Positions 1 through 64,000 of a stretch of 64,000 nucleotides of DNA are shown piece by piece. The position numbers and the translations under genes are program-made. Each line of letters opens with the position of its first letter. Positions within the stretch are counted from its first letter, which is position 1. The DNA is taken from positions 1-64,000 of the forward strand of contig JAJDBV010000024.1 of assembly GCA_029261165.1 (NCBI GenBank), read 5' to 3'. Source of the DNA: Nitrospirota bacterium. Its GTDB lineage: Bacteria > Nitrospirota > Nitrospiria > SBBL01 > JAADHI01. The notes under the pieces are model-generated. The model worked only from the letters and a program-made list of their open reading frames with translations. It was not told the origin of the DNA and searched no databases.

Positions 1-1
1 C

Positions 2-937
2 TTTTTCATCTTCATCATTTTTTCGGGCTTGGTCTTTGCTTTTGCCGGGGCGCCCTTCTACAAAGAACCGGTGAAACTGAATTACCTGGAAAGAGTGGGC
101 CTGATAGAGGCGACGGAGGTTCACCTAAGCGCTAAGATCTCGGAGCGGATTATCGATTTGCCGGTAGGTGAAGGTGACCGTGTTGAGGCAGATGCACTGG
201 TTGTCCGTCTGGATGACGAGGAAATGAAGGCAGAGGTATCTCAAGCAGAGGCAAATGTTCGGCGGGGAGAGGCTGAGTTATTAAACGTAGAAGCAAAAAT
301 TGCGAGAGAGAAGGTTGCACTCAAGGAAGCAAAGCGGAACCTGGAACGCTTTTCCAGGCTTCGGAAAGAAGCGTTGGTTTCAATTTCTGAGCTTGACCGG
401 GCGCAAACCTTGGTTGATCTTGGCAACGCAGAGCTTAATGCTGAAAAAGCTGCGCTTCATTCGGCCAAGGCAGACTTAATGGAGCGGCAGGCTCATCTTC
501 GTCTGGTTCAGGTGAGGGTAAAGGAAGGGATGATTACCACGCCGATTTCCGGTGTTGTGACACTGAAGGCCTTTGAGGTCGGTGAAATGGTCTCACCGGG
601 CGTGACTATTTTGGCAATTATCGATCCGAGGTCGATATGGGCGCGTGTCGATCTAGACGAAGGAGAGGTCGGGAAGATTCGCCTGGGAAGCCGAGCGGAA
701 ATCTCTGTTGTGTCCATGAAGGAGAGGTCCTTTGAAGGAAGGGTCACTGAGATCGGAGAGGCCGGTGGCTTCGCGACCCAACGGGATACCACACGCGGAA
801 AACAGGATATCAAAACCTTTCGCATCAAGATCCGGATCACTTCTCCGACCGGTTTATTGAAAGCGGGCATGACGGCAAAGGTCCGGATATTTTTGAAGGA
901 TGATGCGCTTGAAAGTCAGATGGATAGTACGCAATGA
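2..937 (+). CDS. HlyD/RND-type periplasmic adaptor (membrane fusion protein), 5' end outside window
   Basis: Periplasmic adaptor that would connect the inner-membrane ABC transporter encoded next to the TolC channel at 3092. The reading frame is open to the window edge and begins with a hydrophobic stretch (FFIFIIFSGLVFAFAGAPF), the tail of an N-terminal anchor, so the true start lies upstream; an in-frame TTG at 29 is not a credible start. Next comes a first half lipoyl-like motif (EATEVHLSAKI, LPVGEGDRVEADALVVRLD), a long charged coiled coil, then the returning half (ITTPISGVVTLKAFEVGEMV) and a beta-barrel part (IDPRSIWARVDLDEGEVGKI). The stop overlaps the next start as ATGA (934-937), indicating translational coupling. 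The adaptor family is clear; the transported substrate is not. Confidence 0.88.
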   Translation, partial: FFIFIIFSGLVFAFAGAPFYKEPVKLNYLERVGLIEATEVHLSAKISERIIDLPVGEGDRVEADALVVRLDDEEMKAEVSQAEANVRRGEAELLNVEAKIAREKVALKEAKRNLERFSRLRKEALVSISELDRAQTLVDLGNAELNAEKAALHSAKADLMERQAHLRLVQVRVKEGMITTPISGVVTLKAFEVGEMVSPGVTILAIIDPRSIWARVDLDEGEVGKIRLGSRAEISVVSMKERSFEGRVTEIGEAGGFATQRDTTRGKQDIKTFRIKIRITSPTGLLKAGMTAKVRIFLKDDALESQMDSTQ

Positions 938-1971
938 CAGACGCGATTGTCGTGAAGGAATTGGTCAAGCGCTATGGTTCGCTGTCTGCCGTCGATCATA
1001 TTAGTTTTGATGTGGCGTCGGGGGAGTGCTTTGGTTCGCTCGGTCCCAATGGTGCCGGAAAGACAACACTGATCCGTGTGTTGACGGGACTCATCCGTAA
1101 AACAGAAGGGGAGGCCTTTGTCTCCGGATATGATGTGACAAAGCAAGCAGATCATGTTCGCCGGGCGATCGGGGTGGTTTCTCAGGCCATGACGACTGAT
1201 CTTGACCTGAGCGGATGGGAAAACCTCGATATCTATGCAAGGTATTATGAGGTTCCTCTGAAGGCGAGAAAGGCTCGGATCGCACTACTCCTGGACCTGA
1301 TTGGATTGGCATCACGGGCGGGAGATCTGGTTGCGACTTATTCAGGAGGAATGCGGCGGAGGCTTGAAATTGCGAGGGGCTTGATTCACCGTCCCAAGAT
1401 TCTCTTTCTCGACGAACCTACCATTGGTCTCGACCCTCAGTCTCGCCGCGTCGTGTGGGAGTTACTGCAGCAGTTTCGCCGGGAGGAACAGTTGACGATC
1501 TTTCTGACGACACATTATATGGATGAAGCAGACCTCCTGTGCGACCGTATTGCAATTATTGACAATGGGAAGATCATTGCATTAGACACGCCTGAAAACC
1601 ATAAGAAGGAAATCCCCGGGAGTGATATTGTCGATGTGACTCTCGAACGGGACGATACGAATGAGGGGATCGAAACGATCATCGCGGAGATGGAAACCCT
1701 CCCTTTTGTGCATCAGGTTATCCGCCATTCAGGCGGACAAGAATCTGGACCCGACGTTCTTAACATATATTCTGATAATGGAGCACAAGCCATTCCGGTA
1801 TTAATGGAGCGCTTGCAGGCCCGGGGCATGAAGATCCTGGCAATGGGATTAAAACAACAGACGCTGGAAGACGTTTTTATCCACTACACTGGACGTTCGA
1901 TTCGTTCAGAAGGTGGAAAAAAGGTGAGTTATCTCATCGGTGCAGGTCTGCCGAGACGGTGGGGGAATTAA
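934..1971 (+). CDS. ABC transporter ATP-binding protein (ABC-2/DrrA type)
   Basis: ATPase subunit (345 aa) powering export by the permease encoded next. Walker A is GPNGAGKTT (about residues 34-42), the signature is YSGGMRRRLEIARGL, and Walker B with the catalytic Glu is ILFLDEPTIGLDP; the H-loop His is in FLTTHYMDEAD. After the nucleotide-binding domain comes a roughly 110-residue C-terminal extension typical of the DrrA/NatA-like multidrug branch. The gene overlaps the adaptor by 4 bp and the permease follows directly, so the proteins probably act as one complex. Substrate cannot be read from sequence; drugs, lipids or an organic solute are all possible. Confidence 0.93.
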   Translation: MTDAIVVKELVKRYGSLSAVDHISFDVASGECFGSLGPNGAGKTTLIRVLTGLIRKTEGEAFVSGYDVTKQADHVRRAIGVVSQAMTTDLDLSGWENLDIYARYYEVPLKARKARIALLLDLIGLASRAGDLVATYSGGMRRRLEIARGLIHRPKILFLDEPTIGLDPQSRRVVWELLQQFRREEQLTIFLTTHYMDEADLLCDRIAIIDNGKIIALDTPENHKKEIPGSDIVDVTLERDDTNEGIETIIAEMETLPFVHQVIRHSGGQESGPDVLNIYSDNGAQAIPVLMERLQARGMKILAMGLKQQTLEDVFIHYTGRSIRSEGGKKVSYLIGAGLPRRWGN

Positions 1972-1973
1972 AC

Positions 1974-3089
1974 ATGATGCGTGTGTGGGCATTCGTCGAG
2001 CGGGATTTGAGGAAATTCATCCGAAACCCCCTTGCCATGCTCTCGACGATCCTGCTTCCGATTGTGTATCTCCTGATTATTGGGAACGCGTTTCAGGGGA
2101 CACTCAAACATTTGCCCCTGGCCGTCGTCGATCAGGATCATGGCCCCTATGCGAAGCGAATGTCGGACCGTCTGCGTTCGATTGAGGCCGGGCCAAATAC
2201 GATTCGCGTCATTTTTGAGCATGATCCGGCGTTTGCTGAGGCCGAGGTTCGGTCTGGAAAGTTAAAAGGGGCCTTGATGATTCCACCTCATTTTTCAAGG
2301 GATATTCTTCGTGGGACAGGCCCGCAACTGGGCCTGCTTCTTGACAATACAGACGCGGTGGCGGCAAGCGCCCTGAATCAGGCCGTGTCGGGAGCGCTCG
2401 CTTTTCTGGAGGTCGACTCCGTGCCGATCCGTGCTGATTTAAAGGCGCCGCGTGTTCTTCCCCTCGAACTGTATCGTAGAATTGACTATGATGCCTCGAT
2501 CGTCCCGGGAGCCGTCATCATGTCCATCTTCATGGGTGCCATGATCACGGGAGCCTTCAATCTGGTGATGGACCGCTATCTGGGTGTTCATGAGTCCTAT
2601 CTCTCCACGCCTTTAACAAGGAGAGATATTGTTCTCGGCATCATGATTTCCGGCGTTCTGGTGACAACATTGGTGGGGCTCTTTGTTTTGGGTGCGGGAA
2701 TCTGGCTGACCGGCTTGCCGGTGGCCGGCGGCGCGACTTCTTTTCTCGCCGTCCTCCTGGTGATTGTCTTGACGGCCCTCGGTCTTTTGGGGATGATGTG
2801 CATTTTTCTGGCCCGTGTTGACCATCCAAGGATTGTTGGATTGTTCGGTGGCTTCTTGAATATTATTCTCTTCTTTCCAAGCGGTGCGGTCTACCCCATT
2901 GAGAGCTTTCCGCCGTGGCTCCGGTCGTTTACGCGATACAACCCGGAGACCTATGCCGTTCACGCATTAAAGTCAATTCTTTTCAAAGGGGCGCAATGGG
3001 ACGCCATTCAGGGCGATCTTATTTTTCTGGGTAGTTTCACGCTGATCATGTTTCTTTTATCAACCGGAATGTATAGAAGAACACTTTAA
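1974..3089 (+). CDS. ABC-2 type transporter permease
   Basis: Inner-membrane permease (371 aa) of the same exporter. It has one N-terminal membrane helix (NPLAMLSTILLPIVYLLIIG), a soluble periplasmic domain of about 150 residues, then five hydrophobic helices, with the typical ABC-2 sequence FFPSGAVYPIESFPPWLR between the last two. The start is taken as the ATG at 1974, which has GGGGGA 8 nt upstream and begins 2 nt after the ATPase stop; a GTG at 1959 in the same frame would add five residues and overlap the previous gene. The TolC gene begins 2 nt after this stop, so all four genes are one operon. Confidence 0.9.
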   Translation: MMRVWAFVERDLRKFIRNPLAMLSTILLPIVYLLIIGNAFQGTLKHLPLAVVDQDHGPYAKRMSDRLRSIEAGPNTIRVIFEHDPAFAEAEVRSGKLKGALMIPPHFSRDILRGTGPQLGLLLDNTDAVAASALNQAVSGALAFLEVDSVPIRADLKAPRVLPLELYRRIDYDASIVPGAVIMSIFMGAMITGAFNLVMDRYLGVHESYLSTPLTRRDIVLGIMISGVLVTTLVGLFVLGAGIWLTGLPVAGGATSFLAVLLVIVLTALGLLGMMCIFLARVDHPRIVGLFGGFLNIILFFPSGAVYPIESFPPWLRSFTRYNPETYAVHALKSILFKGAQWDAIQGDLIFLGSFTLIMFLLSTGMYRRTL

Positions 3090-3091
3090 GG

Positions 3092-4405
3092 ATGAAAACG
3101 ATGACTTATAAAAAGATACATCTTTTTATTGCGGTATTGGGTGTCATGACGACGCTGATATTGCCCCATGCTCCGGTGTCTGCCGAACGGATCGTCACAC
3201 TCGAAGCGGCGTATCGTTCGGCTTTGGGCCGGAGTGAAGTGCTTCGGATCGCACGGGAAGATCTGACCCAGGCCGAAGGGGAAAAGAAGCGTGCCTTGAG
3301 CGGACTCTTCCCCACCATAACGTCCGACTTAAGCTATACGCGCCGCGAGGAGGCCCTTTTCAACCAGGGGGTTCTTCAGAGACCTCAATCACAAGAGGAA
3401 GTTGATGTGACCCTCAAACAGCCCCTTTATTCCGGAGGACGGGCCACATCCGTCTTACGAAAAGCAATTTTAGGCATTCAAGGTGAGGTTTTTAATCTGG
3501 ACCAAGCAAAGGAGGATCTCCTTTTCGAAATTTCACTTGCCTATTACGAAGCATTAAAAGCCGAGAATAACGTCAGGATTGAAGAAGAAGAGGTCAAGCG
3601 ACTGGAAGCCCACCGACGAAACGCAGAGAAGCGGGTTGAGGTGGGAGAAGAGACGAAAACAGTCCTATTGCGTGCGAAGGCGGCCTTGTCAGGGGCCAAA
3701 GCAAAACTGATCCGCACAAAGAACACCCTCTCTGAAACCAAAGACCAGGTCGCGTTCCTGGCAAACATCGAGGGCGCTTTTGACTTGGCGATCCCTCCCT
3801 TGATTCCCTTTCCGGAACAGGTGGAAACAGATTGGATCAGGGTGGCGGAAGAAAACCGTCTCGACCTCAAGGGACGATCCCTTAATATCAAGCGGGCGCG
3901 TGAAGACATTCTCTTCGCCAAAGGTAGTTTTTATCCAACACTTTCACTTGAGGTGCACTATCGATTTCTCGACCAGGATCCATCAACTTTCTTCTCTATT
4001 GCAAACGATAGATGGGCCGTCACCAAGCTTTCATTTCCCATCTTTGAAGGGATGCTCCGAACAGCAGAGCTGGCGCAGGCAAAATCACGATTAAGACAAA
4101 GTCGACTCAGTAAAGAACGCCTGAAAGATGAGGTCGCCGTTGAGGTACGCCGGTCGGTGTTGAACCTGAGGACCCTGGCGGGAGAAATCGTTCACCGGAA
4201 GGACCAGCTCAGATTTGCAAGAGAGACTTTTGCCTTGGCTTCGCGACAGTTTGAGGTTGGATTAGGGACAAACATTGATGTCCTGGATGCCAATGCCACG
4301 CTCCTCGACGCGGAACGCCAGCTTTCCAACACAAGCTTCGATCGCGAGATTGCTATTTTACAATTGAAGAAGAGCAGCGGCCTTTTTTCTCCAGTGATTG
4401 ACTAG
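3092..4405 (+). CDS. TolC family outer membrane channel protein
   Basis: Outer-membrane exit duct (437 aa) for the tripartite pump encoded by the three genes before it. A signal peptide (about residues 1-31, ending in APVSAE) is followed by two similar halves of long amphipathic helices broken by short strands, the duplicated OEP fold of TolC proteins. Typical motifs are LSYTRREEALF, VTLKQPLYSGGRA, and in the second half LSLEVHYRFLDQDP and LSFPIFEGMLRTAEL, plus the conserved VGLGTNIDVLDANATLLDAERQL near the end. The start has AAGG just before ATG. No terminator hairpin is apparent after the stop. Confidence 0.93.
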   Translation: MKTMTYKKIHLFIAVLGVMTTLILPHAPVSAERIVTLEAAYRSALGRSEVLRIAREDLTQAEGEKKRALSGLFPTITSDLSYTRREEALFNQGVLQRPQSQEEVDVTLKQPLYSGGRATSVLRKAILGIQGEVFNLDQAKEDLLFEISLAYYEALKAENNVRIEEEEVKRLEAHRRNAEKRVEVGEETKTVLLRAKAALSGAKAKLIRTKNTLSETKDQVAFLANIEGAFDLAIPPLIPFPEQVETDWIRVAEENRLDLKGRSLNIKRAREDILFAKGSFYPTLSLEVHYRFLDQDPSTFFSIANDRWAVTKLSFPIFEGMLRTAELAQAKSRLRQSRLSKERLKDEVAVEVRRSVLNLRTLAGEIVHRKDQLRFARETFALASRQFEVGLGTNIDVLDANATLLDAERQLSNTSFDREIAILQLKKSSGLFSPVID

Positions 4406-4473
4406 TCGCATAGATATGGTTCTTGAAATTATGCGCTCTCCTTTGTATGATGATATGAATTGGGGAGGAGGAG

Positions 4474-5049
4474 ATGCGATATGCCTACCGCAGAGCTTCA
4501 GAAGAGGGGGAACTTCCCCGGATCTTGTTTTATTCGGTCCTCCTTCATTATGTCGTTTTCTACATCATGTTCGGAAATCCATTCTTGATCGAAAGACTTT
4601 CCGGAGATGGGTTATCGGGTGGGCGGTTTTTCGATGTCCAACTTCTCTCGCCGCCAGAGGAAGCACCGCCTGGTGCGCCGATGCCGCGCCCGGTATCTCC
4701 GGAGACTCTATTGCTCGGTGGCAATCTCGGAGATATGAGCGAGGAGGCCATTGCCAGGCTCTTTGAGGTTCCGATAGGCTTTCAAGATGGAAAGGTGGTG
4801 GGAGCGCCCCGCCGTCCGCTAACGATTGCTGACGCCGGTCTTGATGACGGCATCAGTGTCATTAAAACCTTGAACACGCCGTCTGAAGACGAAGCGATAA
4901 TCGTCCCCGAGAAAATCGTAGAGGATCTTCCCCCAAATGTGACCGGACCCGACGATTGCCTTTTGAAAGTTGTTGGTATGGTCTGCCCGAATGGCGATGC
5001 GGCATGCATCGCTTCCTACAAAGCATTCTGCGCCGGTCTGGCGCATTAA
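4474..5049 (+). CDS. Small single-helix protein with TonB-N-like anchor, function unknown
   Basis: I do not recognise this 191-residue protein as a whole. The start at 4474 has a strong SD (GGGGAGGAGG) a few bases upstream. A cytoplasmic N-terminal stretch (about 15 residues) precedes one membrane helix (RILFYSVLLHYVVFYIMFG), then FDVQLLSPPEEAPPGAPMPRP, a proline-rich run similar in layout to the start of TonB/energy-transducing proteins. The TonB C-terminal domain is absent; instead there is an acidic middle and a short C-terminal segment with four cysteines (DDCLLKVVGMVCPNGDAACI, then FCAGLAH). It lies 68 bp after tolC and may belong to the same operon. A coupling or scaffold role in the periplasm is only a guess. 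Confidence 0.7.
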   Translation: MRYAYRRASEEGELPRILFYSVLLHYVVFYIMFGNPFLIERLSGDGLSGGRFFDVQLLSPPEEAPPGAPMPRPVSPETLLLGGNLGDMSEEAIARLFEVPIGFQDGKVVGAPRRPLTIADAGLDDGISVIKTLNTPSEDEAIIVPEKIVEDLPPNVTGPDDCLLKVVGMVCPNGDAACIASYKAFCAGLAH

Positions 5050-5066
5050 GGCATCTTGCTAGGATA

Positions 5067-5897
5067 TTACTTCGTTCTTTCAGGTGTCATTTTTCGATGA
5101 AGATTCCATCGATGATTTCCATACTTTTCTTTGATGAGTCGATCAGTTGTCGCCATTTCCTTTCTTGTCAATTTCCCCTGGACAAGATGGATCGGCAAGG
5201 CCATCTCAAATCCGGTTTTCATTGCCTGTAAGAGCATATCTATGTCGGGTATTCTTTCAAGAAGTTCTGCCAGGGCAGTCTGTTTCTCGGAAATGAGCAG
5301 AGGGACACTCTCAGAAGAGGGGTGTGATTCAGGAAAACGCGATTCAAGAATAAGCGAGCCGTGTTGAAGAAAATGAGATCTCCAGCGCCGTTGGGCGCTT
5401 CCGATGAGCTTTTTCCCTTTGGCCGTAATTTCGTACTGGGAAGTCGATGCAAAACAGAGAGGTGCGTTCTCCCGTTTGCGTCGTTTCTCTTGAGAAGGTG
5501 TATGAATCTTCCCTTCCATTCCGATTTCCTGCAAGCCAGCCATAAGGCCGATCGCGATGGATTTAAAAGTTCCCTTGATTCCGTCAGAGAATAGCGGGTT
5601 TTTTGTGCTCGCAACAACGGAGTAGGTCATCTCCCGATCATGTAAAAGACCCCGCCCGCCCGTCATCCTCCGTACGACTGCGATATTTGAACGGTTCAAA
5701 TAGTCAAGCCAAGACGAGTTCAAGGTCTGAAAAGAGCCGATAGAAAAGGCCGGAACGGACCATTGGTAGAACCGCAATGTGGGAGGAACCTCCTTTTCTG
5801 AAAAGGCGATGGCAATCGCCTCATCAATCGCCATGTTTTGTGCGGGGGGGAGGGGAGGGTCGATGAGTAGACGCCAGTTGGTTACGGATGTTTTCAT
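5067..5897 (-). CDS. Lipoate/octanoate protein ligase or octanoyltransferase, LipM/LplA family
   Basis: BPL/LPL-fold enzyme (276 aa) that attaches octanoate or lipoate to E2/GcvH proteins in the cytoplasm. Seen: LRFYQWSVPAFSIGSFQ, RRMTGGRGLLHDREMTYSVV (acyl-adenylate/acyl-binding loop) and KKLIGSAQRRWRSHFLQHGSLIL with the conserved Lys. A cysteine at residue 148 in PLCFASTSQYE sits where LipM octanoyltransferases carry their catalytic Cys (about residue 150, CFxxxSxYE), which favours an acyl-ACP-dependent octanoyltransferase over an ATP-dependent ligase. The usual Ala after TGGR is Gly here. It is convergent with the gene at 4474 and divergent from aspS. Family sure; exact reaction moderately sure. 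Confidence 0.85.
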   Translation of the reverse strand: MKTSVTNWRLLIDPPLPPAQNMAIDEAIAIAFSEKEVPPTLRFYQWSVPAFSIGSFQTLNSSWLDYLNRSNIAVVRRMTGGRGLLHDREMTYSVVASTKNPLFSDGIKGTFKSIAIGLMAGLQEIGMEGKIHTPSQEKRRKRENAPLCFASTSQYEITAKGKKLIGSAQRRWRSHFLQHGSLILESRFPESHPSSESVPLLISEKQTALAELLERIPDIDMLLQAMKTGFEMALPIHLVQGKLTRKEMATTDRLIKEKYGNHRWNLHRKMTPERTK

Positions 5898-5915
5898 AAA
5901 GACTCAATATCATAT

Positions 5916-5943
5916 TTGATGGACAAATGTTGAGTATTATAAG
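5916..5943 (+). promoter_or_regulatory. Possible sigma-70 promoter upstream of aspS (distal)
   Basis: TTGATG (5916-5921), 16 nt, TATAAG (5938-5943) lies in the divergent gap between the lipM-like gene and aspS. It would give a leader of about 90 nt. A second candidate is closer to the gene (6002-6031). Pattern match only. Confidence 0.35.
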
Positions 5944-6001
5944 CGAAAGTATAGATGGATTAAATGGTTTATGCCTATTATGTACTTGCGCCCCAGCTCA
6001 A

Positions 6002-6031
6002 TTGACAACATTTCACCCACCGTGCTACTCT
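6002..6031 (+). promoter_or_regulatory. Candidate extended -10 promoter giving a near-leaderless aspS mRNA
   Basis: A consensus -35 TTGACA (6002-6007) is followed after 18 nt by TACTCT (6026-6031) with a TGC extended -10 just before it. Transcription would start near 6038, two bases before the aspS ATG at 6040. No SD is present in front of that ATG (CTCTCCGTCGCC), which agrees with leaderless initiation. Confidence 0.45.
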
Positions 6032-6039
6032 CCGTCGCC

Positions 6040-7803
6040 ATGAAACGAAGCCATTATTGCGGTCAATTGACTGCAAAACACGTTGATAATGAAGTTGTTC
6101 TGAACGGCTGGGTCCACCGCCGCCGGGATCATGGGGGATTGACTTTTATTGATCTTCGGGACCGCGAAGGGCTGGTCCAGGTGGTTTTTAACCCACAGAT
6201 CTCAGAGGCGATCCATGAGCAAGCCCACACGCTTCGCTCAGAATTTGTGATTGAGGTGAAAGGGAAGGTTGCCCTTCGGCCAGAGGGGACGGAGAACAGG
6301 GATCTTCCGACCGGTGAGGTCGAAATTCTTGCCGATGACCTTGTCATTCTTAATCCGGCCCTCACCCCTCCCTTCTTAATTGAAGATGACGGAGAGCCCT
6401 CTGAGGCACTCCGTCTGAAATACCGTTATCTTGATCTGCGCCGTCCCTCTGTCCAGCAAAATCTAATTCTGCGGCATCGCTTGTCGAAAACGATGCGGCG
6501 CTTTCTTGATGACCGGGACTTTCTGGAGATTGAAACCCCCTTTCTTACGAAAAGTACACCAGAGGGCGCAAGGGATTACCTTGTCCCAAGCCGTCTTAAT
6601 AGCGGCGAATTTTACGCCCTCCCACAATCGCCCCAATTGTTCAAACAGATCCTGATGGTATCTGGATTCGACAGATATTATCAGGTCGTCCGCTGTTTCC
6701 GGGACGAAGATCTACGGGCCGATCGGCAACCGGAATTTACCCAGATTGATATTGAGATGTCCTTTATCGAGCAGGAAGATATTCTTTCGATGATGGAAGA
6801 CTTCCTCAAGACAATTTTCTCAGAGGTGAAGGGTATTGCGCCTGAGACCCCCATCCCACGGCTGACTTATAAGGAAGCCATGGCACGCTTCGGTGTCGAC
6901 AAACCGGACCTTCGTTTTGGTCTGGAATTGAAAGACCTTTCAGACCTGGTCCTGAAGTCTGATTTCAAGGTCTTTCGTCAGGCGGTAGAAAAGAAGGGGA
7001 GTGTGAAGGGGATTAACGCCAAAGGCCTGGCCAAGCTTTCACGCAAAGAGATAGAAGAATTGACCCAAAAGGCGATTGAACTGGGTGCAAAAGGCCTTGC
7101 CTGGATGAAGGTGACCGAGGAAGGGCTGGAGGCCCCGATTGCCAAGTTCTTCAAGCCTGAGTTATTAAAGGAGATTAGGGAGTGTCTCGAAGGCGTCCCC
7201 GGTGACCTCCTTCTCTTTTGCGCCGACAAAGATGAAGTGGTCCATCAGGTTCTTGGATCACTCCGCCTGGTTCTGGGCAAACAGCTCAACCTGATCGATC
7301 CCTTAGTCTTTAAGCCGCTTTGGGTTACAGATTTCCCGTTGCTTGAATATAATGAGGACGAAAAGAGATACGTCGCCCGACATCATCCCTTTACTGCGCC
7401 GATGGATGAAGATCTTGAACTCCTTTCCTCCGACCCGCCACAAGTACGGGCGAAGGCCTACGACCTAGTTTTGAATGGTGTGGAGATCGGCGGCGGGAGT
7501 ATCCGTATTTATAAAAGGGATATACAAATGAAGATGTTCGACCTCCTCGGCATCCAAAAAGAAGAGGCCGAATCGAAGTTCGGTTTTTTACTGGAGGCAT
7601 TTCAGTACGGCGCGCCGCCACATGGTGGGATCGCCTTCGGCTTCGACCGGATCGCCGCGATCCTGGCCGGCGTCGATTCTATTCGGGAGGTCATCGCCTT
7701 CCCAAAGACCCAGAAGGGGATCTGCATGATGACAAACGCCCCCTCATCCGTCACACCCAAACAGCTCAAAGAACTCCACATCCGGAAAGAATCTATCCTT
7801 TAA
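6040..7803 (+). CDS. aspS: Aspartyl-tRNA synthetase
   Basis: Class II aminoacyl-tRNA synthetase charging tRNA-Asp, 587 aa. The N-terminal OB-fold anticodon domain begins [10 protein letters not shown] and [21 protein letters not shown], the classic AspRS opening, so the start is the ATG at 6040 rather than an upstream in-frame ATG at 5971. Motif 2 is [22 protein letters not shown]-like around residue 215; the bacterial GAD insertion occupies roughly residues 290-420; motif 3 is [16 protein letters not shown]. Bacterial-type length and layout are complete. Whether it is discriminating or also charges tRNA-Asn is not decided here; no gatCAB genes are in this window. Confidence 0.97.
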
Positions 7804-7837
7804 GATTTTCTCTCCAGGGAAAAATGATTTAATCAAT

Positions 7838-7995
7838 GTAACTGTTCAGCATGCCTGGGTTTTGGCTTCGCGAGACCCATCCTTCAGGGCAAGGCACGAG
7901 GAGCGCAGAACCGTAACGTATGTGTCTATACGTGAGGATTCGAGCACCACAGCAACGCAGCCATTAAGGAAAAGGTGGGTATACTGAATAGTTAC
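7838..7995 (+). repeat. Dispersed inverted-repeat element, copy A (158 bp)
   Basis: First of three related elements (others at 11289 and 54558). Left end GTAACTGTTCAGCATGCC and the inverted right end GTAACTATTCAGTATACC match at most positions, differences being mainly transitions that could still pair as G-U in RNA. The interior holds the shared core TATACGTGAGGATTCGAG followed by ACCACAGCAACGC. TAATCAA occurs at 7830-7836 and again at 7996-8002, a possible 7-bp target duplication. The right end touches the stop codon of the sulfite-oxidase-like gene. It has no coding capacity, so it is either a MITE-like non-autonomous element or a REP-like structural repeat. Confidence 0.8.
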
Positions 7996-9017
7996 TAATC
8001 AACAAAGGTGATGACGGAGTGAAGCCCTGATGTCCCTGCGGGGAAGGCGCGGGCGATGAAGTCACTCTGAACGCGTCCGATGTGATCGACGGCACGGGAG
8101 GTGATTTGATAGGACCCGGCTTTCGGCCTTTTCCAGTTGTATTCCCAGAAGACCCAGGAATAAGGAGAGGGAGTCTTTTGCAATTTGGTCGGCACCCAGG
8201 TTTTTCCGCCGTCGAAAGTCAACTCGACGGTGCGGATGCCATTGTAACCCGAGCAGGCAAGGCCCCGAAGGGTGTAATCTCCGGTCACCGTATTATAGTC
8301 TCCGGGATCATCTATCCTTGAAGTGACTTTGATGGTCCCATCATCACTCCAACTCTTCTTTTGCCAATAGCCTTTGTAATCGTAATCAACCAACTCAATC
8401 TTGTAAAGCCACTTAACATTTTTAATGCCATAGATCCCGGGAACAACAGCGCGAAGCGGAAATCCGTGTTTCGTGGGCAGTTGTTTCCCATTCATCGCGT
8501 AGGCGAGGAAAACATCATAATTCAAAGCCCGATCAAGCGTGATGCTGTCGGAGTAGTCGTCGGTTCCGAACATCGCGACATCTACGACGGAAGAACGGGG
8601 CATGGTCTCTTCGATCAGCGATTTCAGGCTCACCCCGGTCCAAACCGCGTTGCTGATCTGCTCTCCGGCAGGCTCATTTTCAATGCACTGGAGGGTCACC
8701 ATTTTTTCCATGGATGGACGTTTGAGGATGTCATCATAGGTGAATCTCAAGGGTTTTCGGACTTTGCCTTTGATTTGTAAAGACCAGTTATCCACGTTGA
8801 TATTTTGAAAGCCCGCGTACTGAACAAGGTAAAAGTCTTCGTTAGAGGTGATAAAAGAAGGTTTTTTAGGAGGACGCGCAAGGAAACGCTTCATGAAAAA
8901 ATTGGCAGCCTCGGCCCTACCGGGTAAGAGTGCCGCCGTAATTCCTGCACCGGAATATCGAAGGAAGCGCCGTCGGCTTAAGGCGTCTGGGACGATGATG
9001 CCTGATTTTGTCTTCAT
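7995..9017 (-). CDS. Tat-exported sulfite oxidase-like molybdopterin oxidoreductase
   Basis: Periplasmic molybdenum enzyme (340 aa) of the sulfite oxidase/MsrP fold. The N-terminus holds a twin-arginine motif SRRRFLR (residues 14-20) followed by a hydrophobic h-region and an AEA cleavage site, so export is by Tat. The oxidoreductase domain shows VTLQCIENEPAGEQ with Cys111 as the expected Mo ligand, GFPLRAVVPGIYGIKNVKWL (molybdopterin binding) and WSDDGTIKVTSRID at the switch to the C-terminal Ig-like dimerisation domain, which includes RGLACSGYNGIRTVELTFDGG. It lacks a cytochrome domain, so an external electron acceptor is needed. Mo-cofactor genes moaC (9140) and moaA (16048) are close. Sulfite is the likely, not proven, substrate. 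Confidence 0.9.
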   Translation of the reverse strand: MKTKSGIIVPDALSRRRFLRYSGAGITAALLPGRAEAANFFMKRFLARPPKKPSFITSNEDFYLVQYAGFQNINVDNWSLQIKGKVRKPLRFTYDDILKRPSMEKMVTLQCIENEPAGEQISNAVWTGVSLKSLIEETMPRSSVVDVAMFGTDDYSDSITLDRALNYDVFLAYAMNGKQLPTKHGFPLRAVVPGIYGIKNVKWLYKIELVDYDYKGYWQKKSWSDDGTIKVTSRIDDPGDYNTVTGDYTLRGLACSGYNGIRTVELTFDGGKTWVPTKLQKTPSPYSWVFWEYNWKRPKAGSYQITSRAVDHIGRVQSDFIARAFPAGTSGLHSVITFVD

Positions 9018-9139
9018 ACTACGGTATTATAACGACCTTAAAAGAGCTTTGCAACCTGATATTAAATTGAGCAGGAACATAATTGACAGTCATTGATCCC
9101 TATGATAACCTCACTCCAATTTGACTGGGGGAGGGTAAT

Positions 9140-9649
9140 ATGGTTGATGTGGAACTGACCCATTTTAACCGGGAAGGACGCGCTAGAATGGTCGACGTCT
9201 CCGGGAAACCGGAAACGCATCGTACGGCTGTTGCGACCGGAATGGTATTCATGAATCCTGAAACCCTGGCAAGGATTGAAGAGGGGAAAATTGCAAAAGG
9301 GGATGTCCTGGCTGTGGCGCAGGTGGCCGGGGTGATGGGGGCCAAGAAGACCCCTGATCTGATCCCCATGTGCCATCCGCTTCTCATTACCAGTGTTGAC
9401 ATCGGATTTATCATTCATCAAAAAAAAGAGGATCAATCTGCGGCAATTGAAGTGACCGCAACGGCAAAGACCTCGGGACAAACTGGTGTCGAGATGGAGG
9501 CAATGACCGCAGTTTCCGTCACGGCCTTGACCATCTACGATATGTGTAAGGCCATTGACAAAGGAATCAGTTTCGGCCGGGTCGGTTTAATCTCCAAGAG
9601 TGGCGGCAAGTCAGGAAAATATACCCGCCCGGAACCGCTTCCTAGATAG
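9140..9649 (+). CDS. moaC: Cyclic pyranopterin monophosphate synthase
   Basis: Second enzyme of molybdenum cofactor synthesis: it converts the 3',8-cyclo-GTP made by MoaA (16048) into cyclic pyranopterin monophosphate. At 169 aa it has the normal family length. Signature segments are [17 protein letters not shown] at the N-terminus, [18 protein letters not shown] in the middle with the conserved His, [23 protein letters not shown] and [16 protein letters not shown] with the catalytic Lys region. The start has GGGGGAGGG about 6 nt upstream. It is divergent from the sulfite-oxidase-like gene that needs the cofactor, and 3 nt upstream of the phosphatase gene, so probably co-transcribed with it. 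Confidence 0.97.
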
Positions 9650-9652
9650 CCT

Positions 9653-10264
9653 ATGACAACAAGATGCATACTGCTCCGCCACGGGGAGACCGATTATCCT
9701 CGGAACAGATATTATTGCGATTCAAAGGAAGATCCGCCTCTGAATCTTACCGGCCGAAAGCAGGCCAGGGATTGGGGTAAATTTCTGAAGGATATTCCTC
9801 TCGCCGCGGTCTATGTGAGTCCCTCCCGGAGAACGCGTGAGACGGCCCAGACGGCGATGAAAGATGGCCATCTGAACCACATGGCCATGAAGAGCTTGCA
9901 GGAGAGGGGATTTGGGACTTGGGAGGGAATGACTTCTCAAGAGATCCGGGAGGACTTTCCTGATGAGTGGCAGGACTTAAGAGATAATGCTTTAAATTTC
10001 CATCCTCCGGGCGGGGAGTCCCTTGTCGATTTCTCCGCAAGGGTCAATGATACAATACAGCTGCTCTTGGCGCGCCATCCGGATCAGACCATCTTGATTG
10101 TGACGCATGTCGGACCGATCCGAATGATTGTCAGCGCAGCGCTCGCTGTTCCTCTGGAAAATTATAAACGCCTGGTGGTCGGGTATTGTTCAATCACAGA
10201 AATTGAATATACTGAGAGTTGGCCTAATTTGATCTCTTTTTCCAGGAAATCGGACGGGTCGTAA
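9653..10264 (+). CDS. Histidine phosphatase family protein (phosphoglycerate mutase-like)
   Basis: Phosphohistidine-mechanism phosphatase of 203 aa. The catalytic motif LLRHGETDY has the nucleophilic His at residue 10, VYVSPSRRTRETAQTA supplies the second Arg, the proton donor Glu is in ERGFGTWEGMTSQEI, and the second His is in ILIVTHVGPIRMI. Layout resembles alpha-ribazole phosphatase (CobC) and GpmB-type enzymes, but the family acts on many substrates and no cobalamin genes lie nearby, so no substrate is assigned. It starts 3 nt after moaC. Confidence 0.88.
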   Translation: MTTRCILLRHGETDYPRNRYYCDSKEDPPLNLTGRKQARDWGKFLKDIPLAAVYVSPSRRTRETAQTAMKDGHLNHMAMKSLQERGFGTWEGMTSQEIREDFPDEWQDLRDNALNFHPPGGESLVDFSARVNDTIQLLLARHPDQTILIVTHVGPIRMIVSAALAVPLENYKRLVVGYCSITEIEYTESWPNLISFSRKSDGS

Positions 10265-10272
10265 TTAAACTT

Positions 10273-11292
10273 ATGGTAAAACAAAAGGCAAAAAAGAGAT
10301 CAAACACACTTGATCCGATGCAGGTCATGGGTATCAGTTCCGCCTATTGGCAGTCCAAGATCCTTCACACGGCACAACGACTCGATATCTTCAACCGACT
10401 GAAAGGGCGGGCGGCGACGGCCTCGGAATTGGCGACGGAGTGTAAGGCGGATGCACGGGGTATGGAAATACTGCTCGTGGCCGTGGTTTCTCTCGGCCTA
10501 CTCAGCCGACGGGGAGGGAAGTATCGAAACACGGTACGCTCCCGGACTTTCCTGGTACAAGGAAGCCCTCGCTACCAGGGCGGAATCGTCTCGATGTTTG
10601 ATTCTTGGTACGGGGCCTGGGGAGATCTTGAGCAAGCAGTCATAACGGGTCGGCCTATTGTGGATAAACCACACGATCAGGGGCCGGAGGCGCTTCGGCA
10701 ATATATTTATGGAATGCATTATCGCGCCTTGGCCCAGGGTGCGCTCCTTGCCAAGAAGATCGACCTTTCAACCAGGAGAAGCCTTCTGGACGTGGCGGGT
10801 GGACCCGGGACATTTTGTATCAAGTTCTGTCAGAAATTCAAGAAACTTGCTGCCACCGTTTTAGACTTGCCCCAAACACTGGAGATTACCCGTGAGATTG
10901 TTGGCAAATTTAAAATGCAATCACGAATCAGTCGGCGGCCGGGTGACTACCTGAAAGATTCATTCGGGGAGGGATATGACAGTGTACTTCTCTCATCCAT
11001 GCTCAATCAGGAATCCCCCCAGGTGATCAGGGAGATCCTCCGTAAATCTTATAACGCGATTGACCGGAAAGGGTTGATCCTCGTCCAGGATCAGATGCTC
11101 AACAGGGAGAAGACCGGGCCGCTTCTTTCTGCCCTGATCGGCGTGAATCAATTGATCCATACCCCGGGTGGCGCGGCACATTCAGAGAAAGAAGTTTCGG
11201 AGTGGATGAAGGAGATTGGGTTTCGAAAGATCAAACCGATTCATCTCCCGCCGCCGAGTCCCTTCACCGTACTACTGGGAGAGAAACCGTAA
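10273..11292 (+). CDS. SAM-dependent O-methyltransferase-like protein with N-terminal dimerisation domain
   Basis: 339-residue methyltransferase of the plant-type/CrtF/acetylserotonin O-methyltransferase class. The first 90 residues form a winged-helix dimerisation domain (ILHTAQRLDIFNRLKGRAATASELA, LVAVVSLGLLSRRGGKYRNT). The catalytic domain has the SAM loop LLDVAGGPGTFCIKF (about residues 172-186), acidic residue VLDLPQTLEI, and YDSVLLSSMLNQESPQ at motif IV. The active-site His usually present as HxW/D in this class appears replaced by NQE, so the substrate may differ. Its stop codon TAA is part of the terminal GTAAC of repeat copy B. It sits between the phosphatase gene and the LolA-like/MMPL genes; a lipid or pigment substrate is possible but unproven. 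Confidence 0.82.
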   Translation: MVKQKAKKRSNTLDPMQVMGISSAYWQSKILHTAQRLDIFNRLKGRAATASELATECKADARGMEILLVAVVSLGLLSRRGGKYRNTVRSRTFLVQGSPRYQGGIVSMFDSWYGAWGDLEQAVITGRPIVDKPHDQGPEALRQYIYGMHYRALAQGALLAKKIDLSTRRSLLDVAGGPGTFCIKFCQKFKKLAATVLDLPQTLEITREIVGKFKMQSRISRRPGDYLKDSFGEGYDSVLLSSMLNQESPQVIREILRKSYNAIDRKGLILVQDQMLNREKTGPLLSALIGVNQLIHTPGGAAHSEKEVSEWMKEIGFRKIKPIHLPPPSPFTVLLGEKP

Positions 11293-11429
11293 CGCTCCAG
11301 CATGCCTGGATAAGCCTCCATGGAGGCGTTGCTGTGGTACTCGAATCCTCACGTATAAACCATACGCTCCGGGTTCTGTGTTCCTCGCGCCTTACCCTGA
11401 AGGCTTATCCAGGCATGCTGAAGCGTTAC
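11289..11429 (-). repeat. Dispersed inverted-repeat element, copy B (141 bp, best-preserved ends)
   Basis: Same family as 7838 and 54558 but in the opposite orientation. Its terminal inverted repeats are nearly perfect over 29 bp: GTAACGCTCCAGCATGCC and GTAACGCTTCAGCATGCC, both continuing TGGATAAGCCT, one mismatch. Reverse strand contains the shared core TATACGTGAGGATTCGAG. It also carries a 12-bp palindrome CCTCCATGGAGG. The whole element could fold as one long hairpin. Its left GTAAC provides the stop codon of the methyltransferase gene. One frame stays open through the element, which produces a false N-terminal extension of the downstream LolA-like gene. Confidence 0.85.
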
Positions 11430-11455
11430 GCCTTCCCTTGATTGGAGTTGATAAT

Positions 11456-12274
11456 ATGCCTAAAAAGAAATTTGTCTTTATTCTTGTTGTTTTTCTATCT
11501 GCCCTCATTGGTACTGGTTCTGCCTCTGCAGGAGAGGCCGCTAAAAAACTGAGCGGTGCGGAGATTATCCGGCAATCAAAAGAGCTTATCTACAAGGTGG
11601 GTGATCAGAAAAATACGGTCACCTTGAATCTGATCGAGCGGGATGGCGCAAAGAAGAAGATCGTCGCAACCCGCTATTGGAAAAACTATAGAAGTGAGGG
11701 GGGATTTGACAGCAAGATGCTCCTTCTGACTGACTTCCCACCCGATTCCCGCGGTGTTGCCTTCCTGATATGGGATTATTCCCAGCAGAATAAAATAGAT
11801 GATCTCTGGCTCTATCTCCCTGCCCTTCGCATGGTTCGAAGAATCTCGGCTCAGGATCAGAATGATGCCTTCCTGGGATCAGACCTGACCTTCGGCGATA
11901 TGGGGCAACGGCGGATTGATGAAGATGTCCACCGTTTCCTCAAAGAGGAGACTTATCGCGGTATCTTGTCCTATGTCGTGGAGAGTGTCCCAAAGGAGAA
12001 GGTGAGTATTTACAGCAAAAAGATATCCTGGATTTCTAAGAAAGATGGTACGATTCTTAAAATTGATTATTATGACCGTAATCAGAAACTTCTCAAACGC
12101 CAGACGATTGACTGGCAGGTATTAAACAAGCTGCATGTCTGGAAAAAGACCCATGTGACCAACGTCCAGAACGGTCACCGCACGATATTTGAGGTGAGCG
12201 ACCTGGAGGTCAACATCGGCCTGAAAGACGGCGATTTTTCTGAACGAAGACTTAAAACCGGTGTTCGGAGATAA
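11456..12274 (+). CDS. Outer membrane lipoprotein-sorting (LolA-like) periplasmic protein
   Basis: Periplasmic carrier of the LolA-like superfamily, 272 aa. A signal peptide (MPKKKFVFILVVFLSALIG through SASA) is followed by the open beta-barrel type sequence: GAEIIRQSKELIYKVGD, SKMLLLTDFPPDSRGVAFLIW, DDLWLYLPALRMVRRISAQ, DAFLGSDLTFGDMG and ILKIDYYDRNQKLLKRQTIDWQ. The start is the ATG at 11456 (GGAG 8 nt upstream, signal peptide immediately after); a frame open to 11216 runs through repeat copy B and is not coding. An MMPL/RND pump follows, a pairing repeated in many genomes where the carrier probably receives a lipid or hydrophobic molecule from the pump and moves it toward the outer membrane. 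Confidence 0.87.
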   Translation: MPKKKFVFILVVFLSALIGTGSASAGEAAKKLSGAEIIRQSKELIYKVGDQKNTVTLNLIERDGAKKKIVATRYWKNYRSEGGFDSKMLLLTDFPPDSRGVAFLIWDYSQQNKIDDLWLYLPALRMVRRISAQDQNDAFLGSDLTFGDMGQRRIDEDVHRFLKEETYRGILSYVVESVPKEKVSIYSKKISWISKKDGTILKIDYYDRNQKLLKRQTIDWQVLNKLHVWKKTHVTNVQNGHRTIFEVSDLEVNIGLKDGDFSERRLKTGVRR

Positions 12275-12328
12275 TAAGGTCTCTCTCAAAACTCCTCCCC
12301 CCCAGCATTATTTTCTGTTGTAATTTTC

Positions 12329-12356
12329 TTGATTTTTTTATTATTTTCAGTAGACT
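12329..12356 (+). promoter_or_regulatory. Weak promoter candidate before the MMPL gene
   Basis: TTGATT (12329-12334), 16 nt, TAGACT (12351-12356). Transcription would begin at about 12363, exactly the A of an ATG that opens an 8-codon reading frame (12363-12389) whose stop overlaps the MMPL start as ATGA. Pattern match only. Confidence 0.3.
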
Positions 12357-12385
12357 GTCACAATGCCTTTCAACCCGAGTGACGC

Positions 12386-14917
12386 ATGAAATCTTTTATT
12401 GAGAAAACGGTTCGCCATCCCTATGCCGTGATATCTTTGATTCTCGCTGTCACGTTTTTCTTCCTTTTTCAGATTAAAAATATCCAGGTGATGTTCGATC
12501 CCAATGCCATCCTTCCTCAGGATCACCCCTATGTTCAACTGAATAACAAGATTGAAGAGACTTTTGGCGGCAGCCGGGTCGTTGTCATCGGAATTCATAA
12601 AAAGAATGGCGACATCTTCAACCCGGCGACCCTGGCGAAGATACGGGATATCACTGAGGCCGTTAAAAGAATCCCCGGCATCAAGGAAGAGAATGTCGTC
12701 AGCATCGCCGACCGCAAGGTCAAGTATGTTGTTGGTACTGAAGATCAGATCGAGATTACCCAACTCATGCGCGAAGGCGTCCCGACCGCTTCGGCCGGCC
12801 TGAAAGAACTCAAAGAGCGGGTCTATTCAAACCCGCTTTTCCTGAACAGCCTGGTTTCAAAAGATGGAACCGCTGCCGCCGTCATCGTCGATTTTACGCA
12901 AAAAGTCCCCGAAGATGAATTTCTGGACGATGAAGCGGGTGGCGTGTCAAACCCCACCCCGTCATCCTCTGGAGGAGAAGAACAGGCGGCTGCATCGGAA
13001 GAGGGCTGGGGAAACTGGCAAAGCGGCGATCCAAATTCCCACTGCGGCGCGTGGATGACGAGTACCCCCGGCGCCTGGCTGGCCGACTCCCTGATTCACT
13101 GCCAGCTTCAGGACATCGCCGCTTTACATATTGATGACGATCATGCGGTGACTCTCGGCGGGATGCCGATAGTCTTGTCCTATTTTGAGGCCGATTCATG
13201 GCGAATGCTGGTCTTCCTCTTTCCGCTCTCAGTCCTGATCATCGGAATCCTTCACTATATTGCCTTTAGGACCTGGCAGGGGCTGGTGGTCCCGCTCCTC
13301 ACTTCCCTGCTGGCGGTTGCCTGGGCAATGGGGCTGATGGGGGTGACCGGCACGCCGCTCGATCCCTGGAATGCAATGACGCCGATCCTCATCATGGCGA
13401 TTGCCGCCGGCCACTCCGTCCAGATCCTGAAAAGATACTATGAAGAGTATGAGCGCCTGGGTGACGTCAAACAGGCCGTCATCGATTCGATGACCTATAT
13501 TGGCCCATCCTTGTTTACGGCGGCCCTGACCACGACGGCCGCTTTTGCCTCCTTGATCACCTTCAAGCTGAAAACATTTCAGGCATTTGGACTCTTTACT
13601 GCGTTTGGCGTTCTCAGTGCCCTTGTCATTGAACTCACTTTTATTCCGGCCATTCGCTCACTCCTGCGCCCTTCCCTCAAGGAAAAGAGGCTCAGCGCTG
13701 CGCGATTGGATCGCGGCGCGCGCCGACCCGATCTGCTGGATCGATTCCTGGCGGGGATCGCGACGCAGGTTGCCGGGCCGGGAAGATGGAAAATTCTGAT
13801 CGGGGCAGTCCTCTTCTTTGTCCTCTCGATCGTCGGCACCTTCCAGGTCCAGGTGAGCAACAGTAATCGCTCGCAGTTCTTTGAATCGACACAGCTTCGG
13901 AAAGATGAGCGCATAATCAACGAAAAGTTCGCCGGGACCTCAACTTTCTATGTTCTTCTGGAGGCACAAAGGGAAGGGGCACTGAAAACCCCCGAAGTTG
14001 CCAAAGCCGTTGATCGTCTCCAGCGCCAAATGGAAGAGATGGAAGAGGTTGGCAAAACAGAATCCTATGTCGACTATGTGAAGCAGATGAATGAGACCAT
14101 CAACTTAGGTGACCCGGTCTACCATCGTGTTCCGGATTCCCAGACGGAGATCGCCCAGTTTCTCTTCCTCTATTCCGTTTCCGGAAATCCGGCTGATTTT
14201 GCACGTCTGATGCGGCCGCAGCAGGAGGAAGCGGTGATCTGGGTCTTTTTGAAAAGTGATGATACCCGGCTGGCTGAAAAAATGATCGGCATGGTTGACC
14301 GCTTTCAGGAGAGCGAGCTCAAAGGGCTGGATGTGACGATGGGCGTTGCCGGAAGCTCTCCGGTTGTCGTCGCCCTCAACCAGGAAATCATTCGTGGAAA
14401 GGCAAAAAATATTATCCAGATCGCAGTAATCACCTTTTTGATTATCGCCTTTGTCCGGCGCTCCTTCCTGGGAGGGGTTTTTGTGTTGATCCCGCTCTCA
14501 CTCTCTGTTCTCATTAACTTTGCCGTCATGGGCTTCACCGGAGTGGCGCTCGGGATCGGGACGGCGGCCATCACGGCGATGGCGGTTGGCATTGGCGCGG
14601 ACTACGAGATTTATCTTATTTTCCGGTTTCGTGAAGAATATTTAAAACGGGGAAATATTGAGGAAGCGGTCCGCATCACCCTCCAAACATCTGGAAAGGC
14701 AATTATCTTTGTGGCCTTGGCCGTTTCATCCGGATATGCCCTGCTTGCCTTTAGCGGTTTTTATCTTCACATGGAAGGGATTCTTGTTCCCCTGGCGATG
14801 TTGACCAGCTGTCTGGGTGCACTGGTCATTCTTCCGGCGCTGGTCGTTATCTTTAAACCCAACTTTGTTTTTGGGAAAAAGGCTTTTGAAGCAAGGCAAG
14901 AAAATGCCATCGCATGA
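12386..14917 (+). CDS. MMPL/RND family transporter (HAE3-like exporter)
   Basis: Inner-membrane pump of 843 residues with the duplicated RND layout. Helix 1 is near residues 12-28; a periplasmic domain follows; then helices 2-6 (about residues 270-420); a second periplasmic domain; and helices 8-12 (about residues 675-835). The second half has the family motif GIGADYEIYLIFRFREEY, the first has PILIMAIAAGHSVQILKRYYEEY. Most members of this branch handle hopanoids, lipids or other hydrophobic compounds. The first periplasmic domain contains an unusual insertion rich in Ser, Glu, Gly and Trp (about residues 178-235) with two Cys. The start overlaps a tiny upstream frame as ATGA. It lies between a LolA-like carrier gene and a barrel gene, suggesting one export route; substrate unknown. 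Confidence 0.88.
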   Translation: MKSFIEKTVRHPYAVISLILAVTFFFLFQIKNIQVMFDPNAILPQDHPYVQLNNKIEETFGGSRVVVIGIHKKNGDIFNPATLAKIRDITEAVKRIPGIKEENVVSIADRKVKYVVGTEDQIEITQLMREGVPTASAGLKELKERVYSNPLFLNSLVSKDGTAAAVIVDFTQKVPEDEFLDDEAGGVSNPTPSSSGGEEQAAASEEGWGNWQSGDPNSHCGAWMTSTPGAWLADSLIHCQLQDIAALHIDDDHAVTLGGMPIVLSYFEADSWRMLVFLFPLSVLIIGILHYIAFRTWQGLVVPLLTSLLAVAWAMGLMGVTGTPLDPWNAMTPILIMAIAAGHSVQILKRYYEEYERLGDVKQAVIDSMTYIGPSLFTAALTTTAAFASLITFKLKTFQAFGLFTAFGVLSALVIELTFIPAIRSLLRPSLKEKRLSAARLDRGARRPDLLDRFLAGIATQVAGPGRWKILIGAVLFFVLSIVGTFQVQVSNSNRSQFFESTQLRKDERIINEKFAGTSTFYVLLEAQREGALKTPEVAKAVDRLQRQMEEMEEVGKTESYVDYVKQMNETINLGDPVYHRVPDSQTEIAQFLFLYSVSGNPADFARLMRPQQEEAVIWVFLKSDDTRLAEKMIGMVDRFQESELKGLDVTMGVAGSSPVVVALNQEIIRGKAKNIIQIAVITFLIIAFVRRSFLGGVFVLIPLSLSVLINFAVMGFTGVALGIGTAAITAMAVGIGADYEIYLIFRFREEYLKRGNIEEAVRITLQTSGKAIIFVALAVSSGYALLAFSGFYLHMEGILVPLAMLTSCLGALVILPALVVIFKPNFVFGKKAFEARQENAIA

Positions 14918-15935
14918 TCGGAGTTTGAAACGCGTGGGTCGAAGCAAATCCATTCTGAAACTGGCGCTTCTTGTGGTGAAAGGCCTTCTCCTGGTCCTTT
15001 TAGTGCTTTCCCTCCCCAGGATTGGCTTCGCAGATGGGTCGACCCTGAGTGTCTCCTATACCATCGGAACGTATCAACCTTCTCTGAGCACCTTGAATGA
15101 AATCCTCGGGGACTCGGGCCGGGGAATCCTTCAGGATCCAAACTATCTTCTCCCGAGGAGCCGACTGCTTCCCGCAGAAGCACGAAACATTGTGGCACCC
15201 GAAATTGCGGGCAACGTCAACTACGGCCTGGAGGTGGAGTGGAAGGCGAAGGAGAGGATTTCACTGGTGGGAACCTTGTCTCTATGGACGGGGGAATCCC
15301 AGGCGAGTGATACGGTCAGCCTCTTTCTGCGTCAGGATTTTCCTCCCCGAAAATTTTCCAGGACGGCAAACTATGGTCTCTCGATCACCCAGGTTTGGTT
15401 TGGATGGAAGTACGATCTCTTTCAAGATCCTGAACAAGGACGGTTTTTTATTAATATCGGCCTGATCGGTATCTCTATTGCCAATTTAACTCTGGACGCC
15501 ATCGTTCGTGTCGACGCAAATGATATAGACCCGAATCTGGTCTTCACCTCAGTAAGTTCTACTGAAGCACGGGGTGTTGCATTTACATCCAGGCTCGGGA
15601 TGGGCGGGGAATACTTTATTCTCTCCTGGTTCTCTTTCGGCGTGAATGCGAACTATGTGATCGGGAGCAGTTCGCGTATCAAGGTCCGGAGGCATTTTCG
15701 CTCCAGCTTTTCGGACACCCCTCCTCCGCCGCCTGAGACCACGGACCTCGGCAATGTCCCTCCGGTCCCTCAGAATGGGGATCTGATCACCGAAGCAAAT
15801 ATCAGCTCTCAAAATATTTCTGATTTTTGTGATCCGGGGGACGAACTCGGGGGCTGCGACCGCGGTGCTGGACAATCTCTAGAACTTGACCTAAACGGAT
15901 TCCAGGTCAACGCGGCATTTCGCTTCTATTTTTAA
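14904..15935 (+). CDS. Predicted outer membrane beta-barrel protein, unknown family
   Basis: 343-residue protein with a long positively charged start, a signal-like helix (about residues 22-43, ending in IGFADG) and then alternating strands ending in the terminal pattern AAFRFYF, whose final Phe is the usual Bam recognition signal. Features include GLEVEWKAKERISLVGTLSLW, VWFGWKYDLFQDPEQGRFFINIGL and a proline run (TPPPPPETTD) in what would be a loop. Four cysteines are absent from the strands except a DFCDPGDELGGCDRG loop. The ATG at 14904 lies inside the last codons of the MMPL gene (14-bp overlap), so it is probably translated with it. I do not recognise a named family; it may be the outer-membrane part of the MMPL/LolA-like system. 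Confidence 0.78.
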   Translation: MPSHDRSLKRVGRSKSILKLALLVVKGLLLVLLVLSLPRIGFADGSTLSVSYTIGTYQPSLSTLNEILGDSGRGILQDPNYLLPRSRLLPAEARNIVAPEIAGNVNYGLEVEWKAKERISLVGTLSLWTGESQASDTVSLFLRQDFPPRKFSRTANYGLSITQVWFGWKYDLFQDPEQGRFFINIGLIGISIANLTLDAIVRVDANDIDPNLVFTSVSSTEARGVAFTSRLGMGGEYFILSWFSFGVNANYVIGSSSRIKVRRHFRSSFSDTPPPPPETTDLGNVPPVPQNGDLITEANISSQNISDFCDPGDELGGCDRGAGQSLELDLNGFQVNAAFRFYF

Positions 15936-15955
15936 GTTTATTGTGAGTTTTTTTC

Positions 15956-15984
15956 TTGACAGATAGGGCCACACCTTATAGAAT
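15956..15984 (+). promoter_or_regulatory. Sigma-70 type promoter of moaA
   Basis: Consensus -35 TTGACA (15956-15961), 17 nt, -10 TAGAAT (15979-15984, 5 of 6). Expected start near 15991, giving a 57-nt leader with a good SD. I do not see a Moco riboswitch fold in that short leader. Confidence 0.65.
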
Positions 15985-16047
15985 CAGTAAAATTTCAATA
16001 AATTTGAATTATTCTCTCCCCTTTGAAACGATGATCTAGGAGGTCCC

Positions 16048-17043
16048 ATGCAACCCCTGGTCGATGCTTACCAGCGCGAAATCACATACATGCGTGTTTC
16101 TATTACTGATCGATGCAACCTGAGGTGCGTCTACTGTATGCCGGAGGAAGGGCTGGAGTGGACACCCAGCGACGAAATACTTTCATACGACGAACTCCTT
16201 CGAATTATCACCGTTGCCGCAAGGCGGGGGTTACGAAAGATCAGAATTACAGGTGGAGAACCGCTGGTTCGGAAGGGCGTCGTCGAATTCATCGATCGCG
16301 TTCATCGCGTTCCAGGGATCGAAGAAATTGCCTTAACGACAAACGCGGTCTTTCTGAAGGATATGGCCGCAGACCTTTTCAAGGCTGGTCTGCGCGGAAT
16401 CAACATCAGCATCGACTCCCTCAATCCAGACACCTTCGCAAAGATCGTTCGGCGGGATATCTTCCATAAGGTCTGGGAGGGGATTGAAGAAGCAGAACGG
16501 GTCGGGTTTACGCCCCTGAAACTCAATGTCGTCCTCCAGCAGGGGGTCAATGACCATGAGGCCATCGATTTTGTAAACCTTACCCGGACGAAACCCTACC
16601 ATGTCCGCTTCATTGAGTACATGCCTTGCGCCAATTGGGATACTTGGGTCAAGACCTACAAGCCTTTTCAGGCCGTTGTCGATGAGGTTGAGACCATGAC
16701 CGGGAAGATGATCCCGATAAACGGTGCGAATGAAGGGAATACTGGTCCCGCGGAAAACTTCCGGATTCCAGGCGCGCCGGGGATTGTCGGCTTCATTCAC
16801 GCCGTCAGCCATGACTTCTGTGATACCTGCAACCGTGTCCGTCTGACGGCAGATGGTCAGGTCCGTCCCTGCCTTTTTTCTGAGATCGCGGTCGATTTCA
16901 GAAATGCGCTCCGAAACGGATGCAGCGATGAAGAAATTGAAGGTCTTCTTGATCAGGTGCTTTATGTGAAACCGGAGTATCACGAGCTCGATATGATCCC
17001 GGAGGAGAAAAAACTTACCACGATGGTGAATCTTGGCGGATAA
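16048..17043 (+). CDS. moaA: GTP 3',8-cyclase (radical SAM)
   Basis: First enzyme of molybdenum cofactor synthesis, 331 aa. The N-terminal [4Fe-4S]/SAM cluster motif is DRCNLRCVYCMPEEG (CxxxCxxC), followed by RITGGEPLVRKG (SAM binding). The C-terminal cluster that binds GTP is FCDTCNRVRLTADGQVRPCL (CxxCx13C). The protein ends in the Gly-Gly tail that is essential in this family (MVNLGG). SD AGGAGG lies 7 nt before the ATG. It works directly before MoaC (9140), and the sulfite-oxidase-like enzyme at 7995 is a likely client. Other moa/moe genes are not in the window. Confidence 0.97.
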   Translation: MQPLVDAYQREITYMRVSITDRCNLRCVYCMPEEGLEWTPSDEILSYDELLRIITVAARRGLRKIRITGGEPLVRKGVVEFIDRVHRVPGIEEIALTTNAVFLKDMAADLFKAGLRGINISIDSLNPDTFAKIVRRDIFHKVWEGIEEAERVGFTPLKLNVVLQQGVNDHEAIDFVNLTRTKPYHVRFIEYMPCANWDTWVKTYKPFQAVVDEVETMTGKMIPINGANEGNTGPAENFRIPGAPGIVGFIHAVSHDFCDTCNRVRLTADGQVRPCLFSEIAVDFRNALRNGCSDEEIEGLLDQVLYVKPEYHELDMIPEEKKLTTMVNLGG

Positions 17044-17131
17044 ATTGTATTTTTAATGGTATGCTTTCTTGTAGGGTGACGTAATTCAAAATTTTATTCA
17101 ATCTTATATAACGAACTAAGGGGGGGCAGGC

Positions 17132-18259
17132 GTGCACAAATCTAAATCTGAGAAAAGGCTTATCTCATCGGGGATTGCTGTGGCAACCCTATCGTTGGCG
17201 ATCTTTTCGTTTTCGGTGGGAGATGTCTATGCGCAAGCGAGCGACTTTTTTTCCAACACTCAGTCAACAGATAAGCGGGCGGGTACCGGTGCAGCGATTG
17301 CTGCCCCGGGGAGCATTGGTGCAACCAACCCTGGCTTCAACCCCTGCAGTGGGGCTGGGGCAACCCTTACCGCGGGGGAATGTACCGGCGTGCCCGATGC
17401 AAGTTCTCTGCTAAGCTCTGGAAATTTGACCGCCACGTTTCAAGAGTCCGGGCCGGGTGCAATTACGGATAATATGTTCGGCCTCGTTTCAGGTACAGCC
17501 TTGGGCAGTGATGGTCTAGCGGGAGGTGTAGGTGCTGCGGCTGATACCCCTACGACCAATTGCGCCCCGGCTTTTGGAACGGCGGGTTTCGATACTTCAG
17601 CCCTAGGTGGACTCAACGGCCTGAATTGTGGTGCGCTCCGAATTACTCCCGTCGTCCAGGGAATGACGATCCCGACCTTTCCCGTGACGAATAGTCTGGA
17701 CCAGGAATTAACGGGCAGTGCCAACCTTAACTTTGATTCCAGTCCAGCGACCAATACCCATACCGGTTTTGATATCCTGAATCGTTTTGTCTGGATTCCA
17801 GGGACTGCAGTGGGAAGTGGTACACCTATTGCCTGTGCTGCAGATGCCGGGGGGAGTGCCGCCACGCCGAATTTTTGCTCTGACCAGAAAATGAGGCAGG
17901 TGACGGCCATCAACGGGGTCGGGGGCACACAAGCAGTGCCAGTGCCTGCGGCAGACCAGGTCGTTGATTTGACCACGGTATTTCAAACCCTCGCCGAAGA
18001 TGATGTAACAGCCTTCCCTGCCGCCGCATTTAATGTGGTGGTTACCGGTACCATTACCGATCCAGATATGTCCGGGACCAGCGGCACCGGCTTCAGCCAA
18101 ACGATCGGGCTGACCTTCAGCCACAATGCCCTCAGCGGGACCGACACTCAGGTCTTTACCTGTGTGGCACAAGGGGCTGGGTTGCAGGAAGTCGGTTGTA
18201 GCGACTACCCGACTGCAATCACACAGACAGTCGGAAATACGACTGCACAGCTTCCCTAA
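17132..18259 (+). CDS. Secreted protein of unknown family, tandem paralogue 1
   Basis: Unrecognised exported protein of 375 residues, first of three related genes in a row. GTG start at 17132 with GGGGGG just upstream. Signal peptide: charged MHKSKSEKRL, hydrophobic AVATLSLAIFSFSV, cleavage near VYAQA. The mature part is rich in Gly, Ala, Thr, Ser and Asn with few charged residues. Landmarks shared with the next two genes: NPGFNPC, GPGAITDNMFG, CAP-GTAGFDTS, LNGLNCGALRI, QGMTIP, RFVWIP, RQVTAING, DPDMSGTSG and a final QTVGNTTAQLP. Cysteines occur in conserved positions, suggesting disulphides. No lipobox, no C-terminal anchor. Gene spacing (22 bp to the next) indicates one operon. Confidence 0.82.
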   Translation: MHKSKSEKRLISSGIAVATLSLAIFSFSVGDVYAQASDFFSNTQSTDKRAGTGAAIAAPGSIGATNPGFNPCSGAGATLTAGECTGVPDASSLLSSGNLTATFQESGPGAITDNMFGLVSGTALGSDGLAGGVGAAADTPTTNCAPAFGTAGFDTSALGGLNGLNCGALRITPVVQGMTIPTFPVTNSLDQELTGSANLNFDSSPATNTHTGFDILNRFVWIPGTAVGSGTPIACAADAGGSAATPNFCSDQKMRQVTAINGVGGTQAVPVPAADQVVDLTTVFQTLAEDDVTAFPAAAFNVVVTGTITDPDMSGTSGTGFSQTIGLTFSHNALSGTDTQVFTCVAQGAGLQEVGCSDYPTAITQTVGNTTAQLP

Positions 18260-18281
18260 ATTGAGTTGAAGGAGGTCGCGC

Positions 18282-19310
18282 ATGATGAGGTTTAAAGGGT
18301 ACTTCACGGATAGACTGGGCGTTTCCCTATTCCTCTCACTTGGCACGCTCGTCCTTTCAACCGGGGTGCTTCACGCCCAGGTGCCGGGACAGGACTTCTT
18401 TACCAATGTCATTCAGACGGAGTTGCGCAGTTTTGGTGGAGATGATCTGCCGGGCTTCAATCCCTGTGGTACAGGCGGCAAGGTGGCCACCGGAGGTCTG
18501 AGCTGTGATGATGCAGTTGCCGGTGTTCCGGCAGCCAACGACGGCCTTTTGAGCGGCACGAATGTGCTGGATACGACCGGGGCGACAGATGCGCCCGGCC
18601 TTTTTGCCCTATTGGGTCCGGGAGCCGTGACCGATAATATGTTCGGGAAGGTTCTGAAACCCTCTTCGCCTGGCGTCTGCGGTCCCGATGGGAGCATCGG
18701 AACGGACACGGTCGACGTTGCCCCAGGCACCGGTGTCCTTAATTGCGGAAATGTCCGCTTTGACCCGACCACACAGGGGCAAACGCTTCCGACGAGAGGC
18801 AATATCCTGACCAGTGTCATGTCAACGAATACACCGGTCGATTTACCGTTCTTGGCGGGGCTTGCTGCGGATAGGGGACACACCTCGAAGATGCAGAATG
18901 CCTTCGTATGGAATCCATTAAACAGTTCAGTGCTCCTTTCTACAGGGCAGGTCTGTGCGGCAAAAGAAGGGCAGGCACGCGTTTGCGGTTTTCAGTCCTT
19001 GGATGATGTGACCACTTTGAATTTGGCAAACAAGACAACATCGGTCAGCCTGACGGCATCCTGGACCACCGGTCAGACTGAGACGATTGCTGCGGGAGTT
19101 TTATCCTCAGCAATGACCGATGGACAGCCGGCCGTCACTTGGTCTTCTATCATCAGACAGGATGAACTGGGTGGAACGGGCGGGGTTTTTGAGCAGACGA
19201 CCTCGGGAAGCTTTAATTACCATGCTAATACAACATTTCCAACGACACAATATCCCACGGGGCTCAGTTTCAGTGATCGTGATATCACCACGGTTTTACC
19301 AAAACCATGA
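18282..19310 (+). CDS. Secreted protein of unknown family, tandem paralogue 2
   Basis: 342-residue exported protein, the most divergent of the three. The start has GGAGG upstream (AAGGAGGTCGCGC before ATGATG). A signal peptide runs to about residue 33 (VLHAQ). Shared landmarks: LPGFNPC, GPGAVTDNMFGKV, VLNCGNVRF, TTQGQTLPTRG, NAFVWNP, CGFQSLDDVTTL and DELGGTGGVFEQTTSGSF. It lacks the NCAP/RCAP segment and the C-terminal QVF-C...C tail seen in the other two, so one disulphide pair is probably missing. Function unknown; no enzymatic motif is visible. Confidence 0.82.
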   Translation: MMRFKGYFTDRLGVSLFLSLGTLVLSTGVLHAQVPGQDFFTNVIQTELRSFGGDDLPGFNPCGTGGKVATGGLSCDDAVAGVPAANDGLLSGTNVLDTTGATDAPGLFALLGPGAVTDNMFGKVLKPSSPGVCGPDGSIGTDTVDVAPGTGVLNCGNVRFDPTTQGQTLPTRGNILTSVMSTNTPVDLPFLAGLAADRGHTSKMQNAFVWNPLNSSVLLSTGQVCAAKEGQARVCGFQSLDDVTTLNLANKTTSVSLTASWTTGQTETIAAGVLSSAMTDGQPAVTWSSIIRQDELGGTGGVFEQTTSGSFNYHANTTFPTTQYPTGLSFSDRDITTVLPKP

Positions 19311-19335
19311 TCTCACCTATAGTGGAGGTTAGGGG

Positions 19336-20472
19336 ATGAAAAGCCTTTACAACGTCTTGGCACTCCTTGTCATTGTTGGAATATTCACACCCTCAGGGCT
19401 CACGTATGCCGTTGATGCAAATTTCAATTCACAGCTGAGCAATATACGCTCGGCGGCTTCTGGGGTTCCCACCGATCCAACCTTGGGATTTGACCCCTGC
19501 AAGGATGGCACGAATACTGCTGGAGTATGCGGTGGTGCCGTGGCGGCAGGGGCATTGTTGTCTACCGTAAATGTTGGTACTACCGGGACGCCCGGTATTT
19601 TTTCAACATTGGGTCCCGGCGCAATCACGGACAATATGTTCGGAATTATTTCCGGCCCCGCGTTGGGTGCGAATGGCGCGACGGGGGGTGCAGGGGCGAA
19701 TGATGGTGATACGCCCACGACGAGGTGCGCCCCGGGAACGGGAACGGCAAATTTTGATACCAGCAACCCCACAGTAAACCTTAACGGCCTGAACTGCGGC
19801 AGCATACGAATCAATGCCACACAGCAGGGCCAGACCTTTCCAGCAGGACCGAACACCTTAGGCCTGCAGGGAAATGGGACTGTCAACACGGTGACGAAGA
19901 ATATGTCCTTTATCGCCGACAATTGCCCAATCGGTGTCTGCCCGGGAAATCCACACGTTGGTTTTAATTTAACAAATAACTTCAGTTTTCGGATGAACAC
20001 CGATGCGAGTAATGTTGCAATTCCTGGTGAGGCAACGACAACTTCATCGCAGGTCATCCGGCAGGTGACGGGTGTAAACCCAAACGCCGTCATCGGAACC
20101 CTTACTGTGCCGGGGGGTGGAGACCAGTTGTTTGAGGTGACAAGCAACTTTACGGCTTTGTCCCCGGATACAGGTAATGGAGATCCGGCAGCAGACAGAG
20201 GTCTGGATGGGATATTTGGGACGCCGGACGACACAAAAATTACTGTGAATTGGACGCAAAGAATTGAAGATCCTGACCAGTCAGGAACCTCGGGTGTCAA
20301 ATTTTTACAGTCCCTTTCAGGAAGCTTTGTCCGTGATGCCCAATTCGGGGGACTTTCTCAGGTCTTTGATTGTCCTAGTGGTTCTACAGCAACGACGACC
20401 AATATTTGTACCCAATATCCAAATGGAGCAAGCCAGACAGCCGGAGACGTCGCCGGCGCAAATCTCCCCTGA
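19336..20472 (+). CDS. Secreted protein of unknown family, tandem paralogue 3
   Basis: 378-residue exported protein, closest to paralogue 1. Signal peptide MKSLYNVLALLVIVGIF to about residue 25 (TYAVD); SD GGAGG before the ATG. Landmarks: TLGFDPC, GPGAITDNMFGII, TRCAPGTGTANFDTS, LNGLNCGSIRI, QQGQTFPAG, RQVTGVNPNAV, DPDQSGTSGVKFLQS and the tail SQTAGDVAGANLP. It contains a DPAADRGLDGIFGTPDDT stretch that looks like a short calcium-type Asp/Gly loop, absent from paralogue 1. A strong hairpin 30 bp after the stop closes the operon. A large minus-strand open frame opposite it (19347-20300) is a composition artefact. Confidence 0.82.
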   Translation: MKSLYNVLALLVIVGIFTPSGLTYAVDANFNSQLSNIRSAASGVPTDPTLGFDPCKDGTNTAGVCGGAVAAGALLSTVNVGTTGTPGIFSTLGPGAITDNMFGIISGPALGANGATGGAGANDGDTPTTRCAPGTGTANFDTSNPTVNLNGLNCGSIRINATQQGQTFPAGPNTLGLQGNGTVNTVTKNMSFIADNCPIGVCPGNPHVGFNLTNNFSFRMNTDASNVAIPGEATTTSSQVIRQVTGVNPNAVIGTLTVPGGGDQLFEVTSNFTALSPDTGNGDPAADRGLDGIFGTPDDTKITVNWTQRIEDPDQSGTSGVKFLQSLSGSFVRDAQFGGLSQVFDCPSGSTATTTNICTQYPNGASQTAGDVAGANLP

Positions 20473-20501
20473 GAGCCAATTAATATTTATTAGTAAGGTT
20501 T

Positions 20502-20542
20502 GTAATAAAGAAAGAGGCCATAACGGCCTCTTTCTTTATTAC
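20502..20542 (+). terminator. Perfect 18-bp hairpin, bidirectional terminator
   Basis: GTAATAAAGAAAGAGGCC, 5-nt loop ATAAC, then the exact complement GGCCTCTTTCTTTATTAC. The GC-rich top and U-rich descending arm suit intrinsic termination from the left; the mirror composition makes it plausible from the right. It follows the three secreted-protein genes. Confidence 0.8.
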
Positions 20543-20616
20543 AGGCATCACAGTGGCCCTTCCCTTTCATAGGGCAGGCCGTGTGGAGTGAAAAGCAGTT
20601 CAAGCCTCTTTTTTTA

Positions 20617-20643
20617 TTGACATTTTAGCCCGGTTGGTATAGT
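20617..20643 (+). promoter_or_regulatory. Candidate promoter giving near-leaderless lipoprotein mRNA
   Basis: TTGACA (20617-20622), a short 15-nt spacer, TATAGT (20638-20643) preceded by TGG as an extended -10. Expected start near 20650, three bases before the ATG at 20653, and no convincing SD is present. Confidence 0.45.
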
Positions 20644-20652
20644 AAAGACGGA

Positions 20653-22992
20653 ATGAAAATCTGCTTATTTCGATATCGCCCAGCCTTTTTATTTCTCATC
20701 CTCCTCTCGGTCTTTCTCGCAAGTGGATGCAAGAGCAAGAGCACCAGCCCCGCAGTCACTATTCCAGGTCAAACAGATAATATCCGTCCCACAGTAACAT
20801 CATTTTCACCAACCGGTACTTCAGTCCCAACAACGGTTACGATGATCACGGCCACTTTTAGTGAACTGATGGAACATGCCCTTTTGTCAACAAACACATT
20901 TATTGTCATTGTGGATGGAACGGTAATTCCAGGAAATATCACTGCCTTGGACAATCCTGCGACAAATACCACCACGGTCACATTTACACCAACCTCCGGC
21001 TCTCTTGACTCAGGGAAGACTTATGCGATCACGATCACTACTGCTGTCGAAGATCTCGCTATGAATAAAATGTTTTCCAATCAGGCTTGGGCCTTTACTG
21101 TCGGAACACTACCGGATACCACGCCACCTGCGTTTACAGGTATCGTCAGTGCAACTGGAACCAGTACGAGCACGATCTCCCTCTCCTGGAGTGCTGCCAC
21201 GGATGTTGGTAATGTAACGCCTCAAAACCAGATTCGCTATGAGATCTGTCAGTCGGAAATTCTGGTTCCTCCTGGGACGAATGCAGGAGAATGCCAGGCA
21301 GCGACTTTCCCCGCAGCAGGCGGGACGGTCACCCGCCTTGAAACGACGGGTGGACAGACGACGCTCGGCGTGACTGGGCTGAAGAAAAACACGACTTACG
21401 ATTTTGTTGTCCGCGCAAAAGATTTATCGAACAATATCTCTGGAAACATCGAGCAAAGATCGGCAACGACCTTTGGTGATCCTATCCCGGCAAGTGGTGG
21501 TACGCTCAATATCGACCTTGGAAGAACCGCGTCAAATCCCTCAATCACCCTTGTCGGTACGACCCCTTATCTGGCCTGGGAGGAGTCCAGCAATAACATC
21601 TATTTCAAGACCTTTGACGGGACGAATTGGAACGGTTCATCCACGCCGATCAATGCGGCGGGAAAAACGGGTCAACAGCCCCGCCTGGCCTCTGATGGGG
21701 CAACAACGCCAACGGCCTACCTGACCTTTACAGAATGCGATCTTCTTGGAGACTTTTGCAAAGTTGTTGTCAAAAAAGATGTCGGCGGGTGGCAAACGGT
21801 TGGGACTGCGCTTAATCTTAATATCGATCAGTCCAAGTCAGCGACCGACAGCGCGATTGCCTTTGACAGCAACAATACGCCCTATGTCGTCTGGACCGAA
21901 TTTGAGACGGTTAATACTGTCGAAGTACGTCATATTTTTGTAAAACATTTCGATGCGGCGACATCGTTATGGGTCCAGGATGGGGCAACAAGCCTCAACG
22001 TCAATCCAAACCAGGATGGATTCAACCCCTCAATTGCCATCAACGGGACGTCGATTAATGTTTCATGGACCGAATGCCTTTTTCCGACCAATTGCCAGAT
22101 TTATGTTAAGAAATGGCTTGGCAGCGCAACGCCCCCATCCACCTCGGTAAACTTAACTGGCGGAACGACTGGAACGGATCCTGACGATCCCTCGCTCTCC
22201 TTCAATGGTGGGACCCTCTACGCGGCATGGCATGAAACTGGTCAACTCCATGTCAGGAGAGAAGAGACGGATGGAAGCTTTACCGATATTGAAAACATGG
22301 GCTTTGTCGTCAATGGTTCCAATAATACGCTCTTATTCAATGATGGTGCGGTCCGAACAGCAACAATTACGCCAAGTTCATATACGACGGGGGATGCGCT
22401 TGCCGCGGGACTGAAGAGTGCTCTTGAAAGTGCCAATGCAGATACGGATACCTATACGGTGAGCTTCAACACAACAACAAAGCAATTTATGATCACAAAT
22501 GATGCGACAAATGCCAATCCGCTGACCCTCCTCTTTGGCAATGTCGGAACCACGGCGGAAGAAATTATTGGGTTTGATTCTGTTGACACGGCTGTCATTG
22601 CGGTCGGCGGCTCTATTACAAGTGACTTTGATGCACAGACCCTGACTGTTCCGCTTCCGTCGAATACGCCATTGGCCGGGACAAGCTCCGCGCAGGGTCC
22701 CTACCTTGCGTTTGCGAAGGTTCCCAATTTCCCGACCTCTAATCGCCCCGAGTTGTTTGTCCGCTTATGGGACAACACCAGCTCAACATGGACAAGTGTC
22801 GTGGATGGAAAGCTGAATATGACCACAGCTGATCCCTCTCCCCCGATTAACGCTTCCATCGCCGTCTCTTCTTCGGGGTCGGTATTTGTTGCCTGGGTCG
22901 AGGCTGGGCTATGTCTTGACCCCAGCATTCCAAACAATTGTGGGATTACCGGCTCACCGATCCCTCAATTATATGTCAAACAGCTAAAGTAA
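20653..22992 (+). CDS. Large surface lipoprotein with Ig-like, Fn3 and propeller-type repeats
   Basis: 779-residue lipoprotein. The N-terminus is a type II signal (FLFLILLSVFLASGC, lipid Cys at residue 26). Residues about 40-155 form a bacterial Ig-like (SbsA/Big_5) domain: NIRPTVTSFSPTGTSVP, ITATFSELM, WAFTVG. Residues about 160-270 look like fibronectin type III (DTTPPAFTGIVSA, TISLSWSAATD, YDFVVRAKDLSNN). The rest holds recurring blocks with NPSI.....YLAWEE, KSATDSAIAFDS...YVVWTE, FNPSIAINGTSINVSWTE, DPSLSFNGGTLYAAWHE and INASIAVSSSGSVFVAWVE, a beta-propeller type repeat. An inserted region of about 100 residues (NNTLLFNDGAVRTATITPSSY) interrupts the repeats and resembles flagellin/hook-type IN modules. 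Binding or adhesion is likely; ligand unknown. Confidence 0.85.
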   Translation: MKICLFRYRPAFLFLILLSVFLASGCKSKSTSPAVTIPGQTDNIRPTVTSFSPTGTSVPTTVTMITATFSELMEHALLSTNTFIVIVDGTVIPGNITALDNPATNTTTVTFTPTSGSLDSGKTYAITITTAVEDLAMNKMFSNQAWAFTVGTLPDTTPPAFTGIVSATGTSTSTISLSWSAATDVGNVTPQNQIRYEICQSEILVPPGTNAGECQAATFPAAGGTVTRLETTGGQTTLGVTGLKKNTTYDFVVRAKDLSNNISGNIEQRSATTFGDPIPASGGTLNIDLGRTASNPSITLVGTTPYLAWEESSNNIYFKTFDGTNWNGSSTPINAAGKTGQQPRLASDGATTPTAYLTFTECDLLGDFCKVVVKKDVGGWQTVGTALNLNIDQSKSATDSAIAFDSNNTPYVVWTEFETVNTVEVRHIFVKHFDAATSLWVQDGATSLNVNPNQDGFNPSIAINGTSINVSWTECLFPTNCQIYVKKWLGSATPPSTSVNLTGGTTGTDPDDPSLSFNGGTLYAAWHETGQLHVRREETDGSFTDIENMGFVVNGSNNTLLFNDGAVRTATITPSSYTTGDALAAGLKSALESANADTDTYTVSFNTTTKQFMITNDATNANPLTLLFGNVGTTAEEIIGFDSVDTAVIAVGGSITSDFDAQTLTVPLPSNTPLAGTSSAQGPYLAFAKVPNFPTSNRPELFVRLWDNTSSTWTSVVDGKLNMTTADPSPPINASIAVSSSGSVFVAWVEAGLCLDPSIPNNCGITGSPIPQLYVKQLK

Positions 22993-23110
22993 TTATTGAT
23001 CGCCCACCGTAGAGCCTCTCCAGCTTTCACCTTAGTAAACGAAAGACAAAGCCGTAATCTCCTTTCCTTGATTCATTAAGAAATAATACCGAAGAACCTT
23101 TTCGCTCTGC

Positions 23111-23139
23111 TTGTAATGACACGGAGATTTCGTTATATT
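23111..23139 (+). promoter_or_regulatory. Candidate promoter for the SUMF1-domain gene
   Basis: TTGTAA (23111-23116), 17 nt, TATATT (23134-23139). The gap from 22993 to 23167 shows no other clear element. Confidence 0.4.
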
Positions 23140-23167
23140 GGATCATCTTTTGGAGGCGTGATCTGCG

Positions 23168-24076
23168 ATGAGTAAAAATGCGATTCTTGGAATGATTGGC
23201 AGCATGGTTTTTCTGGTCGTCTTGATGGCCGTTGCTTTGATATACGAGTCGATAAAGTCAAACCGGGTTCGGGAGGCAGCTAAGAAGATTGAGAACCCCA
23301 AGGAAGCAATCGTTGAGGTTGAGAGGGTCGATTTTAGTGCGTTTGAGAAAATTGTGGGGGGAGACGCCAGAGAGATGGTCCTCATCCCGGCCGGATCGTT
23401 TACAATGGGAGGCGGTGATGTTGGCGATTTTGACGAACAGCCCCAGCGCGTCATCTATCTCGACCCATTCTATATGGACATTTATGAAGTCACGAACGCA
23501 GATTACCGACGGTATACAAAGATGCTGAAAAAACCTGACCCTGTTGTCCCGGTATTTGAAGATGATCCCAATCTTCTGAAAGGGGACAAACAACCGGTCG
23601 TGGGTGTCACCTGGATTAATTCTGCGGCCTATTGTAAATGGGCCAGAAAACGACTTCCAACTGAGGCAGAATGGGAAAAAGCGGCCCGGGGGGAAAACGG
23701 AGGAAAATGGCCCTGGGGAGATTCCTTTAGCTCAACGCTGGCGAACGGTCTGGGAGAAGCAGATGGGTACAAATATTCCGCGCCTGTAGGCAGTTTTGAG
23801 CGGGGAAGAAGTCCTTACGGCCTCTATGATATGGCCGGAAATGTCTCAGAATGGGTTGAAGACTGGTACGTTCAAGACTACTACAAAGACGCGCCTTTTA
23901 AGAATCCGAAAGGCCCTGAAGATCCGGGGATTATTCAGGTACTCTCATATCGGGGGGGGTCTTTTCACAACAGCTCTCACGATCTTCGCGCCTCAAAACG
24001 TTTTGGAGGCGCACATCCGAAGCGGGGAGAGTCCACGGTCGGTTTCCGCTGTGCGAAAGATTTTGGTTCTGATTAG
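23168..24076 (+). CDS. Membrane-anchored SUMF1/formylglycine-generating-enzyme-fold protein
   Basis: 302 residues with an N-terminal membrane helix (GMIGSMVFLVVLMAVALIY) and a SUMF1 domain from about residue 70: EMVLIPAGSFTMGGGDVGDFDEQPQRV, YEVTNADYRRY, PVVGVTWINSAAYCKWARKRLPTEAEWEKAARG, WPWGD, NVSEWVEDWY and STVGFRCAKD. True formylglycine-generating enzymes need two closely spaced cysteines near the C-terminal part; only one Cys is present there (GFRCA), so this is more likely a structural or regulatory member of the fold than a sulfatase activator. GGAGG lies 11 nt before the start. It probably faces the periplasm. Confidence 0.88.
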   Translation: MSKNAILGMIGSMVFLVVLMAVALIYESIKSNRVREAAKKIENPKEAIVEVERVDFSAFEKIVGGDAREMVLIPAGSFTMGGGDVGDFDEQPQRVIYLDPFYMDIYEVTNADYRRYTKMLKKPDPVVPVFEDDPNLLKGDKQPVVGVTWINSAAYCKWARKRLPTEAEWEKAARGENGGKWPWGDSFSSTLANGLGEADGYKYSAPVGSFERGRSPYGLYDMAGNVSEWVEDWYVQDYYKDAPFKNPKGPEDPGIIQVLSYRGGSFHNSSHDLRASKRFGGAHPKRGESTVGFRCAKDFGSD

Positions 24077-24092
24077 ATTTCGTGCTTTAAAC

Positions 24093-24121
24093 TTGACATC
24101 ACTTTGAAACAGAACTAGTAT
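24093..24121 (+). promoter_or_regulatory. Promoter of the pyr operon
   Basis: TTGACA (24093-24098), 17 nt, TAGTAT (24116-24121). Expected start near 24128, just before the PyrR-binding hairpin, which fits an attenuation leader of about 125 nt. Confidence 0.6.
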
Positions 24122-24138
24122 GGCATTACACCTTTAAG

Positions 24139-24226
24139 CTGGTCCTGTGAGACTGGGAAGGGAACTAGGGAATGTCAAAAAATTCAAACCTTCTCCACTT
24201 GAGCAAATCAGGAGAGGGTTTTTTTG
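24139..24226 (+). promoter_or_regulatory. PyrR attenuator: binding hairpin, antiterminator strand and terminator
   Basis: The RNA motif GGUCCUGUGAGACU (24141-24154) matches the PyrR-binding consensus ARUCCNGNGAGGYU at all but two positions and folds with the conserved hexaloop CUGUGA on stem CUGGUC/GACUGG (24139-24156). Next to it, GGGAAGG (24155-24161) can pair with CCTTCTC (24189-24195) as antiterminator. The competing intrinsic terminator is AAACCTTCTCC (24186-24196) with GGAGAGGGTTT (24211-24221) followed by a T run to 24225. UMP-bound PyrR would hold the first hairpin, freeing the terminator. The downstream gene encodes PyrR itself. Confidence 0.85.
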
Positions 24227-24250
24227 TATGCTGACTCTGCACGGTGCTGA

Positions 24251-24805
<555 letters not shown>

Positions 24806-24810
24806 ATAAG

Positions 24811-25737
24811 ATGGGATTGAAGCGGAAAGATATTTTAACGATCGCTGAGATGGAAAAGGAAGAGATTGATCTCATTCTTCAAACGGCTGAATCGTTCAAA
24901 GAAGTCTCTCAGCGTGATATCAAAAAAGTCCCGACCCTTCGGGGTAAAACAGTGGTCAATCTCTTTTTTGAACCCAGTACTCGAACGCGTACTTCATTTG
25001 AACTGGCCGGGAAACGTCTCTCCGCCGATGTTGTTAATATCTCCGCCTCATCAAGCAGTACGGTCAAAGGAGAAACCTTGCTGGATACGGCCAGAAACAT
25101 CGAAGCGATGCAGTCGGATATCATGATTGTACGTCACGCATCCTCCGGTGTGCCCGCGCTTCTGGCTCGTCACTTAAAATCGTCTGTGATCAATGCCGGG
25201 GACGGTTTACATGAGCATCCAAGCCAGGCACTTCTCGACCTTTTTACGATCAAAGAAAAAAAGGGGACCGTGGAAGGCTTAAAGGTGGTCATTGTCGGCG
25301 ATATTCTTCATAGCCGGGTGGCACATTCCGATATTCGGGGGCTCCTGAAGCTTGGGGCAGAGGTCCAACTGGTCGGTCCCCCGCCAATGATCCCGAAGGG
25401 GATTGAAGAATGGGGCGTGTCCGTTCGTTACCGTATGGAAGAGGCGATTAAAGGGGCTGATGTTATTATCCTCCTTCGTCTTCAATTGGAACGGCAGGGC
25501 TGCGGATATTTTCCAACATTGCGGGAATACGCGCACCTCTACGGCCTGAATCGTTCGCGACTCTCTCTTGCAGAGAAAGGGGTGCTGATCTTACACCCAG
25601 GTCCAATCAATCGGGGGGTTGAAGTCACTTCAGATGTGGCAGATGGCCTGTCTTCCATGATCCTGGAACAGGTCACGAATGGTGTTGCGGTTCGAATGGC
25701 GCTTCTCTTTCTTCTTGCAGGGGGTAAAAATGACTGA
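24811..25737 (+). CDS. pyrB: Aspartate carbamoyltransferase catalytic subunit
   Basis: 308-residue enzyme joining carbamoyl phosphate and aspartate in UMP synthesis. The carbamoyl-phosphate site is [19 protein letters not shown], with the catalytic Lys region [34 protein letters not shown] and [11 protein letters not shown] are the other family markers. No pyrI regulatory gene follows; instead the dihydroorotase gene overlaps the stop by 8 bp, the pyrBC arrangement in which the two enzymes may form a complex. Control is expected through the upstream PyrR attenuator. Confidence 0.97.
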
Positions 25738-27058
25738 AAGACCGACGAGAATCCTGATTCAGGGCGGAAGGATCATCGATCCCGCACATGGAAAGGACGC
25801 GCTTGGGGATCTTCTGATCGAAGATGGCATCATTCGTGAGATTATGCCACCTGATGAAAAAGAGGGGAGTGCTGTCTCCGAAGCCTCGAACGGGGAGACG
25901 CATCATATCAACGCGAGGGGAATGGTTGTCGTTCCCGGCCTGATTGATCTTCATACGCACATGCGCGAACCGGGGTTTGAATACAAGGAGACCGTCGCAA
26001 CGGCGACGGCGTCAGCCGCAGCAGGGGGATTCACGACCGTCTGTTGTATGCCGAACACGAATCCGGTCAATGACAACCAGTCGGTAACGGAGTTGATCCT
26101 GGAAAAGGCGAAGACACAGGGCATCGTACATGTATTGCCCATCGGGGCGATCACAAAAGGTTCGAGGGGAGAAGAACTGGCGGAAATGGGTGAACTTGTC
26201 TCTGCCGGATGTGTTGCTGTTTCCGATGACGGTCTCCCTGTGATGAACAGCGAGGTCATGCGCCGGGCGATGGAATACGCGAAGATCTTTGATATCCCGG
26301 TGATTGATCATTGTGAAGATCTCAACCTGACTGCAGACGGGGTGATCTTTGAAGGCGCTGTTTCTACATCGCTTGGTTTGAAGGGAATTCCAGCCGCATC
26401 TGAGACGGTCATGGTGGCACGGGATATTGCGCTTGCCGAACTCACCGGGGGACGCGTTCACCTTGCCCATATCAGTACGGCGGGTTCGGTGCGTCTGATT
26501 CGGGAGGCAAAACGCCGCGGGCTCCCGATTACGGCGGAGACCTGTCCTCATTATCTTGTCCTGACCGATGAGCGAGTGATGGGCTTCGATGCCAATGCCA
26601 AAATGAAGCCGCCGCTTGCGACTTCACAGGATCTCGAAGAGGTCCGGACCGGTCTGACCGATGGAACGCTCGATGCCATTGCCACGGATCATGCCCCGCA
26701 TGCTTCTGAAGAGAAAAACCGGGCAATTGATCATGCCCCTTTTGGAATTATCGGTCTCGAAACGGCTCTTTCCCTTTCTATGAGCCTCGTGGACGGGGGA
26801 TTCTTGACCTTGTCGGAACTCATCGGGAAAATGACGGAACAACCAGCGCGGATTCTAGGTAAAAAGATTGGACGGCTCGGCATCGGTGATATTGCAGATG
26901 TGACCATTATCGATCCCAATGTGGAATGGCAGGTATCAGAATCAGATATTAAATCGAAGAGCAAGAATTCTCCCTTCCTCGGATGGAATATGAAGGGGCG
27001 GGCCAGGACCGTGATTGTTGCGGGCAAGGTGATTGAGAATAAATGGGGTGAAAGTTAA
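25730..27058 (+). CDS. pyrC: Dihydroorotase, class I
   Basis: 442-residue zinc amidohydrolase closing carbamoyl aspartate to dihydroorotate. The start is ATG 25730, which overlaps the pyrB end and has GGGGG nearby and the typical opening [17 protein letters not shown]; a longer frame from 25679 lies inside pyrB. Metal-site motifs: [65 protein letters not shown]. The residues expected to bind both metals are present, so it should be active rather than a non-catalytic partner type. Confidence 0.96.
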
Positions 27059-27068
27059 GGAATTTTCT

Positions 27069-28169
27069 ATGATGAAGCGGGCTATTCTCTTATTAGAAGA
27101 CGGGACCTCCTTTATCGGGAGGTCTTTTGGTGCAGACGGGGAGTCGGTCGGTGAGGTCGTTTTCAATACCAGTATGACCGGCTACCAGGAGATTATCACC
27201 GATCCGTCCTACAAGGGCCAGATGATCACAATGACCACTCCCCTGATTGGAAATTATGGCGTGAATGCCGAAGATTTCGAATCGGAAAAACCTTGGCTCG
27301 AAGGTCTAATCGTGAAGGAATACAGTCCTTATCCAAGCAATTGGCGTGCTGAAGAAGCCCTAGATAAAATGCTGAAGCGGCATAATATTGTCGCCATTGA
27401 GCGCATCGACACGCGTGCCCTGACGCGAAGAATCCGGGATGGCGGAGCAATGCAGGGCATTCTTTCGACGGTCGAAAATGATATGGACCGTCTTATGGAG
27501 AAACTAAAGGCGGCTCCTGGTATGATCGGGCGGGACCTTGTTCAAGAGGTCAGTTGCGCCGAACACTATCGGTGGACGAATGGGGAGCAAGAGGCAAGGC
27601 TTCCCGCGCCTCAGCACCATGTCGTCGCCTACGATTTTGGCATCAAACGAAACATCTTGAGAATGGCAACACGGATGGGTTGCCGCGTGACAGTTGTCCC
27701 GGCCGGGACCTCGGCGAAGGAGGTGCTGGCGATGTCGCCGGACGGGATCCTTCTGTCAAATGGTCCGGGAGATCCGGATGCGCTTGGTTATGCTGTACGA
27801 GAGATTGAGAAGCTCCTTGGCAAGAAGCCGATCTTTGGCATTTGTATCGGTCATCAGATCCTCGGGCTGGCACTCGGAGGACGGTCATATAAATTAAAAT
27901 TCGGACACCACGGCGGGAACCAGCCGGTCATTGATCTGAGGACAAAGAAGGTCGAGATTACGGCTCAGAATCATGGCTTCGCAATTGATTTCTCGGGCGT
28001 GGAAGAGGATGTGGAAGTGACCCACCTTAACCTGAATGATAATACGGTTGAGGGAATGCGGCATCGAAGCCTCGCGGCCTTTTCAGTTCAGTATCATCCA
28101 GAGGCCTCGCCTGGCCCACATGATGCGGCCTATCTTTTTAAAGAATTTGTTCAGTCTCTGTCAAATTAG
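27069..28169 (+). CDS. carA: Carbamoyl-phosphate synthase small subunit (glutaminase)
   Basis: 366-residue glutamine amidotransferase subunit that passes ammonia to CarB. N-terminal half: [34 protein letters not shown] type opening and [14 protein letters not shown]. The class I glutaminase domain has [18 protein letters not shown] with the nucleophilic Cys, and [15 protein letters not shown] with the catalytic His and Glu. The start is the ATG at 27069 (AAGGA 8 nt upstream); an ATG directly after it is equally possible. The partner gene carB lies about 1 kb away, separated by a sppA-type gene. Confidence 0.96.
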
Positions 28170-28177
28170 GAGCGATA

Positions 28178-29179
28178 ATGAAAAAACAGGCGACGCAGAA
28201 TTTACGAATGGGAAAAAAAGTCGCCGGAATTTTGTTCTTTTCCTTGTTGATGTCAGGATGCATCAATAATATTTCCATGTCACTTTTTCCACAACCAGCG
28301 CCGCTTAAGGAAAAAGTCATCGAAGGGAAAGGAGATCACAAGGTCCTTCTGATCGACATCTCAGGTTTTATCTCTGGACAAGCAGGAAAAGGGCTGGTTG
28401 CATCACCCAGCATGGTCGCGCGGATCAAAGAAGAGCTTCGACGGGCTGCGGATAATAAAGCGATTAAGGCCGTGGTTCTGCGGATAAACAGCCCCGGCGG
28501 GACAATTACCGGTTCGGATATCATCTATCATGAGCTTCTTCGATATAAAGAAAAAACAGGGAACAAGGTGATCGCATCGATCGGAAGTGTCGGGGCATCT
28601 GGAGCCTACTACCTCTCCATGGCGGCAGATAAAGTACTTGCGAATCCGACTGCAGTCACGGGAAGTATCGGTGTCATTATGGTCCATGTTAATTTACAGG
28701 GCCTTATGGAAAAGATCGGGGTTGGGGCTGAGTCCATCAAGTCAGGAGAGAACAAGGATCTTGGTTCTCCCGTGAAGCCTCTTTCTCCCGGAGGGCGCAA
28801 AATACTACAGGGCGTTATTGATAGCATGCAGGAACGATTTGTCAAGGTCATCTCGGTCGGGAGACCCGGCCTTAGCCTGAAGGAGATTGAGACGCTGGCC
28901 GATGGGCGAATTTATACAGCCGACGAGGCCTTCAGGTCCGGTCTGATCGACCAGATCGGCTACCTTGATGAGGCGATTGAATTGGCCAAATTGGAAGCCG
29001 GGATTGATGAGGCAAAAATAATTTTTTATAGCCGTCCCCATGAATACAAAGACAATATCTACTCTAGGAGTTTTCAGGGCATGAGGCCCAGCTTGTCTCC
29101 CTTATCCATTTTAGGATTTCAAGCAGGCCATCCCCTGGAAGGGGAATCACCGAAGTTTCTTTATCTATGGATGCCTTAA
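28178..29179 (+). CDS. sppA: Signal peptide peptidase SppA-type serine protease with lipobox
   Basis: 333-residue membrane-associated protease that degrades cleaved signal peptides. It is the short single-domain type. The N-terminus has a hydrophobic stretch ending in LLMSGC, a lipobox with Cys27-28 region, so this copy is predicted to be a lipoprotein, unlike the usual membrane-helix anchor. Catalytic features: LRINSPGGTITGSD (substrate groove), SVGASGAYYLSMAADKV with the nucleophilic Ser, NPTAVTGSIGV, and ESIKSGENKDLGSP with the general-base Lys. AGGAG precedes the start. It sits 8 nt after carA and 18 nt before carB, inside a pyrimidine operon with no obvious link in function. Confidence 0.92.
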   Translation: MKKQATQNLRMGKKVAGILFFSLLMSGCINNISMSLFPQPAPLKEKVIEGKGDHKVLLIDISGFISGQAGKGLVASPSMVARIKEELRRAADNKAIKAVVLRINSPGGTITGSDIIYHELLRYKEKTGNKVIASIGSVGASGAYYLSMAADKVLANPTAVTGSIGVIMVHVNLQGLMEKIGVGAESIKSGENKDLGSPVKPLSPGGRKILQGVIDSMQERFVKVISVGRPGLSLKEIETLADGRIYTADEAFRSGLIDQIGYLDEAIELAKLEAGIDEAKIIFYSRPHEYKDNIYSRSFQGMRPSLSPLSILGFQAGHPLEGESPKFLYLWMP

Positions 29180-29197
29180 AGGGATGCCGTAAAAAAA

Positions 29198-32100
29198 ATG
29201 CCGAAGCGAACAGATATACAAAAAATCTTGATCATCGGTCCCGGTCCTATTGTCATCGGACAGGCCTGTGAATTCGACTATTCCGGAACCCAGGCTTGTA
29301 AGGCCCTACGGGAAGAAGGATATGAAGTGGTTCTGGTCAACAGTAATCCCGCGACCATCATGACAGATCCGGAAGTTGCCGACAGGACCTATGTTGAACC
29401 GATTACGCTGGAGGTTCTAAGGGAGATTATAAAACGGGAGCGTCCCGATGCCCTCCTTCCAACCATGGGAGGACAAACAGCCCTGAACATGGCCATCTCT
29501 TTGACTGAAGAAGGGGTACTGAAGGAATTCGATGTTTCCCTCATCGGTGCAAATTATGAATCGATCAAACAGGCGGAAGATCGAGAATCGTTTAAAAAAG
29601 TAGTGGAAAAGGCCGGTCTGCACTGTACCGAAGGCGGGAGCGCGAAAAGCCTGGACGAAGCCCTGACGATTGTGGAAAAGACAGGTTTTCCCGCAATCAT
29701 CCGTCCTTCTTTTACCCTGGGCGGCCTGGGCGGCAGTGTGGCCTACAATCTCGAAGAATTCAGAAAATATGTGGAAGCCGGATTGGACAGCAGCCCAATC
29801 CATGACGTTCTTATTGAACAATCGGTCATTGGGTGGAAAGAATTTGAACTCGAGGTCATGCGTGACAGGAATGACAATGTTGTCATTGTCTGTTCGATTG
29901 AAAATATTGACCCGATGGGGGTCCATACCGGAGATTCTATTACGGTATCTCCCATACAGACTTTAACCGACAAGGAATACCAGCGGATGCGGGATGCCGC
30001 GATTCGAGTGATCCGGGGTGTGGGCGTCGATACAGGCGGGTCGAATATCCAGTTTACCCTGAATCCTGAAAATGGGGATATGAGGGTTATTGAGATGAAT
30101 CCGCGTGTTTCCAGAAGCTCGGCCTTGGCTTCGAAGGCCACCGGTTTTCCCATCGCCAAGATTGCGGCAAAACTCTCCATTGGGATGACGCTTGATGAAA
30201 TTCAAAATGACATCACGCGGGTCACGCCGGCCTCTTTTGAACCCACCCTCGATTATGTGGTTGTGAAGATTCCCCGGTTTGCATTTGAGAAGTTTCCGAA
30301 GGCCGATCCGACCTTGACGCTTCAGATGAAATCGGTCGGAGAGGTTATGGCGATCGGTCGAAACTTCAAGGAGGCCCTGATGAAGGCCCTTCGATCGTTA
30401 GAGGTGCGTCGCGATAGCATGGAGCCTCATTTCAAATCAATCGAGGGGGACGGCTTTGACTTAAAGGCCCAATTAAGCAAGCCAACATTCAATCGCATCT
30501 GGCAGCTTGGCGATGCGATCCGATTAGGAATACCGCTTGAAGAGATTCATGCGCTGACCCAAATCGATCCCTGGTTTATCCATCAGGTTGAACAGATCAT
30601 CCAGCTCGAAGGCCGTTTAAAGGAAGAGGGCCTGAAGCCGGATCTCATTCGCCTGGTCAAAGAATCTGGGTTTTCGGACCGGCGTATCGGTACCCTGCTT
30701 CATCTTTCTGAAGAAGAGGTCGCGCTTCGGAGAAGGCAGGAAGGAATCATCCCTGTCTATAAGCGGGTGGATACCTGCGGGGCCGAGTTTGAGGCCCATA
30801 CCCCCTACCTTTATTCAGCGTATGAAGATGAATGTGAAGCGGCACCGACCGAAAACAAAAAGGTACTTATCCTGGGAAGCGGTCCAAATCGAATCGGCCA
30901 GGGGATCGAGTTTGATTATTGCTGTGTTCACGCGTCGATGGCCTTAAAACAGATTGGCTGCGAAAGCATCATGGTCAACTGTAATCCTGAGACAGTCAGT
31001 ACCGATTACGACACCTCGGATCGCCTCTATTTTGAACCCTTGACCTTTGAAGATGTCCTTCATGTGATTGAACGGGAAAAACCTTACGGCGTGGTGGTTC
31101 AGTTCGGGGGACAAACCCCTTTGAAACTGGCAGTTCCCTTGGAAAAGGCGGGGATTCGGGTCCTGGGAACTTCTCCTGACGCGATCGACCGCGCTGAGAA
31201 TAGGGAACGCTTTAAAAAGCTACTTGAAGAAGTTGGCTTTAAACAGCCTCCGAGTGGCTTGGCGCGGACGATCTCTGAAGCGGAAGCGGCTGCGGTTGCC
31301 ATCGGTTACCCGGTCATGGTCCGTCCCTCTTATGTCTTGGGCGGTCGGGCAATGGAAATTGTTTTCGACCATTCGGGTCTAAAACATTATATGACTCACG
31401 CCGTAAAGGTCTCTCCAGAGCACCCAGTTTTGATCGATCAATATCTAGAAGACGCGGTTGAAATTGATGTCGATGCCGTTTCGGATGGCAGCGATGTCTT
31501 TGTCGCGGGGATCATGGAGCATATCGAAGAGGCCGGTGTCCATTCAGGCGATTCCGCCTGTTCCCTTCCACCATTTTCTCTGGATCAGTCAATTATCGAG
31601 ATCATTCGGCATCAAACAACGGTATTGGCGAAGGCGCTCTCCGTCATTGGTCTAATGAATATCCAGTTTGCGGTCAAGGATAAAGAAGTCTATATTCTGG
31701 AGGTCAATCCGAGAGGATCCAGAACAATCCCGTTCGTCAGTAAGGCAATCGGTCTCCCTTTGGCCAAAATAGCGACGCGGATCATCCTGGGAGGCACGCT
31801 TCGAGAAGAAGGCGTACTGGCACGGAAACAGGCCATTCATCATATTGCCGTGAAAGAAGCGGCATTTCCATTTAAAAGGCTGAATGTCGACTCAATTTTA
31901 GGCCCTGAGATGAAGTCGACAGGAGAGGTGATGGGGATCGATCGAGATTTTGGGCGGGCTTATGCCAAAGCAGAGGCCGCTGTTGATAATCTGCTTCCGA
32001 TAAGTGGAAAGGTTTTTATTAGTGTAAAAGACCACGATAAGGATGCCGTTGCACCCATTGCAAGGCGACTCAGTGATTTGGGTTTTCGCCTTACCGCGAC

Positions 32101-32413
32101 GGGGGGCACCGCTTCCTACCTGGGTGAAAAGGGAATGGCGGTAGAGAAGATTAAAAAAGTAAAAGAGGGGAGGCCGCATATTGTTGATTTCCTGAAGAAT
32201 GGAGAAATTGATATGGTCATCAATACCGTCGGAGACAAGGCATCACAGATCGATTCGTATTCCATTCGCCAAACGATACTTCAAAATAATACACCTTATT
32301 TTACGACAATTGCGGGTGCAAGGGCTGCAGTGTGTGGTATCGAAGCCCTTTGTGAAGAAGGCGGTCTTACTGTGAAATCGCTTCAAGAATATCACCAGGA
32401 ATCAGGAGGATAA
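29198..32413 (+). CDS. carB: Carbamoyl-phosphate synthase large subunit
   Basis: 1071-residue subunit making carbamoyl phosphate from bicarbonate, ammonia and two ATP. Two homologous halves are visible, each with a start like [21 protein letters not shown] / [24 protein letters not shown]-grasp loops ([25 protein letters not shown]) and metal-binding [20 protein letters not shown] / [18 protein letters not shown]. The C-terminal MGS-like regulatory domain (about residues 940-1071) includes [15 protein letters not shown] and DMVINT. Full length for the family. Leader: the preceding SD is weak (AAAGGG 14 nt away), and greA begins 1 nt after its stop. Confidence 0.98.
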
Positions 32414-32414
32414 T

Positions 32415-32885
32415 GTGAAGGTACCAATGACCCCAAAAGGTTATGAACAACTCCAAAAAAAGTTGGAACAGCTTAAAAAAGTGGAGCGTCCAAGTGTGAT
32501 CGCCGCAATTGCCGAGGCCGCGGCGCATGGTGATCTTTCAGAGAATGCGGAATATTCCGCCGCCAAAGAAAAGCAGGCTTTCGTTGAGGGAAAGATCCTT
32601 GAAATTGGAGGCAAGTTGGCGAACGCAGAGGTCATCGATACAAGTACGGTCTCAAATGAAAAGGTGGTCTTTGGCGCCACGGTCCATCTCCTCGCGATTG
32701 AGACGGATGAAAAGAAAAAATATACTTTGGTTGGACAGGATGAGGCCGATTTATCAAATGGGCAGATTTCGGTGCAATCGCCGGTCGGACGAGCCCTGAT
32801 CAGCCATCGGGTCGGAGATTTTGTAGAGGTAAATACCCCGGTAAAGACAGTTGAATATGAAATACTCAAAATTGAATTTGAGTAA
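32415..32885 (+). CDS. greA: Transcription elongation factor GreA
   Basis: 156-residue factor that stimulates RNA cleavage in backtracked RNA polymerase. The N-terminal coiled coil carries MTPKGYEQLQKKLEQLK and the acidic tip HGDLSENAEYSAAKEKQAFVEG; the C-terminal FKBP-like domain ends NGQISVQSPVGRALISHRVGDFVEV. GTG start at 32415 with AGGAGG upstream, 1 nt after carB, so it is the last enzyme-type member clearly coupled to the pyr operon. Confidence 0.97.
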   Translation: MKVPMTPKGYEQLQKKLEQLKKVERPSVIAAIAEAAAHGDLSENAEYSAAKEKQAFVEGKILEIGGKLANAEVIDTSTVSNEKVVFGATVHLLAIETDEKKKYTLVGQDEADLSNGQISVQSPVGRALISHRVGDFVEVNTPVKTVEYEILKIEFE

Positions 32886-33705
32886 ACCGGAATCTTTGGA
32901 AAGGGCAAAGACGCGAGATCAAGGATCTATTATCACTTTAACCACTGATTTTGGGACACAGGACTACTTTTCAGGAAGCATGAAGGGGGTTCTGCTGTCT
33001 CAGGCGCCCGATGCACGCATCATAGACATCACACATGAGATTTCCCATCATGATATCGTCAGTGGTGCCTTCGTCGTTAAAGAAACCTACAAAAATTTTC
33101 CTCAAAAGACTATCCATTTAGTTGTGGTTGACCCAGGTGTCGGAACCGACCGAAGAAAATTGATTGTTGTCAAGGCGGGACAGTTTTTTGTCGCTCCGGA
33201 CAATGGGGTGTTGACTTATCTCTATGAGGAAGAGGGGAGTCGCAGTTTTGAAGTAAGGGAAACAGATACCCTTCAGTTCAGAAGAAGTCCAACTTTTGCC
33301 GGACGGGATCATTTCTCACCCATTGCCGCTTTACTCGCCAATGGAAGACTTCCCGAAGAATTGGGCCGGGAGATCACGGATGTTCGATGCATACGGGAAC
33401 TCTATCCTGAGCGTTTAGGGCATGACCTGGCAGGGAAAATCGTTTATTTTGACCATTTCGGAAATGCCATTACAAATCTAAGCGGTGCAGTGCTTGAAAA
33501 TGAAGCAGATTTTAAGGTCCAGTTGAAGAGACATCTTTTTATGGGAATAAAAGAAAACTATGCAGAAGGAAAGAAAGGAAGCGGAAATATGATTATTAAT
33601 AGCTCAGGTCACCTTGAAATTTTTGTTCCCTATGAGAGCGCAAAGAAAACTTTGTCCTTAAATCTATTGGATGATCTTCTAATTCCTCATTTTTTCAGGA
33701 ATTAA
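32857..33705 (+). CDS. SAM hydroxide adenosyltransferase (DUF62 family)
   Basis: About 282 residues of the DUF62/chlorinase-fluorinase-like family, which hydrolyses S-adenosylmethionine to adenosine and methionine. Markers: ITLTTDFGTQDYFSGSMKG at the start of the domain, ITHEISHHDIVSGAF, VHLVVVDPGVGTDRR-like VVDPGVGT, APDNGVLTYL, FAGRDHFSPIAALLANG (the Arg-Asp-His site) and YFDHFGNAITNL. The start is uncertain: ATG 32857 overlaps greA by 29 bp and adds about 25 non-conserved residues before the domain; TTG 32851 is the alternative. No SD is obvious. The role of SAM hydrolysis in bacteria is still unclear. Confidence 0.9.
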   Translation: MKYSKLNLSKPESLERAKTRDQGSIITLTTDFGTQDYFSGSMKGVLLSQAPDARIIDITHEISHHDIVSGAFVVKETYKNFPQKTIHLVVVDPGVGTDRRKLIVVKAGQFFVAPDNGVLTYLYEEEGSRSFEVRETDTLQFRRSPTFAGRDHFSPIAALLANGRLPEELGREITDVRCIRELYPERLGHDLAGKIVYFDHFGNAITNLSGAVLENEADFKVQLKRHLFMGIKENYAEGKKGSGNMIINSSGHLEIFVPYESAKKTLSLNLLDDLLIPHFFRN

Positions 33706-33706
33706 A

Positions 33707-33976
33707 ATGGGGTTACTCTTCGCAGTATTTCTCGGCATTCTGGCCATTATCGTACTCGCCCGAATCGCCTCAAAGACAAGACCCAAGGAGGAACAATCCA
33801 CTGAAAATCCGAAGCCTCAACTAGAGAAAACGACAGATGTTACAGAATCGGTCAAGAATGAAGAGGTTCCCCATCTTGAGGACCTTGTTGCTCTCTTGGT
33901 GAGGAAAGGTATCATCACAGAGAAGGAACTTCTGGATGAGATTTGCATCTCCACAAAACATAAAGAAATAGATTAA
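33707..33976 (+). CDS. Small membrane-anchored protein, unknown function
   Basis: 89 residues: an N-terminal helix (LLFAVFLGILAIIVLARIA), a charged linker rich in Lys, Glu and Thr, and a C-terminal helix pair HLEDLVALLVRKGIITEKELLDEI. That last piece resembles short dimerisation-like helices at the end of many small uncharacterised proteins. It starts 1 nt after the DUF62 gene and is probably the last gene of the pyr operon. Its TAA and the TAA of the minus-strand gene overlap in a shared TTAA (33973-33976). Confidence 0.72.
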   Translation: MGLLFAVFLGILAIIVLARIASKTRPKEEQSTENPKPQLEKTTDVTESVKNEEVPHLEDLVALLVRKGIITEKELLDEICISTKHKEID

Positions 33977-34542
33977 GTCTTTTTCCAGAACGACCGGTAT
34001 TTAATTACATTTTCTCTATCACATAGGAATGTAATTTCATCTCTGGCATCAACAACGGTCTCTCCCTGGGCAATTTCCGTCTCTCCCTTTTTATTAATGA
34101 AGAAAATTAACATCTGGGCTGGGAAGGCCAACTGGCGGATGGTCTTTCCGGTTCCGTGGAATTCTTCCGGAACGATAACATGTTGTATGACAAATTGAGA
34201 TCTGATCAGAAGTCGCTCAAAATCCTGAAGGGCTTCTAAGGGAGAGATGCTTCCTTCAATGGCCTCGAGTTCTTTGTGCATCCTCTCAATTTCAGAGACA
34301 GGATTCTTGACATCATTTTCTTTGTACAGAGCATCGAGGCTTGAATCGGGGTGCGCGTAGACTTTCTTGCCAAGAATAGCCTCGTCGTTTTTGATCTTCT
34401 TTTCGAGATCCCGTGCGTCTATTGTCGTCTTGACCTTCTTGACATGACTGTTGACATGATCCGCTATGGAGACAGTCGCTTCCTGGAGACCGGCCAGAAC
34501 AAGGGTCAGGTCTTTTCTGAGTCGTTGCATTCCTTCAATCAT
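33973..34542 (-). CDS. TrkA-C (RCK_C) domain protein with N-terminal coiled coil
   Basis: 189 residues. The first 110 are helical and charged (DARDLEKKIKNDEAILGKKVYAHPD, VSEIERMHKELEAIEGSISP), while residues about 118-185 match the RCK_C/TrkA-C ligand-binding fold: QHVIVPEEFHGTGKTIRQLAF, MLIFFINKKGETEIAQGETVVDARDEITFLCDRENV. This domain senses nucleotides or ions in potassium channels and antiporters, but the Rossmann half is missing and no transporter gene is adjacent. It may regulate another protein or act as a free sensor. The start ATG 34542 has only a weak SD. Confidence 0.78.
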   Translation of the reverse strand: MIEGMQRLRKDLTLVLAGLQEATVSIADHVNSHVKKVKTTIDARDLEKKIKNDEAILGKKVYAHPDSSLDALYKENDVKNPVSEIERMHKELEAIEGSISPLEALQDFERLLIRSQFVIQHVIVPEEFHGTGKTIRQLAFPAQMLIFFINKKGETEIAQGETVVDARDEITFLCDRENVIKYRSFWKKT

Positions 34543-34572
34543 ATTAGAGTCCGATAATATATATTATGTAAA

Positions 34573-35730
34573 CTACTTTAACTCAAGGTGGAATTCCGTC
34601 CCCGTATCGCTTATGGGACGATATCTCCAACTGCCAAGATCGACTTCACTCCTTTGAATTTCTTCTGAAGAAAAGAGTTCCTCAAGTGAGGTCGGATAAT
34701 TGCCTTTTCGCAGGTAATAGATCTCCAGATGATGTCGGATTATATCTATTTCATTCCATGTGGCTAATTTTTGAATCTCCTGAATGGATTGATTGGCTGA
34801 AAGAAGCGTTGACCGGACTGAAGGATAAGCCAGGAAGAGCAGGAAGAGTGTAGACCCGATGACGAGGCTTCCAGAGATGAACTTGATTGTTTTTTCGCGT
34901 CGCTCAATATCTTTTATTGAGAGGGATGTCGACGCGACTTTCACCTCATGCCCTCCCTTTTTCTTTATTTTTCCTTGGGAGAGAAGATCTACAAGGCCTT
35001 TATAGATGTAAAAGGCCCCCATCTCCGCCATATCAATCATTTCCTGGACATTTCGTTCTTGCTGAACCTGCTTAATAAGCCATGCCTCCTCCTCCCCTCC
35101 TTCTTCCTCTTCATCAGATCCAGCCAGATTTTCAAGTGATTCGAAAGAGGTCTCATCATCGGTTTTTTGATCAGATTTCTTATTCGATTGACTTGAAAAA
35201 TCTACTGCGATTTCAAAAGTGACCTGGAGTGAGGGTATTTTTTTGAGAAGAAGAGGCCACTCATCCATCCGTCGAACCCCTTCCATTAAGGTAAATTCAA
35301 TGCTCATCGGTTCGACAAAATCGACATTATATGAGATATTTTTCTGTTCAAACTTATATTTTCCAGATTTCCATTCAAAGAGCTGGAAAATTATTTCTTC
35401 AGTATGTAGACGGGTCAGACGTTTTAATTGATGTGGCGCCATAATATCAAGCGAGATCATGACTTCAGATAAGGGTTGCTTTACTCTTTTTTGCTCTTCC
35501 AGAGCGACCTTGACATCTTTTAGATTTATTTGTTCGGCTTTCAACAGAAGGTTCAATAGATCGTCTTCTTCTTCGGCTCCCGAAGCCTTGATGATACGGC
35601 CTTCCTTAAATTGGACGAGGACCCCTTCCTTGCCTTTCGCAAGGGCAAGAATCCCATCCTTTTTCTGTCGTTGAATCATCTGAAATATTTCGGCAAGTTC
35701 AAAGGTTTGAATCGAACCTTCTAAGGCCAT
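34573..35730 (-). CDS. DUF4388 domain protein with membrane helix and pseudopilin-like C-terminus
   Basis: 385 residues. Residues 1-160 are a DUF4388/PatA-N type domain: MALEGSIQTFELAEIFQMIQ, QKKDGILALAKGKEGVLVQFKEGRIIKASG, LHTEEIIFQLFEWKSGKYKFE. A Glu-rich acidic linker (about 205-225) follows, then one membrane helix (FISGSLVIGSTLFLLFLAYP) and a C-terminal periplasmic segment (ATWNEIDIIRHHLEIYYLRKGNYPTSLEELF, GSWRYRPISDTGTEFHLEL) that resembles the variable end of GspG-like pseudopilins. The combination is unusual. DUF4388 proteins are often tied to two-component signalling or gliding/polarity. It overlaps the upstream TPR gene by 10 bp, so the two products probably act together. Confidence 0.8.
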   Translation of the reverse strand: MALEGSIQTFELAEIFQMIQRQKKDGILALAKGKEGVLVQFKEGRIIKASGAEEEDDLLNLLLKAEQINLKDVKVALEEQKRVKQPLSEVMISLDIMAPHQLKRLTRLHTEEIIFQLFEWKSGKYKFEQKNISYNVDFVEPMSIEFTLMEGVRRMDEWPLLLKKIPSLQVTFEIAVDFSSQSNKKSDQKTDDETSFESLENLAGSDEEEEGGEEEAWLIKQVQQERNVQEMIDMAEMGAFYIYKGLVDLLSQGKIKKKGGHEVKVASTSLSIKDIERREKTIKFISGSLVIGSTLFLLFLAYPSVRSTLLSANQSIQEIQKLATWNEIDIIRHHLEIYYLRKGNYPTSLEELFSSEEIQRSEVDLGSWRYRPISDTGTEFHLELK

Positions 35731-37505
35731 AAGCGGTCACTCCAAGTGCGCTTCAGATCAAAAAGAGATACAAAATAGAGGGAGAAGAGGCCGAGGGAAA
35801 CCCAAATCCACTTGGATCCCTGAAGGTGCCAGGGTGTGGATGGGGAAAAAGAATCAGAGAGAAAGAGGTAGGTTGTCAAAAAGAAAAAAAGACCCAGAAA
35901 AAAGATTCCCCTTCCTGACTTTCGGATGGAGAGATGTCCTCCACCCGGTATAAGAAAAAAGGGATAGAATTTTTTAGGAATTTTTTTGACAGCCTTCTCG
36001 ATGATCACGAAGTCGCTTTTTTTCTTGATTGATCTGAACTGGTGTCCACATTCCTTACAGACATAGTAGCTGAATATCTTCTCCTGACATCGACGGCAGA
36101 TTGACTTATGACACGAGGCACAAGGGTGTACTGAAGAAATTCGTTTCAAAATTGGGGCCGATAGGGTTAATAGAATGAACCAACCAGCAGAAATAATTGG
36201 AGCATTCTTTAGAGGGATATTGCCGGCCCATCCTTTCCATATTATTTCGGCCTCCCGGCTACCGGCCTGATATTCTTCTGAAACTTTTTTCCAGAGATCT
36301 GCCTCTGAGAACCGCTCCTCAATCACAGGGAATTCCGGATACATCACTGCCCTCTGAGAGAACCGTTCAACCGTATTTTTGTCTATTCGGATCGCTTCAT
36401 TAAAAGACTGTTGCCCTCTCTTAAAGGCAAGCATCTCTCGATAGGTCTGACTGATATTGTAATATGCAGATACAAGCTTCGGCGAATATTGGATCGCCTG
36501 TTCGTAGTAGCGAATGGCTTCCTCATATTCTTTTTGATAGAAAAAGACATTCCCCATATTGTTTAAAATCATCGATGATTTGGGGTTTGAGGAGAGTGCT
36601 TCTGCATAAAGTTCCCTTGCCTTTTCAAGGTTCTTCCCTTGTGTCTCATAAGAAGCAAGTAAGGCAAAGCCCTTCCAATCCATATCGCTTTGTTCAAATG
36701 AGGGCGATAACCAAAAATAATCGGCTTGATGGTTCCTAACCATCTCGTCTAATAGGACAGCGCGTTTTGCAGTAAAGAATGACAGAGAGAAAGGAATCAG
36801 CCAAGTTGCGCTTCCCAGACCAAGCAAAAATATCGCAACGGTCCATTTTTCTGAACGGTGATAGAATCCCCAAAACAGGAAGAAGGAAAAGAGAATGAAC
36901 CATAACAGAGGAACACCAAGAAGAAAAGGGACGATGAATATCGTGGCAAAAATGAATCCCGCTGAAACAGGATGAAGCACTCCCCTGGTACTCTCCAATA
37001 TTTCGTGAATCCAGAGCGCCCCGTAAGCATAGGCAGAATAGAGGATAAACGTACCCAAGCTCAATAGGAAGGAGATTAGAACGAGAAGAATGACGGTTTC
37101 CACTACTGAGAACAAGGACCAAAAATCTTGAGGCACAAGGCCTAAGGCTGTCAGATACTCAGAGAGAACATTTAAAATATCTATTTTATTTTTGGTCCAG
37201 TAGGCCTTTGAAAGAAAAAAATGGGGGGCGGGTGATGCAGGTGATATTTCAACGGCCGATTTTCCAAGAGCGATCGCCTCAACCACTCTTCCTTGATGCA
37301 GCATCCTCCCTGCCTGATACAAGAGATGTTTGGCAACCCGGTCAGATTGCTCCAGTCCACGATCTTTTCTCAATGATTCAAGGTGGTCATTCTGAAAGAG
37401 GGCTTCAATGGAATGCTGTTCTGCTCCAGGCGACTCGGCCAAAGAGAGTGCAGCAAAAAACAAGATACTCAATACAATCGGAACTTTCACGAGGCCTTTG
37501 ATCAC
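35721..37505 (-). CDS. Multi-pass membrane protein with TPR repeats and zinc-ribbon, unknown function
   Basis: 594 residues. A signal-like helix (VPIVLSILFFAALSLAES), a first TPR-like pair (AGRMLHQGRVVEAIALGKSAVE, PASPAPHFFLSKAYW), a block of four or five helices (about residues 130-270), then TPR repeats (LEKARELYAEALSSNPKSSMILNNMGNVFFYQKEYEEAIRYYEQAIQYSP, YYNISQTYREML), one helix, a cysteine cluster HPCASCHKSICRRCQEKIFSYYVCKECG that could bind zinc, and three C-terminal helices. I do not know this family. It is translated with the DUF4388 gene (10-bp overlap). Confidence 0.8.
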   Translation of the reverse strand: MIKGLVKVPIVLSILFFAALSLAESPGAEQHSIEALFQNDHLESLRKDRGLEQSDRVAKHLLYQAGRMLHQGRVVEAIALGKSAVEISPASPAPHFFLSKAYWTKNKIDILNVLSEYLTALGLVPQDFWSLFSVVETVILLVLISFLLSLGTFILYSAYAYGALWIHEILESTRGVLHPVSAGFIFATIFIVPFLLGVPLLWFILFSFFLFWGFYHRSEKWTVAIFLLGLGSATWLIPFSLSFFTAKRAVLLDEMVRNHQADYFWLSPSFEQSDMDWKGFALLASYETQGKNLEKARELYAEALSSNPKSSMILNNMGNVFFYQKEYEEAIRYYEQAIQYSPKLVSAYYNISQTYREMLAFKRGQQSFNEAIRIDKNTVERFSQRAVMYPEFPVIEERFSEADLWKKVSEEYQAGSREAEIIWKGWAGNIPLKNAPIISAGWFILLTLSAPILKRISSVHPCASCHKSICRRCQEKIFSYYVCKECGHQFRSIKKKSDFVIIEKAVKKIPKKFYPFFLIPGGGHLSIRKSGRGIFFLGLFFFLTTYLFLSDSFSPSTPWHLQGSKWIWVSLGLFSLYFVSLFDLKRTWSDRLWP

Positions 37506-37534
37506 CTCTGATTTCAGTCGTCTTTCCTTAATTG

Positions 37535-38125
37535 CTACACCTCTTTTTCGGTTCCATTTAGGAGTCGCCTGATATTATCCTGGTGTCGGGCACAGACGAG
37601 TAAGGAGATGGTTGATGCAAATAGGATAAACACCGGTTCCTTTGCGACATAAAAAGCGATAAAAGGAAGCGCGCCAAAAGCGGTTAAGGCGCCAACGGCA
37701 GCATATTTTGACAAGAGGAGACTCCCTAACCAGAAAGCAAATGCAATGATCGCGACTTGTGGAGAGAGGACAAGGAACATCCCAAAAGCGGTTGCTACCC
37801 CCTTCCCTCCCTTAAACCGAAGGTACACAGGAAAGATATGTCCCAGGACCACCGCCAGTGACACGATGAGAAGCATCCCCTCACTTATTCCAAGGGTGCG
37901 ACTGACTGCAATAGGCACACCCCCCTTCAGGACATCGCATACCAAGGTCAAAACCGCGGCTCTTTTCCCGACGACACGTAAGACGTTGGTTGCGCCAATA
38001 TTTCCGCTCCCTTTTGCTCTCGGATCGATACCTTCAATTTGTTTTGAGAACAAAAGTCCAAAAGGGACTGCACCGACAAGATATGCGGCAAAGACCATTC
38101 CGATTCCTGCGACCCGAACGTTCAT
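37535..38125 (-). CDS. plsY: Acyl-phosphate glycerol-3-phosphate acyltransferase
   Basis: 196-residue inner-membrane enzyme that transfers an acyl group from acyl-phosphate to glycerol-3-phosphate, first step of phospholipid synthesis. Motifs: YLVGAVPFGLLFSKQIEGIDPRAKGSGNIGATNVLR (motif 1), FPVYLRFKGGKGVATAFG (motif 2, G3P binding) and the later helix with Glu (AKEPVFILFASTISLLV). Four or five hydrophobic segments. ATGA overlap with pgsA. The acyl-phosphate maker plsX is not in the window. Confidence 0.96.
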   Translation of the reverse strand: MNVRVAGIGMVFAAYLVGAVPFGLLFSKQIEGIDPRAKGSGNIGATNVLRVVGKRAAVLTLVCDVLKGGVPIAVSRTLGISEGMLLIVSLAVVLGHIFPVYLRFKGGKGVATAFGMFLVLSPQVAIIAFAFWLGSLLLSKYAAVGALTAFGALPFIAFYVAKEPVFILFASTISLLVCARHQDNIRRLLNGTEKEV

Positions 38126-38664
38126 TTGACCTTCAAGAGATTCACGCTCCGACCGAATTTCACAAAATATTGTATGGCCGAATAGAGCGCCAGGATCATT
38201 GATGCCAGAAGAAGCAGCATGCCGACTTGATGATAAATCCCGGAGGCGAAATCAATGATTAACAAAATAATTGCAAATATTTGCAGGACGGTCTTGTACT
38301 TCCCGAGGTTTTCGGCAGCGATGACGACGCCCTCTGATGATGCGATCGCACGGAAACCGGTCACCGCAAATTCTCTTCCAATAATAATAATGGCGATCCA
38401 GGCAGGAACCCGCTGATCTCCGACAAGAAGGATTAATGCCGAAAGAATCAGTAGTTTGTCCGCGACCGGATCGAGAAATTTTCCAAATTGTGTGACTTCT
38501 GATCTGAGCCTTGCAAAATATCCGTCAAGCACATCAGTAATCGATGCGATCGAAAATATGCCGGCAGCAATGAGCGAACTCTGCTGTGTGCTTTGATAGA
38601 AAAACCCAATAAAAAAAGGGATCAGAAGAACGCGCGTTATTGTCAGTGTGTTTGGCAGATTCAC
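38122..38664 (-). CDS. pgsA: CDP-diacylglycerol-glycerol-3-phosphate phosphatidyltransferase
   Basis: 180-residue membrane enzyme forming phosphatidylglycerol phosphate. The CDP-alcohol phosphotransferase motif is complete: DVLDGYFARLRSEVTQFGKF continuing LDPVADK (DGx2ARx8Gx3Dx3D). N-terminal MNLPNTLTITRVLLIPFF is typical. GTG start at 38664 with GAGG 7 nt upstream. It works on the lipid made via PlsY, whose start overlaps its stop. Confidence 0.96.
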   Translation of the reverse strand: MNLPNTLTITRVLLIPFFIGFFYQSTQQSSLIAAGIFSIASITDVLDGYFARLRSEVTQFGKFLDPVADKLLILSALILLVGDQRVPAWIAIIIIGREFAVTGFRAIASSEGVVIAAENLGKYKTVLQIFAIILLIIDFASGIYHQVGMLLLLASMILALYSAIQYFVKFGRSVNLLKVK

Positions 38665-38667
38665 ATC

Positions 38668-39582
38668 TCATCCTCTGTCTGGTGGCGGCTGTGTTTTCCA
38701 CCGCCGGTGCATCCAGACCCATTGTTCAGGATATTGCTTGATGTGTTCCTCAATCTTCGCTGTGAATATTGCGGTGTTCACTTCAATATCTTTTTTATTG
38801 TCATCACTTCTGACAAGTGTCATCGGTTTGTTTATCGTAATTTTATGGCGATCGCCTGGAAGTCGGGTAATAAAGAAGGTGATCGTCGTTGCATCGCTCT
38901 TTAAGGCAAGTTGTGCCGCACCTGCAGGAGTGTGTGCCTTCTGATTAAAAAAATTCACAAAGACCCCCTTGACCTGAGTATCCTGATCGATCAACAATGC
39001 GAGAATCTCTTTCTTTTTTAAGACGCCGAGTATTTTCTTGGAGGATGAGGGACTGCCTCGGCTAATGGTCTCGATGTTAAATTTTGAACGCAACCGTATA
39101 ATTAACTCATCAATTCTGGGATCGTAAAGCGGGGCCGCGATTACATGTAGACGGTAACCCTTAAGAGACAGTACCGCACCCAAAAGTTCCCAGTTTCCAA
39201 TATGTCCGGTAATCAGAACGGTGCCTTTACCACTCGACTCCGCCGCTTTAAGGTATTCCTCCCCTTCAATTGTAACAAGTGACTCAATCTGTCGTCGGGT
39301 GAGGTGTCGAAGGTTTAGAATTTCAATGAGGCCTTTCCCCAGGTTTTGAAAATTCCGTCTGGCGATCCGATTCAACTCTTTCTCCGATTTGTCCCGACCA
39401 AAGGCGACTCGTAAGCCCTCAAGAGACCGTTCTCTTTCCCGACGAAGCAGGTAAAAAGCCACCTTCCCCAGTATACCGCCAAACTGTACACCGAGGTGCC
39501 ACGGCAGATATCTGCTTGTTCCAGACACGGTCATCAAGGCGAGGAAGACAATGGAACGTGTAATTTTTTTTGAAACTTTCAA
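38668..39582 (-). CDS. Lipid A biosynthesis acyltransferase, LpxL/HtrB family
   Basis: 304 residues, Kdo2-lipid A or related late acyltransferase at the inner membrane. Seen: an N-terminal hydrophobic helix, the catalytic HxxxxE as GHIGNWELLG, GTVLITGHIG, LLIDQDTQVKGVFVNFFN and the final PEQWVWMHRRWK, all typical. Start: TTG 39582 with GGGGA just before it, overlapping the kdsC stop as TTGA; an ATG-less frame running to 39660 lies in kdsC. Secondary acyl chain specificity cannot be told from sequence. It sits among Kdo genes, as expected for LPS assembly. Confidence 0.9.
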   Translation of the reverse strand: MKVSKKITRSIVFLALMTVSGTSRYLPWHLGVQFGGILGKVAFYLLRRERERSLEGLRVAFGRDKSEKELNRIARRNFQNLGKGLIEILNLRHLTRRQIESLVTIEGEEYLKAAESSGKGTVLITGHIGNWELLGAVLSLKGYRLHVIAAPLYDPRIDELIIRLRSKFNIETISRGSPSSSKKILGVLKKKEILALLIDQDTQVKGVFVNFFNQKAHTPAGAAQLALKSDATTITFFITRLPGDRHKITINKPMTLVRSDDNKKDIEVNTAIFTAKIEEHIKQYPEQWVWMHRRWKTQPPPDRG

Positions 39583-40079
39583 TGAATCCCCTGGGCGGAC
39601 AAAATAAAGTCGACGACTTCTCTCACGGCGCCCTCCCCTCCTCGGCGTTGCGTGACCCAATCAACTTCCTTCTTGACCACATCAACGGCGTTGGCAACTG
39701 AAATGGAAAATCCAACTTGCCGAAGTAAAGGAAGATCAATGATATCATCACCGATAAAAGCGACCGACTTTTTTTCTAAGTGGTATTTATTTGCAATCTC
39801 TTTATAAGCATTGACTTTATCATGAATGCCCAGATAAACATCTTTGATCTGGAGTTCTTTCGCCCTCCAGGCGACTACTGCGGAGTTGCGTCCGGAAATA
39901 ATCGCGACCCGAATTGAGGCACGACGGCACTGGGAAATACCCAAACCGTCATAGATCGAAAATCCCTTGATTTCCTTTCCGTTCTCGTCAAAGTAGAGCA
40001 TTCCATTCGTCATCACGCCATCGACATCCAATAATAGACATTTAATCTGTTTCGCCTTTTCGAATAGGTCCGTGTTCAA
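39579..40079 (-). CDS. kdsC: 3-deoxy-D-manno-octulosonate 8-phosphate phosphatase
   Basis: 166-residue HAD-family phosphatase that removes phosphate from Kdo8P. The nucleophile motif is CLLLDVDGVMTNG (DxD), the Thr/Ser motif is VAIISGRNS, and KSVAFIGDDIIDLPLL holds the Mg-binding acidic pair. There is no cap domain, as in KdsC tetramers. Start TTG 40079 gives the usual length and follows the kdsD stop by 1 nt; the frame also extends upstream into kdsD (to 40121), which I reject. Works right after KdsA and KdsD encoded beside it. Confidence 0.94.
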   Translation of the reverse strand: MNTDLFEKAKQIKCLLLDVDGVMTNGMLYFDENGKEIKGFSIYDGLGISQCRRASIRVAIISGRNSAVVAWRAKELQIKDVYLGIHDKVNAYKEIANKYHLEKKSVAFIGDDIIDLPLLRQVGFSISVANAVDVVKKEVDWVTQRRGGEGAVREVVDFILSAQGIH

Positions 40080-40080
40080 T

Positions 40081-41058
40081 CTAAAGGGCACCTCTCTTAA
40101 GGAGGTCGTGCAGATGGACAATCCCCTTCACCTTACCCTGTCCATCGACGGCCACCAGGGAGGTAATCGAAAAGGTTTCCATCTTGTGGATGGCCTCTGC
40201 GGCCAAGGCGTCTGACAGGACGGTCTTCGGCTCCGGATTCATTACTTCTGCGGCAGGCAAAGAAAAAATATCACCCTGCCCACGGTTTACATCCCGGATC
40301 AACCTTCTGAGATCTCCATCGGTCACAACACCAGAGAACGACCCTTTCTCTGTGACGACGATTGTCATTCCCAATTTCTTCGCAGTCATTTCCAGCACAA
40401 CTTCCCGCATCTGCATTGTTTCCTCAACGGTCGGGATCTCTTCACCGGTATGCATAACATCACTTACTTTTAAAAGAAGATTGCGTCCCAGAGAACCTCC
40501 AGGGTGGAAAAAAGCAAAATCTTCTTTTTGGAAACCTTTCTTTTGGAGCAGGGCAACGGCCAGAGCATCCCCCATGGCCAGAGCCGTCGTCGTACTGGCC
40601 GTCGGGGCCAGGCCCAGAGGACAGGCCTCTTCGTGCACGGAAACATCCAAGATGATATCACTCTCTTTTGCAAGGCTCGAGGATATTTTTCCCGTCATGG
40701 TGATCACCTTCAGGTCGAGACGTTTAATGGCAGGGAGAATACGAAGAATTTCTTCCGTCTCCCCACTGTTGGAAATGGTTAACACGATATCATTCTTGGA
40801 GATCATCCCCAGGTCACCATGAATCCCCTCGGATGGATGAAGAAAAAGTGCAGGGGTCCCGGTACTCGATAGTGTCGCACTTATCTTCTTGCCAATGTGT
40901 CCGGATTTCCCCATGCCGATGACAATCACACGCCCCTCACAGGTATGGCAGAGATTGACCGCAACAACAAAGCGTTCGTCTATCCTTTGCTCGAGTTCGG
41001 AAAGGGCTTCGGCTTCTATCCGGATGACTCGTCGTCCTTCCTCAATACTACGATCCAT
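40081..41058 (-). CDS. kdsD: Arabinose-5-phosphate isomerase
   Basis: 325 residues: a SIS sugar isomerase domain (about residues 35-180) with VIVIGMGKSGHIGKKISATLSSTGTP-type opening, HGDLGMISKNDIVLTISNSGETEEI and EEACPLGLAPTASTTTALAMGDALA, then two CBS domains (about 205-325), e.g. VSDVMHTGEEIPTV, FSGVVTDGDLRR, VMNPEPKTVLSDA. It converts ribulose-5-phosphate to arabinose-5-phosphate, substrate of KdsA. The conserved catalytic His of the HPSEGIHGDLG loop is present. Confidence 0.95.
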   Translation of the reverse strand: MDRSIEEGRRVIRIEAEALSELEQRIDERFVVAVNLCHTCEGRVIVIGMGKSGHIGKKISATLSSTGTPALFLHPSEGIHGDLGMISKNDIVLTISNSGETEEILRILPAIKRLDLKVITMTGKISSSLAKESDIILDVSVHEEACPLGLAPTASTTTALAMGDALAVALLQKKGFQKEDFAFFHPGGSLGRNLLLKVSDVMHTGEEIPTVEETMQMREVVLEMTAKKLGMTIVVTEKGSFSGVVTDGDLRRLIRDVNRGQGDIFSLPAAEVMNPEPKTVLSDALAAEAIHKMETFSITSLVAVDGQGKVKGIVHLHDLLKRGAL

Positions 41059-41072
41059 CGGCTTTGCTCGTC

Positions 41073-44353
<3,281 letters not shown>

Positions 44354-44357
<4 letters not shown>

Positions 44358-45334
44358 GAAAGAACCTGCTCCAGTTTGTCTTTGTGAACCGTCGCGGTAC
44401 CGACCTCTCCAACGACGATGCCGGCTGCGTGGTTTGCCATCCTGGCCGCAGTCGCAAACGGTGCATCTGCCGCCAATGCGAGGGACAGCGTTCCCACAAC
44501 TGTATCTCCTGCGCCGGTCACATCATACACCTCTTTTGCCTCCGTCGGAATATGCGTAATCTTCCCATTTTTTTCAAAAAGACTCATCCCGTGTTCACCC
44601 CGTGTAATGAGTACGGCCTCACAGTTGAGTTTTTTTAAAAGTATTTTTCCCGCTTTGCACAGCGACTTTTCATCCTCAATTTCAATCCCGGATCCTTGCG
44701 AGGCCTCAAAATGGTTTGGGGTAATTATGGTGACATTCTTATAATAAGAAAGGCGATCCATTTTTGGGTCAACAACGATCGGGATCCCTCTTTTCTTCGC
44801 CCATGGGATCACTTTCTTCATGAGACCTTCGGTAACGACGCCTTTCGCGTAGTCCGAGACCACGATGCCGTTAATCTCCATAAGATTGTCCGAGATGAAC
44901 GCGATTATTTTTCTCTGGGTCTTGAGCTCAATTTTTCTCCGTTCCTCATGATCATAGCGGACAACCTGTTGTTGGTGCGCAATAATCCGCGTTTTCTTTG
45001 TCGTTGGGCGATCATTCTCTACGGCCAATCCGTCCATCTGAACCCCGTTGGAAGAGATCTCATTGATGATCCATTTCCCTGCATCGTCTGATCCAACAAC
45101 GCTGCAGATCATTCCGCCTCCTCCCAGGCTCAGAATATTACTGAGAACATTTCCAGCACCGCCGAGCAAGACCGACTCGGATTGAACATTCACCACCGGG
45201 ACCGGCGCTTCGGGAGAGATCCTCCGAACGCTTCCCCAAATGTAATGATCAAGCATCAAGTCTCCCAGCACAAGAATCTTCTGCTTGGAGAATCTGGTTA
45301 AAAACCGGTGTAATTTATTTTTTCTGTTTGTCAT
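44354..45334 (-). CDS. hldA: D-glycero-beta-D-manno-heptose-7-phosphate kinase (HldE N-terminal type / HldA)
   Basis: 326-residue ribokinase-family kinase making heptose-1,7-bisphosphate for the LPS core. Seen: KILVLGDLMLDHYIWGSVRRISPEAPVPVV, GGAGNVLSNILSLGG, KTRIIAHQQQVVRYDHE, VSDYAKGVVT, ITRGEHGMSLF and the catalytic DVTGAGDTVVGTLSLALAA. The C-terminal nucleotidyltransferase domain of E. coli HldE is absent, so this is the kinase-only form and an HldC-type partner should lie elsewhere. Start ATG 45334 follows the lepB stop; a frame reaching 45382 overlaps lepB and lacks support. Confidence 0.92.
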
Positions 45335-45342
45335 CAGCTTCG

Positions 45343-46065
45343 TTAGCGGAGGATCTTTCCAAGTCGATTCCATCGGACCCAACTTGCTTCCTTATCCCAT
45401 GACCAGTAGATCAGGAAGGCCTGCCCCTTAATTTTTGAAAAATCGACAAAACCCCAGAAACGCGAATCGAGGCTATGGTCACGATTGTCTCCCATCACAA
45501 AGTAGGCATTCTGGGGAACGGATATCGGTCCGAAATTATCACGGTTATCCAGGGATCGCAAGGGAAGTGCTGCCTCATCGTGAATGGCAAACGACTCTTC
45601 CTGCTTCACTCCATTCAGGTAGAGGGCTTTTTCTTTTACTTCAATCGTATCACCCGGAATGCCGACGACACGCTTAATGAAATCTTTTTTCTCATCTTTT
45701 GGGAAACGAAAAACAATGATGTCTCCCCGGTCGGGCTTTGTAATCGGAATCAAAACAATATCCGTAAAAGGGAGGCGAACACCGTAAATAAACTTACTGA
45801 CGAGAATATGGTCCCCGATCGCAAGTGTAGGAATCATAGATCCTGATGGTATCTTGAAGGCCTGTACGACAAAGGTTCGGATAAAGAGCGCCAGAACGAT
45901 GGCGATAACGAGCGTCTCGGCATATTCCCGGAAGGTCGATTTTCTCTTTTTCTCGTTAGATAAGATTAATCCTGGACCTTCAGGACTGCCAGGAAGGCTT
46001 CCTGCGGTACCTCCACCCGGCCAACCTGCTTCATCCTTTTTTTGCCTTCCTTCTGTTTTTCCCAT
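45343..46065 (-). CDS. lepB: Signal peptidase I
   Basis: 240-residue inner-membrane protease. One N-terminal helix ([21 protein letters not shown]), catalytic Ser in [17 protein letters not shown], catalytic Lys in [15 protein letters not shown], plus [20 protein letters not shown]. The only in-frame start before the helix is ATG 46065, which has AAGGA 5 nt upstream but lies 100 bp inside the end of lepA, so the two genes share that stretch in different frames. The extra first 30 residues are Gly/Pro-rich and unconserved, as expected for sequence constrained by lepA. Confidence 0.94.
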
Positions 46066-47762
46066 AATTTCCTTTTTCTTGTAATATCACCACCATAACA
46101 TTTTGCCGTCACATTCTTTTTTAAAGCTCCGACCGTTTCTCTCGCAATAACTTTTCCCCCAATCGCTGCCTGAATGGCAACCTCGAACATTTGTCTCGGA
46201 ATAATTTCTTTCATCTTTTCAGCAATTTGTCTCGCCCGGAGTTGTGCCTTCTCCCGGTCCGAGATAAAAGAGAGCGCATCGACGCGTTCTCCATTAAGCA
46301 TAATATCGACCTTTACCAGATGGGCGTCTTGGTACCCCCTGAATTCGTAATCTAAAGAGGCATAACCCTTGGACAGAGACTTCAGTCGGTCGTAAAAATC
46401 AAGAATCACCTCATTAAGCGGCAGGTCATAGGTGAGCATGACCCGGCCAACATCAAGATACTTCATATCCTTTTGTGTGCCGCGCCTTTCCTGACAGAGT
46501 TTAATAATCGAACCTAAATATTCGTCTCTCGTGATAATTACCGCTTCGATAAAAGGTTCTTCAAACCGGGCGATCTCACCAGGGGGCGGAAGCTTGGCCG
46601 GATTTTCAATGTTGAGTACTTCCCCTTTTTGTGTGGTGATGTGATAGACCACAGTGGGTGCTGTGCCAATCAGGGCGAGACGATACTCTCTTTCCAGCCT
46701 CTCCTTGATAATTTCCATATGGAGCAGCCCCAGGAATCCGCAGCGAAATCCGAAGCCAAGCGCGAGGGAGGTCTCAGGCTCATACTGAAACGATGAGTCA
46801 TTCAGCTGTAATTTTGTAAGGGCTTCCCTGAGATCTTCAAACCGGTCGGTATCAATGGTGTAAAGACCACAGAAGACCATTGGGGTCACCTCTTTATAGC
46901 CAGGTATCGGCTCAGACGCGGGATTTTTGGCGTCTGTTACCGTGTCCCCGACTTTGGTCTCACTGACCTCCCGAATCCCGGAAACAAGATAACCTACTTC
47001 ACCCGCAGAGAGAGAATTGACATCATCCGGTTTCGGCAGAAAGGCCCCCAGAGAAAGCACTTCATGTTCGATCTGGTTTGACATCAAGCGAATCCGTGTT
47101 CCTTTACGAACAATCCCATCGACGATCTTGATCAGGATGACCGCGCCTTGATAATTGTCAAACCAGGAGTCAATGATCAGTGCCCTCAGGGGCGCCTCCT
47201 TATCGCCCTTTGGGGGAGGAACATTTCGTACAACCGACTCCAGGATCTCTTTAATCCCACGCCCCTCTTTGGCGCTGGTGGAAATTGCTTCAGAAGCGTC
47301 CAGCCCGAGGACATCCTCGATCTGCTTTTTCGTCTTTTCAACATCGGCACTGGGAAGGTCTATTTTATTGATAACCGGGATGATCTCTAAATTGTTATCG
47401 ATGGCCATGTAGGCATTCGCAATGGTCTGTGCTTCCACGCCCTGAGTGGCATCAACCACCAACAAGGCACCATCACAGGCAGAGAGACTTCGTGAAACCT
47501 CGTAGGAGAAATCGACATGACCCGGTGTATCAATCAGATGAAGCATATAGTCGATCCCATCCTCTGCAGTATACTTTAATCGTACGGCATGGGACTTAAT
47601 GGTAATCCCTCTTTCTCTCTCTAGATCCATATCATCCAGGAGCTGGTCTTTAAACTCTCGCGGATCAATGGCTCCCGTCTTCTCAAGTAAACGGTCGGCC
47701 AGGGTCGATTTACCATGATCAATATGGGCAATAATGGAAAAATTCCGGATATTTTTTTGCAA
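45966..47762 (-). CDS. lepA: Elongation factor 4 (LepA), back-translocase GTPase
   Basis: 598-residue ribosomal GTPase. G1 is [17 protein letters not shown], switch [19 protein letters not shown]4 [14 protein letters not shown]5 [10 protein letters not shown]; the unique C-terminal domain has [26 protein letters not shown]. Chosen start is TTG 47762 with AGGA 8 nt upstream, which gives the standard 598-599 residue length; the frame extends to 47819 with another TTG. It heads the long envelope operon and is followed by lepB, an arrangement seen in many bacteria. Confidence 0.95.
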
Positions 47763-47897
47763 TGAAGCATCCTGACATATAAAACATTGAATTATATTGG
47801 TTATTTCCCTTGTTGTCAAAAGGAATCGGGGAAGAGATCTTTGGCCGATATCACAGTAACGGATGGCGAATCTAGGGACGGAAGGTGCTTTTTTCGG

Positions 47898-49313
47898 CTA
47901 GAGCGGCTCAAATTTGGCTGTAAAATGCCTGAGCACCTTTGCCTGCTCCACAATTTTGAACCCTCTGAGGGCCTCGCGGCTTTTCCAGACACGCTTGGCG
48001 ACCTCAATGACATAATCGATGTGGCTTTGGGTATACACGCGCCTCGGGATTGCCAGCCGGACCAGCTCCATTGAAGCCGGGATTTCTTTTTTCGTCTTGG
48101 CATCAACCTTTCCGAACATCACAGAGCCGATTTCCACGGCACGAATGCCGCCGGCAAGGTAGAACGCCGCAACCAAGGCCTGTCCAGGATATTCCGAAGG
48201 CGGGATATGAGCCAATGCCGCTTTCGCGTCGATGTAAATGGCGTGACCTCCGGGCGGTTGTACAATCGGAAGACCCGCTTCCTCCATATTTCGTCCAAGA
48301 TACTCGGTCTCCGCGATCCGATAGATCAGGTAATCCTCTTTCAATATTTCTCTCAAACCAATGGCGATCGCCTCCAGATCTCTCCCCGCCATGCCGCCAT
48401 ATGTAGTAAAACCCTCCGTCAGGATCAAGAGCTCACGCTCACGCTTTGCCAAAAAATCATCATTTGTGCACAAGAATCCCCCCATATTTGCCAAACCGTC
48501 TTTTTTGGCGCTCATGGTGCAGCCATCCGCATACCCCATCATTTCCTGAACGATTTCCTGAATCGGCGTATTCTTGTAACCCTCCTCACGCAGCTTGATA
48601 AAGTAGGCATTTTCCGCAAAGCGACAGGCATCAAAATAGAGAGGAATATCATGTTTTGAGAGAAGTCCTTTGACGGCCCGTATATTTGCCATTGAAACCG
48701 GCTGCCCCCCACCCGAGTTATTTGTTATCGTGATCATGCATAAGGGAATTCGCGCCTTTCCGACACGGTGAATCAGAGCCTTCAGCTTTTCCAGGTCTAT
48801 ATTCCCTTTAAACGGGTAAGGACTTTCTGGATCAAGTCCTTCCTCAATCAGGATGTCTTGGGCGATGGCTCCTTGATATTCCACATTGGCCCGCGTGGTA
48901 TCAAAGTGGCTGTTATTCGGAACCACGTCTCCCTTCTTGCAGACTGTCGAAAAAAGGATTCTTTCCGCGGCGCGGCCCTGATGTGTCGGGATTACATGCT
49001 TAAAACCAAAGATTTCTTTGACAGTCTTTTCAAAACGCTCATAACTCTCACTCCCGGCATAGGCTTCATCCCCCCGCATGATCCCGCTCCATTGATCCGA
49101 ACTCATAGCACTCGTCCCGCTATCTGTGAGCAGATCGATCATGACATCACGTGCCTTGATGAGAAACACATTATAATGGGCATCCCGGAGAATTTTCTTA
49201 CGTTTCTCTCGAGTTGTCATTCGGATTGGTTCTACTGATTTGATCTTGAAGGGCTCAATAATTGTACGAAAACTGGTTTCTGCTTTATTGAGTTGGTGGA
49301 TCTCTTCTTCCAT
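47898..49313 (-). CDS. Tryptophanase / tyrosine phenol-lyase family PLP beta-eliminating lyase
   Basis: 471-residue PLP enzyme. Family marks: EPFKIKSVEPI, IDLLTDSGTSAMSSDQW, MRGDEAYAGSESYERFE, IPTHQGRAAERILFS, ITNNSGGGQPVSMANIRAVK, FDACRFAENAYFIK, and the PLP Lys in ADGCTMSAKKDGLANMGGFL. At sites that separate the two activities it looks like tryptophanase: SHFDTTR (Asp where tyrosine phenol-lyase has Thr124) and RAVEIGS (Ile where it has Arg381). The N-terminus is about 15 residues longer than usual. A tryptophanase-type reaction (Trp to indole, pyruvate, ammonia) is favoured, but other substrates are possible. Isolated gene, divergent from the copper operon. Confidence 0.87.
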   Translation of the reverse strand: MEEEIHQLNKAETSFRTIIEPFKIKSVEPIRMTTREKRKKILRDAHYNVFLIKARDVMIDLLTDSGTSAMSSDQWSGIMRGDEAYAGSESYERFEKTVKEIFGFKHVIPTHQGRAAERILFSTVCKKGDVVPNNSHFDTTRANVEYQGAIAQDILIEEGLDPESPYPFKGNIDLEKLKALIHRVGKARIPLCMITITNNSGGGQPVSMANIRAVKGLLSKHDIPLYFDACRFAENAYFIKLREEGYKNTPIQEIVQEMMGYADGCTMSAKKDGLANMGGFLCTNDDFLAKRERELLILTEGFTTYGGMAGRDLEAIAIGLREILKEDYLIYRIAETEYLGRNMEEAGLPIVQPPGGHAIYIDAKAALAHIPPSEYPGQALVAAFYLAGGIRAVEIGSVMFGKVDAKTKKEIPASMELVRLAIPRRVYTQSHIDYVIEVAKRVWKSREALRGFKIVEQAKVLRHFTAKFEPL

Positions 49314-49463
49314 GGACTTTCTCCGGTGACATGGCTTTTGAACATTCTCAGAGAATAGAGGCCTACTATCTCAAGGACATTCCTAGAGGACTTTTGTCTA
49401 GTCCGCGAGAATGGAAATGGTAAAAATTATATTGTAATCTGTCGTGTGTTTCGAAATATTGTG

Positions 49464-49472
49464 ATTATAGCA
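49464..49472 (-). promoter_or_regulatory. Extended -10 promoter candidate for the lyase gene
   Basis: On the minus strand TGCTATAAT is a perfect extended -10. The only -35-like hexamer (TTGTCA, 49496-49491) is 21 nt away, too far for a normal spacer, so activity may depend on the extended -10 or an activator. Leader would be about 145 nt. Confidence 0.4.
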
Positions 49473-49520
49473 CCAAAAGATCTGAAAGGCTGACAATGAT
49501 CGGATGAGTCCTGCTGGTTG

Positions 49521-49556
49521 TTTCTTCCCAGGCCAAGTTTTTGGCCTGGGAAGAAA
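49521..49556. repeat. Perfect 16-bp inverted repeat, 4-nt spacer
   Basis: TTTCTTCCCAGGCCAA, spacer GTTT, TTGGCCTGGGAAGAAA. It lies between two divergent promoters where a terminator is not needed, and lacks a following T run on either strand. Could be a large operator or an mRNA hairpin if transcription from elsewhere crosses it. Confidence 0.75.
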
Positions 49557-49603
49557 TCAAGAGCGATCATTTCTGACACCATAATCGCTGTATTATCAAC
49601 GTA

Positions 49604-49632
49604 TTGACAAGATCAATCTCCTGAGATATGAT
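49604..49632 (+). promoter_or_regulatory. Consensus promoter of the csoR-copA operon
   Basis: TTGACA (49604-49609), 17 nt, TATGAT (49627-49632). Expected start near 49639, inside the operator palindrome. Confidence 0.75.
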
Positions 49633-49634
49633 GC

Positions 49635-49671
49635 TTAATATACCCTACCATAGTATGGTAGGGTATATTAA
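49635..49671. promoter_or_regulatory. Probable CsoR operator, 18-bp perfect palindrome
   Basis: TTAATATACCCTACCATA, one G, then its exact complement through 49671. It contains the TACCC...GGGTA halves known from CsoR-type operators, overlaps the transcription start and ends 11 bp before the csoR GTG, so a bound repressor would block initiation until Cu(I) releases it. Confidence 0.75.
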
Positions 49672-49682
49672 GGGGGAAGCCT

Positions 49683-49958
49683 GTGGAAGATGATGCCAAA
49701 AGAGAAGTCCTTACCCGTCTCGCCAAGATTGAGGGACAGGTCAAGGGAATCAGTCGGATGATCGAAAATGATCGTTACTGTGTGGATACCCTCTACCAGA
49801 TCTCAGCAGCACAAGGTGCCCTTGAAAGGGTGGCAAAAGAGACGATGAGGCAACATCTTGAAGGCTGTGTTGTCGATGCTTTCAAATCAAAAAACAAACT
49901 GGATCGAGAAAAGAAAATAGATGAACTAATGAGCATGTTTTCTAAATTTGGAAAATAG
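49683..49958 (+). CDS. csoR: CsoR-family copper-sensing repressor
   Basis: 91-residue all-helical repressor without a classic HTH. The Cu(I) ligands of the CsoR type are all present: Cys33 (DRYCVDTLYQ), His58 and Cys62 (RQHLEGCVVDAF). Residues RLAKIEGQVKGISRMIEND form the typical first helix with DNA-contact Lys/Arg. This pattern (C-H-C) separates it from formaldehyde- or nickel-sensing relatives. GTG start 49683 with GGGGGAA upstream. It controls its own operon with copA through the palindrome at 49635. Confidence 0.92.
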   Translation: MEDDAKREVLTRLAKIEGQVKGISRMIENDRYCVDTLYQISAAQGALERVAKETMRQHLEGCVVDAFKSKNKLDREKKIDELMSMFSKFGK

Positions 49959-49969
49959 AGGACATCAAA

Positions 49970-50668
49970 ATGAACAGGATCTCTCTTATTGTCCCGGTTT
50001 TAAACGAAGAGAAAATACTCCCTCTCTTCCTGACCCATCTTGAGCAATTCCCCCTGGCTGAGGTCCTGATTATTGATGGGGGGAGTTACGATCAAACCAA
50101 TAAGATCCTGAGCGACTGGGCCAATACTTCCGATGATAGAACTCAGCGAATTGTTTTATCCGCTCAGTGCAGTCGGGCGGAACAAATGAATGAAGGGGCA
50201 AAACATGCGACGGGAGACATCCTCCTCTTCCTCCATTCAGATTCTTTTCTTCCGGTTAAAGGGGTTGAGGCGATCCTGTCCACATTTCAATCACCGTCTA
50301 CGCTTGGGGGAGCATTTCGACTCAGGATCGACTCCCCGATTTTTTTCTTAAGAATGATTTCAATGATGGTCAATTTGAGATCTATATTTTTGAAACTTCC
50401 CTATGGAGACCAGGGAGTCTTTGTTCGCCGTGTCGTATTTGTAAGGCTTGGAGGCTATCGGAAGATGCCTCTTATGGAGGATCTCGACTTTATCCGGCGC
50501 TTAAATCGGGAAGGTGATGTACGCCTCCTTAAAGAATCCGTCACAACATCCCCGAGAAGATGGGCGCATAAAGGATACTTTTACACCAGTTTTCGGAATA
50601 TGGTTCTATTTGTCTTATATTATCTAGGCGTCTCTCCATTGAGGTTGGCAAGATGGTATCATTCGTAA
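49970..50668 (+). CDS. Family 2 glycosyltransferase (TIGR04283-like, rSAM/selenodomain-associated)
   Basis: 232-residue GT-A fold protein. [17 protein letters not shown] opens the domain, [16 protein letters not shown] gives the nucleotide-binding part, and [11 protein letters not shown] the DxD-like metal site (HSD). Segments [59 protein letters not shown] and ARRW-like SPRRWAHKG match the TIGR04283 family, which in other genomes travels with arsenic/selenium/radical-SAM genes. It lies between csoR and copA. Its sugar and acceptor are unknown. A terminal hydrophobic helix ([17 protein letters not shown]) suggests membrane association. Confidence 0.85.
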
Positions 50669-50693
50669 ACCCACCTTGGTTGAAGGAAGAAAA

Positions 50694-53147
50694 ATGACAG
50701 TCGATCAACACAAAGGGACCCGTCTTGACCTGCCCATCTCAGGGATGACTTGTGCGGGCTGTGCCGCTCGTATCGAAAAAAGCTTTCTGGCCTCGGAGCA
50801 GGTCCTCTCAGCATCGGTAAATTTTGCAACCGAAAAGGCAACGGTATTTCTGAAGGAGTCCGGGACTTCGGCTGAGATCATCCAGACGGTTCAAGATATC
50901 GGCTACGGCATCAAGACAGAAAACACGACGATACCCATCAAGGGGATCTCCTGCGCCTCCTGTGTTGCAAAAATAGAAGGTGCATTAAATAGTCAGACCG
51001 GAATCTTTCTGGCTTCGGTCAATCTGGCCTCTGAAAAGGCAAGGGTGGAATATCTGCCAGCACTGACAAATATAAAAAAAATCAAAGATGTCATCCGGAG
51101 CCTTGGATACCAAGCGCCTGATTCGGAGGAGGTCTCCTCTGAAAGTGCGGTTCTGGAAGATGGAGCCAGCCCAGTTATCAACCCGAAGGTTTGCGGCTCA
51201 CTCCTCCTGACGCTCGCCATCTTTGTTGTAATGCGCTCTGATTTCTTTGGCCTGGATTTTCTCTTCCCACCCCACTCAAAGATGAACTTCATGATGCAAT
51301 TTTTGTTGGCGACACCCGTTCAATTCTGGGCAGGAAGACAATTTTACAAAGGGGCATGGACCGCCGCAAGGCATTGGACCTCAGATATGAATACCCTTAT
51401 CGCAATGGGAACCTCAGCGGCATATTCATACAGTCTCATGGTCACTTTTGCCCCATCCTTCTATGCCGAAGGGAGTGCAAATCCTGCGGTCTATTACGAC
51501 ACCGCTGCGGCTATCGTCACGCTGATTTTGATCGGGAGATCACTGGAAGCGCGCGCCCGAGGGAAGGCTTCTGAAGCCATTCGGAAATTAATGGGTGTTC
51601 AGGCAAAAACAGCCTCACTCTTACAGGACAATGGCGAAGTGATAGAAGTCTCCTTATCGGAAGTTCAAGTGGGAGATCATGTCGTTGTCCGGCCCGGCGA
51701 AAAAATTCCGGTCGATGGAGATATTACTCAGGGATACTCGTCGGTAGATGAATCGATGATTTCGGGGGAGAGTCTCCCAATCGAGAAGAAGGTTGGAGAT
51801 TCCGTTATCGGAGGAACCTTGAACCAGACCGGCCGATTTATTTTTAAGGCGATGCAAGTCGGTTCGGAGATGGTCCTTTCTCAAATTATCCGCCTTGTTG
51901 AAGAAGCGCAAGGGAGCAAACCACCGATTGCCAAACTAGCCGATAAGATCGCCTCTTTCTTTGTCCCGACGGTAATGGGTATTGCGGTTTTCTCTTTTAT
52001 GGTCTGGTTTCTTGTTGGCCCGCCTCCTCAGTTGACCCATGCCCTTATTGCATCTGTCGCCGTCCTCATCGTTGCATGCCCCTGTGCCCTGGGTTTGGCC
52101 ACGCCGACATCTGTCATGGTCGGCATCAGCCGCGGTGCCGAATCCGGAGTCTTAATCCGAAGCGGCGAGGCGCTGCAGATGGCTCAGAAGGTGGACACGG
52201 TCGTGTTGGATAAGACGGGCACCCTCACCCATGGCAAACCCTCCGTCACCGACGTTATCAGCCAGAAAGAAGACCGGGATAAACTCCTCTTTTATGCCGC
52301 CAGCGCTGAACAGGGTTCGGAACATCCTTTGGCGCAATCGATCTTAACCGCGGCAAAGGATGAAAAAATTGATCTGGCTGATCCGGAAAACTTTGAAGCC
52401 ATTCCCGGAAAAGGGATTCAAGCAGTGATTGAGGGGAAAGCAGTATTTCTCGGAACTGCCAGATGGTTCGAGGAAAAAGGAATTACCATTAAGATCTTTA
52501 AAAAGGCCGGCACCCGCCTTGCGGAAGAGGGAAAAACTCCGATGTTTGTCGCCGTCTCGAATGAATGTTTTGGAATCATCGCGGTCTCGGATACAGTAAA
52601 AGAAAATGCAAACGCTGTCATAGCCGGATTACATCGGATCGGTTTGAAGACGCTGCTTCTCACAGGAGATCAAAAGAAAACAGCGGAAGTCATTGCGCAA
52701 ACAGTCGGGATTGATCAGGTCATCTCAGAAGTGCTTCCAAACGAAAAGGCCAGAAAAATAAAAGACCTTCAAAAGGGCGGGCATCGTATCGCCATGGTGG
52801 GTGATGGAATAAATGATGCGCCCGCACTGGCTCAGGCCGACATCGGAATGGCGATTGGAACCGGAACAGATGTTGCCATGGCGGCCGCAGATATTACACT
52901 TGTCGGAGGAGATCTTCGGGGGATTGTTACTGCACTCAGGCTTTCTAAAGAGACAATGAAGAATATCCGCCAAAATCTCTTCTTTGCTTTTATTTACAAC
53001 ATCATTCTAATTCCGGTCGCGGCAGGGGCTCTTTATCCACTATCGGGAATCCTTCTCTCCCCTATCCTGGCCGCTGCCGCCATGGGACTCTCATCTGTCA
53101 GTGTCGTAACCAATGCCCTTCGGCTCCGTTGGGTCCGCACGGCCTAG
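50694..53147 (+). CDS. copA: Copper-exporting P1B-type ATPase
   Basis: 817-residue Cu(I) pump of the inner membrane. Two N-terminal heavy-metal-binding domains have CxxC sites GMTCAGC (Cys20/23) and GISCASC (Cys87/90). Core: TGES-type loop [11 protein letters not shown], the CPC metal site [18 protein letters not shown], phosphorylation site [13 protein letters not shown] motif EQGSEHPLA and hinge [20 protein letters not shown]. Helix 7 YN (IYNIILIP) and helix 8 MxxSS (MGLSSVSVV) are those of the Cu(I)-specific P1B-1 group. Start ATG 50694 with GGAAG; a TTG at 50676 is possible. Derepressed with csoR when copper rises. Confidence 0.96.
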
Positions 53148-53161
53148 AAATCTTAGCGGCC

Positions 53162-54544
53162 TTATTTTTCTTCGGGAGTCTCGATCCCGAGAAACTTCAT
53201 TTTTCGGTAGAGATAGGTCCGTTCAATCTGGAGTGCCTCAGCTGTTTTAATGACATTCCAGTCATTCTTCTCAAGCTTTTCCATGATGTGTTTCTTTTCA
53301 AAGAGACTTCGGGCTTCTTTTAGGGAAGAGGTGTCCGTTGATATCGATTGGTAGGCCTGAGATCGATCCCCCACGGCCTTCCCGTATTGGATAAAGTCAG
53401 GAAGATCTCCCCGAGTAATCACTTGCGAAGGAACCATGATCATCAGGCGTTCCGTAATGTTCCTGAGTTCCCTCACATTACCCGGCCACCCATATCGCTT
53501 CATGAGCGTATAAGATTCTGTGTCTATTTTTTTGGGTTTGAGGCCCTGTTCCTGAGAAATTTCTTTCATAAAGTGCTCGATGAGGCGCGGGATATCCTCA
53601 ACCCGTTCCCTGAGGGGAGGGACGTGGAGAGGGATGACATTCAGGCGGTAATAAAGATCTTCACGGAATGTCTCTTTCTTGATCTCTTCCGAGAGAATTT
53701 TATTTGACGCAGCGATCACCCGGACATTGACCTTGATACGTTCTCCCCCGCCAACCCGGTAAAATACCTGATCCTGCAATACACGAAGGACCTTGGATTG
53801 CGTCGAAAGAGACATGTCTCCGATCTCATCGAGAAAAAGAGTCCCACCGTGGGCCAACTCAAACTGCCCTTTCTTTCGTTGCTGCGCCCCAGTGAAGGCT
53901 CCTTTTTCGTACCCAAAAAGCTCACTTTCAATAAGATCGATTGGAATCGCGGCACAATTAATCTCCAGAAAAGGTCCTTCTCTCCTCTGACTCTGCGCAT
54001 GAATCATCCTGGCAACCAACTCTTTCCCCGTTCCATTTTCCCCTGAGATCAATACTCGGCTCTGGGAGGGACCCGCCATTTTGATCTGTTGAATCAAATC
54101 AAGGATGGGTGGACTCGCGCCAATCATTTCATATCTTTTTTTCACCATCATTTTCAGAGTCTTGTTTTCCTGCTGAAGTCTACGCTCTGTCAGAGCATGT
54201 TTCACCATCAAGACTACTTTTTCTAAAGAAAGAGGTTTCTCGATATAATCATAGGCCCCAAGCTTGATCGCTTTTACAGCGGTCTCGATTGAACCATGTC
54301 CTGACATCATCACAATGATGACCTCTGGGGAGGAGGCTTTGATCTTTTTCAAGGTGACGAGACCATCCGGGTCCGGCATCCAAATATCAAGCAAGACAAC
54401 CTCGGGGGAAGCGGATTGTACCAGTCGAAGCGCATCGACCCCGTTCCCGGCAACATGAACATCATATCCCTCATCAGTCAGGATACCCGATAAGGTGGAA
54501 AGAATCGCCGGTTCATCGTCCACAAGCAAGATTTGTTCAGCCAA
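53162..54544 (-). CDS. Sigma-54-dependent response regulator, NtrX/NtrC type
   Basis: 460 residues: receiver domain (phospho-acceptor Asp53 in VVLLDIWMPDPDG, acidic pair VDDE, Lys in YDYIEKPLS), AAA+ ATPase (Walker A GENGTGKELVAR, sigma-54 contact loop GAFTGA, Walker B GGTLFLDEIGDM, sensor YGWPGNVREL) and a C-terminal Fis-type HTH (WNVIKTAEALQIERTYLYRKMKFLG). LDIWMP and GENGTGKE are typical of NtrX. TTG start at 54544 with GGAGG 7 nt upstream. The partner kinase gene ends 159 bp upstream; that gap is filled by repeat copy C. Targets unknown, possibly nitrogen or envelope-related genes. Confidence 0.92.
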   Translation of the reverse strand: MAEQILLVDDEPAILSTLSGILTDEGYDVHVAGNGVDALRLVQSASPEVVLLDIWMPDPDGLVTLKKIKASSPEVIIVMMSGHGSIETAVKAIKLGAYDYIEKPLSLEKVVLMVKHALTERRLQQENKTLKMMVKKRYEMIGASPPILDLIQQIKMAGPSQSRVLISGENGTGKELVARMIHAQSQRREGPFLEINCAAIPIDLIESELFGYEKGAFTGAQQRKKGQFELAHGGTLFLDEIGDMSLSTQSKVLRVLQDQVFYRVGGGERIKVNVRVIAASNKILSEEIKKETFREDLYYRLNVIPLHVPPLRERVEDIPRLIEHFMKEISQEQGLKPKKIDTESYTLMKRYGWPGNVRELRNITERLMIMVPSQVITRGDLPDFIQYGKAVGDRSQAYQSISTDTSSLKEARSLFEKKHIMEKLEKNDWNVIKTAEALQIERTYLYRKMKFLGIETPEEK

Positions 54545-54557
54545 GTATTTTCCTCCG

Positions 54558-54698
54558 GTAACTATTCAGCATGCCTAGGTTTTTCTTCAGGGTAAGGCGC
54601 GAAGCGCGCAGAACCACAGCGTTTGTACTTATACGTGAGGATTCGAGCACCAGAGCAACGCCGCCATGGAGGTAAGTATGGGTGTGTTGGATCGTTGC
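54558..54698 (+). repeat. Dispersed inverted-repeat element, copy C (141 bp)
   Basis: Same family and orientation as 7838. Left end GTAACTATTCAGCATGCC; the inverted right end GCAACGATCCAACACACC has decayed mostly by transitions. Interior CTTCAGGGTAAGGCGCGA, GCGCAGAACC and the core TATACGTGAGGATTCGAG match copies A and B. It fills nearly all of the gap between the NtrY-like kinase stop (54704) and the regulator start (54544). Confidence 0.8.
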
Positions 54699-54703
54699 CT
54701 CCT

Positions 54704-56929
54704 TTATACAGGGAATTCAATGGTGAATGTTGTCCCTTTTGGATGATGTGGTGCGACGCGAATTTGACCATTATGATCAGTTACGATGCGATTCACAATG
54801 GCCAATCCGAGCCCAGTCCCTGTTTTTTTTCTGGAGAAATACGGAAGGAACAGCTTTTCAAGATCGCCCGGGGGAATTCCAACGCCTTCATCAGAAACCT
54901 CGATCCGGACTTTTTGTTGCGCCAAATCATTTGTCGTCGAAATATAGACGTCCCCCTTCCCCTCCATGGCTTCAACCGCGTTCTCAAATAGATTCAGAAA
55001 TACACGCTTGATCTGGTCTCGGTCCAAATTAAGCAGTGGGATGTTTTCATCAAACTGAGCAGTGATGACGACGTCTTTTTGACTGGTCTGATAAAGGAGA
55101 ATCACCTCTTGTAAGATTGGGTTGATCGTCTGCGAAGTGCGATGCGGAGGGGGAAGCCTGGCAAACTCTGAAAACTCATCAACCAAACGTTTCAAGCCGT
55201 GAACCTCGTTAATCACGATCCGGGTCGATTCGTCGAATATCTTATCGAAATCAGCAGACCGTTGGAAATATTTTTTCCTCAGACGTTCGGTGGACAGTTG
55301 AATCGGGGTGAGTGGATTTTTGATCTCATGCGCAATACGACGGGCCACTTCCTGCCAGGTTGCCACTTTTTGGGCACGAATAAGTTCTGTTAAGTCGTCA
55401 AAAACGATTACAAACCCCAGAAACCTTTGATCCGCTCCCTGTAAAACCGAAAGTGTGATGCGTAGTGTCAATAACTTGTGCCGAACCTCGACAATGATCT
55501 CTTCCTCCAAAGACTTTTCTCCTTCGGCTTGCATCTGCTGAAAAAGGTCAGTAATTCCCACCATTTTTCGGGATAGAAAAAAATCAATAAAGTCTTTCTG
55601 AATCGCTTTGTCAGGATGTACATTGAAAATCTTGCTCGCTGATGGATTAAAAGTCGCGATCATTCCCTTCTCATCGACCGAGATGACTCCCGCCCCGATA
55701 TTTTGCAGGACGCCCTCCATATAGGCCCGCCGACCCTCAGATTCCCGGTTCGACTCCAGGAGAAATCGATTCACCTCTTTTATCTTCTCCTGTCCCTGTT
55801 TCAAGTCACCGGTCATCTTGTTAAAAGAATCAACCAGAACACCCAGCTCATCTGTTGCGCGGACGTCGAGTTGGAAGTTTAAATCACCATCTGCGACGGC
55901 CTGTGTCCCCTCGGCAAGACGTTGTATTGGAACCGTGATGGTTCTAGAAAAATAGATGCCAAACCAAACTGCCGAAAAGATGATCAAAAGGACGATGATC
56001 AGGAAAGAAAGGATATAGCTCCCTTTAATCGGATTTTTAAATGCCTTGAGCTGTTTGTATTCTTCGACCGATTTCTTGATCCCCTCCATCCTCTGAACGA
56101 CCTCAAAAGGGATTAGATGGTCGACGACAAGAAGTGCAATAAACCGATTTTTTGAATGTAAAGGAATCACGCCACGGATAAGATCTCCTTCTGGAGTGGA
56201 TTGAATAGAAAGGGGGAGCGATTCTTTCTCTCCACCTATAACGGTTTTAATAGATTCAAGGACTTTTTCAAGGAAATCGGGAGACGGCGAACTGGCCTCG
56301 TATCTCTCATCAGAAGCTCTGGCTATTTGACGGAGGTCTGACGAAAAAAGATGGATGGACTGAATGCCTTGTTCTTCTCGGCGTCTTTCTAGAAACCTGG
56401 ACAGTCTGTTTCGAGGCCCGTTAATCATGCTCCGTTCCATGAGGGAGAGTCCAATTTCATTTGAAGCACGCACAACATGCTGGCGGTTCTGTTCATAATA
56501 GTCCTGGGCAACGCCCAGGGATTGATCTAGTGATTTCTCCACTTGGATAGAAAACCAGTTTTCAATGCTGCTCGTCAAAAGGCCGCTGGCAACGATAAAC
56601 AAAAGAATCGAAGGGATCAACGAAAGACCAAGAAATGCGCCAACAAGTTTGCTCTTAAACCTTGATTTTCCCGGTTCACGCTTTCTTTCAAAGTACACCT
56701 TAATCAGATTTCGGGAGAGGAGAAGAACCAGAACGATGGTTAAAGTGATATTGACATTAACCAGTGTTAGCACGAGGATATTTGTTGAAAATTGAGAAGG
56801 GTGCTCGATACCACGAAAGAGAAAAAATGTGAGAGATGCCGATAGGCTCAGGAAGAGCGCGGTAATCCAGACAGGCCGGAAGATACTCTTCTTTTTAGAA
56901 GTTTCAAGTTTTTCTGTGGACTGACTCAC
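54704..56929 (-). CDS. NtrY-like sensor histidine kinase
   Basis: 741-residue membrane kinase. Three N-terminal helices (WITALFLSLSASLTFFLF; ILVLTLVNVNITLTIVLVLL; LVGAFLGLSLIPSILLFIV), a periplasmic domain, a fourth helix (ILSFLIIVLLIIFSAVWFGIYF), HAMP (TITVPIQRLAEGTQAVADGD), PAS (about residues 410-520), the phospho-His box ARRIAHEIKNPLTPIQLSTERL, and HATPase motifs NLFENAVEAMEG, VSDEGVGIPPGD, KKTGTGLGLAIV. This is the NtrY layout and the adjacent regulator is NtrX-like. Start GTG 56929, 24 bp after the DUF4390 stop; a TTG at 56995 would overlap that gene. Signal sensed is unknown. Confidence 0.92.
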   Translation of the reverse strand: MSQSTEKLETSKKKSIFRPVWITALFLSLSASLTFFLFRGIEHPSQFSTNILVLTLVNVNITLTIVLVLLLSRNLIKVYFERKREPGKSRFKSKLVGAFLGLSLIPSILLFIVASGLLTSSIENWFSIQVEKSLDQSLGVAQDYYEQNRQHVVRASNEIGLSLMERSMINGPRNRLSRFLERRREEQGIQSIHLFSSDLRQIARASDERYEASSPSPDFLEKVLESIKTVIGGEKESLPLSIQSTPEGDLIRGVIPLHSKNRFIALLVVDHLIPFEVVQRMEGIKKSVEEYKQLKAFKNPIKGSYILSFLIIVLLIIFSAVWFGIYFSRTITVPIQRLAEGTQAVADGDLNFQLDVRATDELGVLVDSFNKMTGDLKQGQEKIKEVNRFLLESNRESEGRRAYMEGVLQNIGAGVISVDEKGMIATFNPSASKIFNVHPDKAIQKDFIDFFLSRKMVGITDLFQQMQAEGEKSLEEEIIVEVRHKLLTLRITLSVLQGADQRFLGFVIVFDDLTELIRAQKVATWQEVARRIAHEIKNPLTPIQLSTERLRKKYFQRSADFDKIFDESTRIVINEVHGLKRLVDEFSEFARLPPPHRTSQTINPILQEVILLYQTSQKDVVITAQFDENIPLLNLDRDQIKRVFLNLFENAVEAMEGKGDVYISTTNDLAQQKVRIEVSDEGVGIPPGDLEKLFLPYFSRKKTGTGLGLAIVNRIVTDHNGQIRVAPHHPKGTTFTIEFPV

Positions 56930-56952
56930 CGACCAAACCCCATGTAAACTTG

Positions 56953-57537
56953 CTATTGTCTGCTTTGAAAAGAGATGATGGTTGAGTCCGCCCAAGGCGT
57001 GTCAATTTCCAAAAAGGGAATGAAAAAGAGAAAGTAATCGAGATAAAAGGGGAGCTTGGCCGCCTTCATCTGGGCTTTGACACTGACAAAGTAGCGGTCA
57101 GCCGATTTCATGACATTGGCCCGACCCAGCTTCACACGATCAAGATGTGAAACTACCTGTTTCATTGCATCAAAATCGTCAAAAATATTCTCGACAATTT
57201 TTTCGCCATCCCTGAGAATGACCCTGTATTTTTTCTTGAGGGTGTCATATTTTACCGTATAGAGAATATTTCTGGAAAGAACTTCTTCATCAAAGATCCA
57301 ATTTTTTTCTCTTCGCTTTATCAGAATATAATAGTGAAACTCCTTCTGAATACCATTTTGAATCTCACGAACAATCTTTGGGCGAAAACCATGAGACAAC
57401 TTTGCAGAAACAATGATCTCCTCATGGACCACCTCGACTTTTACATTTTCAATCCGCTCGGCTCCATCTGCCATGGCCTCAGATGCGGTCATCAGGAAGG
57501 CAAGGATCATTACCAGAAAAATAATATAGGATTTCAT
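56953..57537 (-). CDS. DUF4390 family periplasmic protein
   Basis: 194-residue exported protein of unknown role. Signal peptide MKSYIIFLVMILAFLMTASEAMA; mature part shows VKVEVVHEEIIVSAKLSHGFRPKIVREIQNGIQKEF, YYILIKRREKNWIFDEE and KYRVILRDGEKIVEN, as in DUF4390. The start at 57537 begins the signal peptide; a frame from 57609 overlaps the neighbouring gene. DUF4390 genes often precede ntrY-like kinases, so the protein may help the kinase sense an envelope signal (inference). Confidence 0.85.
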   Translation of the reverse strand: MKSYIIFLVMILAFLMTASEAMADGAERIENVKVEVVHEEIIVSAKLSHGFRPKIVREIQNGIQKEFHYYILIKRREKNWIFDEEVLSRNILYTVKYDTLKKKYRVILRDGEKIVENIFDDFDAMKQVVSHLDRVKLGRANVMKSADRYFVSVKAQMKAAKLPFYLDYFLFFIPFLEIDTPWADSTIISFQSRQ

Positions 57538-57559
57538 GAAGGTCTTATTCTGATTTCGA

Positions 57560-58945
57560 TTACTTGTCACGGAAAACGTCTTTCCACAGTTCTGTTTGAA
57601 AATCGCCATAAGAGATCAGGAAGGTCTGATCAAAAGCCTCTGGAAAAGGCGTACCAGATGACAATTCTTCTAAAAGGTGTTTTATTTTAAAGAACCCGTA
57701 CTGCCGGATCAAGTAAGCCGTTGCAGTCTCACTCTCCGCATAGGCGATGTCGGCAGTTGTCTCATCGAATGACATAAAAGAACCATGCAACTTTTCCAAA
57801 GAGATCACTGATTGTTGGGCACGCTTCCATCGGCCGGCCACCCTTGGTTCTCCTTGGTTTATGCCATCTTCAAAAAACATGGCCAAGCCTTCGTTTAACC
57901 AGGTGGGAACCTTTCCGCGTGAAAGTTGATAAACAAGGGCATGTGTATATTCATGGTAGATCAACTTTCTTAATATTTCTGTATCCTGGAGCTTTCCCCC
58001 GACCGGAAGATGGATTTTCCCATCAAAAAGTGCTTTTGTCCAAGTGGGGCTTTTCGTTACATCCCGAAACTGTTGGTCGGTATAAAGAACTGTAAAGATC
58101 GTCCTCTGGGGATAATATGATATCGTTTCCCCAATTTCTTGGTAAGCATTCTCCAAAGATTGTAGCACTGGCCTGATCCACGATCGATCTTCCTGTCCTT
58201 CAAACAACAAAGTGAAGTGGCTCGTCCCCTCTCGCTGAAAACCAGAAAAAAGGCGATGTTCCCGCTTCAGCTTTTTCAGGTTCCCGGAGAGGATATGGTC
58301 TCCTGGTTCAATCTGAACTGCATTTTCCCAGGCATGAATCGCCTTCTCATATTCATTCTGGTCGTAATAGATCTCACCTCCGATCTTGTATAGGGCCGCG
58401 TCCATCGGATTGAGTTGAAGGCCGACCCCGACAATTTTAACCGCCTCAAATCCTCGTTCGAGCCGGTGCATTGCAAGTGCTTTTCCAATATAGTGGGCGG
58501 ACTCTTCCGGGACAACCGCTATCGCCTTATCGAACTTAAGGATCGCCTCTGGATATCGGCTGGACCGAATTTCTGCCCATCCAAGCTGTGCGTAGGTCTG
58601 TGCAATATTTTTCTTGAGGACCTTATTCTCCGGCCGCTGCTTCAATGCCTTTTGAAAGAGGGTAAGCGCCTCCTGGTAGTTTTCACGATTAAATGCCGTC
58701 AGGCCATCACGATTGATCAAGGCCCAGTCGGGAAGATCCTCTGAAGCAATATCAATGACCGGCGAAGGGACATTGGAGGAAGAAAGGGAAAACAGTCCGT
58801 TCCCGACCAACGTAGTCGTTTTCTTCTGAGGTGAAGGCGCAAAGAGCCCCCTACTACCTTCTTCCTTCTTGAGATAGAAGAACAGGATAATGACCATTCC
58901 AAGGATGAAGATGTAAATGGGACGGATCCGGGGTGTGTTTGGCAT
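57560..58945 (-). CDS. TPR protein with peptidase-MA-like zinc metalloprotease domain
   Basis: 461 residues with a single N-terminal helix (IYIFILGMVIILFFYL), TPR repeats (ALINRDGLTAFNRENYQEALTLFQKALKQRPENK; AQLGWAEIRSSRYPEAILKFDKAI; GGEIYYDQNEYEKAIHAWENAVQIEP) and a C-terminal peptidase domain with HEYTHALVY and the downstream Glu in WLNEGLAMFFE, a gluzincin-type HExxH...E zinc site. Predicted to be anchored in the inner membrane with the peptidase in the periplasm. Substrate unknown. Start ATG with AGAGAGG upstream. Confidence 0.85.
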   Translation of the reverse strand: MPNTPRIRPIYIFILGMVIILFFYLKKEEGSRGLFAPSPQKKTTTLVGNGLFSLSSSNVPSPVIDIASEDLPDWALINRDGLTAFNRENYQEALTLFQKALKQRPENKVLKKNIAQTYAQLGWAEIRSSRYPEAILKFDKAIAVVPEESAHYIGKALAMHRLERGFEAVKIVGVGLQLNPMDAALYKIGGEIYYDQNEYEKAIHAWENAVQIEPGDHILSGNLKKLKREHRLFSGFQREGTSHFTLLFEGQEDRSWIRPVLQSLENAYQEIGETISYYPQRTIFTVLYTDQQFRDVTKSPTWTKALFDGKIHLPVGGKLQDTEILRKLIYHEYTHALVYQLSRGKVPTWLNEGLAMFFEDGINQGEPRVAGRWKRAQQSVISLEKLHGSFMSFDETTADIAYAESETATAYLIRQYGFFKIKHLLEELSSGTPFPEAFDQTFLISYGDFQTELWKDVFRDK

Positions 58946-58977
58946 TTTCCTCTCTGTTGATAGATCACTTCTTTTAA

Positions 58978-61719
58978 TTAGAATGCATGCCCCAATGTGA
59001 AATGAAAAACCCAGGGCCCTTCAGTTCCTTCTCGATCCAATTTATATCCCAAGTCAAATCTCAAGGGACCTATAGGAGTATTATACCGTAATCCGATTCC
59101 AGTGCTTGATTTTACTTGAGAAACCGAGACATCCTGAAGGTTTCTCCAAACGTTTCCATGATCAAAGAAGAAGACGAGACCAAATGATTTTGGGAGAAAT
59201 ATCCGAAGCTCTTCATTGACAACAAACATGGCGTTGCCTCCGGTCGGTTCGCCGTTAATAATCGTGACATTCTGTATTCCAAGTTCATCTTCATCATAAC
59301 CTCGTACCGTGCTTCTCCCCCCGACAAAGAAACGTTCTGACAAGGGAATAATGGCTGTCCCCCCAAGTCGTCTTGCCACCCCGGCCCGTGCGGAAAATGC
59401 AAAGACCATCCTTGTTCCCAGGGGAAAGTACCATCGACTTTGAAGCGTCGCCTTTACCAGTTCAACCTCTGAGCCAAGAAAGGTTTCCGCATTCCTTAGA
59501 GTAATTCCATTCACAGAACCGGTCCGCGGGTTAAATGGATCATCACGTGAATCGCGAAGAAGTGACGTATTTACTGTGGCGATTACAAATCTCCCGATGT
59601 CTTCCGGGCTCAAAGTGGTTGTCGGTGCCACATTACTCGTTTGTCTCAATTCATATTCATAGAGTATTGAGCCCCTAACGCGGTCCGTAAACGATTTATC
59701 AAGTCCAAGTGCACCGCTAAACCTTTCAAGATCAAAAGAAACTTCCTCCAAATCTTCATAGGTGGAAACAAGCCTTGCATCTATCCTCTTGCCCAGGAAC
59801 CAAGGTTCTATGTAATTAAGTTGATATCTCTCTTCGACCTGACTCCCTTCGGCTCGAACACTCACCCTGCGACTTGTTCCCCAAAGATTACGGTGTGAAA
59901 CCTCTACGAAGCCACGAAACCGTTCTCTATTTCCAAAACCAACTCCGAAATCCAAAGCAACGCTCGGTCTTTCCTCAACAGTGAGCTGAACATCCTGTAT
60001 GGTCAGATCACTCTCTAATTGGATGGGATCAAAATGTAATACAGAAAAAAGGCCGATCTTGGAAAGCCGTTTCTGACTCTCCCGGATCTTTTCAGGATTA
60101 TACGGATCGCCCTTCCCGATTGTTATCTCTCGGAGAAGGACATGATCTCTGGTCCGGAGATTCCCTTTCAGGCGAATTTGACCCAGTCGGACCAATTGCC
60201 CTTCAGTGACATGATACTTTACCTTCACGGTGTTTCGGTCAAGGGAAAAATCGATGGCCGGTGCAATATCAGCATAGAGATAACCCTTCCGAGAATAAGC
60301 AGAAAGAAGCGTCTGTTTTATTTCTTCCACAACAGTTTCATTGTAGGACCTTTGAGAATTATCCCCAAGGACGCTGAGAAGCTCAATCCTGGAGAGCGCC
60401 ATATTTCCTACGATTTCAATATTTTCAATCCGTGTACGTATCCCCTCATCGATATTAAAAACAACGATTAACGATCTCCGAAGAGAATCAAATTCTCCTT
60501 TCCCTCTGACCTGGACATCCTGAAAACCATTTTCCTTATAAAAATCTGACAAAAGGACAGCATCCTTTTCAAGAACTGCTTTGGTAAAAAGCTGCTTTTT
60601 AAGAAGGCTCTCTTCACGGAGTTGAATGAGTTCTTGAAGACGTTTTTGCGGAAAAGAATAATTACCGACAAATCGAACTTCCCGGATTTTTGCCCGAAAT
60701 CCGCTTTTTATTTTGAAATGGACTTCTAACCTGTTTTCCTTTGGAAAACGTCTGGAGACAGACTTCACTTCAGCATATGGGTATCCCTTCCGCTTGTAGA
60801 ATCCTTCGATCTGACGCGCACTCTCCTCCAAGACATCCTCTTCATCGCTATGTTCTTCCTTGATGAGTACGTGTGATTCGAGATGCCTCCGTGAGAAGAG
60901 ATCTTTTCCCTCAAAAAAGATTTCAATCTTATTGGATGACTTCACTGATAAGCGTATGTCGACCTCATTTGTCTCAGCAACATAGGTCACCACTGCCGGA
61001 CCCACCGTTGCCTTCAGATAACCTTCTGATTCATAGAATGCTTTCAGTCGATCGATATCTTCCTCAAAAATATGGTGCCGATATAATTCACCCTTATGAG
61101 AAAACATCCTGAGCGCTAAGACCCAATCAGAAAAAGACTTTTCTCCTTGAAGTTTGAGAGACCGAATACGCACAGGCATCCCTTCATCAATTCTGAGGAA
61201 GGCCTTTATTTTACTCCTGTCTTCAGACTCTGATTCCAAATGTGAGGAAAATTTGACTCTAAAGAATCCCTTCTTCTGATAAAATGATGCAACTTCAGAG
61301 AGCAAATCACTCCAGCGGGCCTCTGTAAATGGGTTACCCGTCTGGAATGATAGCGCGTTGAGGATGTCTTTTTCTGAAATGGAGTGATTTCCCGAAATAT
61401 TGATAGAGGAAAGAAACTGTTTTTCGATCAAAATAAAGTGAAGTGCAACCTGGGCCTCTTTGGCCTGCTCGGCCTCGACCAATATGTTTTTATAGAATCC
61501 TGTCTGGTAAAGACGGCTAATCGCACTCCGAATATGCCTGGTTTGAAATCGGTCTCCAGGATTCACCTGAATGATTTCCAGTAAATCCCTATCAGAAATA
61601 TCGCCCGTCCGATCAAAGGTAACCGCACCAATAACACGCCCTTCCCATTCACCCGCAAGGAGTGGATCAGGACTCATGATAAAGAACAATATGAAGATTA
61701 GCGAAACTCGAATCGAAAT
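58978..61719 (-). CDS. Omp85 family outer membrane assembly protein with seven POTRA-like repeats (BamA/TamA type)
   Basis: About 913 residues. Seven consecutive POTRA-like units can be counted, each ending in a short hydrophilic strand (for example INISGNHSISEKDILNAL, REVRFVGNYSFPQKRL, IEIVGNMALSRIELL, IRLKGNLRTRDHVLL), then a 16-strand type barrel with the Omp85 loop VRGYDEDELG and a final ...TLGHAF ending in Phe. I propose ATT 61719 as the start: it has GGAGGTGA 6 nt upstream and gives a normal signal peptide (IRVSLIFILFFIM, cut near LLAG). The only standard start, TTG 61689, would lose most of the signal and has no SD. Upstream tamB-like gene suggests TamA-like work, but seven POTRAs exceed the usual three. 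Confidence 0.9.
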   Translation of the reverse strand: MSIRVSLIFILFFIMSPDPLLAGEWEGRVIGAVTFDRTGDISDRDLLEIIQVNPGDRFQTRHIRSAISRLYQTGFYKNILVEAEQAKEAQVALHFILIEKQFLSSINISGNHSISEKDILNALSFQTGNPFTEARWSDLLSEVASFYQKKGFFRVKFSSHLESESEDRSKIKAFLRIDEGMPVRIRSLKLQGEKSFSDWVLALRMFSHKGELYRHHIFEEDIDRLKAFYESEGYLKATVGPAVVTYVAETNEVDIRLSVKSSNKIEIFFEGKDLFSRRHLESHVLIKEEHSDEEDVLEESARQIEGFYKRKGYPYAEVKSVSRRFPKENRLEVHFKIKSGFRAKIREVRFVGNYSFPQKRLQELIQLREESLLKKQLFTKAVLEKDAVLLSDFYKENGFQDVQVRGKGEFDSLRRSLIVVFNIDEGIRTRIENIEIVGNMALSRIELLSVLGDNSQRSYNETVVEEIKQTLLSAYSRKGYLYADIAPAIDFSLDRNTVKVKYHVTEGQLVRLGQIRLKGNLRTRDHVLLREITIGKGDPYNPEKIRESQKRLSKIGLFSVLHFDPIQLESDLTIQDVQLTVEERPSVALDFGVGFGNRERFRGFVEVSHRNLWGTSRRVSVRAEGSQVEERYQLNYIEPWFLGKRIDARLVSTYEDLEEVSFDLERFSGALGLDKSFTDRVRGSILYEYELRQTSNVAPTTTLSPEDIGRFVIATVNTSLLRDSRDDPFNPRTGSVNGITLRNAETFLGSEVELVKATLQSRWYFPLGTRMVFAFSARAGVARRLGGTAIIPLSERFFVGGRSTVRGYDEDELGIQNVTIINGEPTGGNAMFVVNEELRIFLPKSFGLVFFFDHGNVWRNLQDVSVSQVKSSTGIGLRYNTPIGPLRFDLGYKLDREGTEGPWVFHFTLGHAF

Positions 61720-64000
61720 CGAATATCACCTCCCATCTGCCCTCTGTCATCCCTATTCCCGACCAGGGAGATATTCTTATTGACCTCATACACCATTCGA
61801 ATCAAATCCTCTTCAGAGGGGTCAAGTGTTGTAGAATAAACCACAATCAGGCGGTCTTCCAGGAGTCTCTTTTCCGCAGTAAATCGGGTGCCATTCGCGG
61901 ATTTTACCCCATTGGATTCCCCTACCGTTGGGTTGACTTGAATCCGGTCAACCCCGGTGATCTTCTGTACAGGTTCTTCCAACAATTCTGAAACAATAAA
62001 CGCGGTTGCTTCTCCTCCTGCTCCTCCTTCTACAATATCCGCGGTTGTCTTTCCTATTGTGAGTAGGGCCAGGATATCTGCCTCAGGGAGGGAAGGGGAG
62101 GATGCGAGGGTCAAGTTAATTTGGGATAAGGTTCCCCTTAACGTCAGCTCAACCTTGTAGGTCTGATCTGTCGCGTAATTCCGGACATCTGTTTTTGCAT
62201 TGATATCAAATGTTGGGTTAATTTCCTCCGGGTTTAAGAAATCGACTGAACCGGAAACGATCCTGAAATGATTTCTTCGTAAAAAGATCTTTCCTCTAGG
62301 AAAATCAATACGGCCAACCAGTAGAGGCTTCTCGTTAGAGCCTCTCAGGAAGAGATCAATCGACAAAGGAATCTTCGCAAGATTGTTGTTAATCCAGACC
62401 CCTTTTTTCCCGTAGAGATGAATGTTTAATTCAGTCCTTCCGGAGATCGGCGCATTACTCCAAAGAGCTTGCCCCTTATTTCTATTCAATTTAGTGATGA
62501 ATGACTTTATATCTGTCCTTTCTTCATAAACTGCTCGTTTCAGTTTCAACTCACCCTTGAGTGACTGGCCTTTCTCATTGCGTTGAAAGAAGAGATCCCC
62601 GTTCACTGTGGCAACCAGTTTTGGAAGGATTCTCATCCCCGCATCTTCCAGGGAGAGGAGGAATCCAAATGACTTTAGTGTCAATCCGGAGATGACGGCA
62701 TTTCCAGTGCCATAAAACCGTCCCCCGCCGATTTTTCCTTCAAAGGTTTCGAGAACAAGATGATCCTGATTGAAAATGACCTCTAGAGAATCGATAAGAA
62801 TCGTTCTGGAAAATGTTTCGGTTCGAATCTTTCCATTTTTTAAGTGGAGTACTCCGTTGACATGGGGGTTTTTCCAATGGTCGGAAACACGGAGATTGAG
62901 GGTCGCCTTTCCAGTGCCCGAGAAAATCTCCTTTGTGAAAAACTTGATCAGGTTCAAGTCAGCTTCCCCCTCCATCAAAAGTTCCCAGTTCTTCAAAAGG
63001 GCCATGCTCCCGTTGAAGGACAGCGAGGTATTCTCTCCCTTGAACCGACTATCCTTTATCTGAAATTTCCCCATTTCGGAATGAATCATGATGACCCCAT
63101 CGTTCTGAATGGTATAACCGCCGAAGTCTGCAATCATCTTTGAAAACGACCCCTGCAAACTCACATGCTCCAAATGGGAAAGTTCACCTTGTCCTTCCAT
63201 GACTCCTGTGAGTTGAATCCCTACCTCTGAAATAAGACTGGTAAGATGGGCTCTAAAAAATGGGGCGAGTTGAAATGTGTCGAAGTCGCTCTTAAAGGAA
63301 AAAGGATATGCAGCCGTCAGGGCAACTTTTGCCGCCAGGGAAAAATTCTTATCGGGGAGTCTCCCTTCCAGTTTTATCTCTCGGTTATTCCAGTCAATCG
63401 CCAGCTTTCCTCTCGCTCCCGAGAATTCGCCATATTGAAGGTTTTTTATGTCGATATCCACATCCAATTGTGGTTCCTTAAAACGCCCCTTTCCTGAAAC
63501 CTTCAACCCCACTTCTCCTTCAAGGAAGGGAATACGTTTTTGAAAAAATCCGGCTTTATGTATCTGTAGACGCCTCCCCCGTAAGGCGAGCCGATAGGTT
63601 CCACGGTACCCCACCTCTCCTTCACCGACAATACGGGCAAGTTTTTTCTCAAGGACAACATTCCGGAACTGGACCTCTTTTTCAGTCACAGTCAGCATCA
63701 GCTTTCCTCGATCAAAAGACTCACCGTAGAGTACTCCTTTTGACAATTCAAGGGGGCCCTGCACGTTCAATGCTTTGGGAGACCCCTGAATGATCAAATG
63801 GCCCGTTGCCTTCGTTTGAAGTGGGATCGGTTTTTTGAACACGGTTAGGACTTCCAGTGGATCGGCCGACCTCAAATCAACCCGGAGATCAAATGAGGGA
63901 ATCGGATAGTTTTTATAGCCAACTTCTCCCTCAAATTGATACTGGGGAATATCCCTTTTACTTCTTTTCTTCTTCCCTTTTTTGAGAGAAAGGCCTGCAG
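61698..64000 (-). CDS. TamB-type translocation/assembly module protein (DUF490), N-terminus outside window
   Basis: At least 766 residues of a very long, mostly beta-strand protein; the frame stays open to 64000 without a stop, so the start is outside. The C-terminal DUF490/TamB domain is clear: GKIFLRRNHFRIVSGSVDFLNP, INPTFDINAKTDVRNY, ADILALLTIGKTTADI, DRLIVVYSTTLDPSEEDLIRM and a terminal DIRFRFEFR. Repeated units such as GQGELSHLEHVSLQGS and GTGNAVISGLTLKSFG form the predicted groove thought to carry phospholipids or to help outer-membrane protein insertion. Its stop overlaps the proposed Omp85 start region, so the two are co-translated. Confidence 0.9.
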   Translation of the reverse strand, partial: AGLSLKKGKKKRSKRDIPQYQFEGEVGYKNYPIPSFDLRVDLRSADPLEVLTVFKKPIPLQTKATGHLIIQGSPKALNVQGPLELSKGVLYGESFDRGKLMLTVTEKEVQFRNVVLEKKLARIVGEGEVGYRGTYRLALRGRRLQIHKAGFFQKRIPFLEGEVGLKVSGKGRFKEPQLDVDIDIKNLQYGEFSGARGKLAIDWNNREIKLEGRLPDKNFSLAAKVALTAAYPFSFKSDFDTFQLAPFFRAHLTSLISEVGIQLTGVMEGQGELSHLEHVSLQGSFSKMIADFGGYTIQNDGVIMIHSEMGKFQIKDSRFKGENTSLSFNGSMALLKNWELLMEGEADLNLIKFFTKEIFSGTGKATLNLRVSDHWKNPHVNGVLHLKNGKIRTETFSRTILIDSLEVIFNQDHLVLETFEGKIGGGRFYGTGNAVISGLTLKSFGFLLSLEDAGMRILPKLVATVNGDLFFQRNEKGQSLKGELKLKRAVYEERTDIKSFITKLNRNKGQALWSNAPISGRTELNIHLYGKKGVWINNNLAKIPLSIDLFLRGSNEKPLLVGRIDFPRGKIFLRRNHFRIVSGSVDFLNPEEINPTFDINAKTDVRNYATDQTYKVELTLRGTLSQINLTLASSPSLPEADILALLTIGKTTADIVEGGAGGEATAFIVSELLEEPVQKITGVDRIQVNPTVGESNGVKSANGTRFTAEKRLLEDRLIVVYSTTLDPSEEDLIRMVYEVNKNISLVGNRDDRGQMGGDIRFRFEFR

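Follow-up and report, generated by a model that had tools for sequence, protein, structure and literature searches.

A tandem array of predicted exported proteins next to moaA represents an undescribed family in the Nitrospirota order Troglogloeales/SBBL01

The window analyzed here is a 64,000-nt stretch of DNA from a Nitrospirota bacterium (GenBank assembly GCA_029261165.1, contig JAJDBV010000024.1, positions 1 to 64,000). Three tandem open reading frames of 375, 342 and 378 aa, pointed out in an earlier reading of the bare sequence (the original prediction), are present where they had been placed; the encoded proteins are referred to as family A (Table 1). The three genes have good Shine-Dalgarno sequences and are separated by 22 bp (genes 1 and 2) and 25 bp (genes 2 and 3). 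They had been thought to form an operon of their own, which we could not uphold: moaA lies 88 bp upstream in the same direction and no promoter-like site was seen in the gap. The perfect terminator assigned to the array end was found as a perfect hairpin (-30.5 kcal/mol, z -9.4). An Rfam search of the array region gave no match. The adjoining gene encodes a putative lipoprotein of the expected Ig/Fn3 type, with matches to the Big_5 and Fn3 domains and a lipobox (LASGC) read by eye. Elsewhere in the same genome (G000 contig 49, 12010-15468), a 1221-codon open frame contains at least 10 stretches matching the N-terminal Ig-like region of this lipoprotein. Within the window, moaC, moaA and a molybdopterin-binding oxidoreductase gene (7995-9649 and 16048-17043) are found within 9 kb of one another.

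Table 1. Features of the family A array, its neighbors in the window, and family B genes found beside family A genes at other loci (locus:positions).
Feature	Location	Strand	Remarks
moaA (GTP 3',8-cyclase)	16048..17043	+	precedes the array at a constant position in each of the three genera
Family A gene 1	17132..18259	+	375 aa, GTG start, predicted signal peptide ~aa 1-34; extra copy without clear ortholog
Gene 1 signature GPGAITDNMFG	17450..17482	+	near-invariant across family A
Family A gene 2	18282..19310	+	342 aa, predicted signal peptide ~aa 1-32; ortholog of the 'DFF' group in other genera
Gene 2 signature GPGAVTDNMFG	18615..18647	+	near-invariant across family A
Gene 2 C-terminal region, six long beta strands	18816..19217	+	low-confidence model
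Family A gene 3	19336..20472	+	378 aa, signal peptide ~aa 1-25 by homology; ortholog of the 'VDxN' group in other genera
Gene 3 signature GPGAITDNMFG	19612..19644	+	near-invariant across family A
Intrinsic-terminator hairpin at array end	20500..20544	+	20-bp perfect stem, 5-base loop
Big_5/Fn3 putative lipoprotein	20653..22992	+	ortholog (45-48% identity) beside six-gene Manganitrophus arrays; absent from two-gene arrays
FGE-sulfatase-domain gene	23168..24076	+	directly after moaA in array-less sister genus; marks the empty site
Family B genes, predicted exported	L024:5048-6106, L034:5578-6561, L035:3824-4765, L036:4312-5226		beside family A gene
Family B genes, predicted exported	L033:4000-5178, L031:5464-6318, L032:7664-8536, L037:4154-5044		beside family A gene

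The three proteins are related to each other, as had been proposed. BLAST comparison of the mature chains gave E values of 1e-24 to 1e-27 for gene 1 versus gene 3 and about 1e-12 (better direction) for gene 2 versus genes 1 and 3. The matches score 42 to 106 bits, whereas none of 1500 shuffled queries exceeded 26.9 bits, and the mature chains are thus homologous beyond composition. Identity to gene 1 in the full-length alignment is 36 to 42%. Most of the predicted motifs are shared (GF(N/D)PC, GPGA(I/V)TDNMFG, LNCG, QGxT, (Q/D)VT and SGTSG/GGTGG); the exception is WxP, which is restricted to genes 1 and 2, with FSFRMN in gene 3. The family A signature was defined as GPGA(I/V/L)TDNMF and is carried by most members. 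The window proteins have this signature, an N-terminal (D/x)FFxNTQ-type segment, paired Cys and a predicted six-strand C-terminal region. The dN/dS ratio between Manganitrophus family A orthologs is 0.05 to 0.15; because of this purifying selection, family A is considered a real, constrained coding sequence.

Searches against Pfam and NCBIfam profiles gave no score near a curated cut-off, whether for the window trio or for alignments of 23 members and of 18 mature members, in agreement with the earlier statement that the proteins belong to no described family. Among the results named beforehand as overturning the prediction was a profile hit in an already described family, and none appeared. 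In PDB sequences we found only 24-residue matches to LHCI (light-harvesting) chains (best E 4.6e-4), in which no stretch passed alone. No relative was found in phage records by tblastn with gene 1 or in viral contigs scanned with the family A alignment.

Iterating a profile search over the fetched loci brought together 41 family A members, all within one Nitrospirota order, Troglogloeales/SBBL01. The carriers are the window's genome, two Oslofjord-tunnel MAGs (OFTM244 and OFTM308) and six Manganitrophus genomes. In a profile search of 58 relatives these nine genomes gave matches, i.e., half of the 18 genomes of the order, and among 396 Nitrospirota genomes the matches were confined to the same three genera. 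A scan of 84,980 species, which used a single conserved eight-residue pattern and could miss very distant relatives, also found only Nitrospirota: Manganitrophus GAC4, a Manganitrophaceae bin, bin nzgw269, OFTM244 and OFTM308. The Oslofjord tunnel study reported Cyc2 and PCC (porin-cytochrome) homologs in five SBBL01 MAGs (PMC11442690), among which OFTM244 and OFTM308 may be included. A heme-motif scan was tried as a tracker of the porin-cytochrome link and was discarded as not informative, the motifs being present with and without family A.

The number of family A copies following moaA is zero in the sister genus, two in OFTM244 and OFTM308, three in the window and six in Manganitrophus. The window has the order RND transporter, outer-membrane protein, moaA, three family A genes, lipoprotein and FGE-domain gene. 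Manganitrophus has RND transporter, outer-membrane protein, moaA, six family A genes and lipoprotein, and the two tunnel MAGs have moaA, two family A genes and the FGE gene. In three sister-genus genomes (G002, G005 and G006) moaA is followed by the FGE gene with about 180 to 240 bp in between, an empty site. For the sister genus, loss of the array is the simpler explanation, given that Manganitrophus, a member of a different family in the order, also carries it after moaA; alternatively, the array may have arrived later. The tree places gene 2 with the first member of the tunnel-MAG pairs and with the fifth family A gene of Manganitrophus (support 100/98), and gene 3 with the member that closes each array (88/86); gene 1 is placed without support. 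Since genes 2 and 3 group with orthologs found in the same order in other genera, it was concluded that the ordered pair is ancestral. The trio therefore cannot be regarded as a unit, as it originally was: it contains an old ordered pair common to three genera, at a site where the copy number varies. The association with the lipoprotein in other genomes held in part. It is kept in Manganitrophus and absent from the two-copy arrays, and the lipoprotein is therefore not an obligate partner.

A second family, family B, was found next to family A at other loci. In OFTM244, in OFTM308, in a Manganitrophaceae bin and at a second locus in the window's genome (G000 contig 86), a family B gene comes after a family A gene. 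In other Manganitrophus genomes, a third locus has one B gene adjacent to one A gene. All genomes that carry family A also carry family B, for which two sister-genus genomes gave weak matches, and the Cys count of family B is even in all eight proteins counted. It has no match in Pfam, and no homology between the two families was detected by profile comparison. Neither family was matched in any library searched, and both are so far undescribed. A decayed A+B pair, made up of a truncated A gene and B fragments after it, is seen in one Manganitrophus genome (G014 contig 11, L061:4530-5180 and downstream). In Manganitrophus GAC4 both B genes (G017:C1:3247527-3248383 and 3717596-3718473) are split over frames due to decay or sequencing error. 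The third A+B locus of Manganitrophus also has Fn3 proteins of about 1500 aa (L031:25-4563 and L032:9435-13952) and a 277-aa Fn3 protein, and L031 has a DUF5122 propeller protein as well. Contig 86 of the window's genome also encodes a 1574-aa protein (L060:829-5553) that has numerous TPR repeats and, at its C-terminus, a DUF1302 outer-membrane domain; a LolA-like gene and the gene of a distant family A relative (L060:5691-6554) are nearby.

Signal peptides were predicted in essentially all family A members by a simple script (not SignalP), in line with the export originally predicted. The low charge and high Gly/Thr/Asn content are also borne out: the mature chains have 8 to 15% charged residues and 36 to 45% Gly, Thr, Asn and Ser combined, and they are acidic (pI 4.1 to 4.7). 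In a scan of the aligned members, most lack a hydrophobic anchor in the mature part. No LPxTG or PEP-CTERM motif is present in family A members, and no SLH or other anchor domain was matched. The CxxCH heme motif, the mark of a c-type cytochrome, is absent from 23 members. Proline is the last or next-to-last residue in 20 of the 23 aligned members, mostly the very last. Codon adaptation to ribosomal proteins ranks the three genes 35, 43 and 50 among 51 window genes, in a genome of weak overall codon bias. High expression is not supported by these ranks, and the low adaptation does not point to a protein as abundant as coat proteins usually are.

The conserved cysteines of the original prediction are seen as aligned Cys columns. 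After predicted cleavage the Cys count is even in all 23 aligned members, and the columns come and go as neighboring pairs: 127/140, 241/268, 350/363 as against 458/475, and 656/668. Pairs 350/363 and 458/475 largely replace one another between the two ortholog groups. Because the counts are even and the columns are paired, it is presumed that the cysteines are completely bonded between sequence neighbors outside the cytoplasm. Parity is weaker evidence than it appears, since the members are related and an even count was also found in 26 of 37 other Cys-containing exported proteins used as control. The column pairing is thus the stronger part of the argument. DsbB and VKOR were not found in the window's genome, which was counted against a disulfide-stapled protein.

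AlphaFold models were made for gene 2 and for the 302-aa OFTM308 ortholog of gene 3 with 18 sequences each. The gene 2 model has a pLDDT of 51.5 overall and about 50 to 75 in the C-terminal strand region; the OFTM308 model has 56.2 overall, with strand blocks up to 83. Both are low-confidence models with six long C-terminal strands and an undefined N-terminal half. As to the common fold to be checked, the two models agree, at low confidence, in the six strands. A fold search of both models against PDB and viral libraries found nothing at E <= 0.001. With models of such low confidence, the lack of a fold match is weak evidence for a new fold.

The surface-layer-type or structural nature first suggested for the trio is putative: no SLH or other anchor motif was matched, and codon usage shows no sign of very high expression. 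We tentatively consider family A to be an acidic, disulfide-stapled surface or matrix protein with a structural role, a reading that may quite possibly be correct. Family A proteins would be exported by Sec and cut by signal peptidase I, and they are presumably located beyond the inner membrane. Outside the cytoplasm they would adopt a two-part fold, with the signature motifs and loop-closing disulfides in the N-terminal half and an antiparallel beta sheet at the C-terminus. The anchor-less proteins would then serve as structural building blocks at the cell surface or in the extracellular matrix, as part of a coat, a filament or a matrix. The paralogs at the moaA site may form a mixed set. At another locus a further family A member may work with the unrelated family B protein encoded alongside, a presumed partnership.

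A structural role at the surface or in a matrix is taken as the most likely one because the proteins carry no anchor. An unlikely alternative is that the proteins are secreted acidic metal or mineral binders, e.g., in Mn(II) binding or Mn oxide seeding, within a Mn-based energy metabolism. The strong acidity of the chains is consistent with such binding, as is the confinement of family A to an order that includes Mn(II)-oxidizing Manganitrophus and the Oslofjord-tunnel MAGs, together with the Cyc2 and PCC homologs reported in five SBBL01 MAGs (PMC11442690). The restriction to the order may, however, be plain ancestry, and the sister genus in the same family has similar multiheme cytochrome motifs and yet no array. 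Furthermore, the chains have no metal-site signature, and proteins of this kind are not named in the published list of Mn-oxidation candidate genes (PMC9040806). It is rather unlikely that the proteins are surface adhesins or glycan-binding proteins whose paralogs differ in ligand: no carbohydrate-binding or adhesin family was matched and there is no anchor, although the predicted beta-rich secreted chains, the paralog expansion, the length-variable loops and the Fn3/Big_5/propeller proteins adjoining several family A loci would suit them.

Two readings drawn from the membrane context have very little probability. The proteins could be periplasmic or secreted factors of the neighboring RND/LolA-like/outer-membrane transport genes, since both the window and Manganitrophus have an RND transporter gene and a putative outer-membrane protein gene immediately before moaA, and a LolA-like gene is close to the window array as well as to the second locus. 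These neighbors are missing from the two-gene arrays, and we regard this reading as very improbable. Least probable of the readings considered is that of small outer-membrane beta barrels. BAM substrates are expected to end in an aromatic residue (the C-terminal beta signal); no family A member does, most ending in proline. The six long antiparallel strands of the low-confidence models would suit a barrel, and very weak fold matches to OmpX and PagP (E about 0.8 to 3) were seen among many others, none of them at E 0.001. An even set of paired Cys would also be unusual for barrels.

To our knowledge, the order includes the only known manganese-oxidizing chemolithoautotrophs. It is improbable that the array is the first dedicated extracellular scaffold of Mn-oxidizing Nitrospirota, a matrix for Mn oxide nodules with the copy number tracking lifestyle. 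If a matrix or mineral scaffold were confirmed, a genome would be connected with nodule formation; if not, the array adds another set of exported proteins peculiar to a single lineage. Proteins that are secreted, lineage-specific and Cys-paired are already known as a type. In either case two families with no library match are added to a poorly known order, and they come with concrete handles: a fixed site with 0, 2, 3 or 6 copies, even and paired cysteines, and an orthologous order.

Family A overlaps in lineage with the Manganitrophaceae Mn-oxidation candidates Cyc2, PCC_1 and TO_2 (PMC9040806). It differs from them in having no heme motif, in not being a candidate in that study and in being absent from the sister genus. 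A parallel to the TPR/beta-barrel secretion systems (Slam, type XI) is the TPR protein with the DUF1302 barrel that the window's genome encodes close to its second locus; the resemblance to Slam is in the TPR part only, with no Slam barrel match, and no such TPR/barrel gene adjoins the moaA arrays. Chaperone-usher and donor-strand fiber subunits (type 1 pilins, TasA/camelysin-type) may resemble family A as tandem paralogous exported beta-rich subunits in which a conserved segment comes right after the signal peptide. A donor-strand subunit has an incomplete Ig-like fold that is completed by the N-terminal strand of the next subunit. Family A has six strands and a conserved N-terminal segment in the low-confidence models, but it shows no sequence or fold match to these subunits and is about twice the length of a pilin, and no chaperone or usher gene was seen beside the array. 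Surface-layer proteins form an ordered array on the cell surface and are highly abundant. Family A differs from them in the lack of an SLH or other anchor domain match, in its several predicted disulfides and in the absence of any sign of very high expression; it shares with surface-layer and secreted matrix proteins the acidic, low-charge, Gly/Thr/Asn/Ser-rich composition and the predicted export.
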